Assembly (NCBI RefSeq): GCF_023028225.1
Contig: NZ_CP095482.1
Location: 1,612,001-1,676,000, forward strand
Reading direction: 5' to 3'
DNA length: 64,000 bases
Source of the DNA: Halorientalis litorea
Lineage (GTDB): Archaea; Halobacteriota; Halobacteria; Halobacteriales; Haloarculaceae
Shown here: in pieces, positions 1 to 64,000 of the stretch
How positions within the stretch are numbered: position 1 is the first letter of the stretch
Layout of the letters: each line of letters opens with the position of its first letter
The notes under the pieces: generated by a model
Seen by the model: only the letters and a program-made list of their open reading frames with translations
Told to the model about the DNA's origin: nothing
The model's database searches: none
Position numbers and translations under genes: made by a program

Positions 1-77
1 CCAAGCGACCCCACCCTGCCTCCCCGTTTCCACTCCCGTCCAGAGGTTTATGTACCGAACCGCGACCAGCCCCCTCC

Positions 78-797
78 ATGCACGACGGAACTCGCGTGCT
101 GGCCGGGCAGTGTATCACCTCGTTCGAGGGTGACCGCGAGCGAACCGAGCGCGGTAACGTCCTCGTCGTCTGCAAACCCGACAACACCGTCTTGGTCCAC
201 GACGCCACGGGCTATCAGCCGATTGCGTGGCTCACGCGCGCGGAGTCGGTGACGCTCGCGGACGGGACGCTGACCGCCACCGACGGCGACCAACACCTTC
301 GCGTCGAGGCCGACGGCGAGTACGAGACGACGCGGTACCCGACGACGGCGGCCGGTCCGCCGGTCGGGACCTGCCCCGCTTGCGACGGCCACCTCGTCCG
401 CACCGACGGCACGGTTCGGTGCCTCGGCTGTGACGCCAGCCACGGAGTGCCACGCGACGCGACGATACGCGACGCCGAGTGTGACTGTGGCTATCCGCGC
501 CTGTCGGTCACACGCGGACGGGAGTTCGAGGTCTGTATCGACCGCGACTGTGAGTCGCTGGACGAGGCGGTCCGGGCGGCGTTCGACCGCGAGTGGAACT
601 GTCCCGACTGTGAGGGCGACCTCCGTATCCTCCGGCGTGGTGGCTTGCTCGCCGGCTGTGAACACTATCCCGACTGCGACACTGGATGGGGCCTCCCGGC
701 GGGGACGGTGGTTGGGACGTGTGACTGCGGACTGCCCGTCTTCGAGACGAGTGCCGGGCGGCGGTGTCTCGACACTGCCTGTGACGGCCCGAAGTGA
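78..797 (+). CDS. NucS-like N-terminal domain with C-terminal C4 zinc fingers
   Basis: This 239-residue protein opens with a region resembling the N-terminal domain of archaeal endonuclease NucS (the stretch VLVHDATGYQPIAWL is typical). Instead of the NucS nuclease domain it carries several Cys4 clusters of the topoisomerase I C-terminal zinc-finger kind: CPAC..CLGC around residues 98-118, CDCG, CPDC and CDCG later. A nucleic-acid-binding role is inferred; no nuclease motif is visible. A TATA-like element at about 47-53 lies 25-30 nt before the ATG, which fits a leaderless transcript. It stands just upstream of the tRNA splicing endonuclease gene. Confidence 0.8.
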   Translation: MHDGTRVLAGQCITSFEGDRERTERGNVLVVCKPDNTVLVHDATGYQPIAWLTRAESVTLADGTLTATDGDQHLRVEADGEYETTRYPTTAAGPPVGTCPACDGHLVRTDGTVRCLGCDASHGVPRDATIRDAECDCGYPRLSVTRGREFEVCIDRDCESLDEAVRAAFDREWNCPDCEGDLRILRRGGLLAGCEHYPDCDTGWGLPAGTVVGTCDCGLPVFETSAGRRCLDTACDGPK

Positions 798-849
798 GCG
801 GCCGGGCTGGGACCGTAGGGGATTTGTCCGCGCGCGGTCAGGGACGGGC

Positions 850-1866
850 ATGAACGCGACGCTCTCGGGCGACGTGGTGCGGGCGGGTCGACAGGCCCGC
901 GAGCAGTTCTACGACGCGCGCGGGTACGGCCGCCCGGACGACGGGTCGCTCGTCCTCGCGCCCGTCGAGGCGGCCCACCTCCTGTTCCGCGGTGACCTCG
1001 GGTCGGTGGACGGGATGGGCTTCCGCGAGTTCCTCGCCTCGGCGGCCTGCCCCGCCCTCGATTTCCTCGTGTACAAGGACCTCAGGGACCGCGGGTTCTA
1101 CCTCTCGCCCGCCCGTGAGGGGTGGGTCGCGGACCCAGCGGGTGCGGACTTCGTAGTCTACCCCCGCGGCAAGGGGCCGTGGGACGACGAGATAGCCCAC
1201 CGCGTCCGCGTCGAGAGCGAACGCGCGACGGTGCCGGCCGCCGAACTCGGCGACGTGGTGCTGGCCGTCGTCGACGAGGAGAGCGAGATAACGTACCTCG
1301 ACACCGACCGGCCCGAGGTGACGGGCGCGACGGCGTACGACCCGCCCGAGGGGGTGCCGGGGTCGCTGTTGGACGACCGCGTGTTGGTCTGGGACCCTCC
1401 GGCGGCCCTCTACGAACACGGGTTCTACGGGCAACCGCTGGACAGGGACGGGGAGACCGTCGAGACGCTCCAAGTGTCGCTGGTCGAGGCCGCGTACCTC
1501 GTCCGCCGGGGCGCGCTGACCGTCGAGGGCGGGGCGGACGCCGTGCTGAACCGCGGGCGGGCGGTCGAGGGCGAGCGGTTCGACCGGCGGCTTCGAGTGT
1601 ACGAGACGCTCCGCAATCGCGGGGTCGTGCCCAAGACGGGGTACAAGTTCGGCGCGGACTTCCGGACCTACGCCGACGTCGAGTCCGTGTCGGAGTTGAG
1701 CCACTCGGAACTGCTGGTGCGAGTCCTGTCGGGGGACCACGTGTTCGCGCCGCGTGACCTCGCGCTGGACGTGCGTCTCGCGGGTGGGGTCCGAAAGCGG
1801 ATGGTGTTCGCGCTGACCGACGCCGACGACATCTCGTGGCTCTCGGCGGAGCGGCTGACGCCGTGA
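850..1866 (+). CDS. endA: tRNA-splicing endonuclease (tRNA-intron lyase)
   Basis: The 338-residue product is a double-length archaeal splicing endonuclease, which cuts bulge-helix-bulge motifs in pre-tRNA and pre-rRNA. The C-terminal half carries the expected catalytic triad: Tyr274 (in FRTY), His285 (in SHSEL) and Lys316 (in VRKRM). The N-terminal half is the degenerate repeat of the fold. The ATG at 850 is chosen because the upstream in-frame extension overlaps the previous gene and has no family similarity. A substrate is in this window: the intron-bearing tRNA-Lys, and the rRNA processing stems would be others. Confidence 0.92.
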   Translation: MNATLSGDVVRAGRQAREQFYDARGYGRPDDGSLVLAPVEAAHLLFRGDLGSVDGMGFREFLASAACPALDFLVYKDLRDRGFYLSPAREGWVADPAGADFVVYPRGKGPWDDEIAHRVRVESERATVPAAELGDVVLAVVDEESEITYLDTDRPEVTGATAYDPPEGVPGSLLDDRVLVWDPPAALYEHGFYGQPLDRDGETVETLQVSLVEAAYLVRRGALTVEGGADAVLNRGRAVEGERFDRRLRVYETLRNRGVVPKTGYKFGADFRTYADVESVSELSHSELLVRVLSGDHVFAPRDLALDVRLAGGVRKRMVFALTDADDISWLSAERLTP

Positions 1867-1877
1867 GACCGGAGTGG

Positions 1878-1892
1878 AAACGGTTAAACCTC
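1878..1892 (+). promoter_or_regulatory. promoter of the trpS leader
   Basis: A BRE/TATA-like stretch (GGAAACGGTTAAACC) is centred near 1885. The expected start of transcription about 27 nt downstream falls within a few bases of the leader ATG at 1917, so the leader ORF would be read from an almost leaderless mRNA while trpS itself would have a leader of about 155 nt. Confidence 0.5.
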
Positions 1893-1916
1893 TGCTGGCG
1901 GTTACTCACTCCCAAG

Positions 1917-1997
1917 ATGGCCGCTTCCGACGGGTGGCGCTGGTGCTGGCCCTTTCCCCCGGAAGCGGACAGTCTCGCGGTCACGATTGTGCGGTAA
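1917..1997 (+). CDS. tryptophan-rich leader peptide upstream of trpS (26 aa)
   Basis: A 26-codon ORF (ATG 1917, TAA 1995-1997) lies between endA and trpS. It encodes MAASDGWRWCWPFPPEADS followed by LAVTIVR, with Trp at codons 7, 9 and 11. Tryptophan is one of the rarest residues, so three in five codons directly before the tryptophanyl-tRNA synthetase gene is unlikely by chance. The ATG lies about one promoter length after a TATA-like box. The stop codon sits in an 11-bp hairpin (1978-2006). By analogy with bacterial attenuators it would sense charged tRNA-Trp; this is inferred, and nothing here shows that the peptide is made. Confidence 0.6.
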   Translation: MAASDGWRWCWPFPPEADSLAVTIVR

Positions 1998-2027
1998 TCG
2001 TGGCCGTCGTTGCTCACTCCGCTTTTT
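1921..2027 (+). promoter_or_regulatory. candidate attenuator RNA of trpS
   Basis: Three segments can pair in exclusive ways. CCGCTTCC (1921-1928) is the perfect complement of GGAAGCGG (1961-1968), and the Trp codons lie in that loop. GGAAGCGG can instead pair with CCGCTTTT (2019-2026, two G-U), which hides the five-T run at 2023-2027. A separate hairpin, 1978-1988 with 1996-2006 (11 bp, one G-U), spans the leader stop. GTTACTCACTCC at 1901 recurs with one change at 2009. The switching model is inference. Confidence 0.45.
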
Positions 2028-2071
2028 CGACGCGAGTCGCCCCGGCGAGAAAGGACGCCAGAACGACACAG

Positions 2072-3691
2072 ATGACACACGAACCCGACACCGACGCTGA
2101 CGAACCGACGACAGACGACCCGGACACGAGCGAGCGGGCAGTGCCCGACGGCGAGACGACGGCCCGTGCCGACGGTGGCACCGTCGACGAGACGACGCTC
2201 GACCCGTGGGGGTCGGCCACCGTCTCGGACTACCGCAACCTGTTCGAGGAGTTCGGCATCGAGGAGTTCGACGCCGTACTGGACGAGACGCCCGACCCGC
2301 ACTACCTGATGCGTCGCGGCGTCATCTTCGGTCACCGCGACTACCGCGCCGTCGCGCGGGCGATGGCCGACGGCGACCCGTGGGCCGCCCTCTCGGGGTT
2401 CATGCCCACGGGGGACCCACACATCGGCCACAAGATGGTGTTCGACGAGATAATCTGGCACCAACAGCAGGGCGGGGACGCCTACGCCCTGATGGCAGAC
2501 TTGGAGGCCCACAGTGCCCGCGGCCTCTCGTGGGACGAAATCGACGAGCACGCCCGCGATTACGTCCTGAGCCTGCTCGCGCTGGGGTTCGACCCCGAGG
2601 CGGGCACCCTCTACCGGCAGTCCGAGAACCGCGACGTGCAGGATTTGGCCTTCGAGCTGGGCATCGAGGCCAACTTCTCGGAGTTTCAGGCCATCTACGG
2701 CTTCGACGGTGAGACGGACATCTCGCACATGCAGTCGGTCGTCACCCAGATGGCCGACATCCTCTACCCGCAACTGGACGAACCCAAGCCGACGGTCATC
2801 CCGGTCGGCCCCGACCAGGACCCACACATGCGCTTCGCGCGGGACCTGGCCGACCGGATGCGGTACTTCAAGGTGACCGAGGCGTACGCGAGTTTCGAGG
2901 TTGTTGAAGCAGACCTTGGGTTACTAAGAGAGACATATAATCATCGCGAGGAATATGCTGAAAACCCTGAAAGACCTCGGTGCAACGAGGCTGCGGATTG
3001 GTTAGCCGACTACGAAACTGACGCTATCGAAGTGAAGGGTAATCTCGTCAAGGGATTACGAAACGCTGGACAAGAGCCACTTCGCCCGCGCGTGCGGTTC
3101 GTCGACCAGAACGCCACCGACGAGGCCTTCGAGGCACTAATCGAGGCCGTCGACGGCGAGAAGCGCGTCTACGACAACCACGTCGACGCCTTCGAGATGG
3201 ACCGCGCCGCGGCCGAGGAACTGGCCCGCGAGGTCGAAGTCGCGAACGGCGGCTACGGGTTCGTGCCGCCGTCGTCCATCTACCACCGGTTCATGACCGG
3301 CCTCACCGGCGGGAAGATGTCCTCCTCGATACCGGCGAGTCACATCAGCCTGCTCGACGACCCGGAGGACGGCTACGACAAGGTCAAATCCGCCACCACG
3401 GGCGGACGCGAGACGGCCGAAGAGCAGCGCGAACTCGGCGGGAAAGCCGACGAGTGCCCGGTGTACGAACTGTACGCCTACCTCCTCGCGGGCGACGACG
3501 ACGAGTTCGCTACCGAGGTGTACGAGGAGTGTGTCGGCGGCGAGCGACTCTGTGGCGGGTGCAAGGAGCAGGCCGCCGAACTGATGGCGGAGTTCCTCGA
3601 AGACCACCAGGAGAAGCGCGCCGAGTGGGCGGACAAACTGGACGAGTTGGATATCGACCTCGATACCGACCGGGCGGTCGCTGGCGACTGA
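2072..3691 (+). CDS. trpS: tryptophanyl-tRNA synthetase
   Basis: This 539-residue class I synthetase charges tRNA-Trp. The HIGH motif is intact at residues 117-120 (GDPHIGHKM) and the KMSKS counterpart is KMSSS at 415-419. An acidic N-terminal extension of about 45 residues is common in haloarchaea. The ATG at 2072 is chosen because in-frame codons further upstream overlap the leader region and look non-coding. Residues 277-336 (2900-3079) are encoded by DNA of much lower GC (87 G/C in 180 bases by my count) with AT-rich codons, yet the frame is open and the protein still reads like the family. A Trp-rich leader ORF lies upstream. Confidence 0.95.
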   Translation: MTHEPDTDADEPTTDDPDTSERAVPDGETTARADGGTVDETTLDPWGSATVSDYRNLFEEFGIEEFDAVLDETPDPHYLMRRGVIFGHRDYRAVARAMADGDPWAALSGFMPTGDPHIGHKMVFDEIIWHQQQGGDAYALMADLEAHSARGLSWDEIDEHARDYVLSLLALGFDPEAGTLYRQSENRDVQDLAFELGIEANFSEFQAIYGFDGETDISHMQSVVTQMADILYPQLDEPKPTVIPVGPDQDPHMRFARDLADRMRYFKVTEAYASFEVVEADLGLLRETYNHREEYAENPERPRCNEAADWLADYETDAIEVKGNLVKGLRNAGQEPLRPRVRFVDQNATDEAFEALIEAVDGEKRVYDNHVDAFEMDRAAAEELAREVEVANGGYGFVPPSSIYHRFMTGLTGGKMSSSIPASHISLLDDPEDGYDKVKSATTGGRETAEEQRELGGKADECPVYELYAYLLAGDDDEFATEVYEECVGGERLCGGCKEQAAELMAEFLEDHQEKRAEWADKLDELDIDLDTDRAVAGD

Positions 3692-3694
3692 CCG

Positions 3695-4114
3695 TTACAG
3701 TCCGTCCAGCGCGGCCACGACTAGTTCGGCCGTCGCCTCGGCTGCCGCCTCGCCACCGTTCTCGACTGCGACTTCGACCACCTCTCCGCCAGTGTCCACG
3801 AGGACCGTCGCTGCTTCCCCGCTCCCCTCGATTGCCACGTCGACGGCATCGGCCCCGGCGTCGACGACGGCGTCGGCGTGGTCGAGTCGTTCGTCCGGGC
3901 GGACGGCCGCTTCGATATCGAGGGTCCCGGCGTCCGGGACCGACACCCCGTCGAGCGCGCTCTCGATACTGCGCGGGTCGGGCATCGCGCCTCCGAGACC
4001 GGTGCCGAACTCCGCCGCGAGGGTATCGAGTGTATCGGTGTCGACAGGGACCTCTGCCGGTACGAACACGTCGAACCAACCGGACCGACGGTCGTCAGAA
4101 TCCTCCGAATCCAT
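3695..4114 (-). CDS. acidic hypothetical protein
   Basis: A 139-residue acidic protein, convergent with trpS and ending 3 nt after it. After a short N-terminal part (WFDVFVPAEVPVDTDTLDTL) it is dominated by Ala, Glu, Asp and Val. No membrane segment, signal peptide or metal site is visible. The composition and use of GC-rich third positions match real haloarchaeal genes, but I do not recognise a family. The ORFs on the other strand here look like shadows. Confidence 0.6.
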   Translation of the reverse strand: MDSEDSDDRRSGWFDVFVPAEVPVDTDTLDTLAAEFGTGLGGAMPDPRSIESALDGVSVPDAGTLDIEAAVRPDERLDHADAVVDAGADAVDVAIEGSGEAATVLVDTGGEVVEVAVENGGEAAAEATAELVVAALDGL

Positions 4115-4171
4115 GTGCGACGAACACGCGAGTCTGCGTAATATGTGTTCGGTCCCTGCTTCGACAGCGGT

Positions 4172-4181
4172 ACGTTTTTAC
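4172..4181 (+). promoter_or_regulatory. promoter of the pheS leader
   Basis: The T-rich stretch ACGTTTTTAC is a TATA-like box centred near 4177. A start site about 27 nt downstream coincides with the ATG at 4205, so the Phe-rich leader ORF would begin at or near the 5' end of the transcript. A second weaker candidate (CCGTTAAC, about 4412-4419) could serve pheS directly. Confidence 0.45.
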
Positions 4182-4204
4182 TCGACTGTCACAATCGGTT
4201 CCAC

Positions 4205-4285
4205 ATGGCACTCGAACCCCACTGCCGGTGTTCTGCCCGCAAACGACGGTTCCGTCCGGGGTTCGGCTTCTTTTTCGGCGCGTGA
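4205..4285 (+). CDS. phenylalanine-rich leader peptide upstream of pheS (26 aa)
   Basis: A 26-codon ORF (ATG 4205, TGA 4283-4285) precedes pheST. Its first part is MALEPHCRCSARKRR and its end is FRPGFGFFFGA: five Phe in the last eleven residues, including three consecutive Phe codons (TTC TTT TTC). It has the same length as the Trp-rich leader of trpS and also starts about 28 nt after a TATA-like box. It is followed by hairpins before pheS. The obvious reading is a sensor of charged tRNA-Phe that governs the synthetase operon; this is inference by analogy with bacterial leader peptides. Confidence 0.6.
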   Translation: MALEPHCRCSARKRRFRPGFGFFFGA

Positions 4286-4290
4286 GTCGG

Positions 4291-4403
4291 CGGCGGAATC
4301 CGCCGGCGGGGTGACACTCCGCGGGGGACGAAACCGACCACGCCCGGAACGCGAGGGCGGCCGGAGAGCCCTCGACACGAACGAGCGGCGACACGAACGC
4401 CGC
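4291..4403 (+). promoter_or_regulatory. three hairpins between the Phe leader and pheS
   Basis: Downstream of the leader stop are three perfect 6-bp stems: CGGCGG/CCGCCG with a 3-nt loop (4291-4305), GAGGGC/GCCCTC with a 9-nt loop (4353-4373), and GCGGCG/CGCCGC with a 7-nt loop (4385-4403). No T run follows them; the only U-rich stretch is inside the Phe codons themselves (4268-4275). A role in attenuation is possible but not shown. Confidence 0.4.
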
Positions 4404-4459
4404 GAGTGAGAACCGTTAACTGACCGACCCGCGCCGTATACGACAACGACTACCGACGC

Positions 4460-6025
4460 ATGAAACTGCCACAGGCACAGGTCGCGGTGTTGGAGGCCGC
4501 GAGCGCACAGGAGGAACGGACGATAGACAGAATCGCCAAGGACGCCGACCTCAAACCCGAGACGGCGACTGGGGCGGCCTTCGAGTTGGAGGAGGCGGGC
4601 TTGGTCTCGGTCATCGAGCGGACGAGCAGTGACTTCTCGCTGACCGAGGAGGCCGAGGACTACGTCGAGACGGCCCTGCCGGAACTACGCCTCTACCGGG
4701 CGGCCGCCGAACTGGGAGCCGAAGACGACCCGGTCGAACTCGGGCAGGCCATCGGTGCGGCCGACCTCGACGGTCCGGCCGTCGACATCGCGCTCTCGAA
4801 CTTCGCCCGGAAGGGCTACGGGAGCGTCGACAGCGGCGAGGTGACGATAGACCCGGACGCCGACCCGGACGCCGACCGGGAGGCCGCGGCCTTGGAGGCC
4901 ATCGCGGACGGGACTGCGGCGTACCAGAGCAACCTCGCCATCGAGGACTTGGAGAACCGGGGACTGGTCGAGCGCAGCGAAACCACGGTGCGCTCGGTCA
5001 CGCTGACCGAGGCGGGCGTCACCGCCATGATGGAAGGCGTCGAGACGGCCGAGACGGTCGGGCAGGTCACCGCCGACCTGCTTACGAGTTGGGCGGAGCG
5101 AAGCTCCGCCGACCGTTCGAGCGGCCACGGGCCGCGAGAAGATGGCGAGTGGCGGGACGCCGAGTTCGCCGAGTACAACGTCGAGGCCGACGCCGAAACC
5201 GTCACGCCCGGGAAGAAGCACGTCCTTCAGCGGATGTCCGAACGGGTGAAAGACGTCCTCGTCGGGATGGGATTTCAGGAGATGCAGGGGCCACACGTCG
5301 ACGCGGACTTCTGGATAAACGACTGTCTCTTCATGCCCCAAGACCACCCCGCGCGGAACCACTGGGACCGGTTCGCGCTGGACAACCCCGCGGAAATCGA
5401 CGAGTTGCCCGCGGACCTCGTCGAACGCGTCGAACGCGCACACCGTGAGGGCGTCGGCCCCGACGGCGAAGGGTATCACTCGCCGTGGGACCTCGACTTC
5501 GCGAAGGCACTCGCCCTGCGGGGACACACGACCTCACTGACCGCCCGACACCTTTCGGGCGAAGCGATGGGCGAGTTGGAGCCACCACAGCGGTTCTTCT
5601 CCATCGAGAAGGCCTACCGGAACGACACGCTCGACGCCACGCACCTGCTCGAGTTCTTCCAAATCGAGGGGTGGGTGATGGCCGAAGACCTCTCGGTTCG
5701 TGACCTGATGGGCACGTTCACCGAGTTCTACGAGCAGTTCGGCATCACCGACATCGAGTTCAAGCCCCACTACAACCCATACACCGAACCGTCCTTCGAG
5801 TTGTTCGGCCGCCACCCCGAGACCGACGAACTCATCGAAATCGGCAACTCGGGCATCTTCCGTCCGGAGATGCTCGAACCGCTCGGCGTCGACTGTGACG
5901 TGATGGCGTGGGGCCTCGCCCTAGAGCGTCTGCTGATGCTCGTCACCGGCGCGGAGGACATCCGGGACGTACACGGGACGCTCGTGGACTTGGATTTCCT
6001 GCGGTCCGAGGAGGTGATTTACTGA
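4460..6025 (+). CDS. pheS: phenylalanyl-tRNA synthetase alpha subunit
   Basis: The 521-residue class II catalytic subunit forms, with PheT, the heterotetramer that charges tRNA-Phe. The N-terminal 200 residues hold winged-helix repeats, as in archaeal and eukaryotic cytosolic alpha subunits. The catalytic core follows, with motif 2 around FFSIEKAYRNDTLDATH and motif 3 near the C-terminus (VMAWGLALERLLML). Length agrees with archaeal PheS. Its stop overlaps the pheT start (TGATG), which signals translational coupling. A Phe-rich leader ORF lies 174 nt upstream. Confidence 0.96.
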   Translation: MKLPQAQVAVLEAASAQEERTIDRIAKDADLKPETATGAAFELEEAGLVSVIERTSSDFSLTEEAEDYVETALPELRLYRAAAELGAEDDPVELGQAIGAADLDGPAVDIALSNFARKGYGSVDSGEVTIDPDADPDADREAAALEAIADGTAAYQSNLAIEDLENRGLVERSETTVRSVTLTEAGVTAMMEGVETAETVGQVTADLLTSWAERSSADRSSGHGPREDGEWRDAEFAEYNVEADAETVTPGKKHVLQRMSERVKDVLVGMGFQEMQGPHVDADFWINDCLFMPQDHPARNHWDRFALDNPAEIDELPADLVERVERAHREGVGPDGEGYHSPWDLDFAKALALRGHTTSLTARHLSGEAMGELEPPQRFFSIEKAYRNDTLDATHLLEFFQIEGWVMAEDLSVRDLMGTFTEFYEQFGITDIEFKPHYNPYTEPSFELFGRHPETDELIEIGNSGIFRPEMLEPLGVDCDVMAWGLALERLLMLVTGAEDIRDVHGTLVDLDFLRSEEVIY

Positions 6026-7767
6026 TGCCAACAGTCGAAGTCGACCCCGACGAACTCCGATACCTGACCGGCCGCGACGAGAAAGACGACGCGGAACTGA
6101 AAGACGACCTGTTCGCCCTGGGCCTCGAATTCGAGGGCGAGACCGAGGACGGCGAGTTCGAGTTGGAGTTCGCACCCGACCGACTCGACCGCCTCTCCGT
6201 CGAGGGCGTCGCCCGGTCGCTGCGCTACCAGTACGGCGACGACCGCGGGGTGTACGTCCCGAACACGAACGACCCCGAGTGGACCATCCGCGTCGAGGAC
6301 GTGCCCGCCGAACGACCCTACGTCACCGGTGCGGTCGTCCGTGGACTGGACCTCGACGAGACGACGCTGGAGTCGCTCATCCAACTGCAGGAGAAACTGC
6401 ACGCGACGATGGGTCGTCAGCGCGCGAAGGGTGCCATCGGCGTCCACGACCTGACGATGCTGAAAGGCGAGACGCTCCGGGAGGACGACGACGGGGCCAA
6501 GTCAGTCACCTACACGGGTATCGACCCCGACGGGGACACGTTCGTCCCGCTGGAGGGCGACGCCGAGATGACGCCCGCCGAGACGCTGACCGACCACCAC
6601 ATCGGACAGGAGTACGCCGACCTCGTGGGCGAGTACAGTCGGATGCCGGCCATCTACGACGAGGTCGGCCTGTTCTCGTTCCCGCCGGTCGTCAACGGCC
6701 GGCGGACTGAGGTGTCGACCGACTCGCGGGACCTGTTCATCGAGATGACGGGCACCGACCAGTGGACCGTCGACCGGATGCTCGCCATCGTCTGCTACGC
6801 GCTGGACGCCCGCGGGGGCACCGTCGAAGAAGTCCGGGTCGACTACACCGACTCGGCGGCCGGCGCGCCGGACCGGGGGGCCGAACTGGTCCGCCCGGAC
6901 CTCGAAACGCGGGCGAAAACCGTCGTCCACGACGACATCGAGACGATGCTGGGAATCGACCTCGCGCGCGAGGACGTGGTGGACTTGGTCGAACGGGCCG
7001 GGATGGACGCCACGGTCAGCGAGGCGGACGACGAACTCACCTACGAGGTGACGGTCCCGCCCTACCGGACGGACGTACTCCACCCCGTCGACCTCGTGGA
7101 CGACATCGGGCGCGCCTACGGGTTCAACGAACTCGAACCCCGGTACCCCGACGTGTCGACGGTCGGCGGCCGCCACGAGCGGTCGCGGTTAGAGGACGCC
7201 GCCCGCGAGACGCTGGTCGGACTGGGTTTCGAGGACCTGCTGAACTTCTACCTGATAGACGAGGAACAGAACTACGAGCGGATGGGAATCGCCCAAGGGA
7301 CCGACGCCGTCGGGGGTGGCGAGGCCGTCACCATCGAACAGCCCTACAGCGAAGACTTCACCATGGTCCGGACGTGGGCACTCCCCTCGGTCATGCTGGT
7401 GTTGGAGAACAACACCCACCGCGCGTACCCGCAGGACCTCGTGGAAATCGGCCTCGCGGCCGAGGTAGACGAAGCCGAGAACACGAACGTCGCGGAACAC
7501 CGCACGGTCGCCGGCGCGCTCTGTCACGCCGGCGCGTCCTACGAGGACGCCAAGGCGAAACTCCAGGCACTCGCCGCGGCCTTCGACAAGGACCTCGAAA
7601 CGCCGGCGACGGACCACCCGACGTTCATCGACGGCCGGACCGCGAGCGTCGTCCTCGACGGCGAGGCAGTCGGCGTCGTGGGTGAGGTCCACCCCGAAGT
7701 CATCGTCGAACACGACCTCGAACTGCCGGTGGCGGCGTTCGAGTTCCGACTGGACGCCCTGCGGTAG
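6025..7767 (+). CDS. pheT: phenylalanyl-tRNA synthetase beta subunit
   Basis: The 580-residue archaeal-type beta subunit contains the B3/B4 editing domain (centre of the protein) and the B5 DNA-binding-like region and catalytic-like core near the C-terminus. The archaeal form lacks the N-terminal EMAP domain of bacterial PheT, in agreement with this length. The ATG at 6025 overlaps the pheS stop by one base. An in-frame upstream extension lies within pheS and is discarded. It ends in VAAFEFRLDALR just before a structured spacer. Confidence 0.96.
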   Translation: MPTVEVDPDELRYLTGRDEKDDAELKDDLFALGLEFEGETEDGEFELEFAPDRLDRLSVEGVARSLRYQYGDDRGVYVPNTNDPEWTIRVEDVPAERPYVTGAVVRGLDLDETTLESLIQLQEKLHATMGRQRAKGAIGVHDLTMLKGETLREDDDGAKSVTYTGIDPDGDTFVPLEGDAEMTPAETLTDHHIGQEYADLVGEYSRMPAIYDEVGLFSFPPVVNGRRTEVSTDSRDLFIEMTGTDQWTVDRMLAIVCYALDARGGTVEEVRVDYTDSAAGAPDRGAELVRPDLETRAKTVVHDDIETMLGIDLAREDVVDLVERAGMDATVSEADDELTYEVTVPPYRTDVLHPVDLVDDIGRAYGFNELEPRYPDVSTVGGRHERSRLEDAARETLVGLGFEDLLNFYLIDEEQNYERMGIAQGTDAVGGGEAVTIEQPYSEDFTMVRTWALPSVMLVLENNTHRAYPQDLVEIGLAAEVDEAENTNVAEHRTVAGALCHAGASYEDAKAKLQALAAAFDKDLETPATDHPTFIDGRTASVVLDGEAVGVVGEVHPEVIVEHDLELPVAAFEFRLDALR

Positions 7768-7795
7768 GCGCGCTCCTCACATCGCCGGCGAGCGG

Positions 7796-7857
7796 CCGTT
7801 TTCCCATCTTTGTCGAGGGAGGTGGCGAGTAACGCGAGCCACCTGCGGAGAAAACGG
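7796..7857. repeat. nested inverted repeat between pheT and pyrD
   Basis: An outer arm pair CCGTTTTC (7796-7803) / GAAAACGG (7850-7857) encloses an inner pair GGTGGC (7821-7826) / GCCACC (7838-7843). It lies between the converging ends of pheT and pyrD, where a bidirectional terminator or a small structured RNA could sit. No T run follows directly, so terminator function is uncertain. Confidence 0.4.
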
Positions 7858-7899
7858 TGAGCGTTCGCGTGCCGGTTGGACGCGTTGCGGTAGAACCGT

Positions 7900-8949
7900 T
7901 CAGTCGAGGTCTGCGCCGACTGCTTCTTCGACGGACCCGAAGCCGTCCCGCTCCAGCAAGTCGAGCAGTCCACGGTTGATGTCGCGCGCGATGGACGGTC
8001 CCTCGTAGACGAGGCCGGTGTAGAGTTGCACGAGGGTCGCGCCCGCGCGTACCTTTCTGTAGGCGTCCGCGGCCGTCGAGACGCCGCCGACGCCGACGAC
8101 GGGCGCGTCGGTCCGTGCCGCGACGAACCGGACCGTCTCCGTGGCGCGTTCCTCGATGGGTCGGCCCGAGAGGCCGCCGGTCTCGGTCTGCGACGGTGAC
8201 CGGAGTCCGTCGGGCCGGTCGGTCGTGGTGTTCGTGGCGACGACGCCGTCGAGGTCGAACTCGGCGACGAGGTCGAGCGTGTCCTCGATGGCCGGTTCGG
8301 GGAGGTCGGGCGAGAGCTTCACCAGCAACGGTGCCGCGCCCGCGTCGGTCAACTCGGCGAAGATGTCGGCCATCGTCTCGCGGTTCTGGAGTTCCTCGAA
8401 CCCCTGTGAGTTGGGACAGGAGACGTTGACGACGAAGAAGTCCCCGCCCTCGGCGACGCGTTCGTAGGTGTATCGGTAGTCCGCGGGCGCGCCCGCGCTG
8501 TCGACGTGCTCGCTCTTGGCGATGTTGACGCCGACGGGGACGGACACGTCCGTGCTGGCGAGGCGGTCGCCGACGGCGTCCGCGCCGTGGTTGTTCAGCC
8601 CCATCCGGTTGACGATGGCCTCGTCCTCGCGGAGACGGAACATCCGCGGGCGCGGGTTACCGGACTGTGGCTCGGCGGTGACGCCGCCGACTTCGACGTG
8701 ACCGAAGCCGAGTGCCGCGAGCGCGCCGGGGACCTCCGCGTTCTTGTCGAATCCCGCCGCGACGCCGACTGGGTTCGGGAACGACTGGTCGAACGCCTCG
8801 ACACGGAGTCGGTCGTCTGTGACTGCGTAGCGGCGTTCTAGCAGCGCGGTAAGTGGGGTTCCGTCGACGGTGCGCAACGCGCTGTGACCCAAGCCGTGGG
8901 CTGTCTCGGCCGGCAGTCGGAACAGCAGCGGCTTGGCGAGGTCGTACAC
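7900..8949 (-). CDS. pyrD: dihydroorotate dehydrogenase (quinone), class 2
   Basis: This FMN enzyme oxidises dihydroorotate to orotate in pyrimidine synthesis, using membrane quinone. The class 2 pattern is clear: N-terminal YDLAKPLLFRLPAETAHG helix region for membrane association, the substrate loop NRMGLNNHG, and the catalytic-Ser motif VNVSCPNSQG. The GTG at 8949 gives MYDLAKPLLF, which aligns with the usual N-terminus; an upstream ATG at 8994 would add 15 residues without family similarity. It converges with pheT. Confidence 0.9.
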   Translation of the reverse strand: MYDLAKPLLFRLPAETAHGLGHSALRTVDGTPLTALLERRYAVTDDRLRVEAFDQSFPNPVGVAAGFDKNAEVPGALAALGFGHVEVGGVTAEPQSGNPRPRMFRLREDEAIVNRMGLNNHGADAVGDRLASTDVSVPVGVNIAKSEHVDSAGAPADYRYTYERVAEGGDFFVVNVSCPNSQGFEELQNRETMADIFAELTDAGAAPLLVKLSPDLPEPAIEDTLDLVAEFDLDGVVATNTTTDRPDGLRSPSQTETGGLSGRPIEERATETVRFVAARTDAPVVGVGGVSTAADAYRKVRAGATLVQLYTGLVYEGPSIARDINRGLLDLLERDGFGSVEEAVGADLD

Positions 8950-9003
8950 GGTCACGGTATCACCACCGCGTGCGGGCGCGACGGAGAAAAACACGGGAGC
9001 ACG

Positions 9004-9201
9004 TTAGAACTCGTGTTCCACGTCCTCCGGGTCGGCTTTCTGGATGATGATCTTGTTGTCCCGAACCCTGACGAACACCTCGTCGCCGATCTCCATCCCT
9101 GCGACGGCTAGTTCGTCCTCGTGAATGTTGATGTGGACGTTGTGATACTCGCCGTCCTCGTCTTTCGCGCCACTCGGGCTCAGCTTCTTTTTTCGCACCA
9201 T
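9004..9201 (-). CDS. small AbrB/SpoVT-like protein
   Basis: A 65-residue protein (MVRKKKLSPSGAKDEDGEYH...) with the short beta-rich core of a swapped-hairpin AbrB-type domain (MEIGDEVFVRVRDNKIIIQK). Such proteins bind DNA as dimers and act as regulators or antitoxin-like factors; the target is unknown. A promoter-like TTAAGTG lies about 35 nt upstream. It is divergent from the MC1 gene, and a 22-bp perfect palindrome lies between them. Confidence 0.7.
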   Translation of the reverse strand: MVRKKKLSPSGAKDEDGEYHNVHINIHEDELAVAGMEIGDEVFVRVRDNKIIIQKADPEDVEHEF

Positions 9202-9350
9202 CGCGCTATCCTATCCCGTGCTTCGCCGTAGAATACACTTAAGCTTACCGTGAGAACCCGGACGTACGTGTACGCTCGTTTCTAGATAGTCCCCAACTGT
9301 CCGGTAGGGCAGCCCGTACAGTCTCCGCGCCCGCGAGGTGGACGGCCAGA

Positions 9351-9372
9351 ATTCGCCCGATATCGGGCGAAT
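9351..9372. promoter_or_regulatory. 22-bp perfect palindrome between divergent genes
   Basis: The sequence from 9351 to 9372 is identical to its reverse complement (ATTCGCCCGAT followed by its mirror). It lies about 150 nt from the start of the AbrB-like gene and just upstream of the TATA boxes of the MC1 gene (near 9402 and 9445). An operator for a dimeric regulator is the likeliest reading; a candidate ligand is the adjacent AbrB-like protein, but this is inference. Confidence 0.5.
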
Positions 9373-9492
9373 ACGGCCTGAACTGCCGGGCGGTTTATCA
9401 ACTAATATATAAACGTACTCCCGCGTCCCCCCGCCGTCGGGGGGTATATTTATGACGGGCCGTGTGCTGGACTGACATGGAGAGGCGAAACC

Positions 9493-9804
9493 ATGGCACG
9501 TGACAAGGATAAGCGCAACTTCGCGCTTCGTGAAGGCAGTGGCGAGGAGACGAGTGTCTTTTCAGGGGGAACACCGCGACAGGCCGCCCTGAAAGCCGCC
9601 CGCAGACTCGACCCCGACGACAGCGAGGCAAGTGCTGACCGGACAGAGCTCCGGCTTCGGGAGAAAGGGACGCACAAAGTGCACATCTATGAAGGCTGGG
9701 CGTGGGAGGAGGACGCGCCCGACGACAAGCCGGACTGGATGCCCGACGAGATAACGAAGGGGAACGTCGAGAAACAGGGCGTCGAACACCTCGAAGATAT
9801 CTGA
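9493..9804 (+). CDS. non-histone chromosomal protein MC1
   Basis: The 103-residue product matches the MC1 family, monomeric DNA-bending proteins found in Methanosarcinales and haloarchaea. The family segments KRNFALREGSGEE, FSGGTPRQAALKAARRL and KVHIYEGWAWEE are present, and the length fits. It packs and bends the chromosome. Unlike many genes here it has a leader with a purine-rich GGAGAGG about 8-14 nt before the ATG, fed by one of two TATA boxes near 9402-9413 and 9443-9455. Confidence 0.93.
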   Translation: MARDKDKRNFALREGSGEETSVFSGGTPRQAALKAARRLDPDDSEASADRTELRLREKGTHKVHIYEGWAWEEDAPDDKPDWMPDEITKGNVEKQGVEHLEDI

Positions 9805-10046
9805 GTCGGCAGTACACCGCTTTCTTTCGTCGCCGTCCGTGAGACATATCGGGGCCGCACGCCAAGCCATGAGTGCGTGGCCTACACCCGGCCAGACCGT
9901 GCGCGCGACGCGTGGGATGACTGGTCGGCCTCCATCCACGCGACAACTTCTCCCGGAGAACACCCGGAAGTATCAGATATATCTCACACGTTTCCGTCCT
10001 CGACGCCCTGAGCGCGCCCGCCGCGCGGTATGGAACCGCGACCCGT

Positions 10047-10335
10047 AGCGGAGTCGCTTCGACGGGCTTAAGTTTAACACCCCCATCGGAACGAGTACGA
10101 GCGAGGCACGGTGGGCGACGCCCGCCACGCCTTGCAGTCTGCATCGATTCCCTTAAGTAGTATCGGGGAATCGTACTGAACACGCATCGCTCCGCCGGGT
10201 TGCGATTCCGGCCCGGGGCGATTCGATGCCCTTAAGTGGTTAAGGGCATTCAGAAGGAATGTAGACGAGGCCGGGTCGGGGCCGACATCGCCCGACCACG
10301 GACCGACGCACTTCGGAGGGTTTATGTACCCTCGT
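10047..10335 (+). promoter_or_regulatory. tandem rRNA promoters (four)
   Basis: Three copies of a TTCGA-type box followed by CTTAAGT lie at 10059-10073, 10145-10158 and 10223-10237, spaced about 80 nt apart. A fourth, different box (TTCGGAGGGTTTATG, 10312-10326) is nearest the 16S gene. This is the tandem arrangement known for haloarchaeal rRNA operons. The third copy is embedded in a perfect 9-bp inverted repeat (10227-10248, loop GTGG). The 9805-10046 stretch upstream holds no convincing gene, only a further TATA-like AGATATATC at 9975. Confidence 0.75.
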
Positions 10336-10529
10336 GGTGTAAAATTAGGTCCGTAAGAAATGAGGATTCCACCCCTGCGGTCCGCCGTATAGATGGGATC
10401 TGATGTCAGCCTTGGCAGTTCGGTGACACTCGGTCGGTCCGAGTGTCGTTGAACTATGTGAACCTTCGATAGCGGAATACTCTCACACGAGAGTTTTCCC
10501 GCCAGCCCCCCTGGCCTTGTGCCAGGGAC

Positions 10530-12001
<1,472 letters not shown>

Positions 12002-12112
12002 AATGACCGGGACTGGGGCTTTGCCCCAGCCCACCTTTCGACACATAGTTTGACGACGCTCGAACCGACCGGGCACCTATGAACTGCCAAGGCTGACATT
12101 GTCCGCAGGGAC

Positions 12113-12184
12113 GGGCCCATAGCTCAGTGGCAGAGTGCCGCCTTTGCAAGGCGGAGGCCCTGGGTTCAAATCCCAGTGGGTCCA
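12113..12184 (+). tRNA. tRNA-Ala (TGC)
   Basis: A full cloverleaf lies in the 16S-23S spacer: acceptor GGGCCCA/TGGGTCC, D-arm, anticodon loop TTTGCAA with anticodon TGC, T-loop TTCAAAT and discriminator A. CCA is not encoded beyond the final CC-A context. A spacer tRNA-Ala is standard in archaeal rRNA operons. Confidence 0.97.
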
Positions 12185-12337
12185 TGTCTCGTGCCTGTCC
12201 GAATCCGTGTCCCTTAAGTGGGAGACGGGGTTCGGATTGGGTACGGAAGACCGATGCACCACCCCGTGCGAACGCGGGTGGGAAGGGTTGATGCACGCAC
12301 CGATGACCACCGGGCGTGCAAATGAAACTGTGTGTAC

Positions 12338-12383
12338 GTGCGATCCAGGCGTCCACTGGACTCGTGTGCAGTACATCGAGTCT
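12338..12383 (+). other. 23S processing stem, 5' arm
   Basis: GTGCGATCCAG...CTGGACTCGTGT...CGAGTC here is complementary, with interruptions, to GACTCGATAACACGAGTCCAG...CTGGATCGCAC at 15379-15417 after the 23S gene. The long helix with bulges is the expected archaeal pre-23S processing stem cut by the splicing endonuclease. Confidence 0.75.
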
Positions 12384-12451
12384 TCAACGACGCAGACTCG
12401 GAATTATTTCCGAGTCACTACATCTATGACGTGTGTATACACGTCATCAGC

Positions 12452-15366
<2,915 letters not shown>

Positions 15367-15484
15367 ACCGCGCATGGAGACTCGATAACACGAGTCCAGG
15401 CGCTATCTGGATCGCACGTACTACACGGTTGCTTGGAAGCTATACCGACTGTGGTTTATCGCGGTTCGACTCCGCGAGTCGGCG

Positions 15485-15606
15485 TTAAGGCGGCCACAGC
15501 GGCGGGGTTACACCCGTACCCATCCCGAACACGGAAGTTAAGCCCGCCAGCGTTTCGGGGCCTACTGGAGTGCGCGAGCCTCTGGGAGACCCGATTCGCC
15601 GCCTCC
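15485..15606 (+). rRNA. rrf: 5S ribosomal RNA
   Basis: The gene starts TTAAGGCGGCC and contains CCCGTACCCATCCCGAACAC, the universal 5S core, ending CGCCGCCTCC, which pairs with the 5' end. The length is 122 nt, as in other haloarchaea. It follows the 23S gene by about 120 nt. Confidence 0.96.
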
Positions 15607-15614
15607 ACTCATCA

Positions 15615-15646
15615 CGCCCCACCCGAAGAACGGGTGGGGCGTTTTT
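15615..15646 (+). terminator. rRNA operon terminator
   Basis: CGCCCCACCCG (15615-15625) and CGGGTGGGGCG (15631-15641) form a perfect 11-bp stem with loop AAGAA, followed directly by TTTTT. It sits 9 nt after 5S, so the operon probably ends here and the distal tRNA-Cys is transcribed separately. Confidence 0.8.
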
Positions 15647-15796
15647 CATTTCGAACGCGGAGTGGCAACGCGACACGTCAGATACTCGAAGGCACACCCG
15701 AACGTGTGCCGTTGGCTGTGCGGTCGGACGTGGCAACGAGGGGAAACGAACCGTACGTTGAAAGTTCCAACCTTTATGCCCCTGTAGCGCGTTGGC

Positions 15797-17011
15797 ATGT
15801 GCATGACAGTCTCACAGTCATCCGAACCAGGGTTCGTGGAAACAGAGGAGGACCGTCTCATCAAGGAGACTGCGCGCGAGATAGCGGCCGACTACGACGA
15901 CGAGTATTGGCGGGATGTCGCCAACGGCCGTGACCCGGACGAGTTCTGGCAGGACTGTGCGGACGCGGGGTTCCTTGGGGCGACCGCGCCCCAGGAGTAC
16001 GGTGGCGAGGGGATGGGAATCACAGAGCTGACGACCATCGTCGAGGAACTCGTCGCCAACGGGTGTATGGGTGCAGACATGCTGTTCATCGTCAACGTCG
16101 TGTTCGGTGCGGTGACGCTGACGAACCACGGGAGCGAGGAACAGAAAAAGGAGTTGCTGGAGCCGCTCATCGACGGTGACTTGCGGTTCTGTATGGCACT
16201 GACCGAACCGAACGCGGGGCACAACGCGCCGAACCTCGACACGTTCGCCGAAGAACAGGACGACGGAACGTTCCACATCAACGGTTCGAAGCAGTGGATC
16301 AGCGGGGTCGACCGGGCGGACAAGATGCTGCTGGTTGCCCGGACGAGGCCGAAAGACGAGGTCCCGAAGCGAACGCAGGGGATTACCCTGTTCCTCGCGG
16401 ACCCACACGACGACAACATCGAGCGTCGGGAACTCGACGTGGGGATTCCGACGCCCGAAAAGCAGTTCGAGCTCTCCTTCGACGACTACGAGGCGAGTCC
16501 GGACGACATCATCGGGACGCGGGACATGGGACTGCTCCAACTGTTCGACACCGTCAACCCCGAGCGGTTGGTCGGGTCGGCGGGTGCCATCGGTATCGGC
16601 CGGAACGCGATCGAACGCGCCGTCGACTACGCACAGGACCGTGTGGTGTTCGACGAACCCATCGGCGCGCACCAGGCCATCCAGCACCCGCTGGCGGAGG
16701 CACACTCTCAGCTGGAGGCGGCGAAACTGCTGGTCCAGAAGGCGTCGTGGTTGATGGACCGTACGGAGACGACCGATGACATGAAGAAGACGGCCGAGTG
16801 GTCGAACATGGCGAAACTCCGTGCCTCGGAGGCGGGCCACGAGGCCTGTGACGTCGCGCTCCAGACCCACGGCGGGAACGGCTTCAGCCGCGACTACGCG
16901 GTCATCGAGATGTGGAAGGGCAGTCGTCTCGGCACGGTGGCACCGGGGTCCTCGCAGATGATGCGGAACCACATCGCCGAGCACACGCTCGACCTGCCGC
17001 GCTCGTACTGA
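15797..17011 (+). CDS. acyl-CoA dehydrogenase
   Basis: The 404-residue protein has the acyl-CoA dehydrogenase fold: N-terminal helical domain, middle beta domain with FAD/substrate segments (FCMALTEPNAGHN, GSKQWISG) and C-terminal helices ending in the HGGNGFSRDYAVIEMWKGSR segment that binds FAD. It oxidises an acyl-CoA and passes electrons to ETF; chain-length preference cannot be read. A TATA-like CCTTTATG near 15770 puts the transcript start at the ATG. A second ATG follows at 15803. It separates 5S from tRNA-Cys, which is unusual. Confidence 0.93.
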   Translation: MCMTVSQSSEPGFVETEEDRLIKETAREIAADYDDEYWRDVANGRDPDEFWQDCADAGFLGATAPQEYGGEGMGITELTTIVEELVANGCMGADMLFIVNVVFGAVTLTNHGSEEQKKELLEPLIDGDLRFCMALTEPNAGHNAPNLDTFAEEQDDGTFHINGSKQWISGVDRADKMLLVARTRPKDEVPKRTQGITLFLADPHDDNIERRELDVGIPTPEKQFELSFDDYEASPDDIIGTRDMGLLQLFDTVNPERLVGSAGAIGIGRNAIERAVDYAQDRVVFDEPIGAHQAIQHPLAEAHSQLEAAKLLVQKASWLMDRTETTDDMKKTAEWSNMAKLRASEAGHEACDVALQTHGGNGFSRDYAVIEMWKGSRLGTVAPGSSQMMRNHIAEHTLDLPRSY

Positions 17012-17057
17012 GCGAGACCGCTATTCTTAAACGCCGTTCCCGAGTACGTTTTGTTGC

Positions 17058-17133
17058 GCCAAGGTGGCAGAGTCTGGCCGAACGCGTCCGCCTGCAGAGC
17101 GGATCATCGCCGGTTCAAATCCGGCCCTTGGCT
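17058..17133 (+). tRNA. tRNA-Cys (GCA)
   Basis: Acceptor GCCAAGG/CCTTGGC, anticodon arm TCCGC-CTGCAGA-GCGGA with anticodon GCA, T-arm GCCGG-TTCAAAT-CCGGC and discriminator T give a complete cloverleaf with a short variable loop. A TATA-like TCTTAAACG lies about 30 nt upstream. Its 3' end is duplicated at 31807-31820, which marks it as the target of an integrating element. Confidence 0.96.
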
Positions 17134-17134
17134 T
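17121..17134 (+). repeat. attL: tRNA-Cys 3' end
   Basis: CCGGCCCTTGGCTT, the last 13 bases of the tRNA plus one, recurs exactly at 31807-31820 in the same orientation. The pair bounds the island. Confidence 0.65.
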
Positions 17135-17341
17135 GATACGTTTCGTTCAGAGCCAATCTTATAAAGAACGGACTCTCTGCAGTTCTCCCTCCCGGGGGGG
17201 TGTCGACGGGTTAGACGCGGGTGCCCATTTGGCGATACATGACGCAGAGCAGTCACAAGGGACTGACGGATAGTACATGCACTGGGTCTCCCACTGCAGA
17301 TGGCCGTTCTGGTGGCGAGGTCACAACTGCCCCTCTCCAGT

Positions 17342-17611
17342 TTAGCACAGGAGCAAGTACAGCCAGTAAGGGAGTTGGATGGTGCGGGCGTGAGTTCGGA
17401 CGATCGGGCGGTCGGTATCGATCGTGTCGCCAGTCACGACGAAGCCGACCGGTGCGTCGTATTCGGCGATGAACTCTGCGACGCCGGCGTTCGCATGGTC
17501 GAGATCGCGCGGGCGGTACGCGAACCCGACCGGAACCGGCGTGTCGCCGACCTCGAACAACACACTACGCGAACGACACGTGCAACTGGGCGGTGGTTTT
17601 CCCACGCCCAA
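17342..17611 (-). pseudogene. fragment of an archaeal ATPase/DUF4143-type protein
   Basis: The reading frame encodes LFEVGDTPVPVGFAYRP followed by ANAGVAEFIAEYDAPVGFVVTGD and ends QLPYWLYLLLC. This resembles the C-terminal nuclease-like domain of archaeal P-loop ATPase/DUF4143 proteins, where it follows the ATPase and helix-turn-helix parts. Those parts are missing here. The first 20 residues of the frame look unrelated. No function is expected. Confidence 0.4.
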
Positions 17612-17740
17612 TTCAGAAGAGAGCCACGGAGGAATATGAATATAAACCTAACGGGAATTATATTGTTTCATCTTAACTAAATTTAAACAGGCTGCCCTCC
17701 TCCCACTCTCCATGGCTGAATCAGACTCCCTTTGTCTGAA

Positions 17741-18075
17741 TATAGAGTAGAACAAGATATGAGGGATGGTTCGCGGGCCATCGGGTTGCTGGAGGCGGTC
17801 GACGAGTTCGTCGTGTGGCGTCGACTGCCGGTGATATCGATGTTCGCGCCTAGATTGTCGAGGATCTGATAGACCGTGCGGAACCGGGTGTAGTTCCGAC
17901 AGCAGTTGACGTAAGTGGCCTCGACGTTGAGGACCTCTGTCCGGAGTCGTCCCGTGACGAACTTCGATATGCAGGTCTTGCCAGCGCTGCTGGGCCCGGT
18001 GACGATGGCTGTGTCGGCGGGTTCACCGCTCGTGATGGGTTCGAGCACGCTGGAGAGGTGGCTCCGGGACGCTCT
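17741..18075 (-). pseudogene. broken Orc1/Cdc6 replication initiator fragment
   Basis: On the minus strand one frame reads HLSSVLEPITSGEPADTAIV, then the Walker A TGPSSAGKTCISK and YVNCCRNYTRFRTVYQIL...NIDI, which is the N-terminal AAA+ part of a haloarchaeal Orc1/Cdc6. The frame then breaks at about 17838: shifting by one base restores HRQSTPHDELVDRLQQPDGP, the normal continuation. After about 17760 similarity stops. Both ends are missing, so this is a remnant, probably of a plasmid-type replicon. Confidence 0.7.
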
Positions 18076-18099
18076 GTCGTTCTGCAAAGCGGCCGAACT

Positions 18100-18217
18100 C
18101 GTTCCAGCCCTCGGACCGCACTCGGTATCGCAGGTCGTCGCGACGCTGTTGGACGCCACCGGCCCGCTCACTGCCACTACCCTCGCCGACGAGGCTGGGA
18201 TATTGACCGTGTCATAG
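18100..18217 (+). pseudogene. winged-helix regulator fragment
   Basis: The plus-strand frame encodes SVSQVVATLLDATGPLTATT followed by LADEAGI, the start of a haloarchaeal winged-helix domain (a helix, turn and recognition helix would follow), and then stops after LTVS. The preceding residues overlap the Orc1/Cdc6 remnant antisense and are unlikely to be native. It is a short relic of a transcription regulator. Confidence 0.35.
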
Positions 18218-18428
18218 GGAGCTCCGCACGCTCTGCCTATCCAAATCCTGTCACGACGCGCGTGCAAGATGGAGGGCGCGTATCTCGCACAGAGTTTACT
18301 CAGATTCAGACAGTTCGAATCGGTCGATATAGGGAACTCACGTCTCGATCAATACAGTGTCTGAAATGAGTACTGGAACTCTTTGACTTTACATCGTTCT
18401 TATCATCGAGTGGTAGAATCAGTAAGTG

Positions 18429-18722
18429 ATGGCTGCCACACTCAAACGAAGAAAACCCCTCGGCGGCGTTTTACTTGTTGTCGGATTCAGTATCGTCCTC
18501 GCGCAACTGATCACCTTCCCCGGGATGCTATTCGGTGGCTGTACTGATGTCGGTGTTCCAGATGGACAGGAGCAGGGAGTTAGCATGATCGGTGTGCAGG
18601 ATTCAAACCTACTGTATACACCCGATGGAGTGAACGAATGTAGTATCCCACTTCCTGCAGTCCTTATTCCATTTGGACTCATCGCTGTCGGGGGTGGATT
18701 AATTCTGTCCACGAAGTATTAG
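18429..18722 (+). CDS. small two-helix membrane protein
   Basis: A 97-residue protein (MAATLKRRKPLGG...) with one hydrophobic helix at about residues 11-36 and another at about 74-95, joined by an extracellular-type loop that has two Cys (GGCTDVG and NECSIP). GTG at 18426 is an alternative start one codon earlier. The codon use is more AT-rich than the chromosome, in keeping with the island. The family is not recognised. Confidence 0.55.
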   Translation: MAATLKRRKPLGGVLLVVGFSIVLAQLITFPGMLFGGCTDVGVPDGQEQGVSMIGVQDSNLLYTPDGVNECSIPLPAVLIPFGLIAVGGGLILSTKY

Positions 18723-19042
18723 TCCCAATTCTACCCCCGCACAACATTACTGGATTCGAACAACCTTCGCCTGATTAATACGCAAGCTAGTCCTTACAGC
18801 TGATACAGTCGAACGCAGGTGAAATAAACAATGTTGCCGTGCTGCATACATTCTCTGCATCTTATACGTGAGTCTTGACAAAGCTTGTATAGACAATGTG
18901 TGTCAAGTATTCTATGATATGCTCTTCTTATCCGGACCTGACTGCAAAGTGTGATAGATAACAACACCGGTATTTTTCGCACCAACTGGGAAACCTATCT
19001 TTATACAGCGAGAGAATCCCGCCGTTCACGGCGCGGAGGATG
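18723..19042. other. AT-rich intergenic stretch
   Basis: No gene, RNA or clear repeat is seen. Base composition is much lower in GC than the chromosome, with a TATA-like ATCTTTATACAG at 18996-19007 pointing right towards no intact gene. Confidence 0.5.
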
Positions 19043-19625
19043 TCATTTCCATTTCAGTTCGACCTGAGAGCCGTCGACCCGACAGCGTTCGAGTTCGTGT
19101 TTCGCGGTCATACCGGCCGACTGTGCTGTACGTGCCCGCCCGACGCCTACTTTCAAATTGACGCCGACAGCCTCACCGACGTGGTCGACGGTGTCCTGAT
19201 ATGCTGTTGCGTCCATCTCCGAACAGACAGCGATGATGTTGTCGCCGCCGACAAAGAAGGCAAGCGAGTGGTGGGCCTCACGCAGATATCGCATCAGTTC
19301 CGCGTAGCCCTGTTCGATGTGAATGAACGTATCGAATTCGTTGAGTTGGTCGGTGTACTTCCCGGTCGCGTCGTTGACGTCGAAATGGGCTATTTGTACG
19401 TCGTCGTCAGTACGGTCGGCACCGGCAAGGGGTTCCCCGCAGAGAACGTTCCGCCGGGTGCTGTCCTGTGCACTCCCAGCATCCTGCAGGCGGCGGGAGG
19501 CGACCCCGAGTGCCTCAACCGGTGTGGACCGGGCTGCGAGGCTGATACTTGCGGTCACCGGGTAGCGGTTAGCAAGCGAGTCCTGAATACGGGCGTGGGC
19601 CAACCTCGAAACGGTCCACGAGCGG
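19043..19625 (-). pseudogene. 5'-truncated GTP cyclohydrolase III
   Basis: The minus strand encodes ARIQDSLANRYPVTASIS..., then QIAHFDVNDATGKYTDQLNE, YAELMRYLREAHHSLAFF and VGGDNIIAVCSEMDA up to a natural C-terminus. This is the two-thirds C-terminal part of archaeal GTP cyclohydrolase III (ArfA), which opens GTP for riboflavin/F420 synthesis. The conserved N-terminus (the segment starting MTNTQVTLVQIDNYGPW in relatives) is absent: from about 19625 the sequence turns into unrelated DNA. The frame stays open, but a working enzyme is unlikely. An intact copy must exist elsewhere. Confidence 0.7.
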
Positions 19626-19641
19626 GGGCTGACACACACTA

Positions 19642-20034
19642 GGGGTCTGTAACGCCTCGCGAGGACAGCTGGAGACGATTCTCGACACTGCTGATGTGCC
19701 TCCTGCGCTCGTTCAAATAGAGCACCATCCATACCAGCCACGCACCGAGTTGGTCAGGTTCTGTCACGAGCGCGGAATCCACGTTATTGCACACTCACCG
19801 CTGTCGGTGCCCGGCCTACTTGCCGAACCCGTCCTGGCCGACATCACCGACGAAACAGGCCTCACGCCGGCCGGCGTCGTCCTCGCGTGGAACGTCACAC
19901 GGGGCGTCGTCCCGATCCCATCGAGCACGACGACGTCACGCGTAGTCGGGAACCTCGCCGCCGCAGGTCGCCGTCTCGACGCCGAGACGTGCGACCGTAT
20001 CGACATGCTCAGACGGCCGGATTTCGAGCGATGA
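19642..20034 (+). pseudogene. 5'-truncated aldo/keto reductase
   Basis: The plus-strand frame reads GVCNASRGQLETILDTADVP, then QIEHHPYQPRTELVRFC, HERGIHVIAHSPLSVPG and VVPIPSSTTTSRVVGNLAA, the C-terminal half of an aldo/keto reductase including the NADP-binding segment. The N-terminal half with the catalytic Asp, Tyr and Lys is missing. A GTG at 19696 could give a 112-residue product, but it would lack the active site. Its break point lies only about 20 nt from that of the divergent GTP cyclohydrolase remnant, so one deletion may have removed both 5' ends. Confidence 0.7.
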
Positions 20035-20082
20035 ACGGTGGTGTGGCACTATGATTATGTGGCTGAAAACCGATTACGGGGT

Positions 20083-20466
20083 ATGGCCACGAGCGAGACA
20101 CAACGACTCTCGCCGGACGTAGCGTCACTCGACAGTCTGCACTGGGTGGGAATCGTCGCCGCACTCGTCTCCGCCGCCGTCCACCTCCTGCTCGGTGTGC
20201 GGATGCTCCCGTCGGGCATGGGAATCAGTTTCGTGCTCGCGGGACTCGGTTTTCTGGGCGCGGTCGGGCTGATCGTGCTAAACTACCGGCGGCGGGCCGT
20301 CTACGCCGTCGGTATCCCCTTCACACTCGTCCAGATACTGCTGTGGTACTACGTCAACTTCGTCTCGCTGGGAAAATCGTTCCCGGCCGACATCGGGACG
20401 CTGGGCGCGGTTGATAAGATCGCACAAGTGGTCCTCATCGCGGTGCTAGTTGTCCTGCTGCGATGA
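20083..20466 (+). CDS. four-helix membrane protein, DUF7475-like
   Basis: A 127-residue protein (MATSETQRLSPDVASLDSLH...) with four hydrophobic helices and a short charged start, a pattern seen in a haloarchaeal family of unknown role. ATG 20083 is preferred; the frame is open upstream to 20038 but that part looks non-coding. A TATA-like GATTATG lies about 30 nt before the ATG. It is followed by three more genes in the same direction that act on lipids or membranes. Confidence 0.65.
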   Translation: MATSETQRLSPDVASLDSLHWVGIVAALVSAAVHLLLGVRMLPSGMGISFVLAGLGFLGAVGLIVLNYRRRAVYAVGIPFTLVQILLWYYVNFVSLGKSFPADIGTLGAVDKIAQVVLIAVLVVLLR

Positions 20467-20538
20467 GTGCCACGGGACGTGTGGCCACACAGATTCCGGA
20501 ACTGGCGAGCTCGTGGCCGAGCGGACCGGGAGGTGGCG

Positions 20539-21300
20539 ATGGCGGGCCGACATGGTGACCCATCCCTCGGGCTCCGGGTCGGCCTCCCCGTCGTCGGTGC
20601 ACTGGCACTGACGGCCGTTGTCGGCGCGCTTTTCCCTGCCGACGCGATGACGCGCTGGACGGTCCACCCGGCCGTCGTCGCGGGCGTCTGTTGGGCGGGA
20701 CAGCTCTGGTATGCTGGCCGCGGGCTGGAGACCGTTCGGCCGTGGCGGTACGTCTTCGGTGCGGCGAACACGCTGACGCTGCTCCGTGGCGGGCTCTACG
20801 CCGTCGTCGCCGGCTTCCTTGTCGTCCCGGCGACGACCGACCTCGCGTGGGTGCCGGCAGTGTGTTACGGCACCGGCGTGGCCCTTGACAAACTCGACGG
20901 CACTGTGGCCCGGACTATCGGGGAGCAGACCCCGCTTGGAACGCGACTGGACATGGCCTTCGACACGTTCGGCTTCGTCGTCGCGCCGCTGGTGGCGGTG
21001 CTATGGGGCCGCCTCCCTGTCTGGTACCTCTCGATTGCCGCCGCCCGGTACGTCTATCTCGGCGGGATACGCTGGCGACGACTCCGTGGCCGGCCTGTCG
21101 GTGAGCGCCCCGACAGCGACCTCAGTAAGTACCTCGCCGGCATCCAGATGGTGTTTCTCACTGTCGCACTCGTGCCCGTCGTTCCCAGCGACATCCTCTT
21201 CGCCGTCGCGCCCGCGCTCCTAGTGCTGTCGCTGGCCGTGTTCGCTCGCGATTTCCTCGTCGTCAGCGGCCGCCTCCCCCGCGAGTGGTTCGACGGGTAG
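20539..21300 (+). CDS. CDP-alcohol phosphatidyltransferase family protein
   Basis: The 253-residue membrane protein has the full family signature between about residues 117 and 139: D-K-L-D-G-T-V-A-R then eight residues, G-T-R-L-D and M-A-F-D. It would transfer a phospho-lipid group from a CDP-lipid to an alcohol; in archaea such enzymes make archaetidyl phospholipids. The alcohol cannot be read. Six or so hydrophobic helices follow. The start is uncertain: GTG 20467 would add 24 residues. The next gene begins 31 nt downstream with its own TATA box. Confidence 0.85.
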   Translation: MAGRHGDPSLGLRVGLPVVGALALTAVVGALFPADAMTRWTVHPAVVAGVCWAGQLWYAGRGLETVRPWRYVFGAANTLTLLRGGLYAVVAGFLVVPATTDLAWVPAVCYGTGVALDKLDGTVARTIGEQTPLGTRLDMAFDTFGFVVAPLVAVLWGRLPVWYLSIAAARYVYLGGIRWRRLRGRPVGERPDSDLSKYLAGIQMVFLTVALVPVVPSDILFAVAPALLVLSLAVFARDFLVVSGRLPREWFDG

Positions 21301-21331
21301 CGTTCATATACCCGGATACCCATCTCTAGGT

Positions 21332-21808
21332 ATGCTCTTTCCGACGCACCTGCTCGCGGCAGCGGTCGTCGGACGGGCGTCGAGACTTGCTCCGCTGTGG
21401 CTGGTCGTCGGCAGTGCCCTCCCCGATGTCCTCGACAAGCCACTGGCCACACTTGGACTCACATCGCTGTTTCACTCCGTCGGCCACTCGGTGCTGTTGC
21501 TCGTCGTGATTGTGCCGCTCGCGCTGTCGGGCCGGGCCGGACTGTCGGCTGCGGTCGGGTGGGCACTGCATCTCGCTCTCGACGCCGTTCACGTCGTCGT
21601 CAACGGGCGGCCCGGTGACGCCGTTTTTCTGCTGTGGCCCGCCGTTATGCCGAGCGACCCGCTCGCGCTCCCGCCAGGGTCGTTCTTTTTGTACTACCTC
21701 TGGAGCCCCGCGTTCTTCGTCGAAGTCGCGCTCTGGCTCGCTGCCGCCGCTTTGGCCGTCAGGTACTGGCGGGCCGGAACGGCATCTCACGGAACCGAGT
21801 GGCTATGA
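21332..21808 (+). CDS. membrane-bound metal-dependent hydrolase-like protein (YdjM/DUF457 type)
   Basis: The 158-residue protein begins MLFPTHLLAAAVVG, the His-containing start typical of the LexA-regulated YdjM/DUF457 membrane hydrolases, followed by SALPDVLDKPLA, FHSVGHSVLLL and ALHLALDAVHVV with His and Asp residues that could bind metal. Four membrane helices are visible. A TATA-like TTCATATACCC at 21304 places the transcript start at the ATG. The substrate is unknown. Confidence 0.75.
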   Translation: MLFPTHLLAAAVVGRASRLAPLWLVVGSALPDVLDKPLATLGLTSLFHSVGHSVLLLVVIVPLALSGRAGLSAAVGWALHLALDAVHVVVNGRPGDAVFLLWPAVMPSDPLALPPGSFFLYYLWSPAFFVEVALWLAAAALAVRYWRAGTASHGTEWL

Positions 21809-21835
21809 GGCCACAGTTGGTATGGGCCGCAGGGC

Positions 21836-22405
21836 ATGGAGCATTTGTTCGCGGAGTTATTCGACAAAGTCGTCCGAATCGAGACGGCAATTATGGACGC
21901 TATCGTCGCCGCACGGAGCCCATTGGCGACGAAGCTGCTGACTTCGGTGACGGGGCTGGGGTCCGCTACAGCCGCGTTGTGTTTCGTCGGTGTCTGCTAT
22001 CTGGCCGACTGGGACGAGGCGTTTCGCCACAGTCTCGTGGTGCTGGCAATCTCCGGTGTCGTCGTCGGAACGCTCATGCTGACGGTCCAGCGGACGTTCC
22101 CCGCCGACCCGGTCTGTCTGACCGACGAGGCCGAGACAGTCGCGACGTCGTTCCCGTCCGGCCACGCCGCCGCCGTCACGGTGTACACCATGGCCGCACG
22201 GAAAAGCGAACATATCCCATTCAGTGTTGTCACGGTACTAGCCGTGCTGGTCGCCGTCTCCCGTGTCTATCTGGGCACACATTTCGCTTCAGACACCGTC
22301 GCCGGGGTGGGAATCGGGATAGTTACCTTTCTGCTCGCCGGTGCCGTGCTGCAGCGATTCGACCCGATAGCGGCGGTCCAACGTGTCTTCGAACCTGACC
22401 ACTGA
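21836..22405 (+). CDS. PAP2 superfamily phosphatase
   Basis: The 189-residue membrane protein shows PAP2 motifs C2 (SFPSGHAAA, His110) and C3 (SRVYLGTHFASD, Arg143, His149, Asp153). Motif C1 is degenerate: VQRTFPADP has the Arg but not the usual upstream Lys. It probably removes phosphate from a lipid such as an isoprenyl or archaetidyl phosphate. Its place after a CDP-alcohol transferase and a membrane hydrolase suggests a small lipid-metabolism group carried by the island. Confidence 0.82.
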   Translation: MEHLFAELFDKVVRIETAIMDAIVAARSPLATKLLTSVTGLGSATAALCFVGVCYLADWDEAFRHSLVVLAISGVVVGTLMLTVQRTFPADPVCLTDEAETVATSFPSGHAAAVTVYTMAARKSEHIPFSVVTVLAVLVAVSRVYLGTHFASDTVAGVGIGIVTFLLAGAVLQRFDPIAAVQRVFEPDH

Positions 22406-22544
22406 CCGAACTACGCTATGATCACCGGATAGCAGAGTTGGTGACTGCGCGGGCTTGTCGAAAGCTGAGAGAGCGTAGCCCGCAGTAATGACAGCCGATA
22501 TTCAAAACAGGAACTGTAAAACTCAGTACTTCCGCCAATGCAAA

Positions 22545-22572
22545 ATATATCCTCTATATTCAACAGTTGCTG
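22545..22572. repeat. motif repeated in inverted orientation at 23427-23449
   Basis: CTCTATATTCAACAGTTGC here matches, on the opposite strand, the sequence at 23427-23449 (GACTGCTGAATATAGAAC), with a few differences. The two flank the tyrosine recombinase gene. They might be recombinase sites or ends of an insertion; the match is short. Confidence 0.3.
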
Positions 22573-22664
22573 AATCACCAGGTCTGGCAGCTATCAGACT
22601 CAGATCGGCGCAAGAACCATCCGTTCAGTACCCACGATGAAACCTGATTGATATTAGACTGCCC

Positions 22665-23369
22665 TCATCGGTGATGGACCTGCCGAAGAGCATCTGCTGT
22701 GGCTCTCCCGGAGATGCGGATATACTTCTGTGCTGTCGCTAGATCGCTCCAGCGCATGAGCGCTTGGAGTGGAACCGGCGCGACGCCCTGATAGGCGTGG
22801 TAGCTGGCAGCGGTCGCACGGAGACAATGTAGATACACTCGACCGTCGATATCTGCGGCCTCGGCAGCAGCCGTCACGCGTCTGTTGACAGCGGTCCGTG
22901 ACCGTGGAAAGGCGTCGTACTCGTCGGTGAACCGTTCCAGACACAGCTCTACCCGGAGCGAGAGATCAACGGGGATCGACCGGGCAGAGGCAACCGTTTT
23001 CGGGTGCCAGCGAGCCTCCATTGCTTCTTCCTGCGTGAGGTCCTCATTGTCCGTTGTCTCTTGGGATGCTTGCCGACGACAATAGCCACACTCGCAGGCC
23101 TCGTGTTGTGGAATACGGAGCAACATCCGATCCCAATCGAGCCACTCGGCCCGGAAGTGCGCGATCTCACCAGCACGCAATCCAAGTCGGCCAGCAGCCA
23201 GACAGATGAACCGCGCCTGCAAATCTCGCGGTTCGGGCAGCGAACTACACGCCTCCAGCAGTAATTCGAACTCCCGGTCGGTGAGGACATCCTCGTGTGT
23301 GTGCCGCGTGGTCAACGATTGTCGATGCTGCTGGGCCCATTCGTTCGACTCATGGTAATCGTCCGTCAT
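22665..23369 (-). CDS. tyrosine recombinase (integrase)
   Basis: A 234-residue protein made of the catalytic domain of phage-type integrases, without a full N-terminal core-binding domain. Catalytic residues are visible: Arg65 (LRAGEI), Lys124 or nearby, His181 and Arg184 (LHCLRAT), Trp207 in place of the second His (MRWSD) and Tyr216 (QKYIRIS). A CECGYC motif at residues 92-97 could bind zinc. It lies 5.5 kb from attL, so it may be the island integrase displaced by later insertions, or belong to a nested element. Confidence 0.88.
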   Translation of the reverse strand: MTDDYHESNEWAQQHRQSLTTRHTHEDVLTDREFELLLEACSSLPEPRDLQARFICLAAGRLGLRAGEIAHFRAEWLDWDRMLLRIPQHEACECGYCRRQASQETTDNEDLTQEEAMEARWHPKTVASARSIPVDLSLRVELCLERFTDEYDAFPRSRTAVNRRVTAAAEAADIDGRVYLHCLRATAASYHAYQGVAPVPLQALMRWSDLATAQKYIRISGRATADALRQVHHR

Positions 23370-23532
23370 CTACTACGAGAACGCCGCTCGCGCGAATTGA
23401 AGGCCAATATATCCTGACCGGTCAAATTAGTGACTGCTGAATATAGAACATGGATACAGCAGACGGGTCACAGCTGCCTTAGCAGGTCAACCGACGCCGG
23501 ATCCAACGCTGAAAAGACGAGACAGTAGTCGC

Positions 23533-23940
23533 TCATTGCGATGGTTCTTCCATTTGACTGACCGGCTGGTCAATAGCCTCAACACTCCGGACGATGGCAA
23601 CGTTACCCGATGTTTCCTGGCTGATTCGCTCGGCGACAGAACCGAACATCGCCCGGGAGAGGTCACTCTTCTCCGACAGCCCCACACAGACCGTGGTAAA
23701 ATCAGGTAACTCCTCGACCGACAGGTCGAGTTTCGCCACGATATCAGGCATTTCACGGAGGATATCGAGGAGTCGGCGGTACAGAAGGTCGAGATATTCG
23801 CGGAGTCCGTGGAGAGAGATAATCACCCAGTCAGCGTAGCCACCCTCCCCTTTCTTGACAGGCTGCGTTCCGTCACTCCCGACAGCTTTTTGAGACAATG
23901 CGACACATCGGTCGGTGAAGCGGGCGAGTTTCGAAGGCAC
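23533..23940 (-). pseudogene. chimera of IS5-type transposase N-terminus and universal stress protein C-terminus
   Basis: The 135-codon frame (GTG start at 23940) begins MPSKLARFTDRCVALSQKAV and runs to LDLSVEELPDFTTVC, the N-terminus of haloarchaeal IS5-family transposases. At about 23690 it switches in frame to GLSEKSDLSRAMFGSVAERI followed by SQETSGNVAIVRS, the nucleotide-binding C-terminal end of a UspA domain. The transposase lacks its DDE core and the Usp its N-terminal half. This looks like a deletion scar rather than a designed fusion. Confidence 0.65.
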
Positions 23941-24278
23941 ATCGAACTCTGCTTGCTTCAGTTTCTAGAATTCCCGCCGTTCAGGCAATATTACTAGCGT
24001 CTAAACACGGCCCAGGGCGCGTATTCAGCACCACACTAAAATATCATACATCTACGACGACCTCGAAGCGTTCGACCCCGAAGAGGTCGTCAACCGTCTC
24101 ATCGGCGAGGGGTAACCCGGTGCCGCCGGTGCCACGCGGGACCGCTCCGCCCGGCGACCCGTTCGGAACGACCGGCCGCGAGTCCCTCGGAACGCGACCC
24201 GGACCGCGGTCGTCGCAGAGGGACACGTCGGATCACCGAAGATAGGTTTATATATCGTGACTCCTAAAAAATGTTCGA
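23941..24278. other. spacer with an orphan C-terminal coding relic
   Basis: No complete gene is seen. On the plus strand, 24052-24114 reads SYIYDDLEAFDPEEVVNRLI then GEG and a stop, which looks like the C-terminus of a lost gene that I cannot name. A TATA-like TTTATATATCG at 24246-24256 drives the ABC cassette that starts at 24279. Confidence 0.35.
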
Positions 24279-25661
24279 ATGCCGAAAGGTAAGGGAACGC
24301 TCACGAGGCGAGACGCGCTGGTGACGGGGGCAGCGGCGGTTGCGGTCGGCTTGGCGGGCTGCCAGGAAGGGTCACAGTCGAGTCAGTTTGATGAGTCGGA
24401 CCCGCTGGTGGCCCACGAGCGGTTCGGCAAGGGCGGGACCGCGCTGACTTACCAGACGAGCACGTTCTATACGCCAATCGAGGAGGAGAGTGACCAGCCC
24501 GCGGCGGCGCCGGCGCTGAAGACACAGCACGAGGCTTGGGCCGAGAACCACCCCGACTACCGTATCGACGTCAACTACCCGGCCTTCGGACAGTGGAAGA
24601 ACAACCTCCTGACGAGTGCGGCGGGGGGCGACGCCCCTGCAGGGTCGACGCTCGACTCGAAGTGGGTAGCGGACTTCTACGAGTACCTCCAGCCGCTGAA
24701 CGACTACGTCGAGGACATCGACGACTTCTTCCCGTTCGTCCGGGAGACGGCCATGCGCGACGGTGACCTGCTGGCCGCCTGGAAGTACACGGGGTGTCGG
24801 TGTCTGTACTACCGACAGGATGTCCTCGACACGTACAACGACGGCGACCCCCCGGTCACGTGGGAGGAACTGCTCACCGTCGGTCAGGACATCGTCGAAA
24901 ACGAGGACATGGACGCGTACATGTTCCAGTCGTCGACGGCTCTCGCCAACCTGCCGTACTTCTGGAGTTCCGGCGGCACCCTCGTCGACGACGAGGGGGC
25001 GCCGGTTCTCGACCAGAGCGAAAACCGGCAGGCACTGGTCGACGCGCTCGGGTTCATCCGAGACCTCGTCGACACTGGCGTCACCCCACAGCGTGTCGCG
25101 AGCATCGAAGAGGTCGAGGCGCTCCCCCGGGAGGGTCGCGCGGGCAACCTCGCGATGTTCATCGGGAACAACGACCAGATAGAGCGGAACCTGAAAAACC
25201 CCATCCAGGAGGCCGACGAGATACCGGACGACCGCTGGCAGCGCTGGCAGGTCGCGAAGATTCCCCGACCCGCGGACGGCGAACACACGACCGGCGTCGG
25301 CGGCTGGACGGAGGGCGCCTTCGTCGAGGGCGACGACGGCGAGGCCGCTGCGATGAAGGAGTTCATCGCGAAGTTCGTCGAACCCGAGGCGATGGGCCGG
25401 TACTGCGAGGCCGCAGCCCTGCTGCCGACCCGCGAGTCGGTGTTCAACGACAGCGACCTCTACGACCCAGACACGCCATATCAGGACCGGTTCAGGGAGT
25501 TCCTCCAGGATGGCGTCGCCCGACCCGCTCGCCCCATCTACAGCACCATCGCCTCGGAGTACGTGGTCGCGATCGAAAGCGTCGTCACCGGACAGTCTGA
25601 TCCCGAGTCGGCGGCCGAGACGATGATCACGAACGTCAACGACGAGTACGAGGCGTCCTGA
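24279..25661 (+). CDS. sugar ABC transporter substrate-binding lipoprotein
   Basis: The 460-residue precursor has a twin-arginine signal (TRRDALVTG) and lipobox LAGC with Cys28 for lipid anchoring. The mature part resembles family 1 extracellular solute-binding proteins for oligosaccharides (CUT1). A TATA box about 28 nt upstream fits a leaderless mRNA. It is the first gene of a four-gene cassette (binding protein, two permeases, ATPase). The sugar cannot be named from sequence; the neighbouring broken Gfo/Idh dehydrogenase suggests a carbohydrate route. Confidence 0.92.
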   Translation: MPKGKGTLTRRDALVTGAAAVAVGLAGCQEGSQSSQFDESDPLVAHERFGKGGTALTYQTSTFYTPIEEESDQPAAAPALKTQHEAWAENHPDYRIDVNYPAFGQWKNNLLTSAAGGDAPAGSTLDSKWVADFYEYLQPLNDYVEDIDDFFPFVRETAMRDGDLLAAWKYTGCRCLYYRQDVLDTYNDGDPPVTWEELLTVGQDIVENEDMDAYMFQSSTALANLPYFWSSGGTLVDDEGAPVLDQSENRQALVDALGFIRDLVDTGVTPQRVASIEEVEALPREGRAGNLAMFIGNNDQIERNLKNPIQEADEIPDDRWQRWQVAKIPRPADGEHTTGVGGWTEGAFVEGDDGEAAAMKEFIAKFVEPEAMGRYCEAAALLPTRESVFNDSDLYDPDTPYQDRFREFLQDGVARPARPIYSTIASEYVVAIESVVTGQSDPESAAETMITNVNDEYEAS

Positions 25662-25704
25662 TGACCGACCCGCCACTGGAACTGCCCACGCCGAGGTGAC
25701 AACT

Positions 25705-26640
25705 ATGTCGATTGCCGACACGACTGTCGAGCGCCTGCTCGAACGCGTGAGCGACGCTGCTCGCAGACTCCTCGACCACCCGCTCCCCTGGCTCGCGCCC
25801 GCCCTGCTGGCACTCGCGGTGTTCCAGCTGTATCCGATGGCCGAGGCGATCCTGATGAGTTTCACGAACGAGAGCCTCATCAGACCGAGTTTCGAGTTCG
25901 TCGGCCTCGAACAGTACGTCAGACTCGCGACCGACCCGGAGTTCTGGGGAATGATCCGGATAACCGCCATATACGCCTTCTCCAGCGTCGTCCTCCACGT
26001 TCTGCTGGGGCTCGTTCTGGCGCTGGCGATCGACTACGGGGTCCGACGGGGACTACGGGGTCACCTCACGACTCGCGTTTCGGTGTTGCTCGCGTGGATC
26101 GTCCCCGGAATCATCATCGGCCTGGTCTGGAAGGTGATGCTGGTCGAGAGCCAGTTCGGCGCCGTCAATCACCTGCTGGGCGTCCTCGGTATCGGGCCGG
26201 TCCCGTTCCGCTCGGACCCGACACTGGCGCTGATCTCAACCATCGTCGCCGGCACTTGGCGCGGGACCGCGTTCACCATGATAATGATCTACGGCGGACT
26301 CCAGCGGGTCCCACAGCGCCTCTACGAGGCCGCCCGCGTGGACGGGGCCGGTCGATGGGACCGGTTTCGCCACGTGACGCTGCCACAGCTCAAGCCGGTC
26401 CTGTTTATCACGACGGTGCTGGTGACGATCTACGCCCTGAACACGTTCGACCTGATATTCGCACTGACCGGCGGCGGCCCGGGCCGTGCGACCCAGGTGC
26501 TCGCTCTGTTCATGTACCAGGAGGCGTTCCAAGACTACGCTCTCGGGCGCGGGGCGGCCATCGCCGTCGTCATGCTCGCCGCGAACCTGCTGCTGACCGG
26601 CGTGTATATCTACGCCTTCGACGTGGGTGACGAGATATGA
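25705..26640 (+). CDS. sugar ABC transporter permease 1
   Basis: The 311-residue protein has six membrane helices and the inner-membrane-component EAA loop (EAARVDGAGRWDRFRHVTLPQL) that contacts the ATPase. It is the MalF-like partner of the CUT1 cassette. ATG 25705 is preferred over GTG 25696. It overlaps the next gene by four bases (ATGA), which shows tight coupling. Confidence 0.92.
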   Translation: MSIADTTVERLLERVSDAARRLLDHPLPWLAPALLALAVFQLYPMAEAILMSFTNESLIRPSFEFVGLEQYVRLATDPEFWGMIRITAIYAFSSVVLHVLLGLVLALAIDYGVRRGLRGHLTTRVSVLLAWIVPGIIIGLVWKVMLVESQFGAVNHLLGVLGIGPVPFRSDPTLALISTIVAGTWRGTAFTMIMIYGGLQRVPQRLYEAARVDGAGRWDRFRHVTLPQLKPVLFITTVLVTIYALNTFDLIFALTGGGPGRATQVLALFMYQEAFQDYALGRGAAIAVVMLAANLLLTGVYIYAFDVGDEI

Positions 26641-27614
26641 GCGACGACACTGGCCGACCCGGTGACCCCGACGCGGCCGCGACCAGACGTCCGGACGGCG
26701 GTGCCACCGACGTCGGGACGGCCACGGGTCGGGAGTCGGTCACAGCGGGTCCGACCGTTCTCGACCGGGTCCGGGCGGAGTTGGCCGACCTCACGGTGCT
26801 TGACCTCGGGGTGTACGCCATCTACGCGACGGCAATCGCGTTTTTCGTCTTCCCGGTGCTCTGGGTGGTCTCAGCCAGTCTCCGACCGGCGGGGGAACTG
26901 TTCAGGTACCCGTTTAGACTGCTCCCCGCGGAGGTGTCGCTCTCTGCCTATCGGCAGGTCTTCCGGGCCGGGATGGTTTCGTGGCTATTCAACTCGACGC
27001 TGGTCACTATTTTCGGGGTTTCGAGCATCGTCGCAGTGTCGGTCCCCGCGGCGTACGCGTTCTCGCGGTTCGAGTTCACTGGCCGTCGCGGACTGCTCGG
27101 GATAGTCCTCCTCTTCCAGATGATCTCGCCGGTGATCATCATCGTCCCGCTGTACACGGTCATGTCCAGTCTGGGCCTGCTTCGCACGCGAGCGGGGCTG
27201 ATACTCCTGTACGTCGGCATCCAGACGCCGTTCTCGATCTGGCTGCTCAAGGGGTACTTCGACACCATCCCGAAGGAACTGGACTACGCGGCCCGGATCG
27301 ACGGGTGCAACCGGCTACAGACGCTTCGGCACGTCCTCCTGCGACCGGTCGCGCCCGGCATCGCCGTCGTGGCGATTTTCAACACCGTGCTGACGTGGTC
27401 GGAGTTCGTCCTCGCGTTCACGGTGCTGGGCTCGGAGAGTCGCCTGCACACGATCTCGATCGGAGTCTACAAGTTCCAGGGGCAGTACGGCAACGACTGG
27501 CGCGCCATCGCGGCGGCGAGCGTCATCGGCATGCTGCCACTCGTGATCGTCTTCCTGGCGCTCCAGCGGTACTTCGTCAAGGGACTGGTCGAGGGGTCAC
27601 TGAAAGGACAATGA
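26637..27614 (+). CDS. sugar ABC transporter permease 2
   Basis: A 325-residue MalG-like permease with an N-terminal hydrophilic extension of about 55 residues and six membrane helices. The EAA loop reads DYAARIDGCNRLQTLRHVLL. The C-terminus ends in QRYFVKGLVEGSLKGQ, typical for CUT1 MalG-type subunits. It starts within the stop of permease 1 and its own stop overlaps the ATPase start (ATGA). Confidence 0.92.
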   Translation: MSDDTGRPGDPDAAATRRPDGGATDVGTATGRESVTAGPTVLDRVRAELADLTVLDLGVYAIYATAIAFFVFPVLWVVSASLRPAGELFRYPFRLLPAEVSLSAYRQVFRAGMVSWLFNSTLVTIFGVSSIVAVSVPAAYAFSRFEFTGRRGLLGIVLLFQMISPVIIIVPLYTVMSSLGLLRTRAGLILLYVGIQTPFSIWLLKGYFDTIPKELDYAARIDGCNRLQTLRHVLLRPVAPGIAVVAIFNTVLTWSEFVLAFTVLGSESRLHTISIGVYKFQGQYGNDWRAIAAASVIGMLPLVIVFLALQRYFVKGLVEGSLKGQ

Positions 27615-28864
27615 CAGCGAACGGATCCGACTCACGGGACGACGCCCACCTCGAACTGCGGAACCTGCACAAGGAGTATCCCGGCGGGATAACGGCCGTC
27701 GAGGACGTCTCGCTGACGCTCCCTCGCGGAGAACTGCTCGTGCTCGTCGGCCCGTCGGGGTGTGGCAAGTCGACGACGCTGCGGTGTATCGCCGGCCTCG
27801 AAGAACCGACGGACGGGGACGTGCTGATCGGCGGCGAGTCGGTGATCGGTCGCCGCCCGGAGGACAGGGAGATCGCAATGATGTTCCAGAACTACGCGCT
27901 CTACCCCCACAAGACCGCCCGGGAGAATATCGGGTTCGGACTGCGGATGACGACGGACCTGCCGGACGACGAGGTGAGCCAGCGCGTCGCGGACGCCGCC
28001 GAGACGCTTGGGATCACGGACCTCCTCGAGAAGAAACCGGGGTCGCTGTCGGGCGGCCAGCAACAGCGGGTCGCCCTGGGACGAGCGACCGTCCGCGACC
28101 CGGCAGTGTTCCTGCTGGACGAACCGCTCTCGAACCTCGACGCGACGCTGCGGGGGCGGATGCGCACCGAGATCCAGCAACTCCAGCGGGACTTAGACGT
28201 CACAACGGTGTACGTCACGCACGACCAAGTCGAGGCGATGACCATCGGCGACCGGATAGCCGTGCTCGACGACGGGTATGTCCAGCAGGTCGGCACCCCG
28301 ATGACCTGCTATCACGAACCGGCCAACAGGTTCGTCGCGTCGTTCATCGGTGAACCGTCGATGAACCTGCTGGACTGCGAGTTCGACCGCGTGGCCAGCA
28401 CATTCGACGGCCCTGTCACTTATCCAGCGAGCGACGAACTGGCGACGGCGGCGGCGGACGCTGACGGGTCGGGCGTGACGCTCGGTTTCAGGCCCGAGGC
28501 CCCGTCCCTCGTCGACCCGACTGCACACGAGTCGACGGGAGGAGAGGGCGCGGACGTCGGTGAGACCGAAGCCGACGCCGTCACCACGGACGTGGACGGG
28601 GCACTCACGTTCCCGGGACAGGTCGACGTGGTCGAACCGGTCGGCGAGCGGTCGTTCGTCTACGTCACCCTGACGGACGGCCCGCAGATGACCATCGCGG
28701 TGCCCGGCGGGACCGCCGTCCGCGAGCGTCGATCCGTCGGCGTCCACCTCCCGCTGGACGGCGTCCACCTCTTCGACACCGCGACCGGCCAGGCACTGCA
28801 CCACCCCGAGTGGGAGGGGGACGAGTCCCTCGTCGGCGTGGCCGCCGGCCGGTCCGACGCCTGA
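27611..28864 (+). CDS. sugar ABC transporter ATP-binding protein (MsmK/UgpC type)
   Basis: The 417-residue ATPase has Walker A GPSGCGKST (residues 47-55), Q-loop MMFQNYALYPH, signature LSGGQQQRVALGRA, Walker B VFLLDEP and H-loop VTHD. The C-terminal TOBE-like regulatory region contains an acidic insertion (about residues 310-335) that may be a haloarchaeal linker. It powers the cassette encoded upstream. The start ATG overlaps the permease stop. Confidence 0.94.
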   Translation: MTANGSDSRDDAHLELRNLHKEYPGGITAVEDVSLTLPRGELLVLVGPSGCGKSTTLRCIAGLEEPTDGDVLIGGESVIGRRPEDREIAMMFQNYALYPHKTARENIGFGLRMTTDLPDDEVSQRVADAAETLGITDLLEKKPGSLSGGQQQRVALGRATVRDPAVFLLDEPLSNLDATLRGRMRTEIQQLQRDLDVTTVYVTHDQVEAMTIGDRIAVLDDGYVQQVGTPMTCYHEPANRFVASFIGEPSMNLLDCEFDRVASTFDGPVTYPASDELATAAADADGSGVTLGFRPEAPSLVDPTAHESTGGEGADVGETEADAVTTDVDGALTFPGQVDVVEPVGERSFVYVTLTDGPQMTIAVPGGTAVRERRSVGVHLPLDGVHLFDTATGQALHHPEWEGDESLVGVAAGRSDA

Positions 28865-28931
28865 GTCGAACGAGTCCCTGTCGGCCCCGTCGACCCGTGC
28901 TGCTTTGTGACACTAGCACATACGCACGTCC

Positions 28932-29066
28932 GTGCCGTTACGTCTCGACTGCGACTCCTGCGACTTCGAGCGCGAGACAGACAACGAGGTGACCGCGTAC
29001 GCCAGCGCCCGCGACCACGAGGCGGCCAACCCGAGTCACTTCGTATTCATCGAGGAGACGTACTGA
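28932..29066 (+). CDS. small zinc-ribbon-like protein (44 aa)
   Basis: A GTG-started 44-codon frame encodes MPLRLDCDSCDFERETDNEV, then TAYASARDHEAANPSHFVF and IEETY. The CDSC pair and the DHE..PSH His residues resemble the small single-zinc proteins frequent in haloarchaea. Acidic composition and GC-rich third positions support coding. It follows the ABC cassette by 67 nt in the same direction. Confidence 0.6.
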   Translation: MPLRLDCDSCDFERETDNEVTAYASARDHEAANPSHFVFIEETY

Positions 29067-29141
29067 AACCGTTCGCGGACACGCGTTCGGGTGACTTTCC
29101 GCGCGGCAAACGCTCAGACGGACAGCGGTGGGGGTCGCGTG

Positions 29142-29976
29142 TCACTCTTCGACGGCCTCGTTGACCATCGTGTAGATGCGGTTTGCCCAGTCGGCTTCCT
29201 CGCGAGGCGTCGGTTCCGTCCCGGTCACCTCGATGGCGTTGACCTCGCGGCGGACCACCGGGGTGTGCGTGTCGTGGACGGTGAACTCCCCGCCGCGGAG
29301 GTCGGCCAGTGCCCGCCGTGCACGGATCGAAGCGACCGACCGCACGGCGCTGGCGGCGTTGCGCGCCGTCCAGTAGGCGGCGTTGAGCATCGGTCGCTCG
29401 ACGGTGGCGTTCGGGCCGTATCCCTCGGGATAGACACGGACGGTCTGTGTGGCGATGTCCGCGACGACCCGGGCCCTCGGCGGCGAAAAACTCCACCTGT
29501 CGACTCCCCTGGACGTTCGAGTGGTGCTGGATCATGCAGGTCACGTCGCTGGGCGTTCGGTACGAGACGGCGATACCGTCGTACTCGACGGCGGGGTCGC
29601 CGGCCGTGTTGACCCGCCTGACGTCGACTGCGTCCTCGGCGGCGGGGTACCCCGCGGAGCGGAGACCCACGTACACCGGGTGGACGATGCCCTCGCCGAA
29701 CTCCCCGCCCGGGCGGTCGAGCACCCAGTCCCCGTGTCCGGGTTCGCGAGGGTCGTTGTTCTCCAGCCACCGCACCGAAACGCCGTGCAGACGGCCGAAC
29801 CGGCGACTCGCGACCAACTCCCGAGCGCGTACGAACGGGGCGTAAAAAATCCGATTGTGGGCGACTGTCGCCTGCAGACCGGTCTCGTCGGCAGTCTCCA
29901 TGAGTGACGCGAACTCCGCTCGCGTCGCGGTCACGGGTTTTTCCACCAGCGCGTGGGCGCCAGCCCGGAGCGTCAT
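29142..29976 (-). pseudogene. truncated and frameshifted Gfo/Idh/MocA oxidoreductase
   Basis: The minus strand encodes LRAGAHALVEKPVTATRAEF, NRIFYAPFVRARELV and further family sequence as far as VEFFAAEG. At about 29478 one extra C in a GGGCCCGGG run shifts the frame; the next frame resumes RVVADIATQTVRVYPEGYGP and runs to a normal C-terminus (IYTMVNEAVEE) at 29142. The N-terminal Rossmann part with GxGxxG, about 90 residues, is missing: the sequence ends at 29976, about 40 nt from the serine recombinase gene. The enzyme would be a sugar dehydrogenase partner of the ABC cassette, now dead. Confidence 0.75.
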
Positions 29977-30014
29977 CTACTTGATGACTGGTTCTCCAAA
30001 TTAGGCAAGAGCCG

Positions 30015-30821
30015 TCATTGTTGAAGACGGCCAATCTCGTCTCGGACGATAGCTCGGATATCTTCATCCGGCAGGTCGTGTTCTGTCGGGACCTCCAGCT
30101 CTGGGAGCGGCTCCAGTTCCTCGACGGCAGCCTGGAGGCGACCATCCTCCGCCTCGGCGTGGAAATAGAGATTGCGACGGTCGTCGTGGAGGTTCCGCAG
30201 CGTCGACTCGGCAATCGGGGTTCCATCGGCGGCTTCGGCGTAGGTGGAGCCCAGTTCGACGCGTTCGAGGGCCCGCCGGACTGTCAGGAACTCGTCTGCA
30301 TTGATCTGGAGGTATCCACCCTCAACCGCGAAGCCAGCTGGTGGTCGTCCCGTCCACTGACCAGCAGCCTGTGCGGCGTCGATGCCAGACTGAATCCGTC
30401 TGAGTTTTTGCTTGTGCTCGACGCGTGCGAGGTCGCCCATCACGCCAGCGATGAGTTGGCTGACTGCGCGGTCGACCAAGTCATCGTCGAGGCTGATCTC
30501 CAGGCCGACTTCTAGGTCTCGGACGCCGGTTTCGTTGGTGAGGCAGAACTCCAAGAACTCGTGTATCTCGCCGGCACCGAGACGCGATAGCCGCGAGAGT
30601 TCGTGTACCACGACGACGTCCAGGACGTCGCTCTCGATATCCTCGCGAAGACGCTGGTACTCCTCGCCCCGACCTGTGTCAGTGCCGCTGATGATGTCGG
30701 CGTACGCGTGAATCTCTGGATCGTCGTAGCTGTCCTCGACGGATTCCCGGAGCTCATCGAGTTGTCGTTGTGGATCCTGATCGGCTGTGGAAACACGGGC
30801 GTAGATACCGATATCGGACAC
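30015..30821 (-). CDS. serine recombinase (resolvase family)
   Basis: The 268-residue protein begins MSDIGIYARVSTADQDPQRQ, with nucleophile Ser11 and Arg9, and has the catalytic segments VVVVHELSRLSRLG and LIAGVMGDLARVEHKQKL of small serine recombinases. The C-terminal half is longer than a bare helix-turn-helix and ends in an acidic tail. GTG 30821 is chosen because a TATATA box (30843-30848) lies just one promoter length upstream; ATG 30857 would start in the box. It may act in element excision or inversion. Confidence 0.87.
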   Translation of the reverse strand: MSDIGIYARVSTADQDPQRQLDELRESVEDSYDDPEIHAYADIISGTDTGRGEEYQRLREDIESDVLDVVVVHELSRLSRLGAGEIHEFLEFCLTNETGVRDLEVGLEISLDDDLVDRAVSQLIAGVMGDLARVEHKQKLRRIQSGIDAAQAAGQWTGRPPAGFAVEGGYLQINADEFLTVRRALERVELGSTYAEAADGTPIAESTLRNLHDDRRNLYFHAEAEDGRLQAAVEELEPLPELEVPTEHDLPDEDIRAIVRDEIGRLQQ

Positions 30822-30848
30822 ACTTCCTGCGGCGGCCGGCTCGTATAT

Positions 30849-31256
30849 AGAACACACTCACTTTTTACTGGGGCGCAGAAAGCAGCACCTTCTACAAAAA
30901 CTCACAGTAGACATTTTAGGAAAAACACTACGTGAAAAATCACAATCTTAAATATGGCTTTCCTTTTGTTAAATTAACGTTTCTATGGACGCCTGTTGAG
31001 TAGAGTTTCACTCAGAAATATCATTGTTTCTTCTTGTCGTGTTGTGCGTACTTGTGTCTCCCGTCAGGTCCGGACCCGGTAATCGGGCTACACTACTACA
31101 GTGATGAATAAAATTGTGGTATTTTTATATTGTAGCCGACTATAATTTAAACATTCCTTATTTTCCTCAGCGGCAGTGCAACAGTGTTCCAGCAGTTAGC
31201 GATTGACTCAGCTGTTGAATGTATGGAAAGCCTGAATAATTGGTATTTAAAATGTA
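30849..31256. other. AT-rich intergenic stretch
   Basis: About 400 bases without a recognisable gene, RNA or long repeat. Composition is far more AT-rich than the chromosome, typical of the island. TATA-like runs occur near 31128 and 31240. Confidence 0.5.
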
Positions 31257-31806
31257 ATGATAACAGTGAATATAGTTAGGATACTTGACGCCATCTCGTT
31301 TACTACTGTCCAAGCCGCAGCGATACTGTTCGGCGTTATTTGGGCTATAGTTAATTTTTGTACATATGCTCCGATTTTCCAATTGGCGTATGGTCGCCTG
31401 GCATCTAAGCTCGGTAGGACAACCCGACTAGACACCGTCGCTCCGGCGGACGTTCCACAGTCAGAGTGGCCCAGCGTGGACGTGTTTATTCCGGCCTATG
31501 AGGAGGCAGATGTCATCGAACAGGCCATCCGGAGTACGGTCAATTCGGCGTATCCCAACGAGTTGCTTCAGGTGACGGTCCTAACCGAGCATGACGACGA
31601 CGCGACAAACAAGGTTGTCTCCGAACTGTTGACCACATACGATTTTGTCCACCGAATCGTCCCCTCGGAGTACCCCGGCACGCCGAACAAGCCCCGTGCG
31701 CTGAATTACGGGTTTGAGTTTTCAGACGCTGCAGTTGTCGGTGTCGTCGACGCAGAGGATGTCGTCGATGACGGGCTCATTCGGGCGGCGGCGGTCGAAG
31801 TCAGTG

Positions 31807-31820
31807 CCGGCCCTTGGCTT
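31807..31820 (+). repeat. attR: copy of the tRNA-Cys 3' end
   Basis: CCGGCCCTTGGCTT matches 17121-17134 exactly and in the same orientation, without the rest of a tRNA. It ends the island. Confidence 0.65.
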
Positions 31821-31847
31821 TCTGCAGTGAGCGAGACGCCAAAGCGG

Positions 31848-31879
31848 GAGCCACGCCGGCTCGAATCCGGCCGTGGCTC
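31848..31879 (+). other. hairpin resembling a tRNA acceptor/T-arm minihelix
   Basis: GAGCCAC/GTGGCTC (7 bp) stacks on GCCGG/CCGGC (5 bp) with a 7-nt loop CTCGAAT and one bulged C. These are the dimensions of the tRNA top half, but no D or anticodon arm is present. It lies 3 nt after the end of the patatin gene, so it may simply be a terminator hairpin. Confidence 0.4.
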
Positions 31880-31881
31880 TC

Positions 31882-32883
31882 TCACCGCCCGTCGAGGAAC
31901 GCGGTCGCACTCTCGCGGCCGGTTGCGAGTAGTTCCTCGATGAACGCGCGGTCACGGTCGACTTTCGTCGTCGAGTCGAACCGCTGGTCCATCTGGATGC
32001 GGTGGATGTCCGTGTGGGTGAACTGGTCGGCGGGGAGGTACCCCTCGTCTATCCAGTCGTTGACGCGTTCGATGAACTTCACCTCCTGATTGAGGGAGAT
32101 GTTGCCCGAGAGTTCGTTCCGGCGGTCCGCGATTTCCTCCAGCGTCGTCGGCTCACCCGCGGACTGCTGGGGGTTGATCTGGATGACCCAGAGTTCGTCG
32201 GGTTTGCGCTCGGGGGGAACGTGCATCAGGTCGTCGATGGGGGGGTTCTGTGAGAACAGACCGTCCCAGTGGAGGTGGCCGTTGATTTCGACGGCGCGGA
32301 AGAGGTTCGGCACCGCGGCCGAGGCCAGCACCGCTTCCGTGGTGACGTCTTCGTTGGTGAACGTCTCGAACTCGCCGGCGTTGACGTTGACGGTGCCGAC
32401 GACGAGTTCGGGGGCGTCGGTCCCACAGAGGTCCGGGATGGTCTCGAAGTCGATGTGGCGTTCGAGGATGCGTGCGATGTGGCGTTGGCCCCACGAGTCG
32501 GGTAACTGGTAGGGGCTGACCTGCGGGAGGGCGACGCCGCTACTCTCTAGGCGGGCGTACGTCGTCAGCCACGCGTTGAGCGTCCGGTCTTGCCACCCGT
32601 CGGCGGCGAGGTCTTCCCAGAGCGCGTCGAGGGTCCGGATGGCTTTCTCGGCATCGCCGGTGACGAGGCCGAACCACGTCGCGAGGGCGTTGAACGCACC
32701 GCCGGAGGTGCCGCTGATGCCGACGAGTTCGTACTCCGCGTCGTCCCACCACGCCAGAATCTCCTGTAACACGCCCGCGGTGAAGGCGGTGTGGCTGCCC
32801 CCGCCCTGACAGGCGATGGCGACGTTCGTCACGCCGTCGCCGTCCGCATCGCTCGTCGCGGTGCCGTCCGTGGCGTCACTCAT
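31882..32883 (-). CDS. phaZ: patatin-like phospholipase, probable PHA depolymerase
   Basis: The 333-residue patatin protein has the oxyanion GGGSHTA (residues 27-33), nucleophile Ser60 in GTSGG and the dyad Asp207 in DGLF. In Haloferax mediterranei a patatin-like enzyme (PhaZh1) degrades polyhydroxyalkanoate granules and lies next to a 3-hydroxybutyrate dehydrogenase gene; the same pair is found here, so a role in PHA breakdown is inferred. The SDR gene ends 7 nt before its start, which indicates an operon. Confidence 0.8.
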   Translation of the reverse strand: MSDATDGTATSDADGDGVTNVAIACQGGGSHTAFTAGVLQEILAWWDDAEYELVGISGTSGGAFNALATWFGLVTGDAEKAIRTLDALWEDLAADGWQDRTLNAWLTTYARLESSGVALPQVSPYQLPDSWGQRHIARILERHIDFETIPDLCGTDAPELVVGTVNVNAGEFETFTNEDVTTEAVLASAAVPNLFRAVEINGHLHWDGLFSQNPPIDDLMHVPPERKPDELWVIQINPQQSAGEPTTLEEIADRRNELSGNISLNQEVKFIERVNDWIDEGYLPADQFTHTDIHRIQMDQRFDSTTKVDRDRAFIEELLATGRESATAFLDGR

Positions 32884-32890
32884 CGGTGTA

Positions 32891-33748
32891 TCACTCGTAG
32901 GTGTGGGTGTAGCCGCCGTCGAACAGGAGGTCGCCGCCGTTGAGATGCTGGGCGTACTGCGAGAAGCCGAACGTGAAGAGGTTCGCCACGTCCGCGGGGA
33001 TCATCATCTCCTTGGTGCGGGCCTGTCCGAGCATCACGTCCTCGACGACTGCCTGCTCGGAGATGCCGCGCTCCGCAGCGGTGTCCTGAATCTGGTTGAC
33101 CATCAGCGGGGTCAAGACGTACCCGACCGAGACCGAAAAGCCACGGAGCGTGCCGTCGCCCTCGGCGGCGATGGACCGGGTGAGGCCGGTGAGACCGTGC
33201 TTGGCCGTGATGTACGCTGCCTTGTCGCGGGTCGCGTAGTGGCCGTGGACCGACGACATGTTGCCGATTGCACCGCCGCCGCTGGCCTCGCGGATGTGGG
33301 GCATCACTTCCTGTGCGACTTTGAACGGCGCGCGGAGCATTACGTCGGTCAGCAGGTCGTACTTCTCCATCGGGAACTCGGGGATGCTCGCGATGTGTTG
33401 CATCCCGGCGATGTTGGCGGCGAAACGGACAGTTCCCTCCTCGGCAGCGGCCGCGACCATCGCCGCCACGTCGTCGTCGTCGGTCAGGTCCGTCTCGACG
33501 GTGTGGACGGGACCGTCCGCGCCCACGTCCGCGGCGATGGTGGCAGTCTCGTCGAGGCCGTCGGCGTCGATGTCGGCACCGACGACGGTGAGGCCGTTGG
33601 CCGCCAGTCCGACGGCCGTCGCCCGCCCGATGCCCGAGGCCGCCCCGGTCACGATGGCGACGGAGTCGGTGTCGAAGTGTGGGTCCTCGAGGACTAACAG
33701 GTCCTCGCGCGTCAGGTCTGGTGCTTCGAGGTCGAACTCCTCAGTCAT
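32891..33748 (-). CDS. bdhA: SDR dehydrogenase, probable 3-hydroxybutyrate dehydrogenase
   Basis: The 285-residue short-chain dehydrogenase has a cofactor loop TGAASGIG (34-41), Asp59 at the end of beta 2 (NAD preference), Ser165/166 and the catalytic pair Tyr179/Lys183 in YITAK. The order upstream of a patatin depolymerase points to oxidation of released 3-hydroxybutyrate to acetoacetate. The extra 28-residue N-terminal extension (FDLEAPDLTREDLLVLED) is acidic. Another SDR substrate is possible. Confidence 0.8.
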   Translation of the reverse strand: MTEEFDLEAPDLTREDLLVLEDPHFDTDSVAIVTGAASGIGRATAVGLAANGLTVVGADIDADGLDETATIAADVGADGPVHTVETDLTDDDDVAAMVAAAAEEGTVRFAANIAGMQHIASIPEFPMEKYDLLTDVMLRAPFKVAQEVMPHIREASGGGAIGNMSSVHGHYATRDKAAYITAKHGLTGLTRSIAAEGDGTLRGFSVSVGYVLTPLMVNQIQDTAAERGISEQAVVEDVMLGQARTKEMMIPADVANLFTFGFSQYAQHLNGGDLLFDGGYTHTYE

Positions 33749-33909
33749 GGCTCGCGTACACAGTCGGACGCCGGGGCATTAAGCACACCACACGCCCGTT
33801 CGGGGCGTTACTTCTGGGTGACCGAGTTACCATGTGGTTCGGTAACATATTTTATTCTACGGCGACAATTCCCTGATGTCTGGTACCCCTACCCAGGCGG
33901 TGTCAATCC

Positions 33910-34095
33910 ATGTCCCCGAACACCTACGACGCCGACGGTCGGTTTCCGACGGCTGGGCCTGACTCCGAGACGTACGAGCGGTATCGGTGCAAGCGAACTG
34001 AGGACGGTGGCGTCTGCATCTACGACAGCGATACCGGACACGGGGACCGATGGATACGGGCGTCCGAGGCGATATCGCTCGCGGAGTATCGATGA
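33910..34095 (+). CDS. small protein, DUF7331-like
   Basis: A 61-residue acidic protein, MSPNTYDADGRFPTAGPDSE followed by TYERYRCKRTEDGGVCIYD and DRWIRASEAISLAEYR. The pattern YERY.C..T..G...IYD..DPD.WI is familiar from a haloarchaeal family of unknown function. A TATA-like TATTTTATTC lies about 55 nt upstream. Confidence 0.75.
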   Translation: MSPNTYDADGRFPTAGPDSETYERYRCKRTEDGGVCIYDSDTGHGDRWIRASEAISLAEYR

Positions 34096-34277
34096 CTCCG
34101 GTCAAGACAACGACGACACCGCACTGCCGGCGTCCGCTCGTCGACGCGTCGCCGGCGTTCGGCTTCCGGTAGCGACGGCTCCGGCCAAGTCACCCGCCAG
34201 CGTTCTCGACTGTCGGGAACTGGCTGTTACATTTATTTCCGGTACTGGAAGATACCCTCATGTAGAGGTGACCGAAC

Positions 34278-34829
34278 ATGTCCACACGCACACTAGAGGC
34301 TGAACTCTTCGGCCGCGAGACGCGCTTTGATTACTCCGAACACTGGGTCGGATACGCCCTCGTGGGCCTCCGGCTGGTGATGGGATGGGTGTTCCTCCAG
34401 GCCGGCATCACCAAACTGTTGACGCCGGGCGGTTGGACGGCTGCTGGGTTCCTCGAAAACGCCGTCCCCGAAGGGAACCCGTTCGGCGGCCTGTGGGCCG
34501 CCATGGCCGGGTCGCCGTTCGTCGATATGTTGGTCGTGTGGGGGCAGGTCCTCCTGGGACTCGTCCTCATCCTCGGTGTCGTCGTTCGCCTCGCGGCGTT
34601 CTTCGGGGCACTCCAGATGGTACTGTTCTGGGCGGCGCACCTCCAAGGCGGCCTGATGGCCGGACTCCCCATCGAACACGGGTTCTTCGTCAGTAGTCAC
34701 ATCGTCTACGCACTCCTGTTGTTCGGCCTCGGGGCGTTCGGTGCCGGCCGCATCCTCGGGTTGGACCGGTGGCTCGAAGACACCGAGTTCGTCCAGAACC
34801 ACCCGCGCCTCCGGTTGTTCCTCGGCTGA
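34278..34829 (+). CDS. DoxX family membrane protein
   Basis: A 183-residue protein with four membrane helices. The DoxX pattern is clear: LRLVMGWVFLQAGITKLL in helix 1 and GLVLILGVVVRLAAFFGALQ in the centre. Some DoxX proteins are subunits of thiosulfate:quinone oxidoreductase, but most archaeal ones have no known role. The ACATTTATTTCC box at 34230 drives it. Confidence 0.85.
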   Translation: MSTRTLEAELFGRETRFDYSEHWVGYALVGLRLVMGWVFLQAGITKLLTPGGWTAAGFLENAVPEGNPFGGLWAAMAGSPFVDMLVVWGQVLLGLVLILGVVVRLAAFFGALQMVLFWAAHLQGGLMAGLPIEHGFFVSSHIVYALLLFGLGAFGAGRILGLDRWLEDTEFVQNHPRLRLFLG

Positions 34830-34907
34830 GATGCCGACCAACCGGGCCGCGGCCCCGGTCAACACTTAAGTGTCGGTACGTTGTAGTGTGGTACAGTGTA
34901 ACGTACG

Positions 34908-35342
34908 ATGGTCCAGTCCACGCTACTCGCGAGTACGCTCCTGATGGGCCTGTTGCTCGCGGCGACAGTGGTCGCGGTTCGGTCGTTCGGGCCGCGACGG
35001 ACCCACGCAGTGCCTGCCACGAACGAGGGGGCGGCGACGCTCCGGCGCGTCGCCGGGAGTCCCGTCGCGTGGACGGTCACCTTCCTCGCGCTATCCGCCG
35101 TCGGCGTCGCGGGCGTGTTGCTGTTCGTCACCGGTGGGTCTCTCCTGCCGTCCGTCCCCGGTCTGGGTCTGTGGCTGGTCGGCGTCCTCGCCGGCGTAGT
35201 CCTGTTGTACCTCGTCTGGGGTGTGTATCACGCCGTCCGCTACCGGGGGCTTCACCGCCCGGCGGCACTGGCGGCGGCGGCGTGGATGGTGGGGATGCTC
35301 GTCGTCGCCGTCGTCTCGTTGCGACTGCGTGACGTGCTGTGA
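34908..35342 (+). CDS. four-helix membrane protein of unknown function
   Basis: The 144-residue protein has hydrophobic helices at about residues 5-24, 50-73, 82-105 and 118-138, with Arg-rich cytoplasmic loops. A CACTTAAGTGTC element at 34864 is a likely promoter. It precedes other membrane genes next to the oxidase cluster; I do not recognise a family. Confidence 0.65.
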   Translation: MVQSTLLASTLLMGLLLAATVVAVRSFGPRRTHAVPATNEGAATLRRVAGSPVAWTVTFLALSAVGVAGVLLFVTGGSLLPSVPGLGLWLVGVLAGVVLLYLVWGVYHAVRYRGLHRPAALAAAAWMVGMLVVAVVSLRLRDVL

Positions 35343-35390
35343 GGGGTCGCCGGTCAGTTTATCCGGCCACGCCGTGTCATCGCCGCTGAG

Positions 35391-36761
35391 ATGCGCCGCT
35401 CCGTCGCCGCCCCCCTCGCTTGCTGTGTGCTCGCGGGACTCTCGCGACCGGTGGCCGCACACGCCGGGTCGCTGAGCGGTACCTTCCGTTCCGCCCCGAT
35501 TCCGTCGTGGCTGGTCACGGTGACTGGGGCCAGCGTCATCGGGGCGTCGTTCCTCCTGACGAGTTTTCTGACCGACCACGATGCGATCCGTGCACTCAAC
35601 GACCGTGGGCTGACGCTCCCACCAGCCCCGACGCTCCGGCGGTGCCTCACGCGAGCGACCCGTGTCGGCGGCGTCGTCACCCTCCTCGCCGTCCTCGTCG
35701 TCGCGTTCGCCGGCCCCGACGCCGGGAGCGCGAACGCTGCTGTCCTGTTCGTCTGGGCCGGGTGGTGGGCCGGCTACACGATGTCGGTGTATCTGGTGGC
35801 GAACACGTGGCCCGCCATCGACCCGTGGCGAACGCTCGCTCGCCTCGGGCCGAACGGGGTCGTCGACTACCCCGACCGCCTCGGGCCGTGGCCGGCGGTC
35901 GCCGGACTACTCGTCCTCGTGTTCGTCGAGGTGGTGACGCCCGTCGCCTCCGCACCACGTCTGCTGGGGGCGGTCGTCCTCACGTACACCGTCGTCGCAC
36001 TCGCTGGAGCTACCTTCGTGGGTATCGACGGGTGGTTCGGAAACGTCGACCCCATCGCGGCCGTCTTTCGGTATTACGGCCGTCTCGCACCCCTCCAGTG
36101 GGCCGGCGACGGGGTTTCTCTCCGCACACCTGGAGCACAACTCACGAAGGAAACAAGCCCCGAACCTGCCGCCGGAACTGCGTTCGTCGTCGCGCTGCTG
36201 TGGGTGACCACGTTCGACGGCGTCGTCACGACGCCCGCGTGGGAGTCCCTCGTCGGCCCCGTCGTCCGTGCGGGTGTCCCCGCACTCGCGGTGTACGCGG
36301 TAGCCATGTTCGCGGGCTTCGTGCTCTTTCTCGCCGTCTACCGTGGCGTCGCCCGGTGGGCGCGTCGCACGGCCGACACCTACGTCTCTGCGCGCTACCT
36401 CGCGGGGTGGTTCGCGCCCGCCCTGCTCCCCATCGCGGCGGGGTATCACCTCGCGCACTTTCTGGGGTACTTCCTGAGCCTCGCGCCGTCGCTTCTGGCC
36501 GTCCTCGGCCAGCCGTTCACCCCACCCACGACCGTGCCAGTCGCCGTCCTGCCGGGGTGGTTCGGTGGCCTCCAACTCGCCCTCGTCGTCGGTGGCCACC
36601 TCCTCGCGGTCTGGGTCGCACACAGTCGCTCGTTCGAGGTGTTCACCGGCCACATCCAGCCGCTGCGGAGTCAGTACCCCTTCCTCGCCGCGATGGTGTG
36701 CTACACGGCGACGAGCATGTGGATAGTGTCTCAACCGTTCACCGAACCCCCGTTCCTATGA
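35391..36761 (+). CDS. multi-spanning membrane protein near oxidase genes
   Basis: A 456-residue protein with an N-terminal signal-like helix ending AHAGSLSG and about ten further membrane helices. Conserved His residues sit in helices (GYHLAHFLGYFLSL and VVGGHLLAVWVAH), which could bind haem or metal. Homologous proteins are seen beside haloarchaeal cytochrome oxidase clusters, so a role in oxidase assembly or as an associated subunit is possible but unproven. Its stop overlaps the next start (ATGA). Confidence 0.7.
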   Translation: MRRSVAAPLACCVLAGLSRPVAAHAGSLSGTFRSAPIPSWLVTVTGASVIGASFLLTSFLTDHDAIRALNDRGLTLPPAPTLRRCLTRATRVGGVVTLLAVLVVAFAGPDAGSANAAVLFVWAGWWAGYTMSVYLVANTWPAIDPWRTLARLGPNGVVDYPDRLGPWPAVAGLLVLVFVEVVTPVASAPRLLGAVVLTYTVVALAGATFVGIDGWFGNVDPIAAVFRYYGRLAPLQWAGDGVSLRTPGAQLTKETSPEPAAGTAFVVALLWVTTFDGVVTTPAWESLVGPVVRAGVPALAVYAVAMFAGFVLFLAVYRGVARWARRTADTYVSARYLAGWFAPALLPIAAGYHLAHFLGYFLSLAPSLLAVLGQPFTPPTTVPVAVLPGWFGGLQLALVVGGHLLAVWVAHSRSFEVFTGHIQPLRSQYPFLAAMVCYTATSMWIVSQPFTEPPFL

Positions 36762-37048
36762 CCGAGACACCGACACCCGAGACTCGCGTCCCCGCCGACG
36801 AGACGCCCGCGCGCTGTCCGTACTGTGGCCGGCCGTTCCCGCGTGAACGGTTGCGCGACGTACATCTCGGGGAGTGCCACCGCGATACTCTGACCGACGA
36901 CGAACGGACGGCAGTGGCGGCGGCCGTCGACGACGAACGCGACGACCTGTTCGTCTACCACCTCAAGGTCGTGGGCGCGCTCGTGGCCACCTACGCCGCC
37001 CTGTTCGTCCTCTATCTCGTCGTGTTGAGCCTACAGGCCGGCGGGTGA
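36758..37048 (+). CDS. zinc-finger membrane-anchored protein (DUF7410-like)
   Basis: The 96-residue protein has a C2H2-like finger, CPYCGRPFPRERLRDVHLGEC followed by H, at residues 20-41, then an acidic linker and one C-terminal membrane helix (VGALVATYAALFVLYLVVLS). It is translationally coupled to the preceding membrane protein and converges with the oxidase genes. It may help assembly or regulation of the oxidase; this is inferred from position only. Confidence 0.75.
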   Translation: MTETPTPETRVPADETPARCPYCGRPFPRERLRDVHLGECHRDTLTDDERTAVAAAVDDERDDLFVYHLKVVGALVATYAALFVLYLVVLSLQAGG

Positions 37049-37054
37049 CGGCGG

Positions 37055-37327
37055 TCAGAGGATGGAGTAGGAGGCGGCCATCGTCAGCGCGAGTGCCGCG
37101 CCCACGCCGATGAGATAGAGATAGGTCAGCGACCGCGGTTCCCAACGGAGGTGCTGGTAGTAGCCCGCGACGACGACGGCCTTGGCGACGGACAGCACGA
37201 TAATAACCCCGAACGCCAACCAGTAGGCCGAATCGAGCAGGTCCGTGAACATCTCCAGTCCCGCCTGCACCGTGGCGAGGACGAACAGGACCACGTATAT
37301 CGCCGCGTAGAGTTTCGTTCGGGTCAT
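37055..37327 (-). CDS. cytochrome c oxidase subunit IV family protein
   Basis: A 90-residue protein with three membrane helices (YAAIYVVLFVLATVQAGLE, LAFGVIIVLSVAKAVVVAGY, YLYLIGVGAALALTMA) and the family pattern AKAVVVAGYYQHLRWE. It is the small subunit of a bacterial-type aa3 oxidase. It starts 3 nt after the stop of the fused subunit I+III gene and is last in the operon. Confidence 0.87.
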   Translation of the reverse strand: MTRTKLYAAIYVVLFVLATVQAGLEMFTDLLDSAYWLAFGVIIVLSVAKAVVVAGYYQHLRWEPRSLTYLYLIGVGAALALTMAASYSIL

Positions 37328-37329
37328 TG

Positions 37330-39978
37330 TCACAGGATGTAGAACAGCGGGAACAGGAACAGCCACACGATGTCCACGAAGTGCCAGTACAACCCGAACA
37401 ACTCGATGGGTTCGTCGTCGCCGAGGTAGGCTCCGTTCCACGCCCGGACTATCATGTACCCCGCGATGACCAGCCCGATGGTGACGTGCAGGCCGTGCAA
37501 CCCCGTCGTCAGGTAGAACGTCGAAGACGCGACGTTCGTGGTCAGCCCCCAGCCGTTCGGGAACGCCTCCGTGCTGATGTGGAACAGGTGGTCCCACTCG
37601 ATGCCCTTGTTGATTAGGAAGCCGACGCCCAACGCTACCGTCGCCACGAGGCTGGCGACGACACCCGCCCGGCTCTCACGCCGGGCGAACACCATCGCCA
37701 GCACGACGGCGAAACTGCTGGTCAACAGCAGGTAGGTGTTGACGAGTCCCGGCATCACGACGTGTTCCGCCGGGACGAGGGCGTGGTGCCAGTGGGTCCA
37801 CCCCTCGGCGACCCGGAGGAAGACGAACGAGCCGATGAACGCGCCGAACAGCACCACGTCCGAGGCCAGGAATACCCACACGCCGAGTTTCGTGTTGTCC
37901 ACGCCGGCGAAGGGCCACGACTCGCCGAACGGCCCCTCGGGTCCGGCGAACCGCTCGCGGGTCAGGCCCAAAAGCGTCGCGCCGAGGGCGAGGAACCCGC
38001 CGAGTGCCACCACGAAGTACGTGGGTTGGATGGTCGTCAGCCCCAGCGACTCGAACACGCCGAGACTCGTCGGAACTGTTTCCGGGTCACCCGACGTGAT
38101 GCCCGAGAGACCGACCAAGAGGACGAACGACGCGACGCTGATGGCGAACGGCCAGACGCTCGCGTGGCTCTCGACGTGGTCCGCGTGGTCGTCGTAGGCG
38201 TCGACGACGCCGCTGTCGGTCGCTTCGCCCCCGTCCGCGGCGGCCGTCGCGCTCCCGTCCGAGTGGAAGGAGAGTCTCCCCTCCGCGTAACTCGGAATCC
38301 CGGGGAAGTTCTCCAGCGGCGGGGGCGAGGGGACGGCCCACTCGGCCGTTCGGGAGAACCGCCACGGGTTGTCCGCGGCGTCCTCGCCCGCCACGAGGCT
38401 GACGAAGAGGTTGTAGAACATCACGAGGAAGGAGGCCCCGAGGACGAACGCGCCGACCGTCGCCAGTTGGTGCCACCCGGTGAAGGCGGGGTCGTACTGG
38501 AACACGCGGCGCGGCGTCTGCCACGCGAGGAACATCGGGAAGTACAGCAGGTTGAACCCGACGAAGTACATGGCGAAGTGGACCTTCCCGAGGACCTCGT
38601 CGTACATCTTGCCCGTGACTTTCGGGAACCAGTAGTAGAGGCCGCCGAACAGGGCCGTCGCGCCGCCGACCATCACGTAGTGGAAGTGCGCGACGACCCA
38701 GTAGGTCCCCCGGAATTCGTAGTCGAGCACCACCGCGCCGAGGAACACGCCGGTGATGCCCCCGATGATGAACAGGACCAGCGCGCCGAAGGCGAACAGG
38801 AACGGCGTCGAAAAGCGGATGCGGCCCTTTATCATGGTGTAGATGAGCGAGAAGACCATCAGGTCGAACGGCAGCGAGATGCCGATGGTCGTCGCCATGA
38901 ACAGCGTCTTGATTTCGAGGTTGATGGCCGTCAGGAACATGTGGTGCATCCAGACGACGAAACTCTGGAGCGCGACCAGCACCATCGCGAGGATGAACCA
39001 CTTGCGTCCCACGAGGCGGCGGCCGGTGAACGTCTGGAACACCTCGGCCATCACGCCCAGCGCGGGGAAGAACACGATGTACACCTCGGGGTGGCCGAAA
39101 AACCAGAACAGGTGCGTCCACAGCAGGGACCCGCCGACTTCGGTGGTGAAGTAGGTGGTCCCGAGCAGGCGGTCGGCCGAGAGAATCAGCAGGGCGGCCA
39201 GCAGCGCGGCGAAGGCGAAAAGCATCATCCACACCGTCAGCAGGATTGTCCAACTGAAGATGGGCATCCGCCGGAGGGTCAGCCCCTCGGCGCGCATGCG
39301 GTGCATCGTCGTGATGAAGTTCACCCCCGACACCGTGACGGAGACGACGAACAGGAGCAGGGCGAACACCGCCGTCGTCGCACCCACCTCGGGCGTGAAC
39401 GCGGGGACGTTCAGTGGCGCGTACAGCGTCCACCCGCCCGAGAACGTCGCCTCTTGGAAGAACGAAACGCCGAACAGCAGTCCCGCAGCGAGGTACAGCC
39501 AGTACGAGAGGGCGTTCAGGCGGGGGAACGCGAGGTCCTTCGCGCCCAACTGGAGCGGCACGAGGTAGTTCGCCAGCCCGAAGGCGAACGGCGAGATGAA
39601 GAAAAACACCATCAACAGGCCGTGGGCCGAAACCGCCTGATTGTACGCCAGCGCGCCCATGATGCCCTCGCCGGGCGCGCGCGGTGCCAGCAGCTGGACC
39701 CGCATCAGGAGTGCCAACACGCCGCCGAAGACGAAGAAAAACAGCGAGGTGACCAGATAGAGGACGCCGATGTCCTTGTGGTTGGTCGTGACGAACCACC
39801 GCTTGAGCTGTTCCTTCCCGGGGAACTCGTGACTGTGGTCGTCCGCTTCGGATGCCGGCAGGTCCCCCGCGACGTGTCCGCCGTCGGCTTCCTGTGGACG
39901 GCCACCGTCGGCCGCGACGCCGGCCACGTCGTCGCCGCTCGGTGCCCCCCCGTCGGTCGGGTCGGTGTCCTCGGGCAT
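37330..39978 (-). CDS. ctaD: cytochrome c oxidase, fused subunits I and III
   Basis: The 882-residue protein is a SoxM-like fusion. Residues about 60-580 are subunit I, with haem and CuB ligands in SAHGLLMVFFF, FWFFGHPEVYI, WMHHMF and HFHYVMVGG. The last 280 residues are subunit III with seven helices (GVWVFLASDVVLFGAFIGSF..., GLHGLHVTIGLVI). It reduces O2 to water and pumps protons at the membrane. The Glu of the D-channel region sits in GHPEVY. A disordered acidic N-terminus of about 50 residues precedes helix 1. It forms an operon with subunits II and IV. Confidence 0.95.
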   Translation of the reverse strand: MPEDTDPTDGGAPSGDDVAGVAADGGRPQEADGGHVAGDLPASEADDHSHEFPGKEQLKRWFVTTNHKDIGVLYLVTSLFFFVFGGVLALLMRVQLLAPRAPGEGIMGALAYNQAVSAHGLLMVFFFISPFAFGLANYLVPLQLGAKDLAFPRLNALSYWLYLAAGLLFGVSFFQEATFSGGWTLYAPLNVPAFTPEVGATTAVFALLLFVVSVTVSGVNFITTMHRMRAEGLTLRRMPIFSWTILLTVWMMLFAFAALLAALLILSADRLLGTTYFTTEVGGSLLWTHLFWFFGHPEVYIVFFPALGVMAEVFQTFTGRRLVGRKWFILAMVLVALQSFVVWMHHMFLTAINLEIKTLFMATTIGISLPFDLMVFSLIYTMIKGRIRFSTPFLFAFGALVLFIIGGITGVFLGAVVLDYEFRGTYWVVAHFHYVMVGGATALFGGLYYWFPKVTGKMYDEVLGKVHFAMYFVGFNLLYFPMFLAWQTPRRVFQYDPAFTGWHQLATVGAFVLGASFLVMFYNLFVSLVAGEDAADNPWRFSRTAEWAVPSPPPLENFPGIPSYAEGRLSFHSDGSATAAADGGEATDSGVVDAYDDHADHVESHASVWPFAISVASFVLLVGLSGITSGDPETVPTSLGVFESLGLTTIQPTYFVVALGGFLALGATLLGLTRERFAGPEGPFGESWPFAGVDNTKLGVWVFLASDVVLFGAFIGSFVFLRVAEGWTHWHHALVPAEHVVMPGLVNTYLLLTSSFAVVLAMVFARRESRAGVVASLVATVALGVGFLINKGIEWDHLFHISTEAFPNGWGLTTNVASSTFYLTTGLHGLHVTIGLVIAGYMIVRAWNGAYLGDDEPIELFGLYWHFVDIVWLFLFPLFYIL

Positions 39979-39979
39979 G

Positions 39980-40801
39980 TCAGGGCGTCACCTCCGGGCG
40001 GACCGCCGCCGTCGACTCGGTTTCACTCGTCTCAGTGTCGTTCGCGGCCGTCGTGTTCGCGTACCACGTCTCGTACTCCGACGGCGGCATGACTTCGACG
40101 GGGGCAGTCATGTAGGAGTGGCCGGCCCCGCACAGTTCGTAGCACTTGGCCGTGTAGGTGCCCGTCTCCTCGGCGATGAACCACGTTCGCGTCGTCATCC
40201 CCGGGATGGCGTCGGTCTTGACCGTGAACGCCGGGATGCCGAAGTTGTGGAACACGTCCGTCGCGGTGACGTTCAGCCAGACGCGTCTGTCCGCCGGGAC
40301 GCGCAACGTCGAGGACCCGTGGCCGTTCGGGTAGACGAACCGCCACCCGAACCGGAATCCCTCGACTCGGACCGTCACCGGGTCCGACTGTGCCGCCTGC
40401 CCGCCGTCTGTCGCCGCGGCCTGTCCCCCGTCTTGGACCGCCGCCTGTGCGTTCGCGGGCGTCCCGGACTCGACGTACAGCAACATCGCGTACGTCCAGA
40501 GGACGAGCGAGATGACGATTATCGCACTCAGGGCGAACGAGAGCGCGAGTTTCCGCCCTTTCCCGCCGCCCTCGGGTAACTCACCGAGCGTCGGCCGGTC
40601 TTCCTCGGACGCTACCGCCGAGCCGTCGTCCCGGTACTTGTAGGCGTTGTACAGCATGTAGCCGACGACGACGACACCGACGAGCGTCCCGAGGACGAGA
40701 AACACCTCGTAGATGCTCTCGAACACCTCCACGCGGGTCCCCCTGGGCAACAACCCACCGAGTTGTCCGGGCACCGGGGCGAGTGGTTCTGTCCCCGTCA
40801 C
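39980..40801 (-). CDS. coxB: cytochrome c oxidase subunit II
   Basis: The 273-residue subunit has two N-terminal membrane helices and a periplasm-facing cupredoxin domain with the full CuA site: DVFHNFGIP and CYELCGAGHSYM. A Gln/Ala/Gly-rich linker with near-repeats (QDGGQAA, TDGGQAA) lies between helix 2 and the cupredoxin. It accepts electrons from a copper protein or cytochrome c-like donor. It is the first gene of the operon, one base before subunit I+III. Confidence 0.95.
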   Translation of the reverse strand: MTGTEPLAPVPGQLGGLLPRGTRVEVFESIYEVFLVLGTLVGVVVVGYMLYNAYKYRDDGSAVASEEDRPTLGELPEGGGKGRKLALSFALSAIIVISLVLWTYAMLLYVESGTPANAQAAVQDGGQAAATDGGQAAQSDPVTVRVEGFRFGWRFVYPNGHGSSTLRVPADRRVWLNVTATDVFHNFGIPAFTVKTDAIPGMTTRTWFIAEETGTYTAKCYELCGAGHSYMTAPVEVMPPSEYETWYANTTAANDTETSETESTAAVRPEVTP

Positions 40802-40911
40802 AATGTTGCGCGTTATCTATTGCCATGGTACTTATTCATTTGGGGGTTATTGACATTATTGGGCCGAACATGTGGGGAAGATTTTATGCGAAGCACGTGG
40901 TACTAACACAC

Positions 40912-41457
40912 ATGGCAGACAATGACACACAGACCGGAGCGACGGAGGAACTCGGCCCCGAAGTCGGGTCGGAGGTCGCCGAACCGGATTTCGACCACTT
41001 CGCCGGTATCCTCACCGACGGCCTCATCGGTGCGGTCGGAGGCCTCGTCGGGACGGCCGCGATGACGGTGGGGCTGTTCATCGCTTCGGCACTGAACGCC
41101 TTCGACATGGCGACGTTCGCCCTGCTGGCCGAACTCACGGGCCTCGGTGCTGTCGTTCCCATCAGCCCGCTCGCGCTGGGGTACCTCATCTTCCTCGCTG
41201 GCGGGATGGTGACGTGGCCGCTGTTGTTCGCCTCCATCGGCTCGTACCTCCCGGGCGAGAAGTTCGCCACGAAGGGCCTGCCGTACGGGTTCGTCCTCTG
41301 GACCGGGTTCGTGCTGGCCTTCTCCGAGGGCATCGCCGCCGGGTTGCCGACGCTGGTGCTGTACGCCGTCCTCACCCTCGTCGCCCACCTCGCGTACGGA
41401 TTCTCTCTCGGGTCCGTGTTCGATTACCTCTCCGACCGGCCCGACACGCTGGTCTGA
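40912..41457 (+). CDS. DUF6789-like membrane protein
   Basis: A 181-residue protein with an acidic N-terminus and four to five membrane helices (GAVGGLVGTAAMTVGLFI, LGYLIFLAGGMVTWPLLFAS). This pattern is found next to cytochrome oxidase genes in haloarchaea. It diverges from coxB across a 110-bp spacer. The in-frame extension to 40783 overlaps coxB and is rejected; a TATA-like GATTTTATGCG lies about 30 nt before the ATG at 40912. Confidence 0.78.
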   Translation: MADNDTQTGATEELGPEVGSEVAEPDFDHFAGILTDGLIGAVGGLVGTAAMTVGLFIASALNAFDMATFALLAELTGLGAVVPISPLALGYLIFLAGGMVTWPLLFASIGSYLPGEKFATKGLPYGFVLWTGFVLAFSEGIAAGLPTLVLYAVLTLVAHLAYGFSLGSVFDYLSDRPDTLV

Positions 41458-41499
41458 GGACCCGAACCCACAAGTCCGGGCCGCCCCGACGGGCTGTCG

Positions 41500-42396
41500 A
41501 TGGCGTCCCGTCGCCGGTCACCCCTGTCTCCCCACTCGCTCCTCGTCCTCGCCAGCGTCGCCGTCGTCCTCCTCGTGGCGGCCGCCGGTGTCGCCGCCGC
41601 CCACGGGAACCACGCCACTGCCACGCCGCAAGTCTCCGCGAACGGCTCCGTCGTCGTCGAGGAAGCCGTGGTCGCCGAATCGGCCCACCTCGTTCTCCGG
41701 GCAGACGATGGGGGCTCACCCGGGCGCGTCCTCGGGTCCCGCCCGCTCGACAGGGGCCGCCACACTGGCGTCCGCGTGCAGTTCGATTCCGACGCGTGGG
41801 ACCGAGTGACCGGCAACACGACGGTGTGGGCCGTCCTCCACGCCGACGACGGCGACGGCGAGTTCGACCCCGAGACGGACAGCATGTTGCTGAGGCTCGG
41901 TGAGCCGGCCGGTGACCGGTTCCCACTCCGGACGGGCGACGCGCCGGTGACCGTCGTCACGGCCGGCGCCGGCGACGCCGCGGACGGCATCCCGGTCGCC
42001 GCCACGAGTCTCGCCCGTCCGGGACACCTCGCCGTCTACCCGGCCGCGAACGGGACGGACGGTGACCCGCTCGGGTCGCTGTCGCTCTCGGCTGGCCACC
42101 ACACCGACGTGACCGTGCCGCTGGACCGACGACCGAACGGGTCGGTGGTCGTCGCGGTCCACGCCGACGACGGCGACGGCGAGTTCGACCCCACCGCGGA
42201 CCCGCCGGTCCGGGTCGCCGGGAACCCGGTCGCCAGCCGGTACGACCCGACTGCGCGCCAGTCGGTCAGCATCACCACTCCGACGCCGGGTGAGGCACCC
42301 GGACGAACCACGACGGACGCGACGGGCGGCGGGTTCGGTGTCGGCCTCGGGTTCCTCGCACTCCTCGCCCTCGCCGCCGTCGTCCGGGACCGGTGA
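41500..42396 (+). CDS. secreted protein with two DUF7282-type repeats
   Basis: The 298-residue protein has a signal peptide (LLVLASVAVVLLVAAAGVAAA), two related beta-rich domains each ending in HADDGDGEFDP, and a C-terminal membrane anchor (GGGFGVGLGFLALLALAAVV) ending in Arg. That layout resembles archaeosortase-type PGF sorted proteins, although the PGF triplet is not clear. Ligand and role are unknown. The two repeats share an identical DNA stretch of about 35 nt. Confidence 0.75.
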   Translation: MASRRRSPLSPHSLLVLASVAVVLLVAAAGVAAAHGNHATATPQVSANGSVVVEEAVVAESAHLVLRADDGGSPGRVLGSRPLDRGRHTGVRVQFDSDAWDRVTGNTTVWAVLHADDGDGEFDPETDSMLLRLGEPAGDRFPLRTGDAPVTVVTAGAGDAADGIPVAATSLARPGHLAVYPAANGTDGDPLGSLSLSAGHHTDVTVPLDRRPNGSVVVAVHADDGDGEFDPTADPPVRVAGNPVASRYDPTARQSVSITTPTPGEAPGRTTTDATGGGFGVGLGFLALLALAAVVRDR

Positions 42397-42468
42397 CGAG
42401 CAAACAGAACGGTCTTTTGTCCCGGGCGGCTACCTCGAACCCATGACCGGACGGTGCGAGGTGAGTCG

Positions 42469-43764
42469 ATGACCGACCTCGACGACTCGCTCCCCCGCAG
42501 ACAGTTCCTGAAGGCCGCCGTCGCGGCCGGCGGCGCGAGCGCGCTGAGCGCGTGTCTCGACGCCGCACCGCGCTCGGCCGACCCCGTTCCCGCCGGCGTC
42601 GACGACCCGGCGACCCTCCCCGACCGTCAGCACGCGTGGAACGACCACGTGCGGACGGACGCCGACGGCAACACCAGCCTCCCCCGTCACCAGACGCTCC
42701 TGTACCTCACCCTCGACGGGACGGGGCCGCCCGGTGCGGGTGACCGCGAAACCGTCGAGGCGGCCCTCGCCACCCTCGACCGGGCCTACGAGCGGAGCAA
42801 CGAGGGCCTCGTCTACTCGATGGCCTACTCCCCGTCGTACTTCGAGCGGTTCGACGCCGCCCTGCCCGACGAAATCGACCTCCCACAGCCACGCCGCCTG
42901 TCGGGGTTCGAGACGCCGACGCTCGACACCCAAGACGCCCTGCTCCACCTCGCCAGCGACCGCGCCGACGTGGTGCTCGAAGCCGAGGCGGCCGTCGTGG
43001 GCGACCGGAGCGAGGCCAACGGCGTCGGCGTGGACGCGAAACTGACCGACGCGATGACCGTCGACGACCGTCGGACGGGGTTCGTCGGCCCCGGGATGCC
43101 CGCCGAGCGACAGGACGTGGCGGGTATCCCCGACTCCAACCCCGTCCCCGAGGCGTCCCCGCTGTTCATGGGCTTCGAGGCGGGCTTTCGCGGCAATCAG
43201 GCCACAGAGGAGTACGTCACCATCGACGCGGGGCCGTTCGCGGGCGGGACGACCAAACACGTCTCGAACCTCCGCCAGCGGCTCGACGACTGGTACGGCG
43301 AGCAGACCTTCGAGGAGCGGGTGATGGAGATGTTCAGCCCTGCCCACGCCGAGCAGGAACTAGTCTCCGGTGTCGGGGACAATCTCGGGAGCGACAGCGG
43401 CATCGACCAGTTCCTCGACTCCGAGACGATACGGGAGCACATCCGCGAACACGGCCGCGTCGGCCACGCACAGAAGGCCGCCCGCGCCAATCGCGACGCG
43501 GACGGTAACGTCCGCCTGCTCCGGCGGCACTTCGAGTCCACCGACGACGACGTGGCGAGCCTCCACTTCCCCTCGCTCCAGCGCGGCATCTCGGCCTTCG
43601 AGGCGGTCCGCGAGGCGATGAACGGCGCGGACCTCACCGACAACCCCGCCATCCGCCAGCGGGTCAACAACGGTATTCTCGAATACATCTTCGTCAAACA
43701 CCGGGGGAACTTCCTCGTGCCGCCGCGTCGCCACCGCGCGCTCCCGACCCCGCGACCCGAGTGA
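42469..43764 (+). CDS. Tat-exported lipoprotein, DUF7405-like (Dyp-peroxidase-related)
   Basis: The 431-residue protein begins MTDLDDSLPRRQFLKAAVAA with a Tat signal and a lipobox-like LSAC (Cys29). Its core (LYLTLDGTGPPGAGDRETVE, GFEAGFRGNQ, HISNLRQRLDDWY-like segments) resembles haloarchaeal DUF7405 proteins related to dye-decolourising peroxidases. A possible haem ligand His lies in the C-terminal half (LRRHFES). It may serve as a periplasmic peroxidase or haem chaperone for the nearby oxidase; this is inference. Confidence 0.75.
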   Translation: MTDLDDSLPRRQFLKAAVAAGGASALSACLDAAPRSADPVPAGVDDPATLPDRQHAWNDHVRTDADGNTSLPRHQTLLYLTLDGTGPPGAGDRETVEAALATLDRAYERSNEGLVYSMAYSPSYFERFDAALPDEIDLPQPRRLSGFETPTLDTQDALLHLASDRADVVLEAEAAVVGDRSEANGVGVDAKLTDAMTVDDRRTGFVGPGMPAERQDVAGIPDSNPVPEASPLFMGFEAGFRGNQATEEYVTIDAGPFAGGTTKHVSNLRQRLDDWYGEQTFEERVMEMFSPAHAEQELVSGVGDNLGSDSGIDQFLDSETIREHIREHGRVGHAQKAARANRDADGNVRLLRRHFESTDDDVASLHFPSLQRGISAFEAVREAMNGADLTDNPAIRQRVNNGILEYIFVKHRGNFLVPPRRHRALPTPRPE

Positions 43765-43851
43765 CGGCCGCCTCAACGGCGGAACGCTCCGCATCTGCTC
43801 GTCTCGTGGTGAAAAGCAACCGTTAAAACCGGGGCTACCGTCGCTCAGAAT

Positions 43852-44355
43852 ATGCAACGACGAGCCGCGGCGATTTACTTCGTCTTCTTCCTCGTCATCG
43901 GGGCGGGTGCCTTCGGGTACATGTCGGTCGCCGACGCCCAACGACCGACCGTGTCACTCGAAGACCCCGCCTACACGGTGTCGCAGGGTGAATCGTTCAC
44001 AGTCGACGGCCGCGAGTACACCCTCGCCGAAATCACCGCCGAGTCGACCGAGGAGGGCGAAATCGAGCGAGGCGGCACTCTCGAATGGACCAACGAGTCG
44101 GGCGCGAACGCCACGACGGAGGAAGTCAACATCGCGAGCGGCGCGAACACGACGCTCAACGGCCAGACGTACTTGGCGTACATGCCCGACAACAGTACCG
44201 TCCAACTCACTGCCAACTACCAGAACTACGCCGCCGACCTCGACCGGCAGGCGTACTTCGCCGAGCGGATGAACGGCTTCTGGGGCGTGACAATCGTCGG
44301 CCTCTTCGCCGCCATCATCCTGCTCGCCGCCGCGTACCTGCCCGTCAAGGACTGA
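43852..44355 (+). CDS. membrane protein with extracellular beta domain
   Basis: The 167-residue protein has an N-terminal helix (AAIYFVFFLVIGAGAFGYM), an extracellular acidic domain of about 105 residues, and a C-terminal helix (MNGFWGVTIVGLFAAIILLAAAYLPVKD). It is conserved near oxidase genes in haloarchaea by my recollection, but its role is unknown. A GGTTAAAACC-like box near 43820 is the likely promoter. Confidence 0.7.
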   Translation: MQRRAAAIYFVFFLVIGAGAFGYMSVADAQRPTVSLEDPAYTVSQGESFTVDGREYTLAEITAESTEEGEIERGGTLEWTNESGANATTEEVNIASGANTTLNGQTYLAYMPDNSTVQLTANYQNYAADLDRQAYFAERMNGFWGVTIVGLFAAIILLAAAYLPVKD

Positions 44356-44419
44356 GAAGCCTCGTTTTCGACTCGCCGCCGATACCCCCACGTCTCGACA
44401 CGAAACGCCGCGTAACCGA

Positions 44420-44635
44420 TCAGGCCAGCGGCTGGCCGTCCCGCGTCAGCAGTGCCAGTCCAGCCCCGACTGCGATAGCCAGTAGCGCGCCGATGACCTG
44501 CACGAGTCCCACGAGGAGCGTCCGTGACGTTTGCCACGGCAGTCCCACGAGCGCGCCCAACCCCACGAGCACCAGAAACGCACCCATGACCAACCCCAGT
44601 ACCTCTAGTCTGTCAGCGAACAGTGTCCCGTCCAT
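44420..44635 (-). CDS. small two-helix membrane protein
   Basis: A 71-residue protein, MDGTLFADRLEVLGLVMGAF..., with two hydrophobic helices and a short C-terminal tail (RDGQPLA). ATG 44635 gives the natural start; the frame is open upstream but this part is Arg/Thr-rich and unlike the gene. Function unknown. Confidence 0.65.
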   Translation of the reverse strand: MDGTLFADRLEVLGLVMGAFLVLVGLGALVGLPWQTSRTLLVGLVQVIGALLAIAVGAGLALLTRDGQPLA

Positions 44636-44749
44636 ACCGTCTCTCTCTGTCGTCTCGGTGGTAAATCGTGCGGTTCGAACGGACTGGGGTCGCCGACCGT
44701 TCGATTCTCCCACTGGCGTTGTCACTGCTCACTACTGTTCGCGGGACAA

Positions 44750-44771
44750 CGGGCCGGGAGGGAGTTGAACC
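44750..44771 (-). repeat. direct copy of the tRNA-Lys 3' end
   Basis: The 22 bases at 44750-44771 are identical, apart from the end bases, to 44865-44886, the 3' part of the tRNA-Lys gene (acceptor 3' strand and T-loop side). No other tRNA part is present. A third, inverted copy (GGGTTCAACTCCCTCCG) lies at 44811-44827. These look like att-site scars at a tRNA integration target. Confidence 0.65.
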
Positions 44772-44864
44772 GGAGCCAGACGTGCTCAAGACTGCTGTGC
44801 GCGACTGACTGGGTTCAACTCCCTCCGTAGCCGCTCCGCTCTTCACGTCCGTTCGTCACAGGAG

Positions 44865-44976
44865 CGGGCCGGGAGGGAGTTGAACCCCCGACCATCTGGT
44901 ATCTTCCGAAACCACCCAAACCCGGCGTGCGGTTTCGTTAAAAGCCAGACGCTCTGCCTAACTGAGCTACCGGCCC
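44865..44976 (-). tRNA. tRNA-Lys (TTT) with intron
   Basis: On the minus strand: acceptor GGGCCGG/CCGGCCC, D-arm GCTCAGTTAGGCAGAGC, anticodon stem TCTGG/CCAGA, loop CTTTTA-intron-A with anticodon TTT, T-loop TTCAACT and discriminator G. The 38-nt intron sits at the canonical 37/38 position, and GAAACC/GGTTTC inside it forms the central helix of a bulge-helix-bulge. The splicing endonuclease encoded at 850-1866 would remove it. Confidence 0.93.
44901..44938 (-). other. intron of tRNA-Lys
   Basis: The 38-nt insert follows A37 of the anticodon loop. GAAACC and GGTTTC pair next to the splice sites, giving the expected bulge-helix-bulge. Confidence 0.85.
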
Positions 44977-45017
44977 TCGTAATCCAGTCGGGCGGTCGAG
45001 TGGTAAACAGTTACGAT

Positions 45018-45686
45018 TCAGGAATCGAGGTACTCCGCGAGGGCGTCGGCGACGAGCGCGCCGGGTGCCACATCCTCGAGGGAGGCCCGACGACGGAGTT
45101 CACAGTACTCCTCGCGGGGCAGGTCGAGGCTCATGTGGCCGAGCGTGATGCCCTCGTCGGCGAGGGCACGCTCCACGTCGGCACCGTCGTTGACGGTACT
45201 GGCGACCGATCGGACCTGCCGGACGGTCATGTCGTGGTCGAGGACGGCCCACGCGAGTAGGAGGCGCGCCTCGCCGCTGACACGGGCGATGTGTTTGGCC
45301 GCCGTCGGTGCGACTTCTCCCATTGCGACGTGTTTGCGGATGGCTCGCGGGAGGTCGTGGACGCGGGACCACTTGCGGATGAAGGCGATGGTCGCCTCAC
45401 CACCGGCGCGCTCGGCGGCGGCCTTGTACGACCCTTCGCCACGGACCAGCGCGGCACAGGCCGCGGCACCGCGGAGTACGTACACGTTGTCGGCGGCTCC
45501 GGCGGTGTTCTGTGAGAACTGCGCGACTGTCTCGGCGGCCCGGGCGAGGCTCTCGGGGTCCTCGGGGTCGAACGCGACCGCACGCTCGGCGTGTTCGCCA
45601 GTGAGTCGCGGGTCGCCACGCACGACCGGGTGCCCCACAGGCGACTCACGGTCGGTCGGCGGACCCTCTGTGGGCCGGTCAGTCAT
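45018..45686 (-). CDS. ParB-HTH-like protein, DUF7119 type
   Basis: A 222-residue protein. Residues about 90-165 (AFIRKWSRVHDLPRAIRKHV, APTAAKHIARVSGEARLLLA, MTVRQVRSVA) follow the pattern of the KorB/ParB central helix-turn-helix, in which a hydrophobic helix pair is followed by a region reading similar to the ParB VREVE motif. No ParB nuclease (CTPase) N-domain is seen. It is a probable DNA-binding protein conserved in haloarchaea; target unknown. ATG 45686 is chosen over the adjacent ATG 45689. Confidence 0.75.
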   Translation of the reverse strand: MTDRPTEGPPTDRESPVGHPVVRGDPRLTGEHAERAVAFDPEDPESLARAAETVAQFSQNTAGAADNVYVLRGAAACAALVRGEGSYKAAAERAGGEATIAFIRKWSRVHDLPRAIRKHVAMGEVAPTAAKHIARVSGEARLLLAWAVLDHDMTVRQVRSVASTVNDGADVERALADEGITLGHMSLDLPREEYCELRRRASLEDVAPGALVADALAEYLDS

Positions 45687-45736
45687 CACTCGTGGCTATG
45701 GAAGCCAACGGACAAAAGCGTCCCGTAGTCGCGGGC

Positions 45737-45871
45737 TCAGTCGTCGGCGTCAGCCTGCCGACGCTCGCTCGTGTGTTCCCACACTTCGGCACAGCCACAG
45801 CCGTCGTCGATGTCGTCGAGGTGGTCAGTCGAGACTTCCGGTTCCTCTTCGGGGTCTGATTCCTCTGTCAT
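45737..45871 (-). CDS. small acidic CGC protein (44 aa)
   Basis: A 44-residue frame reads MTEESDPEEEPEVSTDHLDD, IDDGCGCAEVWEHTSERRQA and DADD. The core HLDDI.DGCGC.E.WE.LSE is a pattern I know from haloarchaeal small proteins; the CGC could bind metal. It begins within the stop of a 33-codon ORF (ATGA), so the two are probably translated together. Confidence 0.68.
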   Translation of the reverse strand: MTEESDPEEEPEVSTDHLDDIDDGCGCAEVWEHTSERRQADADD

Positions 45872-45969
45872 CGGTATCCCCGCTCCCGTGGCAACTCGTA
45901 CAGTTCGGGTGCAACGTCGGCGGAGGTGTGCTGCCGAACACCTCGCGCCACACCGTCGGTCTCTCTCAT
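45868..45969 (-). CDS. 33-aa protein coupled to the CGC protein
   Basis: A frame from ATG 45969 encodes MRETDGVARGVRQHTSADVA followed by PELYELPRERGYR and overlaps the next gene by ATGA. A TATA-like CTTATTGTGT lies about 30 nt upstream, consistent with a leaderless start. The coupling and the promoter position are the evidence for coding; there is no recognised family. Confidence 0.5.
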   Translation of the reverse strand: MRETDGVARGVRQHTSADVAPELYELPRERGYR

Positions 45970-46195
45970 CGGTTCTCTATACGAACCCCGACACAATAAG
46001 GGCTCTTTCAGGCGTAAACCATACCCGTACTCCCACATACCGGCAAAACGTGTGCCCTATCTCTGACGGCCACCGCCGGTCGACCCTCGGCGTGGAATCG
46101 CCATTCTCGTGGGCTGTCGCGCCAGTCTCGTGGTGTATCCCGAACACTGACCGGAAACGAACGACTCACATGCCCGGACGGCGTAGCACGGACGA

Positions 46196-46534
46196 ATGAC
46201 GACGGACGTTCACCAGTTAGACGACGGGGCGTGGATAAGCGTCAACGACTCTCGGGAAGTGAACGTCAGCGACCTGTGGCGCGTCGCCCGCCACGAGTTC
46301 TGTCCCTGCGACCTCGCGGACTTCCTCGCCGAGGGCGTCGTCGAAGTCGGCGTCGACCCGCCGGACATCGCCGCCCGCTTCGCCGGCCAGTGTATCCAGT
46401 GTGGCGAGAGTGGCGTAACCGACTGGCTCACCGTCGGCCGCGTCATCAACCCCGAGGACGGCGAATTCTACTCCGTCGTCCCCGAGAGCGTTCACGTGCC
46501 CCGGAAGCGGACGCGGCTGGCGACGCCCGAGTAG
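46196..46534 (+). CDS. cysteine-containing hypothetical protein
   Basis: A 112-residue acidic protein with two Cys pairs, CPC at about residues 36-38 and CIQC at 66-69, that could form a zinc site. The segments GAWISVNDSREVNVSDLWRV and DWLTVGRVINPEDGEFYSVV look like real haloarchaeal coding sequence. The family is unknown to me. It is followed by nitrite reductase, which has its own promoter. Confidence 0.7.
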   Translation: MTTDVHQLDDGAWISVNDSREVNVSDLWRVARHEFCPCDLADFLAEGVVEVGVDPPDIAARFAGQCIQCGESGVTDWLTVGRVINPEDGEFYSVVPESVHVPRKRTRLATPE

Positions 46535-46619
46535 CGGCAACAAGTTCTGGTATCCTGCAGAGGTGGGCAGGCTTGTCGGAGGTGATGGTAGTATATGTGT
46601 GACCCGCTAGAGAGTCGAT

Positions 46620-48383
46620 ATGCCGAGCAAGGTCGAGAACTGGAAATCGGAGGTGTACGGGAACGAAATCCGCGAGCACCTCATGCGCTTCGCCGAGGAG
46701 GGGTGGGACGCTATCCCCGACGACGAACACGACGCGTGGTTCGAGCGGTTCAAGTGGTGGGGCCTGTACCACCAGCGGTCCGGCCAAGAGAGCTACTTCA
46801 TGATGCGTATCGGGACGCCCAACGGCGTCCTCGAACCGGGCCAACTGGAAGTCGTCGGCGAGGTGGCAAAGGAGTACGCCACCGGTCCCGCCGAGAACCC
46901 CGAGTTCGGCGGCGCGTACTGTGACTGGACGACCCGCCAGTCGATTCAACTCCACTGGATAAAACTGGAGGACGTGCCGGACATCTTCGAGAAACTGGAG
47001 GAACACGGTCTCTCGACCCAGCAAGCCTGTGGTGACTCGTGGCGCAACATCGTCGGCTGTCCCGTCGCCGGGAAGGACGAACACGAACACATCGACGCGT
47101 GGCCCGTCGCCGAGGAACTCCACGAGACGTTCAAGGGCAACGACGACTACGCCAACCTCCCCCGGAAGTGGAAGGTCAGCGTCACCGGCTGTGACCAGGG
47201 CTGTGGGCAGGGCGACATCAACGACCTCGCCTTCGAACCCGCCGAGAAGGACGGCGAACTCGGCTTCAACGTCCGGGTCGGCGGCGGCCTCTCCCGGAAG
47301 GAGGCCCGCTTCGCCCGCGACATCGACGTGTGGGTGCCCCCGGAGCAGGCCAGCGACGTGGCCGCCGGGATGTCCGCGCTGTTCCGCGAGTACGGTGACC
47401 GCGAGGACCGCTTCAACGCCCGCATCAAGTTCCTCGTGGACGAGTGGGGTCCCGAGAAGATGCGCCGCGTCCTGCAGGAGGAGTTCGTCGACTTCGAACT
47501 CCCGACCGCTGGCGAGGACATGCGCGAGGACTACACTTACAACGCCGGCCGCACCGACGAACACGGCGACCACGTCGGCGTCCACGAGCAACCCGACGGC
47601 AACTACTACGTCGGCCTCGACGTCCTCGTCGGCCGGATGGGTGCCGACGACACGCTGGAACTTGCCAACCTCGCCGACGAGTACGGCTCCGGCGAGGTCC
47701 GCCTGACTCAACGCCAGAACATCATCGTCACGGACGTGCCCGAGGAGAACCTCGACGCGTTCCTCGACGAACCCCTACTCGAAGACTACTCGCCGGACCC
47801 GCACCCGTTCATGCGTGGCTCTATCGCCTGTACGGGCACGGAGTTCTGTTCGCTCTCCATCACCGAGACCAAGAACCGACAGGTCCGCTACGCCCGTTGG
47901 CTGAAGGACAACGTCGAGTTGCCCGCCGGCGTCGAGGACTTCCACATCCACCTCTCGGGCTGTACCGCCTCGTGTGCCCAGCCCCAGATTGCGGACATCT
48001 CCCTGCGGGGGATGAAGACCCGCAAGGACGGCGACCCAGTCGAGGCGTTCGACATCGGCCTCGGCGGTGGCCTCGGGGAGAACCCCCGATTCGCCGACTG
48101 GGTGGAGATGCGCGTCGCCGCCGACGAGGTACCCGGCTACATCGAGAACCTGCTCGCGGCCTTCGAGGACGAACGCGCGGACGGGCAGTCGTTCCGGGAG
48201 TTCGTCGCGGCCCGCGACGAGGAGGAGTTACAGGCCCTCGCCGACCCCGAGGAGACCAGCTACGAGGACCCGTACATGCACAACACGAAGATGACGTGGT
48301 ACCCCTACGCCGACGAGGACGACATGGGTGCCTCGCCCGCGCCGACGGACGGAGCCGGCGAACCGATTCCGTCCGACGACTGA
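46620..48383 (+). CDS. nirA: assimilatory ferredoxin-nitrite reductase (sulfite reductase superfamily)
   Basis: The 587-residue protein has two ferredoxin-like half-domains and two sirohaem/4Fe-4S domains. The metal ligands are present: CTGTEFC (C-x5-C) and SGCTASC (C-x3-C) in the C-terminal half. It reduces nitrite to ammonia with ferredoxin; sulfite reduction is a possible alternative in this superfamily. A GTATATGTG box at 46591 lies 28 nt before the ATG, so the mRNA is probably leaderless. No nitrate reductase or transporter is adjacent. Confidence 0.85.
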   Translation: MPSKVENWKSEVYGNEIREHLMRFAEEGWDAIPDDEHDAWFERFKWWGLYHQRSGQESYFMMRIGTPNGVLEPGQLEVVGEVAKEYATGPAENPEFGGAYCDWTTRQSIQLHWIKLEDVPDIFEKLEEHGLSTQQACGDSWRNIVGCPVAGKDEHEHIDAWPVAEELHETFKGNDDYANLPRKWKVSVTGCDQGCGQGDINDLAFEPAEKDGELGFNVRVGGGLSRKEARFARDIDVWVPPEQASDVAAGMSALFREYGDREDRFNARIKFLVDEWGPEKMRRVLQEEFVDFELPTAGEDMREDYTYNAGRTDEHGDHVGVHEQPDGNYYVGLDVLVGRMGADDTLELANLADEYGSGEVRLTQRQNIIVTDVPEENLDAFLDEPLLEDYSPDPHPFMRGSIACTGTEFCSLSITETKNRQVRYARWLKDNVELPAGVEDFHIHLSGCTASCAQPQIADISLRGMKTRKDGDPVEAFDIGLGGGLGENPRFADWVEMRVAADEVPGYIENLLAAFEDERADGQSFREFVAARDEEELQALADPEETSYEDPYMHNTKMTWYPYADEDDMGASPAPTDGAGEPIPSDD

Positions 48384-48435
48384 CGGCCACGCTTCACTGC
48401 GGCGGATTTCCTCGCTCGCGCTGCTTACGCGGATG

Positions 48436-48690
48436 TCAGTGTTCGGTACGGAGAAACGAGATACCACGGCAGTCAGAAACAACAGTCGTCTCTCGGTTGC
48501 CTCGGTCGAGTGGGGCTTCGATATTACCGGTGACCGCTTCCAGTAGGTCAGTGACAGTCACCAGTCCAATGACCACGCTGTCTTCGATGACGAGTGCCAT
48601 CTCTCGTCGTTCTGTCTGGAACTGCTCGATCGCATCTGAAAATTCCACAGTTCGACCGGTTGTCGGGGGTGGCGTAACCGCTACTTTCGA
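48436..48690 (-). pseudogene. CBS-domain fragment of a CNNM/TlyC-type protein
   Basis: The minus strand reads TPPPTTGRTVEFSDAIEQFQ, TERREMALVIEDSVV and GLVTVTDLLEAVTGNIEAPL, the second CBS domain of hemolysin C/CNNM-type membrane proteins, then drifts into unrelated residues. The DUF21 membrane domain, the first CBS and the CorC domain are missing. It begins 2 nt after the stop of the small membrane gene, so the break lies near 48690. Confidence 0.55.
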
Positions 48691-48691
48691 C

Positions 48692-48871
48692 TCAAGACGC
48701 CACCCACCGAAGTACTGTCATACAAGCACCGAGGCCGAAAAAGAGGATTACAAACGACTGCAAGGAGAGGAAATCGGTTACGCCGACCAACTCGGTGATT
48801 CCGAGCCCGAGAACCCCTACCAACAGCAGACCGGCCACTTGGCTGATTTTTCGCTCGAGCGTCTTCCCCAT
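48692..48871 (-). CDS. small two-helix membrane protein (59 aa)
   Basis: A 59-residue protein begins MGKTLERKISQVAGLLLVGV and has two hydrophobic helices (AGLLLVGVLGLGITELVGV and FVILFFGLGACMTVL) with a charged start. ATG 48871 is preferred to codons upstream, whose peptide looks non-coding. Function unknown. Confidence 0.55.
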   Translation of the reverse strand: MGKTLERKISQVAGLLLVGVLGLGITELVGVTDFLSLQSFVILFFGLGACMTVLRWVAS

Positions 48872-49491
48872 ACCAACCTGTACAGGCAAACACCGCAAAA
48901 CGGCACCGATATGTTACCACGTGTAGCGGCCAGAGCGTATCCGACACGGAGGATGGCCCGCCAGGGCTATTGCACCGTTTCACAGAGGGAAGCATACGCG
49001 CTCTGTTGACCAGTTCAGCCCCTCTTGGACATGCCGAGAGCTAGCGCGAGACACGCTGTCCATCTCGGACGCCCGTTTCGACGGTTACAGACACTGACGA
49101 AATCAGAGTGCAAGGTTCGACGGTGCTATGCGACGCTCAGAGTTTCTCACAGTGAATCAGTGCACGTCTTACTATACCGGCCCGCTGCATAGACAGATGC
49201 ATGTCTCCGCAGGTTGAACCGCGCAGAGTCAGAGAATCCCCGGCTCTCAGCGATAGGATTCACACAGAAGAGAACACTTCACAGCGGAACAACCTGCCAC
49301 GGCCCGCACTAGCTTCTGTACTAAAATTCGTCGCGCTGCTCATTACCTATGTTACTGCTCTCACTGTCCTCGGCATTTGTCGGGCCGGTCGTCGATTCTT
49401 GTCCCGTATCGCGCCGTAACCGGTTGCACATGTCTCTCTCGAACGATAGAAAAAGGTGGGTTGTAAGGGCCATCCGCCCCAACCGTGGTGT
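48872..49491. other. spacer without a recognised gene
   Basis: About 600 bases of somewhat lower GC. A 72-codon frame at 49201-49419 has one hydrophobic stretch but lacks coding bias and a family; I do not accept it. No RNA or repeat is evident. Confidence 0.4.
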
Positions 49492-49773
49492 ATGGTCGAC
49501 CGAATCATGACGGTCAACGCGTACACAACCTTCGACCTGCTCGACGGCCGCGTCGAGGGCCACGGCTTCGAGGAGGACGCGATGGCCGTCCTCAACGTCT
49601 CGGCACCGCGCAAGGACCCCGACCACGTCACACTCCAGTTGGAGATGGACAACACGCAACTCTCGGCGGTGACGCCCCACGCCGACGAGGTGACGCTCTC
49701 GGCGGCACAGGCACGCGAACTCGCCGCGGAGTTGGAGGAGTACGCCCAGCAGGTCGAGGACGCACAGGAGTAG
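49492..49773 (+). CDS. DUF6360 family protein
   Basis: A 93-residue acidic protein, MVDRIMTVNAYTTFDLLDGR..., whose FEEDAMAVLNVSAPRKDPDH and QARELAAELEEYAQQV match the haloarchaeal DUF6360 family of unknown function. ATG 49507 (MTVNAYTT) is an alternative start. It is conserved as a single gene. Confidence 0.82.
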   Translation: MVDRIMTVNAYTTFDLLDGRVEGHGFEEDAMAVLNVSAPRKDPDHVTLQLEMDNTQLSAVTPHADEVTLSAAQARELAAELEEYAQQVEDAQE

Positions 49774-49876
49774 CACCGCCGGCATCGGCTGTGTTTCTGA
49801 CACGGAAACTCGGCACGACGTTTTATTGGACGCGTCGGCGAACTGCCCGACGGACGCACTGCCGTCCGGTCTCACT

Positions 49877-50581
49877 ATGGAATTCGAGTTCACTCACCGA
49901 CCGTCGTACACGCATTTAGTCGTCGAACTCGCCGCCGGCGAGACGATTCTGGCCGAACCCGGGGCGATGGTCAGCCACTCTCCGTCCGTCTCGATTGCGA
50001 CCACGTCCAGTCGCGACGGCCTGTTGAGTTCCGCGAAGTCGATGCTCGGCGGCGAGTCGATGTTCGCGAACGAGTTCACCGCCGAGGGCGAACCCGGCAC
50101 CGTGACGCTCTCGCCGCCGACGCCCGGCGACGTCCAGCACCACGAACTCGCCGACGAGACGCTCTACGCCGTCGACGGCGCGTTCCTCGCGTCGGACCCG
50201 GCCATCGACATCGACGCCGAGTTCGGCGGCCTGAAGTCGATGCTTGCGGGTGCGAGCATCACGCCGCTGGCACTGAAGGGGCGCGGCAGCGTCTTCGTCG
50301 AGGCGTTCGGCGGTATCGAGCGTGTCGAACTCGACCACGGCGAATCCTACGTCGTCGACAACGAACACGTCGTCGCGTGGGAGGGCGGCGTCGAGTTCGA
50401 CGCGCGTCGCGTCGGCGGACTCAAGTCGACCCTCCTCAGCGGTGAGGGCCTCGTGATGGAGTTCACTGGCCCCGGAACGGTGTGGTACCAGACCCGCGGA
50501 CTCGACACGTTCGCGGAGACGATAGCCGACGTGATTCCCGGCTCGGGTGACGGCGACGGTGACGTGGACGTGGAGTTCTGA
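49877..50581 (+). CDS. AIM24/TIGR00266 family protein
   Basis: A 234-residue beta-rich protein with the family pattern of a Trp-RNA-binding-attenuator-like fold: MEFEFTHRPSYTHLVVELAA, AEPGAMVSHSPSV, GLKSMLAGASI, GRGSVFVEAFGGIERVEL and WYQTRGLDTFAE. Its function is unknown; relatives include mitochondrial Aim24. The frame is open upstream to 49826 but the ATG at 49877 gives the conserved start. Confidence 0.87.
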   Translation: MEFEFTHRPSYTHLVVELAAGETILAEPGAMVSHSPSVSIATTSSRDGLLSSAKSMLGGESMFANEFTAEGEPGTVTLSPPTPGDVQHHELADETLYAVDGAFLASDPAIDIDAEFGGLKSMLAGASITPLALKGRGSVFVEAFGGIERVELDHGESYVVDNEHVVAWEGGVEFDARRVGGLKSTLLSGEGLVMEFTGPGTVWYQTRGLDTFAETIADVIPGSGDGDGDVDVEF

Positions 50582-50650
50582 CCGCTCGCACCCGAGTACC
50601 CAACTAGCACGGGAGACGGTATATGTGGCTTGGAACCGTATCTCACAGCC

Positions 50651-50953
50651 ATGCCTCCGGGAAACCCGGCGTCGCGCGAACTCGGGTTCTGCCCCTGCTG
50701 TGGCTACCGGACCCTCCCGGCGGACCAACCGGGGTCCTACGAGGTCTGTCCGGTCTGTGACTGGATAGACGACCCGGTCCAGTTCCACAACACGGGGTAC
50801 GTCAGCGACACCAACCACGTGTCGCTGTCCGATGCCCGGCGGAACTTCGAGCGACACGGTGCCTGCGTCCCCGCCGCCGCCGAGGACACCCGACACCCCC
50901 GCCACGACGAGGTTCGCGACCCGAACTGGCCGTACGAGGACGCCGACGGGTAG
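50651..50953 (+). CDS. CPCC family cysteine-rich protein
   Basis: A 100-residue protein with CPCCGYRTL and CPVCDWIDD, the zinc-binding pairs that define the CPCC family, followed by the conserved Asp/Asn segment (DARRNFERHGACVP). A GGTATATGTGG box at 50618 places the start site at the ATG 50651 rather than at 50630. Role unknown. Confidence 0.85.
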   Translation: MPPGNPASRELGFCPCCGYRTLPADQPGSYEVCPVCDWIDDPVQFHNTGYVSDTNHVSLSDARRNFERHGACVPAAAEDTRHPRHDEVRDPNWPYEDADG

Positions 50954-51068
50954 CCCGCTCCCGCCGAAATCCACACGAGAGACCTGACCGTCTGAGGTCC
51001 GTGCCGGGCCCGACCCGACGTTCGGCTTCGCCGGTGGCTTTCTGTAGCTGGCCGCTCTACGTCAGTCC

Positions 51069-52049
51069 ATGACAGACGGGACGTGGACGGCCGACGACGT
51101 ACCCAATCTCGACGGTCGGACTGTCGTAGTGACCGGCGCGAACAGCGGCCTCGGTCTCGCGGGCGCGCGCGTCCTCGCCCGGCACGGCGCGGCCGTCGTG
51201 CTGGCCTGCCGGAGCGTCGACCGGGGGGCGGCCGCGGCCGAGGACATCAGGCGGTCGGTCCCGGACGCCACGCTCGACGTGCGGGAACTCGACCTCGGTG
51301 ACGGTGCCTCCATCGCGGCCTTCGCCGAGGGGTTCACCGACGAGTACGACGAGTTGCACGTCCTCTGTAACAACGCGGGCGTGATGGCCCTGCCGTACGG
51401 CGAGACGGCCGACGGGTTCGAGCGGCAGATGGGCGTCAACCACCTCGGTCACTTCGCGCTGACCGGCCACCTGCTCGACGTGCTGTGTGCCACGCCGGGT
51501 GAGAGCCGCGTCGTCACCCAGTCCAGTGGCCTCCACGAGCGCGGCGCGTTCCCGGACCTGACCGACGAGGATGCCGCGTCCTTGCTCCACGCGGAGGCCG
51601 CGTACGACAAGTGGGACGCCTACGGACGGAGCAAGCTCGCGAACCTCCTCTTTGCCTTCGAGTTGGACCGGCGACTCGCGGCGGCGGGCGAGGACGAGGT
51701 GGTCAGCCTCGGCTGTCACCCCGGCTACGCCGACACGGGCCTCCAGCGACGCGGCCCCGAACAGGCCGGGTCGACGCTCCGGTTGCTGATGATGAAGGTG
51801 GCCAACGCCGTCGTCGCACAGGACGCCGAGACGGGCACGCTCCCGATGTGCTACGCCGCGACAGCCGACGGCATCGAGGGCGGCGAGTACGTCGGTCCCG
51901 GCGGGTTCATGCAGATGCGGGGCTACCCGGAGCGACAGACGCCGAGCAGTCGTGCCCGTGACGAGGAACTGGCCCGCCGCGTCTGGACCGCCTCCGAGGA
52001 ACTGACCGGCGTTTCCTTCGACCTCCGGCCGACGACGACGGCCGACTGA
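51069..52049 (+). CDS. SDR oxidoreductase (retinol-dehydrogenase-like)
   Basis: The 326-residue protein has cofactor loop TGANSGLG (about residues 18-25), CRS at the end of beta 2 (NADP preference), NNAGVM and the catalytic YGRSK. Length and the C-terminal GFMQMRGYPERQ segment match the retinol dehydrogenase/protochlorophyllide-reductase-like group common in haloarchaea. Substrate unknown. Confidence 0.88.
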   Translation: MTDGTWTADDVPNLDGRTVVVTGANSGLGLAGARVLARHGAAVVLACRSVDRGAAAAEDIRRSVPDATLDVRELDLGDGASIAAFAEGFTDEYDELHVLCNNAGVMALPYGETADGFERQMGVNHLGHFALTGHLLDVLCATPGESRVVTQSSGLHERGAFPDLTDEDAASLLHAEAAYDKWDAYGRSKLANLLFAFELDRRLAAAGEDEVVSLGCHPGYADTGLQRRGPEQAGSTLRLLMMKVANAVVAQDAETGTLPMCYAATADGIEGGEYVGPGGFMQMRGYPERQTPSSRARDEELARRVWTASEELTGVSFDLRPTTTAD

Positions 52050-52149
52050 GCGGCCGCCCCGTATCGGACTGTGACAGCCCCCTCCGCCCGGCGGTCGGCA
52101 TCTCACAGCCCCCGGAACGATATATGTGAGCCGACCGTACTCAGTTGCC

Positions 52150-52737
52150 ATGGCGACTGTCACAATCGTCGGCGGCGGCCCCGCCGGACTGAGCGCGGCA
52201 CTGTTCACTGCTAAGAACGGCCTCGAAACGACCGTCTTCGACACCGACGGGACGTGGATGCACAAGGCACACCTGTTCAACTACCCCGGTATCGGGTCGG
52301 TCGACGGCAGCGCGTACATGGCGACGCTCAGACAGCAGGCCGACGACTTCGGCGTCGAACGTCACCAGGGCACCGAGGTCACCGGCGTCGACGGTGACGG
52401 CGACGGCTTCACCGTCGCGACCGAGGACGACGACTACGACGCCGACTACGTCGTCCTCGCGACCGGTGCCAACCGTGACCTCGCCGAGAGTCTCGGCTGT
52501 GACCACACCGACGAGGGAACCGTCGACGTCGGCGTTTCCATGGAGACGAGCGTCGCAGACGCCTACGCCACCGGCGCGATGGTCCGCGCCGAGGAGTGGC
52601 AGGCAGTCATCTCCGCGGGCGACGGTGCCGCCGCTGCCCTCAACATACTCACGAAGGAAAAGGGGGAACACTTCCACGACTTCGACACGCCAGCGACGGC
52701 GGACGAGGTGTTCGGCGGGTTGGTCGAGGACGAGTGA
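52150..52737 (+). CDS. small FAD-dependent oxidoreductase (thioredoxin-reductase-like)
   Basis: A 195-residue protein with FAD motif GGGPAGLSAALFTAKNG and a C-terminal ATGAMVRAEEWQAVISAGDG segment equivalent to the second FAD-binding motif of thioredoxin reductase. The NADPH domain and CxxC centre are absent, which is normal for this short haloarchaeal group. GATATATG at 52119-52126 sets the start at ATG 52150. It lies next to a glutaredoxin and a CoA-disulfide-reductase-like gene, suggesting a thiol redox group. Confidence 0.85.
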   Translation: MATVTIVGGGPAGLSAALFTAKNGLETTVFDTDGTWMHKAHLFNYPGIGSVDGSAYMATLRQQADDFGVERHQGTEVTGVDGDGDGFTVATEDDDYDADYVVLATGANRDLAESLGCDHTDEGTVDVGVSMETSVADAYATGAMVRAEEWQAVISAGDGAAAALNILTKEKGEHFHDFDTPATADEVFGGLVEDE

Positions 52738-52767
52738 CGGGCCGGCGGACGCGGCGCGTCCGGCCGC

Positions 52768-53034
52768 TCACGCCGTGAGTGTCCGGCGCAACTCGCCGGC
52801 GTCGACGCGGTACTTGAACTTCGGCGTCCCGTCCACGAACACGTACGGAACGCGCTCGCCGTACTCCTCGCGCAGGCCCGCCTCGTCCACGTCGACGACG
52901 TCGACGGACACGTCGGCGTCGAGTTCGTCGGCGACGCTCCGCACGGTGTCGAGTGCCTCCGCACAGAGGTGGCAGTTCTCCCGGGAGTAGACGGTGACCG
53001 TCGGCACGGCCGACACTCGGGCCGCTGGCGGCAT
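52768..53034 (-). CDS. glutaredoxin family protein
   Basis: An 88-residue thioredoxin-fold protein with redox site CHLC (Cys21, Cys24) in VTVYSRENCHLC, the cis-Pro region ERVPYVFVDG and C-terminal DAGELRRTLTA. GTG 53007 would shorten it by nine residues and match the family start better; both are possible. It follows the FAD oxidoreductase gene in the same direction and may be its partner. Confidence 0.85.
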   Translation of the reverse strand: MPPAARVSAVPTVTVYSRENCHLCAEALDTVRSVADELDADVSVDVVDVDEAGLREEYGERVPYVFVDGTPKFKYRVDAGELRRTLTA

Positions 53035-53045
53035 TAATCTCGCGT

Positions 53046-54473
53046 TCACAACCGGCCGTTCAGCACCTTCGCCGCGACGAGAATCGGGTCCCACACTGGG
53101 CTGAACGGCGGCGCGTACGCGAGGTCGGTCCGCTCCAACTCCCCGACCGTCATGTCGGCTTCGAGGGCCGTCGCCACGGTGTCGATGCGGACGGCCGCCC
53201 GGTCGGTGCCGGCGATGGTCCCGCCGAGGAGCTTTCCGGTGCCTTCGTCGGCAACGAGTGTCACCGTCGTCTCGGCCGCACCGGGGTAGTAACCCGACCG
53301 CGAGCGCGTCTCGATGGTCTCGCTCACTGGCTCGAACCCGGCGTCGCTGGCTTCCTCGGGGAGCAGTCCCGACCGCCCACACTCCATCTCGAAGGTCTTG
53401 ACGACGGCCGTGCCGGCGATGTGGCCGACCGGTTCCGGGTCGCCCGCGACGGTCTGGCCGATGGCTCGCCCCGCCCGGTTGGCCGTGAGGCCGAGCGGCA
53501 CCCACGCCTGCTCGCCGCTGACGGTGTGGGTGTCCTCGGCGCAGTCGCCGGCGGCGTAGACGCCCTCGACGTTCGTCCGGCCGTACTCGTCGACGGCCAC
53601 CGCACCGGACTCGCCGAGTTCGACGCCGGTCCCCGAGAGCAACTCGGTGTTCGGCCGGATGCCGACGCCGACGATGGCGAGGCCCACATCGAGTTCCGAC
53701 CCGTCGTAACACTCCAGACTCTCGACACGGCCCTCCTCGTCCCCGCGCAGACGAGCCACTTCCTCGTTCAGGTGGAGCGTCACGCCCTGTTCGCGGAGGT
53801 GGTCCTCGACTACCTCGGCGACGGCCTCGCCGAACGGCCCGAGGACGTGTGCCGACCGCTGGAAGACGTGGACGTCGAGTCCCCAGTCGGCGAGGGCTTC
53901 GGCCATCTCGACGCCGACGTACCCGCCGCCGACGATGGCCGCCGTCTCCGGCGGGGTCATCGCGCCGTATCGCTCGACGCGCTCGCGGTCCACGAACGCC
54001 TCGCCGCCCACGTCGGCGAGCGCGTCCACGTCGGGGTCGAGCAGGTACGCCCGGATGGCCGCCGCGTCGTCGAGGCCGTGGACCGGGAACGTGCCGCCGA
54101 GGTCGGCCCCCTCGATGGGGGCGGTGACGGCACGTCCACCGGTCGCCACGAGCAGGTCGCCGTACGGCTGTTCGAAGGTGCCGTCGGGTCCGTCGACGGT
54201 GACGGTTTGTGCGTCGGTATCGACGCCGGTCACCTCGTGACCTCGTCGGAGGTCGATGTCACGCTCGGCGACGTCTTCGGGCGTCAGCGACAGGAGGTCT
54301 GCCAGCGTGTCGACCTCCCCCTTGACGAAGTACGGTTCGCCACAGTGCGCGTAGGACACCCACTGACCCTTCTCGAAGACCACGACGTCGCGGTCCGGGT
54401 CTTCGCGTTTGCACTTGCTTGCGGCACTCAACCCGGCGGCGTCGCCGCCGACGACCACGAAGGGGGCACTCAT
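53046..54473 (-). CDS. FAD-dependent oxidoreductase, CoA-disulfide reductase/NADH oxidase type
   Basis: The 475-residue enzyme has FAD motif GGDAAGLSAASK, a single catalytic Cys44 in SYAHCGEPYF, NAD(P)H motif GGGYVGVEMAEAL, and AAGDCAED. It resembles CoA-disulfide reductases and NADH oxidases, which use one cysteine and bound CoA. The exact thiol is unknown. ATG 54473 gives MSAPFVVVGG; upstream frame is rejected. It ends 11 nt before the glutaredoxin start. Confidence 0.9.
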   Translation of the reverse strand: MSAPFVVVGGDAAGLSAASKCKREDPDRDVVVFEKGQWVSYAHCGEPYFVKGEVDTLADLLSLTPEDVAERDIDLRRGHEVTGVDTDAQTVTVDGPDGTFEQPYGDLLVATGGRAVTAPIEGADLGGTFPVHGLDDAAAIRAYLLDPDVDALADVGGEAFVDRERVERYGAMTPPETAAIVGGGYVGVEMAEALADWGLDVHVFQRSAHVLGPFGEAVAEVVEDHLREQGVTLHLNEEVARLRGDEEGRVESLECYDGSELDVGLAIVGVGIRPNTELLSGTGVELGESGAVAVDEYGRTNVEGVYAAGDCAEDTHTVSGEQAWVPLGLTANRAGRAIGQTVAGDPEPVGHIAGTAVVKTFEMECGRSGLLPEEASDAGFEPVSETIETRSRSGYYPGAAETTVTLVADEGTGKLLGGTIAGTDRAAVRIDTVATALEADMTVGELERTDLAYAPPFSPVWDPILVAAKVLNGRL

Positions 54474-54613
54474 GTCCACACCGTCGCCGCCCTCCCATGT
54501 AGTTCCTCTGTGAGTTCCGGGTAACCACACCGCGCCCGAGCGGCCCGCACCACGGAACATCGTAATAGGCAACAGTCCGTCGGCCGAAGCGTCACGTAGA
54601 CGCCACGCCGCTC

Positions 54614-55069
54614 ATGACTTCCCCGAGCCCAGTCACCATCGCCTACGAGTACGAGCGGCCGCGGTTCGAGTACACCGTCAGCGTCGACGGTGACCGGCGG
54701 ACGGTCGAGGCGAACTACTGTGCCCGCCGCGACGGCCAACTGGCGTTCGTGGAGGTCACCGACATCGCCGCGACCGGTGGGAGCGTGGGAGTGCAACGAA
54801 CCGTCGTCTTCGAGTGTCCGGCCGACGCCGCGGAGATAGTGACGACGGAACGGGTCTGTACCGACGTCTGGGACGTCCAAATCATCAGGTCGCCGTCCTT
54901 GCTCGAACGCCTGCTCCCGTGGCGGTGGCCCCCGGACACCGACCAGTCACCGTTCCACGATATCGCCGACGGCGAGCAGTTGGTCCACCCCGACGCCGAC
55001 GACCTCTCTTCGTACGCGGGTGAAGTCCTCCACAGTCTCGACGCGGCCCCCGCGAACGGCACGCAGTGA
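54614..55069 (+). CDS. hypothetical protein with mixed alpha/beta pattern
   Basis: A 151-residue protein, MTSPSPVTIAYEYERPRFEY..., with GC-rich third positions and acidic bias. The first 90 residues look like beta strands; the rest is helical with a Trp-rich turn (LLPWRWPPDTDQSPF). No family is recognised, and there is no membrane segment. Confidence 0.6.
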   Translation: MTSPSPVTIAYEYERPRFEYTVSVDGDRRTVEANYCARRDGQLAFVEVTDIAATGGSVGVQRTVVFECPADAAEIVTTERVCTDVWDVQIIRSPSLLERLLPWRWPPDTDQSPFHDIADGEQLVHPDADDLSSYAGEVLHSLDAAPANGTQ

Positions 55070-55141
55070 GACGGCCGCCGCTCCGGCAGACAAAAAACAC
55101 TTGCTCCCCGCGACATACGAGCCAACGAGAACTGCAACTGG

Positions 55142-55984
55142 ATGGTTGACCCGCCTGAACGCGGCCATTCGCGCCGGTTCCGCCCACTGTCACGTCGCCG
55201 GTTCCTTCTCGGGACCGTCCTCGCAGTCGGTACTGTTGCTTCGCTCGTCAGCAACAGCACGGACGCGGTGCTACGTGACGACGGAACCGCCACTGCGAGC
55301 GTCGAAGCAGGCCGTGTGACCGTCGAGATTACGAATATCAAGTACGACCAAGGAAACCAAGGGCCGAACGGCGAGTACGTCGACTTCCAGAACACCGGCG
55401 GCTACCCTGCCGACATGACGAACTGGTACGTCGAGGACAAGGCCGGCAATCGCTACACGTTCCCGATGTTCACACTGGACCCCGGAGCGACCGTCAGGCT
55501 TCGGTCGGGGAACGGCACCGACACGAACACCGAACTGTACTGGGGTGGGGGGGCCATCTGGAACAACAACGGCGATATCGCGTACCTCTACGACGCGAGC
55601 GGGACACTCCGCGACCAGTTCCCCGAGTCGACGAACACGACGTCGCTCGCGGTCAAGCGGGTCAAAGCGGACGGCAATGGCTCACTCAATCGGGAGTACG
55701 TCGTCTTCGAGAACGACGGCCCGACGGCTCTCGACTTGTCGGGATGGACCATCGAAGACGAAGTCGCAAAGACCTACGCGTTCGACGATGCGAGTGTCGA
55801 TATTACCGCCGTCGCGCCGGGTGCGACCATCACCCTCCGCACCGGAAGCGGGACCGACAACACGGCGAACAACGGCGACATAGAACTGTACTGGGGCAAC
55901 GGGACGCCAGTCTGGAACAACTCCGGTGATACAGTCTTCGTCTACGACGACACCGGGACGAATGTCATCGAATACCCGTACTGA
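55142..55984 (+). CDS. Tat-exported protein with two lamin-tail domains
   Basis: The 280-residue protein has a Tat signal (SRRRFLLGTVLAVGTVASLV) and two lamin-tail (LTD) domains: NGEYVDFQNTGGYPADMTNW with YTFPMFTLDPGATV, and REYVVFENDGPTALDLSGWT with YAFDDASVDITAV. LTD domains occur in secreted nucleases and envelope proteins; here they make up the whole mature protein. No catalytic domain is visible. Confidence 0.85.
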   Translation: MVDPPERGHSRRFRPLSRRRFLLGTVLAVGTVASLVSNSTDAVLRDDGTATASVEAGRVTVEITNIKYDQGNQGPNGEYVDFQNTGGYPADMTNWYVEDKAGNRYTFPMFTLDPGATVRLRSGNGTDTNTELYWGGGAIWNNNGDIAYLYDASGTLRDQFPESTNTTSLAVKRVKADGNGSLNREYVVFENDGPTALDLSGWTIEDEVAKTYAFDDASVDITAVAPGATITLRTGSGTDNTANNGDIELYWGNGTPVWNNSGDTVFVYDDTGTNVIEYPY

Positions 55985-56027
55985 CGCCGGGTACCGTTCC
56001 CCAGTTCCCGAGGCTCCTGACCACGAA

Positions 56028-57677
56028 TCAGCCGCCCACCCGGTCGAACTCGAAGCCGTCGTAGTCCTCTCGGGCGACCCGGTCACAGATTTCGCGGTAG
56101 TTGTCGAGGCCGCCCGGGAAGGGCGTGAAGACCTGTGTCTTCCCGGGGACGTTCGCACCGCGATACCACGACTTCGCCTCCGAGAACAGCATGTTATCGG
56201 CGAGCATGTTGGTGTTCTGTACCCACTGTGACTCGGAGTCTGCGGTCGCTTCGATGCGGTCGTACCCGTGTTCGTCCATGTGCGCGATGCAGTCGGCTAT
56301 CCACTCGACGTGTTGCTCGATGGACAGCGGCATGTTCGTCAGCACCGACGGGCTCTGGGGGCCGGTGATGGTGAACAGGTTGGGGAACCCGTGCGTCCCG
56401 AGGCCGAGGTACGTCCGCGGCCCCGCCTCCCACTTCTCTTCGAGCGTGCGGCCGTCCCGGCCCTCGATGTCCAGTGCGAGAATCGCGCCGGTCATGGCGT
56501 CGAAGCCCGTGGCGAAGACGACGACGTCGAGGTCGTAGTGGTCCGCCGTCGTCTGGATGCCATCGGCGGTCAGCCGCTCGATGGGGGTCTCGTCGACGTC
56601 GACGAGGCTCACGTCGTCGCGATTGTAGGTCCCGTAGTAGTCGTTGTAGTCCATCGGCGGCCGCTTCGCGCCGTAGGGGTGGTCGGTCGGCACCAGTTTC
56701 TCTGCAGTCTCGGGGTCGTCGACCTTCTCGCGTATCTTCCCGCGGATGAACTCGGCGACGGTCTCGTTCAGGTCGGCGTCCGAGAGAATCGTCCCCGGCT
56801 CGAAAGTGTGGAAAAACCGGAAGCCACCCTCCTGCCAGCGCTGCTCCAGCAGTTCCTCGATGTCACCCTCCGAGAGGTCGTACGCGGAGTTTGCCTCGCT
56901 GTCGAAGGGCATCCCGAGCCGGGAGTCCCGCGCCCGCTCCCAGATGTCGTCGTAGTTCTCCCGGATGTCCTCGTACTCGTCCTCCGAGAGCGGCCGGTTC
57001 CGCGCCGGAACCGCGTAGTTGGGTGTCCGCTGGAAGACGGTGAGGTGACCGGCCCGGCCGCCCATCTCCGAGATGAACTGGATACCCGTCGACCCCGTGC
57101 CGATGACGCCGACGTGTTTCTCCGAGAAGTCGGGGTCTTCCTCGGGCCACCGAGCGGTGTGGTACCACTCGCCTTCGAACTCCTCTATCCCCTCGAAGTC
57201 CGGGCGGTAGGGCTTGGAGAGACAGCCGACGGCTGTGACGAAAAAGCGTGTCGTCACGCGGTTGCCGTCTGCCGTCTCGACTGTCCACGTCCCCGTTCCC
57301 TCGTCGTAGGTGGCCCCCGTCACCTCCGTCTCGAACGCGATGTCCCGGCGCAGGTCCAGTCGGTTGGCCACCCACTGGAGGTACTCCAGTATCTCGGGTT
57401 GCTCGGGGTAGCGTTCGCTCCACTCCCACTCCTCGTGGAGGCACTCGTCGAATGAGTAACAGTAGATGTGGCTCTCGCTGTCACAGCGCGCCCCGGGGTA
57501 GCGGTTCCAGTACCACGTCCCGCCCACCTCGCCGCCTTTCTCGAAGACGCGAACGTCGAGTCCCTGCTCGCGCAGGCGGTGGAGCATGTACAGCCCCGAA
57601 AAGCCCGCCCCGATGACGACGGCGTCGACGTCGGTGTCCGTCTCTCCACCGCCCGTGTCCGTCTCCGTGCTAGACAC
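56028..57677 (-). CDS. flavin-binding monooxygenase (Baeyer-Villiger type)
   Basis: The 549-residue enzyme has FAD motif GAGFSGL, NADPH motif GTGSTGIQ and the Baeyer-Villiger fingerprint FEGEWYHTARWP (Phe167, Gly169, His173, Trp177). It would insert oxygen into ketones using NADPH and O2. Length agrees with cyclohexanone-monooxygenase-like proteins. Physiological substrate unknown. It is transcribed alone. Confidence 0.92.
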   Translation of the reverse strand: MSSTETDTGGGETDTDVDAVVIGAGFSGLYMLHRLREQGLDVRVFEKGGEVGGTWYWNRYPGARCDSESHIYCYSFDECLHEEWEWSERYPEQPEILEYLQWVANRLDLRRDIAFETEVTGATYDEGTGTWTVETADGNRVTTRFFVTAVGCLSKPYRPDFEGIEEFEGEWYHTARWPEEDPDFSEKHVGVIGTGSTGIQFISEMGGRAGHLTVFQRTPNYAVPARNRPLSEDEYEDIRENYDDIWERARDSRLGMPFDSEANSAYDLSEGDIEELLEQRWQEGGFRFFHTFEPGTILSDADLNETVAEFIRGKIREKVDDPETAEKLVPTDHPYGAKRPPMDYNDYYGTYNRDDVSLVDVDETPIERLTADGIQTTADHYDLDVVVFATGFDAMTGAILALDIEGRDGRTLEEKWEAGPRTYLGLGTHGFPNLFTITGPQSPSVLTNMPLSIEQHVEWIADCIAHMDEHGYDRIEATADSESQWVQNTNMLADNMLFSEAKSWYRGANVPGKTQVFTPFPGGLDNYREICDRVAREDYDGFEFDRVGG

Positions 57678-57804
57678 TAATTCTCACTGTCCAGAGGCTA
57701 GGGATGCCCCTCATTAAATCCACTCCACCACACTATCGGCCGTATATGAGTGTGACCGGGCCGAACCGACGGACCCAAACGCGCCCGCCGCCAAGCCGTT
57801 CGTC

Positions 57805-59037
57805 ATGGACCTGCGGTTCCTCGGCGGCGCGGGGGAAGTCGGCCGGAGCGCGATTCTCGTCAACGACTCGCTCCTGTTAGACTACGGGATGAAGACCGAC
57901 ACCCCGCCACAGTACCCCGTGGGCTCGGTCGACCCCGAGGCCGTCGTCGTCTCTCACGGGCACCTCGACCACGTGGGGGCGATTCCCACGCTCCTCTCGG
58001 GGGACCGCCGCCCGCCGATTCACTGGACGCCACCGACGCGGGAGTTGGCACTGACGCTGGCCCGCGATACCCTCAAGCTACACGGCGGGACGTACGACTG
58101 CCCGTTCACCGAGACGGAGGTCAAGCGGGTCACCCAAGTCTCGGAGGCCCACGGTTACCGGGAGACGTTCACCGCGGCGAGCCACGAAATCACCTTCTAC
58201 AACGCGGGCCACATCCCCGGGAGCGCGCACGTCCTCGTGGACGACGGCGACACGCGACTCCTCTACACTGGCGACTTCCACACGGAGGACCAGCGTCTCG
58301 TCTCGGGGACGACTGCCCGCCCCGACGCCGACGTGGTCCTCTGTGAGAGTACCTACAGCGACGTGGAACACAGCGAGCGCGCGAACATCGAGGAGCGGTT
58401 CGCCGAGAGCGTCCGGACGACGCTGTGGGAGGGGGGCACCGTCGTCGTCCCCGCCTTCGCCATCGGGCGGACACAGGAGATGCTCCTGATTTGTGCGGCC
58501 CACGACATCGACTGCTACGTCGACGGGATGGGAAAACAGGTCACCGAGATGCTCCGCCGCCATTCCGAGTTCGTCCGCGACGCCGACGCGCTCAAGCGGG
58601 CCAAATCACACGCTCGCTTCGTCACCGGTCGGGACGGCCAGCGAAAGCGCGTCGCCGACCAGAACACCGCGATAGTCACGACCAGCGGGATGCTCTCGGG
58701 CGGCCCCGCGATGACGTACATCCCCGAAATCCGGGACCGCCCGACGAACAAGATAACGATGACGGGCTATCAGGTCGAGGGGACGCCCGGCCGTGAACTG
58801 CTGGACACCGGGAGTGCCGAAATCGACGGGCGCGTGATGCCCGTCGCCGCGCAGGTCGAATCGTACGACTTCTCCGCCCACGCCGACCGGACGGGCCTGC
58901 TGGCGTTCCTCGACGCCTACCGCGAGACGCCCGTCCTCGTCAACCACGGCGACCGCTGTGGAGCCTTCGCCGAGGAACTCACCGCCGACGGCTACCGGGC
59001 GTCGGCCCCGGACCTCGGCGAGACAGTGACGGTGTGA
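57805..59037 (+). CDS. beta-CASP metallo-beta-lactamase-fold hydrolase
   Basis: The 410-residue protein has the metal site SHGHLDHVG (His51, His53, Asp55, His56), a later His in AGHIPGSAH, TGDF and a beta-CASP region with CESTYSD, GRTQEML and FSAHAD near the C-terminus. It lacks KH domains of aCPSF1 and is shorter, as in archaeal aCPSF2 or RNase J-like proteins; exo- or endoribonuclease activity is probable. A GTATATG box at 57741 suggests a leader of about 35 nt. Confidence 0.88.
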   Translation: MDLRFLGGAGEVGRSAILVNDSLLLDYGMKTDTPPQYPVGSVDPEAVVVSHGHLDHVGAIPTLLSGDRRPPIHWTPPTRELALTLARDTLKLHGGTYDCPFTETEVKRVTQVSEAHGYRETFTAASHEITFYNAGHIPGSAHVLVDDGDTRLLYTGDFHTEDQRLVSGTTARPDADVVLCESTYSDVEHSERANIEERFAESVRTTLWEGGTVVVPAFAIGRTQEMLLICAAHDIDCYVDGMGKQVTEMLRRHSEFVRDADALKRAKSHARFVTGRDGQRKRVADQNTAIVTTSGMLSGGPAMTYIPEIRDRPTNKITMTGYQVEGTPGRELLDTGSAEIDGRVMPVAAQVESYDFSAHADRTGLLAFLDAYRETPVLVNHGDRCGAFAEELTADGYRASAPDLGETVTV

Positions 59038-59146
59038 GTTGTCGGCGATAATTCAGTGGGAACGAGACACAAACTAAAAGCGACATCTCACCGTCCGCTG
59101 GGGTTATAGTTCTCTGGCTCACAGCATCGGTAGCGGATTGGTCCCC

Positions 59147-60949
59147 ATGGTGCTCGCAGACGCGTTCGCTACCCCGCTCGGGTTGGCCGCGGTAGCCGCC
59201 GCCATCCCGCTCGTCGTTCTCTATCTCATCCAGCCGGACCCGCGTCGGATGCAGTTGCCGACGATGCAGTTCCTCACCGACGACCCGGACGAGGGCGGGT
59301 CGAACCCGGTTCTCGAACGACTGCGCCGGAACGCGCTCCTGTTGCTCCAGTTGCTCGCCATCGCCCTGCTGGCGGTGGCACTCGCCGGCCCCGCCGTCAC
59401 GACCACGCAAGCGACGAGTACCCAGCCGACGGTGGTCGTCCTCGACGCCTCGGCCAGCATGGCGACCGAGACGGGCGACGGGACGCGCTTCTCGCGTGCC
59501 GTCGCCGCCGCCGAGTCGGAACTGGGGCGGCCGACGACGCTGGTCGTCGCGGGGGCGGTGACACGGGTGCCGGTCGAGGCCGACTCGCCGTCGGCGGTCC
59601 GGGACGTCCTCGACGGGGCGAGCGTGACCGACGCGCCGGGTGACCTCCGGGCGGCCATCAGCAGGGCCGCGTCGCTGGCCGGTGACGAGTCGCGGCTGGT
59701 CGTCGTCAGCGACTTCGCGGCCGACGGTGACTGGCAGGGGGCCGTCCAGACCGCCCGTGCCGCCGGCCTCGACGTGTCGCTCCGGCAGGTTTCGGGCGGC
59801 GGCGACGGGAACGTCGGCATCGTCGACCGGCAGTTCAGCGGGAATCGGGTCACGCTCTCGGTGAAGAACACCGGCGGGACGGCGGCCGACCGGACGCTGA
59901 CGCTCGGCGACCAGTCCCGGTCGCTGTCGCTCCAACCCGGTGACGTGGCCACCGAGACGCTCACCCTCCCCGCCGACGGCGGCGAGGCACGGCTCTCGCC
60001 GGCCGACGACTTCCCGACGGACGACGTCGCGTACGTCGCCACACCGGCCGACAGCACCGTCGACGTGTTGCTCGTGACCAACGGCGACAACCGCAACCTC
60101 GAAACCGCGCTGTCGGTCATCGAGACGGTGTCGCTGACCGTCGCCCGCCCGCCGGCCGCCGTCGACGACCCGAGCGACTACGACGTCGTCGTCTTCGCCG
60201 ACGTGGACGGGGACCGACTGCTGCGTTCGACCGTCTCTGTGGCCCGTGACGTGGCCGCCGACGGCGGGGGCGTGGCGATTCAGGCACAGGCGGACGTGGG
60301 GTCGGTCGGCTACGGCGACCTGCTGCCCCTCCGGTCGGAGGGCGTGCGCGATACCGCGGGTGTCGGCGACGCCGCGCCCCATCCGCTGACTCGCTCGTTC
60401 GAGTTCCCGCGACCAGACCGGCACTTGACCGCGAACTTCACGGAGGGGACGACGCTCGTTTCGACGGCCGACGGGTCCCCGCTCCTCGCGGCGGCCGACC
60501 GGCGGGCCGGGCGCGTCCTCTACTACGGATACCTGCCCGACCAGACGGCCTTCCGATACAGCTACCGATACCCCGTCTTCTGGAAGCGCGCCACGAACTG
60601 GCTCGCCGAACGGCCGTCGCTGTCCGAATTGAACCGGCGGACCGGCACGACGCTCCAGTTCGCGGAGCGAACGACCGTCGAGACGCCGACCGGGTCGCGG
60701 ACGGCCGCGACCGTCCGCCTCGACACCGCCGGCGTCTACACCGCGAGCGAGCGGCGTGCGAGCGCGAGTCTGCTCTCAGCCGCCGAGTCGAACGTGACCG
60801 CGCCCGACGCCGACGTGGCCGGCAGTGCGGGCAACGGGACAGCGGCCAGCGACCCGGTCCGGCAGGACCTGACGCCGTTCGCCGTCCTCGCCGTGCTGCT
60901 GGTCGTCGTCGGCGAACTCGGCTACCTCCGCTACCGGGGTGACATCTGA
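59147..60949 (+). CDS. BatA-type protein with von Willebrand factor A domain
   Basis: The 600-residue protein has an N-terminal membrane region (PLGLAAVAAAIPLVVLYLIQ and ALLLLQLLAIALLAVALAG) typical of the BatA N-domain, a vWA domain starting VVVLDASASMA (MIDAS D-x-S-x-S), a CARDB-like beta domain and a C-terminal membrane helix. The stop overlaps the next start (TGATG). Such proteins form membrane complexes with MoxR ATPases; none is in the window but the operon continues beyond it. Confidence 0.87.
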   Translation: MVLADAFATPLGLAAVAAAIPLVVLYLIQPDPRRMQLPTMQFLTDDPDEGGSNPVLERLRRNALLLLQLLAIALLAVALAGPAVTTTQATSTQPTVVVLDASASMATETGDGTRFSRAVAAAESELGRPTTLVVAGAVTRVPVEADSPSAVRDVLDGASVTDAPGDLRAAISRAASLAGDESRLVVVSDFAADGDWQGAVQTARAAGLDVSLRQVSGGGDGNVGIVDRQFSGNRVTLSVKNTGGTAADRTLTLGDQSRSLSLQPGDVATETLTLPADGGEARLSPADDFPTDDVAYVATPADSTVDVLLVTNGDNRNLETALSVIETVSLTVARPPAAVDDPSDYDVVVFADVDGDRLLRSTVSVARDVAADGGGVAIQAQADVGSVGYGDLLPLRSEGVRDTAGVGDAAPHPLTRSFEFPRPDRHLTANFTEGTTLVSTADGSPLLAAADRRAGRVLYYGYLPDQTAFRYSYRYPVFWKRATNWLAERPSLSELNRRTGTTLQFAERTTVETPTGSRTAATVRLDTAGVYTASERRASASLLSAAESNVTAPDADVAGSAGNGTAASDPVRQDLTPFAVLAVLLVVVGELGYLRYRGDI

Positions 60950-63273
60950 TGGCGGTCGAGACGACCGTGGCCGGTGTGCAGGTCGGACTCGCCCGCCCGC
61001 TCCTCTTGATCGCGGTGCCGGTCGTCGTCGCCCTCCTCGGCGTCCTCCTGTTGCGAGGCCGCGACGGGACCACCTTCGACCGCCGGACGCGCACGCTCGT
61101 GTTCGCCGCTCGGGTGGTGGTCGTCGCCTTGCTGGTCGTGGGTGCGGCCGGGCCGTACACCGCCGACACACGCCAGACCACGGGTGACCCGTCGGTGACG
61201 ATGCTCGCCGACCGCTCGGCCAGTACGTCGGTGACGGGCAACATCTCCGGTGACCTCGCGGCGGCCATCGAGGACCGCGGGGTCGACGTGTCGACCCGTG
61301 TCGTCGCGGACGGCGACCGCTCCCCGGTCGGCGACGGTATCGCCAACTCGCTCGAAACCAACGGGAGCGTCCTCGTCGTCTCGGACGGACAGGTCACCGA
61401 CGGTCGTTCGCTCCCGGCGGCCGCGAGCATCGCCCGGCAGGTCAACGCCACCATCGACGCGGTGAACCTGACCGCGACGGCGACCGAACGGGCGGTGTCG
61501 GTCGCGGGCCCGGCGAAGACGTCGACCGGCGTCCGCAACAGCTTCCTCGTCTCGCTCGACGGTGTCCGCCTCAACGACCCGGTGACCGTCACGGTTAGCG
61601 TCGACGGCGAGACAGTCGCGGAGCGGGAGGTTACCGGCGGGGGGTTCGAAGTAGCCGAGACGTTCGCGACGACCGGGAGCCACCGCGTGACCGCCCGCAT
61701 CGAGAGTGACGACCGCTTCGACCGCAACGACGTGGCCCGCAAGACGGTCCGCGTCGTCGAACCGTCGCAGATTCTGTACGTCGCCCGCGGCGACTACCCC
61801 CTCGAAGAGTTCCTCGGGCAGGTGTACGACGTGGACCGCGCCCGCTCCATCCCCGAAGATGTCTCCGACTACTACGCCGTCGTCGTGCAGGACGTTGCGG
61901 CCGACGACCTCGGGAACGTCGCATCGCTCCAGCGCGCCGTCATCGACGGGACGGGACTCGTGACCGTCGGGGGCCGGAACTCCTTCGAGGCCGGCGACTA
62001 CCGGGAGTCCCTGCTGGCAGACATGCTCCCCGTCAGCATCGGCGAGGGCGGCCGAACCGCACGGGTCGCGCTCGCGGTGGACATCTCCGGGAGTACCCGG
62101 GGAACGCTGTCGGTCCAGCAGGCCCTCGCGCTCGACGCACTCGACCAACTGGGCGACGAGAACCGCGTCGGCCTCGTCGCGTTCAACGAACAACCCTATG
62201 CCATCGCGGGGCTGTCGCTACTCGGCAACAACCGCGAGGCACTGGCGACCCAGATACGACGGCTACAGAGCAGCGGCGGCACCGACGTCGCCGCGGGCAT
62301 CGACGGGGCCGCCGAGATGCTCGGCGAGGGCGGCGGGACGGTCATCCTCATCAGCGACGGCCGCGACGACGGTGGCGCGCCGGCGACGGCGGCCCGTGTC
62401 GCCGAGGACGGGGTCCGGGTCATCACCGTCGGCGTCGGTGGCATCGTCGACGACGAGTACCTCCGTCGCACCGCGAACGCCGGCGGCGGCACGTACCTCT
62501 CTGCCGACGAGACGAACCGCCTCCGCATCCGCTTCGGCGGGGAGTCCCGCGAGTACGAGGGTACCGGCCTCACCGTCGTCGACGACGACCACTTCGTCAC
62601 GAGCGGCGTCCAATTCGAGTCCAACCCCGGCCAGAGCAACGCCGTCGCCGTCGAGGAGCGCGCCGACTTCCTCGTCGCCGGCCCGTCGGGCGCGCCCGCC
62701 ATCACCGCGTGGCGGTACGGTCTCGGGCGGACCGTCGCCATCACCGCCTACGGCCCCGACGGCACGCTCGACGGCCTGCTCTCCCGGCCCGACTCTCTCG
62801 GCGTGACGAAGGCGGTCAACTGGGCCATCGGCGACCCCGAACGCCTCGAAACCGGCGTCACCAGCGTCGACGGTGCGCGCGTCGGCTCGCCGACAACAGT
62901 TACCTACGAGGGCGAGGAACGGCCGAGTGCCGACGGCGTCCGGTTCTCCCGAGTCGGGCCACGGGAGTACCGCGCGACGTTCGTCCCCGAGTCGCCGGGG
63001 TACGAGTCGGTCCTCGGAGCCGAGTACGCCGTGAACTACCCGGCCGAGTACGCCGATTTCGGCATCGCGCCGGCACTCCGAGACGCCGTCGACCGGACCG
63101 GCGGCCGGGTGTACGAACCCGCACAGGCGGCGACCATCGCACGGGAGGTGCGCCAGCGCGCGACTCAGGTTCGGACGGTGCGGACCGACTGGACGTGGCT
63201 CGCACTCCTCGTCGCACTCCTCGCCTACGTGGCCGAAACAAGTGCCCGCAGACTGACACGCATCAGAACATGA
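60949..63273 (+). CDS. large membrane protein with two vWA-like regions
   Basis: The 774-residue protein has two N-terminal helices, a first DRSAS MIDAS-like motif at residues 88-92 and a second, complete MIDAS motif (VDISGSTRGTLS) starting at Asp378 in a well-formed vWA domain. Between them lies a beta-domain with a glutamine-amidotransferase-like fold pattern. One C-terminal helix follows. It is coupled to BatA by start/stop overlap and to the coiled-coil gene by ATGA. It likely works as a cell-surface or membrane scaffold. Confidence 0.87.
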   Translation: MAVETTVAGVQVGLARPLLLIAVPVVVALLGVLLLRGRDGTTFDRRTRTLVFAARVVVVALLVVGAAGPYTADTRQTTGDPSVTMLADRSASTSVTGNISGDLAAAIEDRGVDVSTRVVADGDRSPVGDGIANSLETNGSVLVVSDGQVTDGRSLPAAASIARQVNATIDAVNLTATATERAVSVAGPAKTSTGVRNSFLVSLDGVRLNDPVTVTVSVDGETVAEREVTGGGFEVAETFATTGSHRVTARIESDDRFDRNDVARKTVRVVEPSQILYVARGDYPLEEFLGQVYDVDRARSIPEDVSDYYAVVVQDVAADDLGNVASLQRAVIDGTGLVTVGGRNSFEAGDYRESLLADMLPVSIGEGGRTARVALAVDISGSTRGTLSVQQALALDALDQLGDENRVGLVAFNEQPYAIAGLSLLGNNREALATQIRRLQSSGGTDVAAGIDGAAEMLGEGGGTVILISDGRDDGGAPATAARVAEDGVRVITVGVGGIVDDEYLRRTANAGGGTYLSADETNRLRIRFGGESREYEGTGLTVVDDDHFVTSGVQFESNPGQSNAVAVEERADFLVAGPSGAPAITAWRYGLGRTVAITAYGPDGTLDGLLSRPDSLGVTKAVNWAIGDPERLETGVTSVDGARVGSPTTVTYEGEERPSADGVRFSRVGPREYRATFVPESPGYESVLGAEYAVNYPAEYADFGIAPALRDAVDRTGGRVYEPAQAATIAREVRQRATQVRTVRTDWTWLALLVALLAYVAETSARRLTRIRT

Positions 63274-63854
63274 CGCTCATCGGAACCAGACTCAACGTCG
63301 TCCTCGTCGCGCTCGTCGGCCTCAGCGTCGTCGGAACCGCCGGTGCGACGGTGTACTACCAGCAGTCCGTCGAGGACACGAGAGGACAGACCGACCAACT
63401 CCGACAGGAGAACGCAGCTCTGGAGAACCGAACCGAACAGTTACGGTCCGAACTGAACCGGACCAGAGACCGCCTCGAATCCCTGAACCGGTCGCTCCAG
63501 ACACGACAGACCGACCTGCAGGACCTCCTGTCGCGGCTGGAACGGACCGAGCGGCAACTGGCCGACACCCGCGAGGAACTCAACGGGACTCGCACCCGAT
63601 TGGACCGTTCGCGGGCCGAGGCCAACCGGCTGGAGGAGGAAAACCAGAACCTCCGGTACAACATCTCGCAACTCGAAGACGAGAACGTCCGCCTCGAAAA
63701 CCGTGTCGACGAACTGGACGACCGTATCGAGGAACTGAACGACAGAATCACCCAGCGGGACAACCGCATCGACGAACTGGAAAACGACGTGCGTTACTTC
63801 TGTAACCGCGTCAACCGCACCCGCGTCGACGTTTCGGGACGGTGTCCGCCGTGA
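63270..63854 (+). CDS. membrane-anchored coiled-coil protein
   Basis: A 194-residue protein with one N-terminal helix (VVLVALVGLSVVGTAGATVYY) followed by about 140 residues of heptad-repeat coiled coil rich in Leu, Arg, Glu and Asn (QLRQENAALENRTEQLRSEL is typical), ending with CNRVN...GRCPP that holds two Cys. It overlaps its neighbours on both sides (ATGA and GTGA), so it is part of the vWA operon, perhaps as a spacer or tether. Confidence 0.82.
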   Translation: MTLIGTRLNVVLVALVGLSVVGTAGATVYYQQSVEDTRGQTDQLRQENAALENRTEQLRSELNRTRDRLESLNRSLQTRQTDLQDLLSRLERTERQLADTREELNGTRTRLDRSRAEANRLEEENQNLRYNISQLEDENVRLENRVDELDDRIEELNDRITQRDNRIDELENDVRYFCNRVNRTRVDVSGRCPP

Positions 63855-64000
63855 CCGACACGGAGACCATCCGGCAGGCGGTCCGCGAGATACGCCACGA
63901 GGGGTACAAGGCGGCGTTCGTCCACAGCCTCGTCGACGCTGTGGTCGTCGCGCTGGCGGTCAACCTCGTCGCCGGTCCCGTTCTCGGCCTCACCGTCCCC
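63851..64000 (+). CDS. partial membrane protein, DUF7502-like
   Basis: A GTG-started frame overlaps the coiled-coil stop and runs off the window. The visible 50 residues read MTDTETIRQAVREIRHEGYK and AAFVHSLVDAVVVALAVNLV followed by AGPVLGLTVP: a charged helix and then a membrane helix. This resembles the start of haloarchaeal DUF7502 proteins found in vWA operons. The rest is not visible. Confidence 0.65.
   Translation, partial: MTDTETIRQAVREIRHEGYKAAFVHSLVDAVVVALAVNLVAGPVLGLTVP

Follow-up and report, generated by a model that had tools for sequence, protein, structure and literature searches.

A Phe-rich leader ORF ahead of pheST in haloarchaea is a candidate attenuator sensing charged tRNA-Phe

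The pheST operon of Halorientalis litorea is probably controlled in cis by a ribosome-mediated attenuator that reads the charging of tRNA-Phe. We analysed a stretch of 64,000 nucleotides from this haloarchaeon, referred to as the window, in which a short Phe-rich leader precedes the operon. This leader looks like a gauge that would turn pheST on when charged Phe-tRNA is scarce. Its putative role as a Phe-tRNA sensor is well supported, and the termination step is one that we infer. The initial annotation had proposed an attenuator sensing charged tRNA-Phe, and we find support for it on comparative grounds, as sequence comparison shows conservation of the leader, its frame, the spacing of its start, a helix that we call P0, a bias towards U in the Phe codons and a hairpin after the stop codon. 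P0, the U-tract and the post-stop hairpin were absent from that annotation, and it is with them that a Phe-rich ORF becomes a plausible attenuator. The features of the locus are listed in the table.

Table. Features of the pheST leader region, in window coordinates
Feature	Positions	Strand	Basis
Leader promoter, BRE/TATA-like box ...GTACGTTTTTACT, TTTTT at 4175-4179	4168-4182	+	Conserved spacing to ATG
Leader ORF, ATG, 26 codons + TGA, peptide MALEPHCRCSARKRRFRPGFGFFFGA	4205-4285	+	ORF translation, conservation
Helix P0, 5' strand (UCGAACCCC; codons 3-6)	4212-4220	+	Pairs with 4258-4266; covariation; MFE fold of 4205-4345
Helix P0, 3' strand (GGGGUUCGG), with first block Phe codon F20 (4262-4264)	4258-4266	+	Covariation, MFE fold
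Phe codons F22-F24, TTC TTT TTC = U-tract, T5C at 4271-4276	4268-4276	+	UUU enrichment, T-runs
Post-stop hairpin: P1 4291-4293/4334-4336; 3x3 internal loop GGA (4295-4297)/GAA (4330-4332); P2 in 4299-4328	4286-4340	+	
pheS	4460-6025	+	NCBIfam PRK04172, E=5e-171
pheT	6025-7767	+	NCBIfam TIGR00471, E=1e-122

The 26-codon ORF that the initial annotation had placed upstream of pheS-pheT is exactly as described, with five Phe residues among its last eleven (FRPGFGFFFGA), three of them consecutive. The gene order is trpS, a short minus-strand ORF, the leader, pheS and pheT, and 174 nt separate the leader from pheS. The minus-strand ORF has 139 codons (3695-4114). Elsewhere in the window, a 112-nt Rfam tRNA match on the minus strand (44865-44976) was not called by ARAGORN and is likely to be an intron-containing tRNA. 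NCBIfam models gave no match to four leader peptides.

Loci were gathered via PheS, from 80 named haloarchaeal loci and additional loci from 242 genomes of the class, all of which carry pheS. A matching Phe-rich leader was found in 126 of 149 haloarchaeal pheS upstream regions, which are not a random sample because the loci were partly picked by similarity or genus. These leaders represent 118 distinct peptides, mostly of 25-28 residues, with the consensus M-A-[SP]-E-[PS]-H...G-F-G-F-F-F-A; the leader is missing from about 15% of loci, some of which have short upstream regions. A covariance model of the element (R2) matched 118 of the 145 class genomes searched at E<=1e-5; at E<=0.01 it reached 52 of 58 genera. 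Some of the genomes searched had also supplied sequences to the model. For the 50 hits whose coordinates were compared, pheS always followed on the same strand at a distance of 25-178 nt. In the window, R2 matched 4205-4340 (E=4.7e-24), and the pheS site is the sole convincing match to a covariance model in its own genome. A second match there (E=0.016) falls inside a long gatA-like reading frame and was treated as chance, and a minus-strand match to the hairpin-only model R1 over the same place as the element (E=0.17) was taken as a mirror of the inverted repeats. Among 80 genomes searched across the phylum, R1, a weaker model run with strict filters, found no match in those from outside the class; this only suggests that the element is absent there.

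The Phe-rich leader occurs beyond chance and there is strong evolutionary evidence that it is coding. We anchored loci on three marks, with no ORF required: a TTTT box, an ATG that follows it by 28-31 nt and the complementary strands of P0. The spacing was divisible by three and free of stops in 99 of 100 anchored loci, and the one exception, L058, is a metagenome assembly. Phe makes up 36% of the last ten residues compared with 0.6% of the variable middle of the leaders. Phe-rich ORFs could have been absent from relatives, which would have spoken against the initial annotation; they are instead nearly class-wide. Four loci (L058, L063, L119 and L133) keep parts of the element with a leader frame that is broken or lacks a start. 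Sequencing error is the likely reason in L058 and L063, and real decay is possible in L119 and L133.

Both ends of the leader are constrained by RNA pairing. In the P0 consensus, codons 3-5 of the leader (YCC GAA YCC) form base pairs with GGR UUC GGN, the codons for Gly-Phe-Gly, and compensatory changes occur between the two strands. The wobble positions near the leader start (GCA, GAA) are conserved because the RNA pairs in P0. Across 98 leaders, the true register gave on average 8.0 paired positions out of 9, compared with at most 5.9 in shifted registers, and when P0 strands were reassigned between leaders, none of 2000 reassignments matched the true pairing. The combination CCC:GGG was found 42 times and TCC:GGA 33 times, CCC:GGA was never found, and CTC often occurred with GAC. 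By inspection, Haloferacaceae show further compensations, CTC GAA CGC with GCG UUC GAG in L080 and GGACCC with GGGUCC in L123. When the whole structure was aligned (alignment A2), 16 of 24 pairs had double-sided changes, a level reached in 0 of 500 shuffles; the shuffles ignore the relatedness of the sequences, and the slid-register controls, which keep it, also score far lower. In the predicted fold of RNA from the window, P0 and the post-stop hairpin form and the U-tract is unpaired; the single-sequence folding energy is ordinary for the composition of this RNA (z=-0.64). The case for the predicted structure rests on covariation, not on folding energy. A scan for bacterial-type terminators did not detect P0, whose loop is too long for that scan.

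P0 and the U-tract are positioned at the regulatory codons themselves. Within the block, 93 of the 431 Phe codons (22%) are UUU, compared with 77 of 1543 (5%) in pheS. Of 110 leaders, 61 had a run of at least five T, whereas recoding of Phe at 5% TTT produced such runs in 8.6 leaders on average and in no more than 19; two loci of this set were wrongly oriented, and its related leaders are not independent. Where Val occurs within the block, it is encoded by GTT in 14 of 15 cases, which preserves the T-run. A T-run of at least four was present in 77 of 118 leaders. The other 41 have none, commonly reading TTC TTC TTC, and thus the U-tract cannot be the whole story. In a reporter in H. volcanii, T5C terminated 95% of transcripts in vivo (PMC7237163), and Methanococcus aCPSF1, a nuclease, binds U4-tracts (PMC8716108).

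The hairpin opens with GGYGGA, mostly 4-9 nt past the stop codon, and returns with CGAAACC. Its GGA/GAA internal loop is nearly invariant while both helices vary, and 16 of 19 hairpin pairs change on both sides (alignment A1); R1 matches the hairpin of the window with E=1.6e-6. The leading edge of a ribosome lies about 13 nt ahead of the first base of the codon in the A site. The median distance from that base to P1 is 30 nt for the first Phe codon, 18 nt for the last and 9 nt for the stop codon. These distances suggest that the hairpin stays free while a ribosome sits on the Phe codons, whereas the 5' strand of P1 would be covered once a ribosome stands at the stop codon. The likely task of the hairpin is therefore to pace the polymerase or to report where the ribosome is. 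Two other readings of this region were set aside. The strand order of the GGA/GAA loop does not fit a K-turn (by reasoning only), and an alternative fold, in which the 3' strand of P1 would pair with the strand of the Phe codons, with one mismatch in most species, is not claimed.

The start of the leader is conserved too. The initial annotation had noted a TATA-like box shortly 5' of the ORF, and the TTTTT indeed begins at 4175, 30 nt before the ATG. An alternative in-frame GTG at 4145 would give an ORF of 46 codons. Of the 118 distinct leaders, 10 lack a TTTT box in range; in 105 of the remaining 108, the distance from the first T of this box to the ATG is 29 or 30 nt, which marks the ATG at 4205 as the conserved start. 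A spacing of about this length is expected of an archaeal TATA box when transcription begins at or within a few nucleotides of the ATG, and we would therefore predict a leaderless mRNA that starts there. Leaderless transcripts make up 72% of the protein-coding transcripts of H. volcanii (PMC4983044). The dRNA-seq study of that species lists a 26-aa ORF with a pI of 5.9 in the long 5'-UTR of pheS (HVO_2948) and marks no extra TSS for pheS (PMC4983044 Table 2). This position inside the pheS 5'-UTR suggests that in H. volcanii the uORF and pheS may share a transcript (PMC4983044); 26-aa leaders with a pI of 5.9 are present in one haloarchaeal genus of our set (g31). A TSS downstream of 4205, which would contradict the initial annotation, is thus supported neither by the predicted start nor by the H. 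volcanii data. A further BRE/TATA-like sequence, GAACCGTTAACTGACC, is conserved about 40 nt before pheS (4410-4425, plus strand) and occurs also at loci without the leader. It might be a second promoter of pheS, but in H. volcanii this gene has no extra TSS marked.

Based on these features, we propose the following model. When Phe-tRNA is ample, a ribosome translating the leader in vivo would pass the Phe codons and leave at the stop codon. P0 would then close beside the exposed U-tract and transcription would end early, through the U-tract itself and/or aCPSF1/FttA, so that little pheST would be made. When Phe-tRNA is scarce, the ribosome would stall at the Phe codons, where it would mask the U-tract together with the P0 3' strand. 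The post-stop hairpin would be left free and RNA polymerase would proceed into pheST. The weakest step of this model is timing. P0 can form ahead of ribosome loading, and by the time the ribosome arrives at the Phe codons RNA polymerase would already be beyond the U-tract. This order of events is at odds with intrinsic termination alone and calls for a factor that acts on emerged RNA, as has been described for aCPSF1/FttA. No competing antiterminator pairing was found, and the Natrialbaceae alignment held no conserved competing helix; the sole apparent mutual exclusion is by the ribosome.

The same parts could also be used after transcription. A stalled ribosome might protect the mRNA from a nuclease or expose it to one, such as aCPSF1 at the U-tract, or it might alter the translation of pheS. 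The charging of Phe-tRNA would then set mRNA half-life or translation, not termination. That aCPSF1 is a nuclease binding U-tracts (PMC8716108) agrees with this possibility, as do the leaders without a T-run, which fit a mechanism independent of a terminator. However, pheS starts 25-178 nt past the hairpin, and the Natrialbaceae alignment revealed no conserved fold from the hairpin to the pheS start; the spacer there varies in length, and no second conserved hairpin was found between leader and pheS. We regard control after transcription as unlikely, while giving it some weight. We see less reason to believe that the hairpin is a protein-binding site, possibly for PheRS itself in an autogenous circuit, with the ORF setting the timing or adding a second layer. 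A GGA/GAA loop that stays nearly invariant while the helices vary does suggest recognition. Such a site would leave the Phe codons, the coding frame and P0 unexplained, however, and the freely varying length and loop of P2 offer no obvious mimic of tRNA.

It is more doubtful still that the leader is an ordinary small-protein gene that happens to precede pheS. Its frame looks translated, and the authors of the H. volcanii study put the 26-aa ORF among small proteins and uORFs (PMC4983044). On the other hand, RNA pairing fixes the two ends of the leader, even at wobble positions, whereas the middle of the peptide is variable; Phe is confined to the end, and the link to pheS held in all 50 genomes compared. 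Least credible of all is the reading that the ORF is incidental to a structured non-coding RNA or riboswitch: strong covariation and a variable P0 loop would suit it, but 99 of 100 spacings are multiples of three and free of stops, and none of the families in Rfam 15 matched the element at the gathering score. Attenuation by charged tRNA-Phe remains our preferred reading.

A second leader in the window, upstream of trpS, shares the apparent design of the Phe leader, with Trp codons in place of Phe codons. In this Trp-rich ORF (MAASDGWRWCWPFPPEADSLAVTIVR, 1917-1997, plus strand), CCGCTTCCG (1921-1929) is complementary to CGGAAGCGG (1960-1968), which follows the Trp codons. The pattern CCRCTTCC-N15-60-GGAAGYGGACAGT occurred in 15 of 194 class genomes, always with TGG in between, and a reversed control pattern gave zero matches. 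By inspection, nine of the 15 matches are followed by a TrpS-like start, as in the TrpS of the window, and another four have leaders like those seen before annotated plasmid trpS genes. The Trp leader is missing before most of the chromosomal trpS genes examined. In H. volcanii, dRNA-seq placed a 23-aa ORF before a gene for a tryptophan--tRNA ligase, with no extra TSS marked (PMC4983044). Between the Trp leader and trpS lies a T5C, CGCTTTTTCG (2020-2030, plus strand).

These two leaders raise the broader possibility of a general class of haloarchaeal leader-peptide attenuators acting on aminoacyl-tRNA synthetase genes, with the Phe leader nearly class-wide and the Trp leader in several genera. 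In such attenuators, a leader of the leaderless type would fold its start region onto the regulatory codons, and in the Phe leader the Phe codons would also serve as the archaeal terminator. We advance this whole picture tentatively, as it is somewhat easier to doubt than to accept. If it is true, sensor and terminator can be one set of codons, and a stalled ribosome would hide the terminator directly, with no choice between two RNA folds. According to a 2021 paper, neither transcription attenuation nor antitermination had a known example in archaea (PMC8448881), and our literature search found no archaeal attenuator, a result that later or subscription papers could change. As haloarchaea are genetically tractable and the Phe leader is nearly class-wide, archaeal attenuation and the coupling of ribosome and RNA polymerase could be tested by reporter.

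Several known systems resemble parts of this element. The H. volcanii uORF before HVO_2948, which we liken to the Phe leaders by its length of 26 codons and, for those of genus g31, by its pI of 5.9, and which lies in a long 5'-UTR, appears only as a table row that gives no sequence and mentions neither Phe codons nor structure, conservation or regulation (PMC4983044 Table 2). The T-box riboswitch of bacteria would similarly sense tRNA charging before aminoacyl-tRNA synthetase genes. It binds tRNA directly, whereas the sensor proposed here is translated, and the T-box covariance model did not match the element at the Rfam gathering score or at E<=5. The haloarchaeal T5C terminator (PMC7237163) is contained in TTC TTT TTC. 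Here it lies inside a reading frame, a placement that was considered difficult in a G+C-rich genome (PMC7237163). The element also resembles bacterial leader-peptide transcription attenuators of the trp type and E. coli pheM-pheST, where a short leader rich in the cognate amino acid also precedes the operon of the cognate aminoacyl-tRNA synthetase, the regulatory codons lie near or within a leader helix and a U-rich terminator-like element is present. The comparison with PheM is one of design only, as the peptides are too short for a meaningful test of homology. In contrast to the bacterial attenuators, no antiterminator pairing was found in the haloarchaeal element; its host is an archaeon, its start is of the leaderless type, a hairpin with a GGA/GAA loop follows the stop codon, its helix is formed by the leader's own first codons, and its U-tract consists of the Phe codons themselves.
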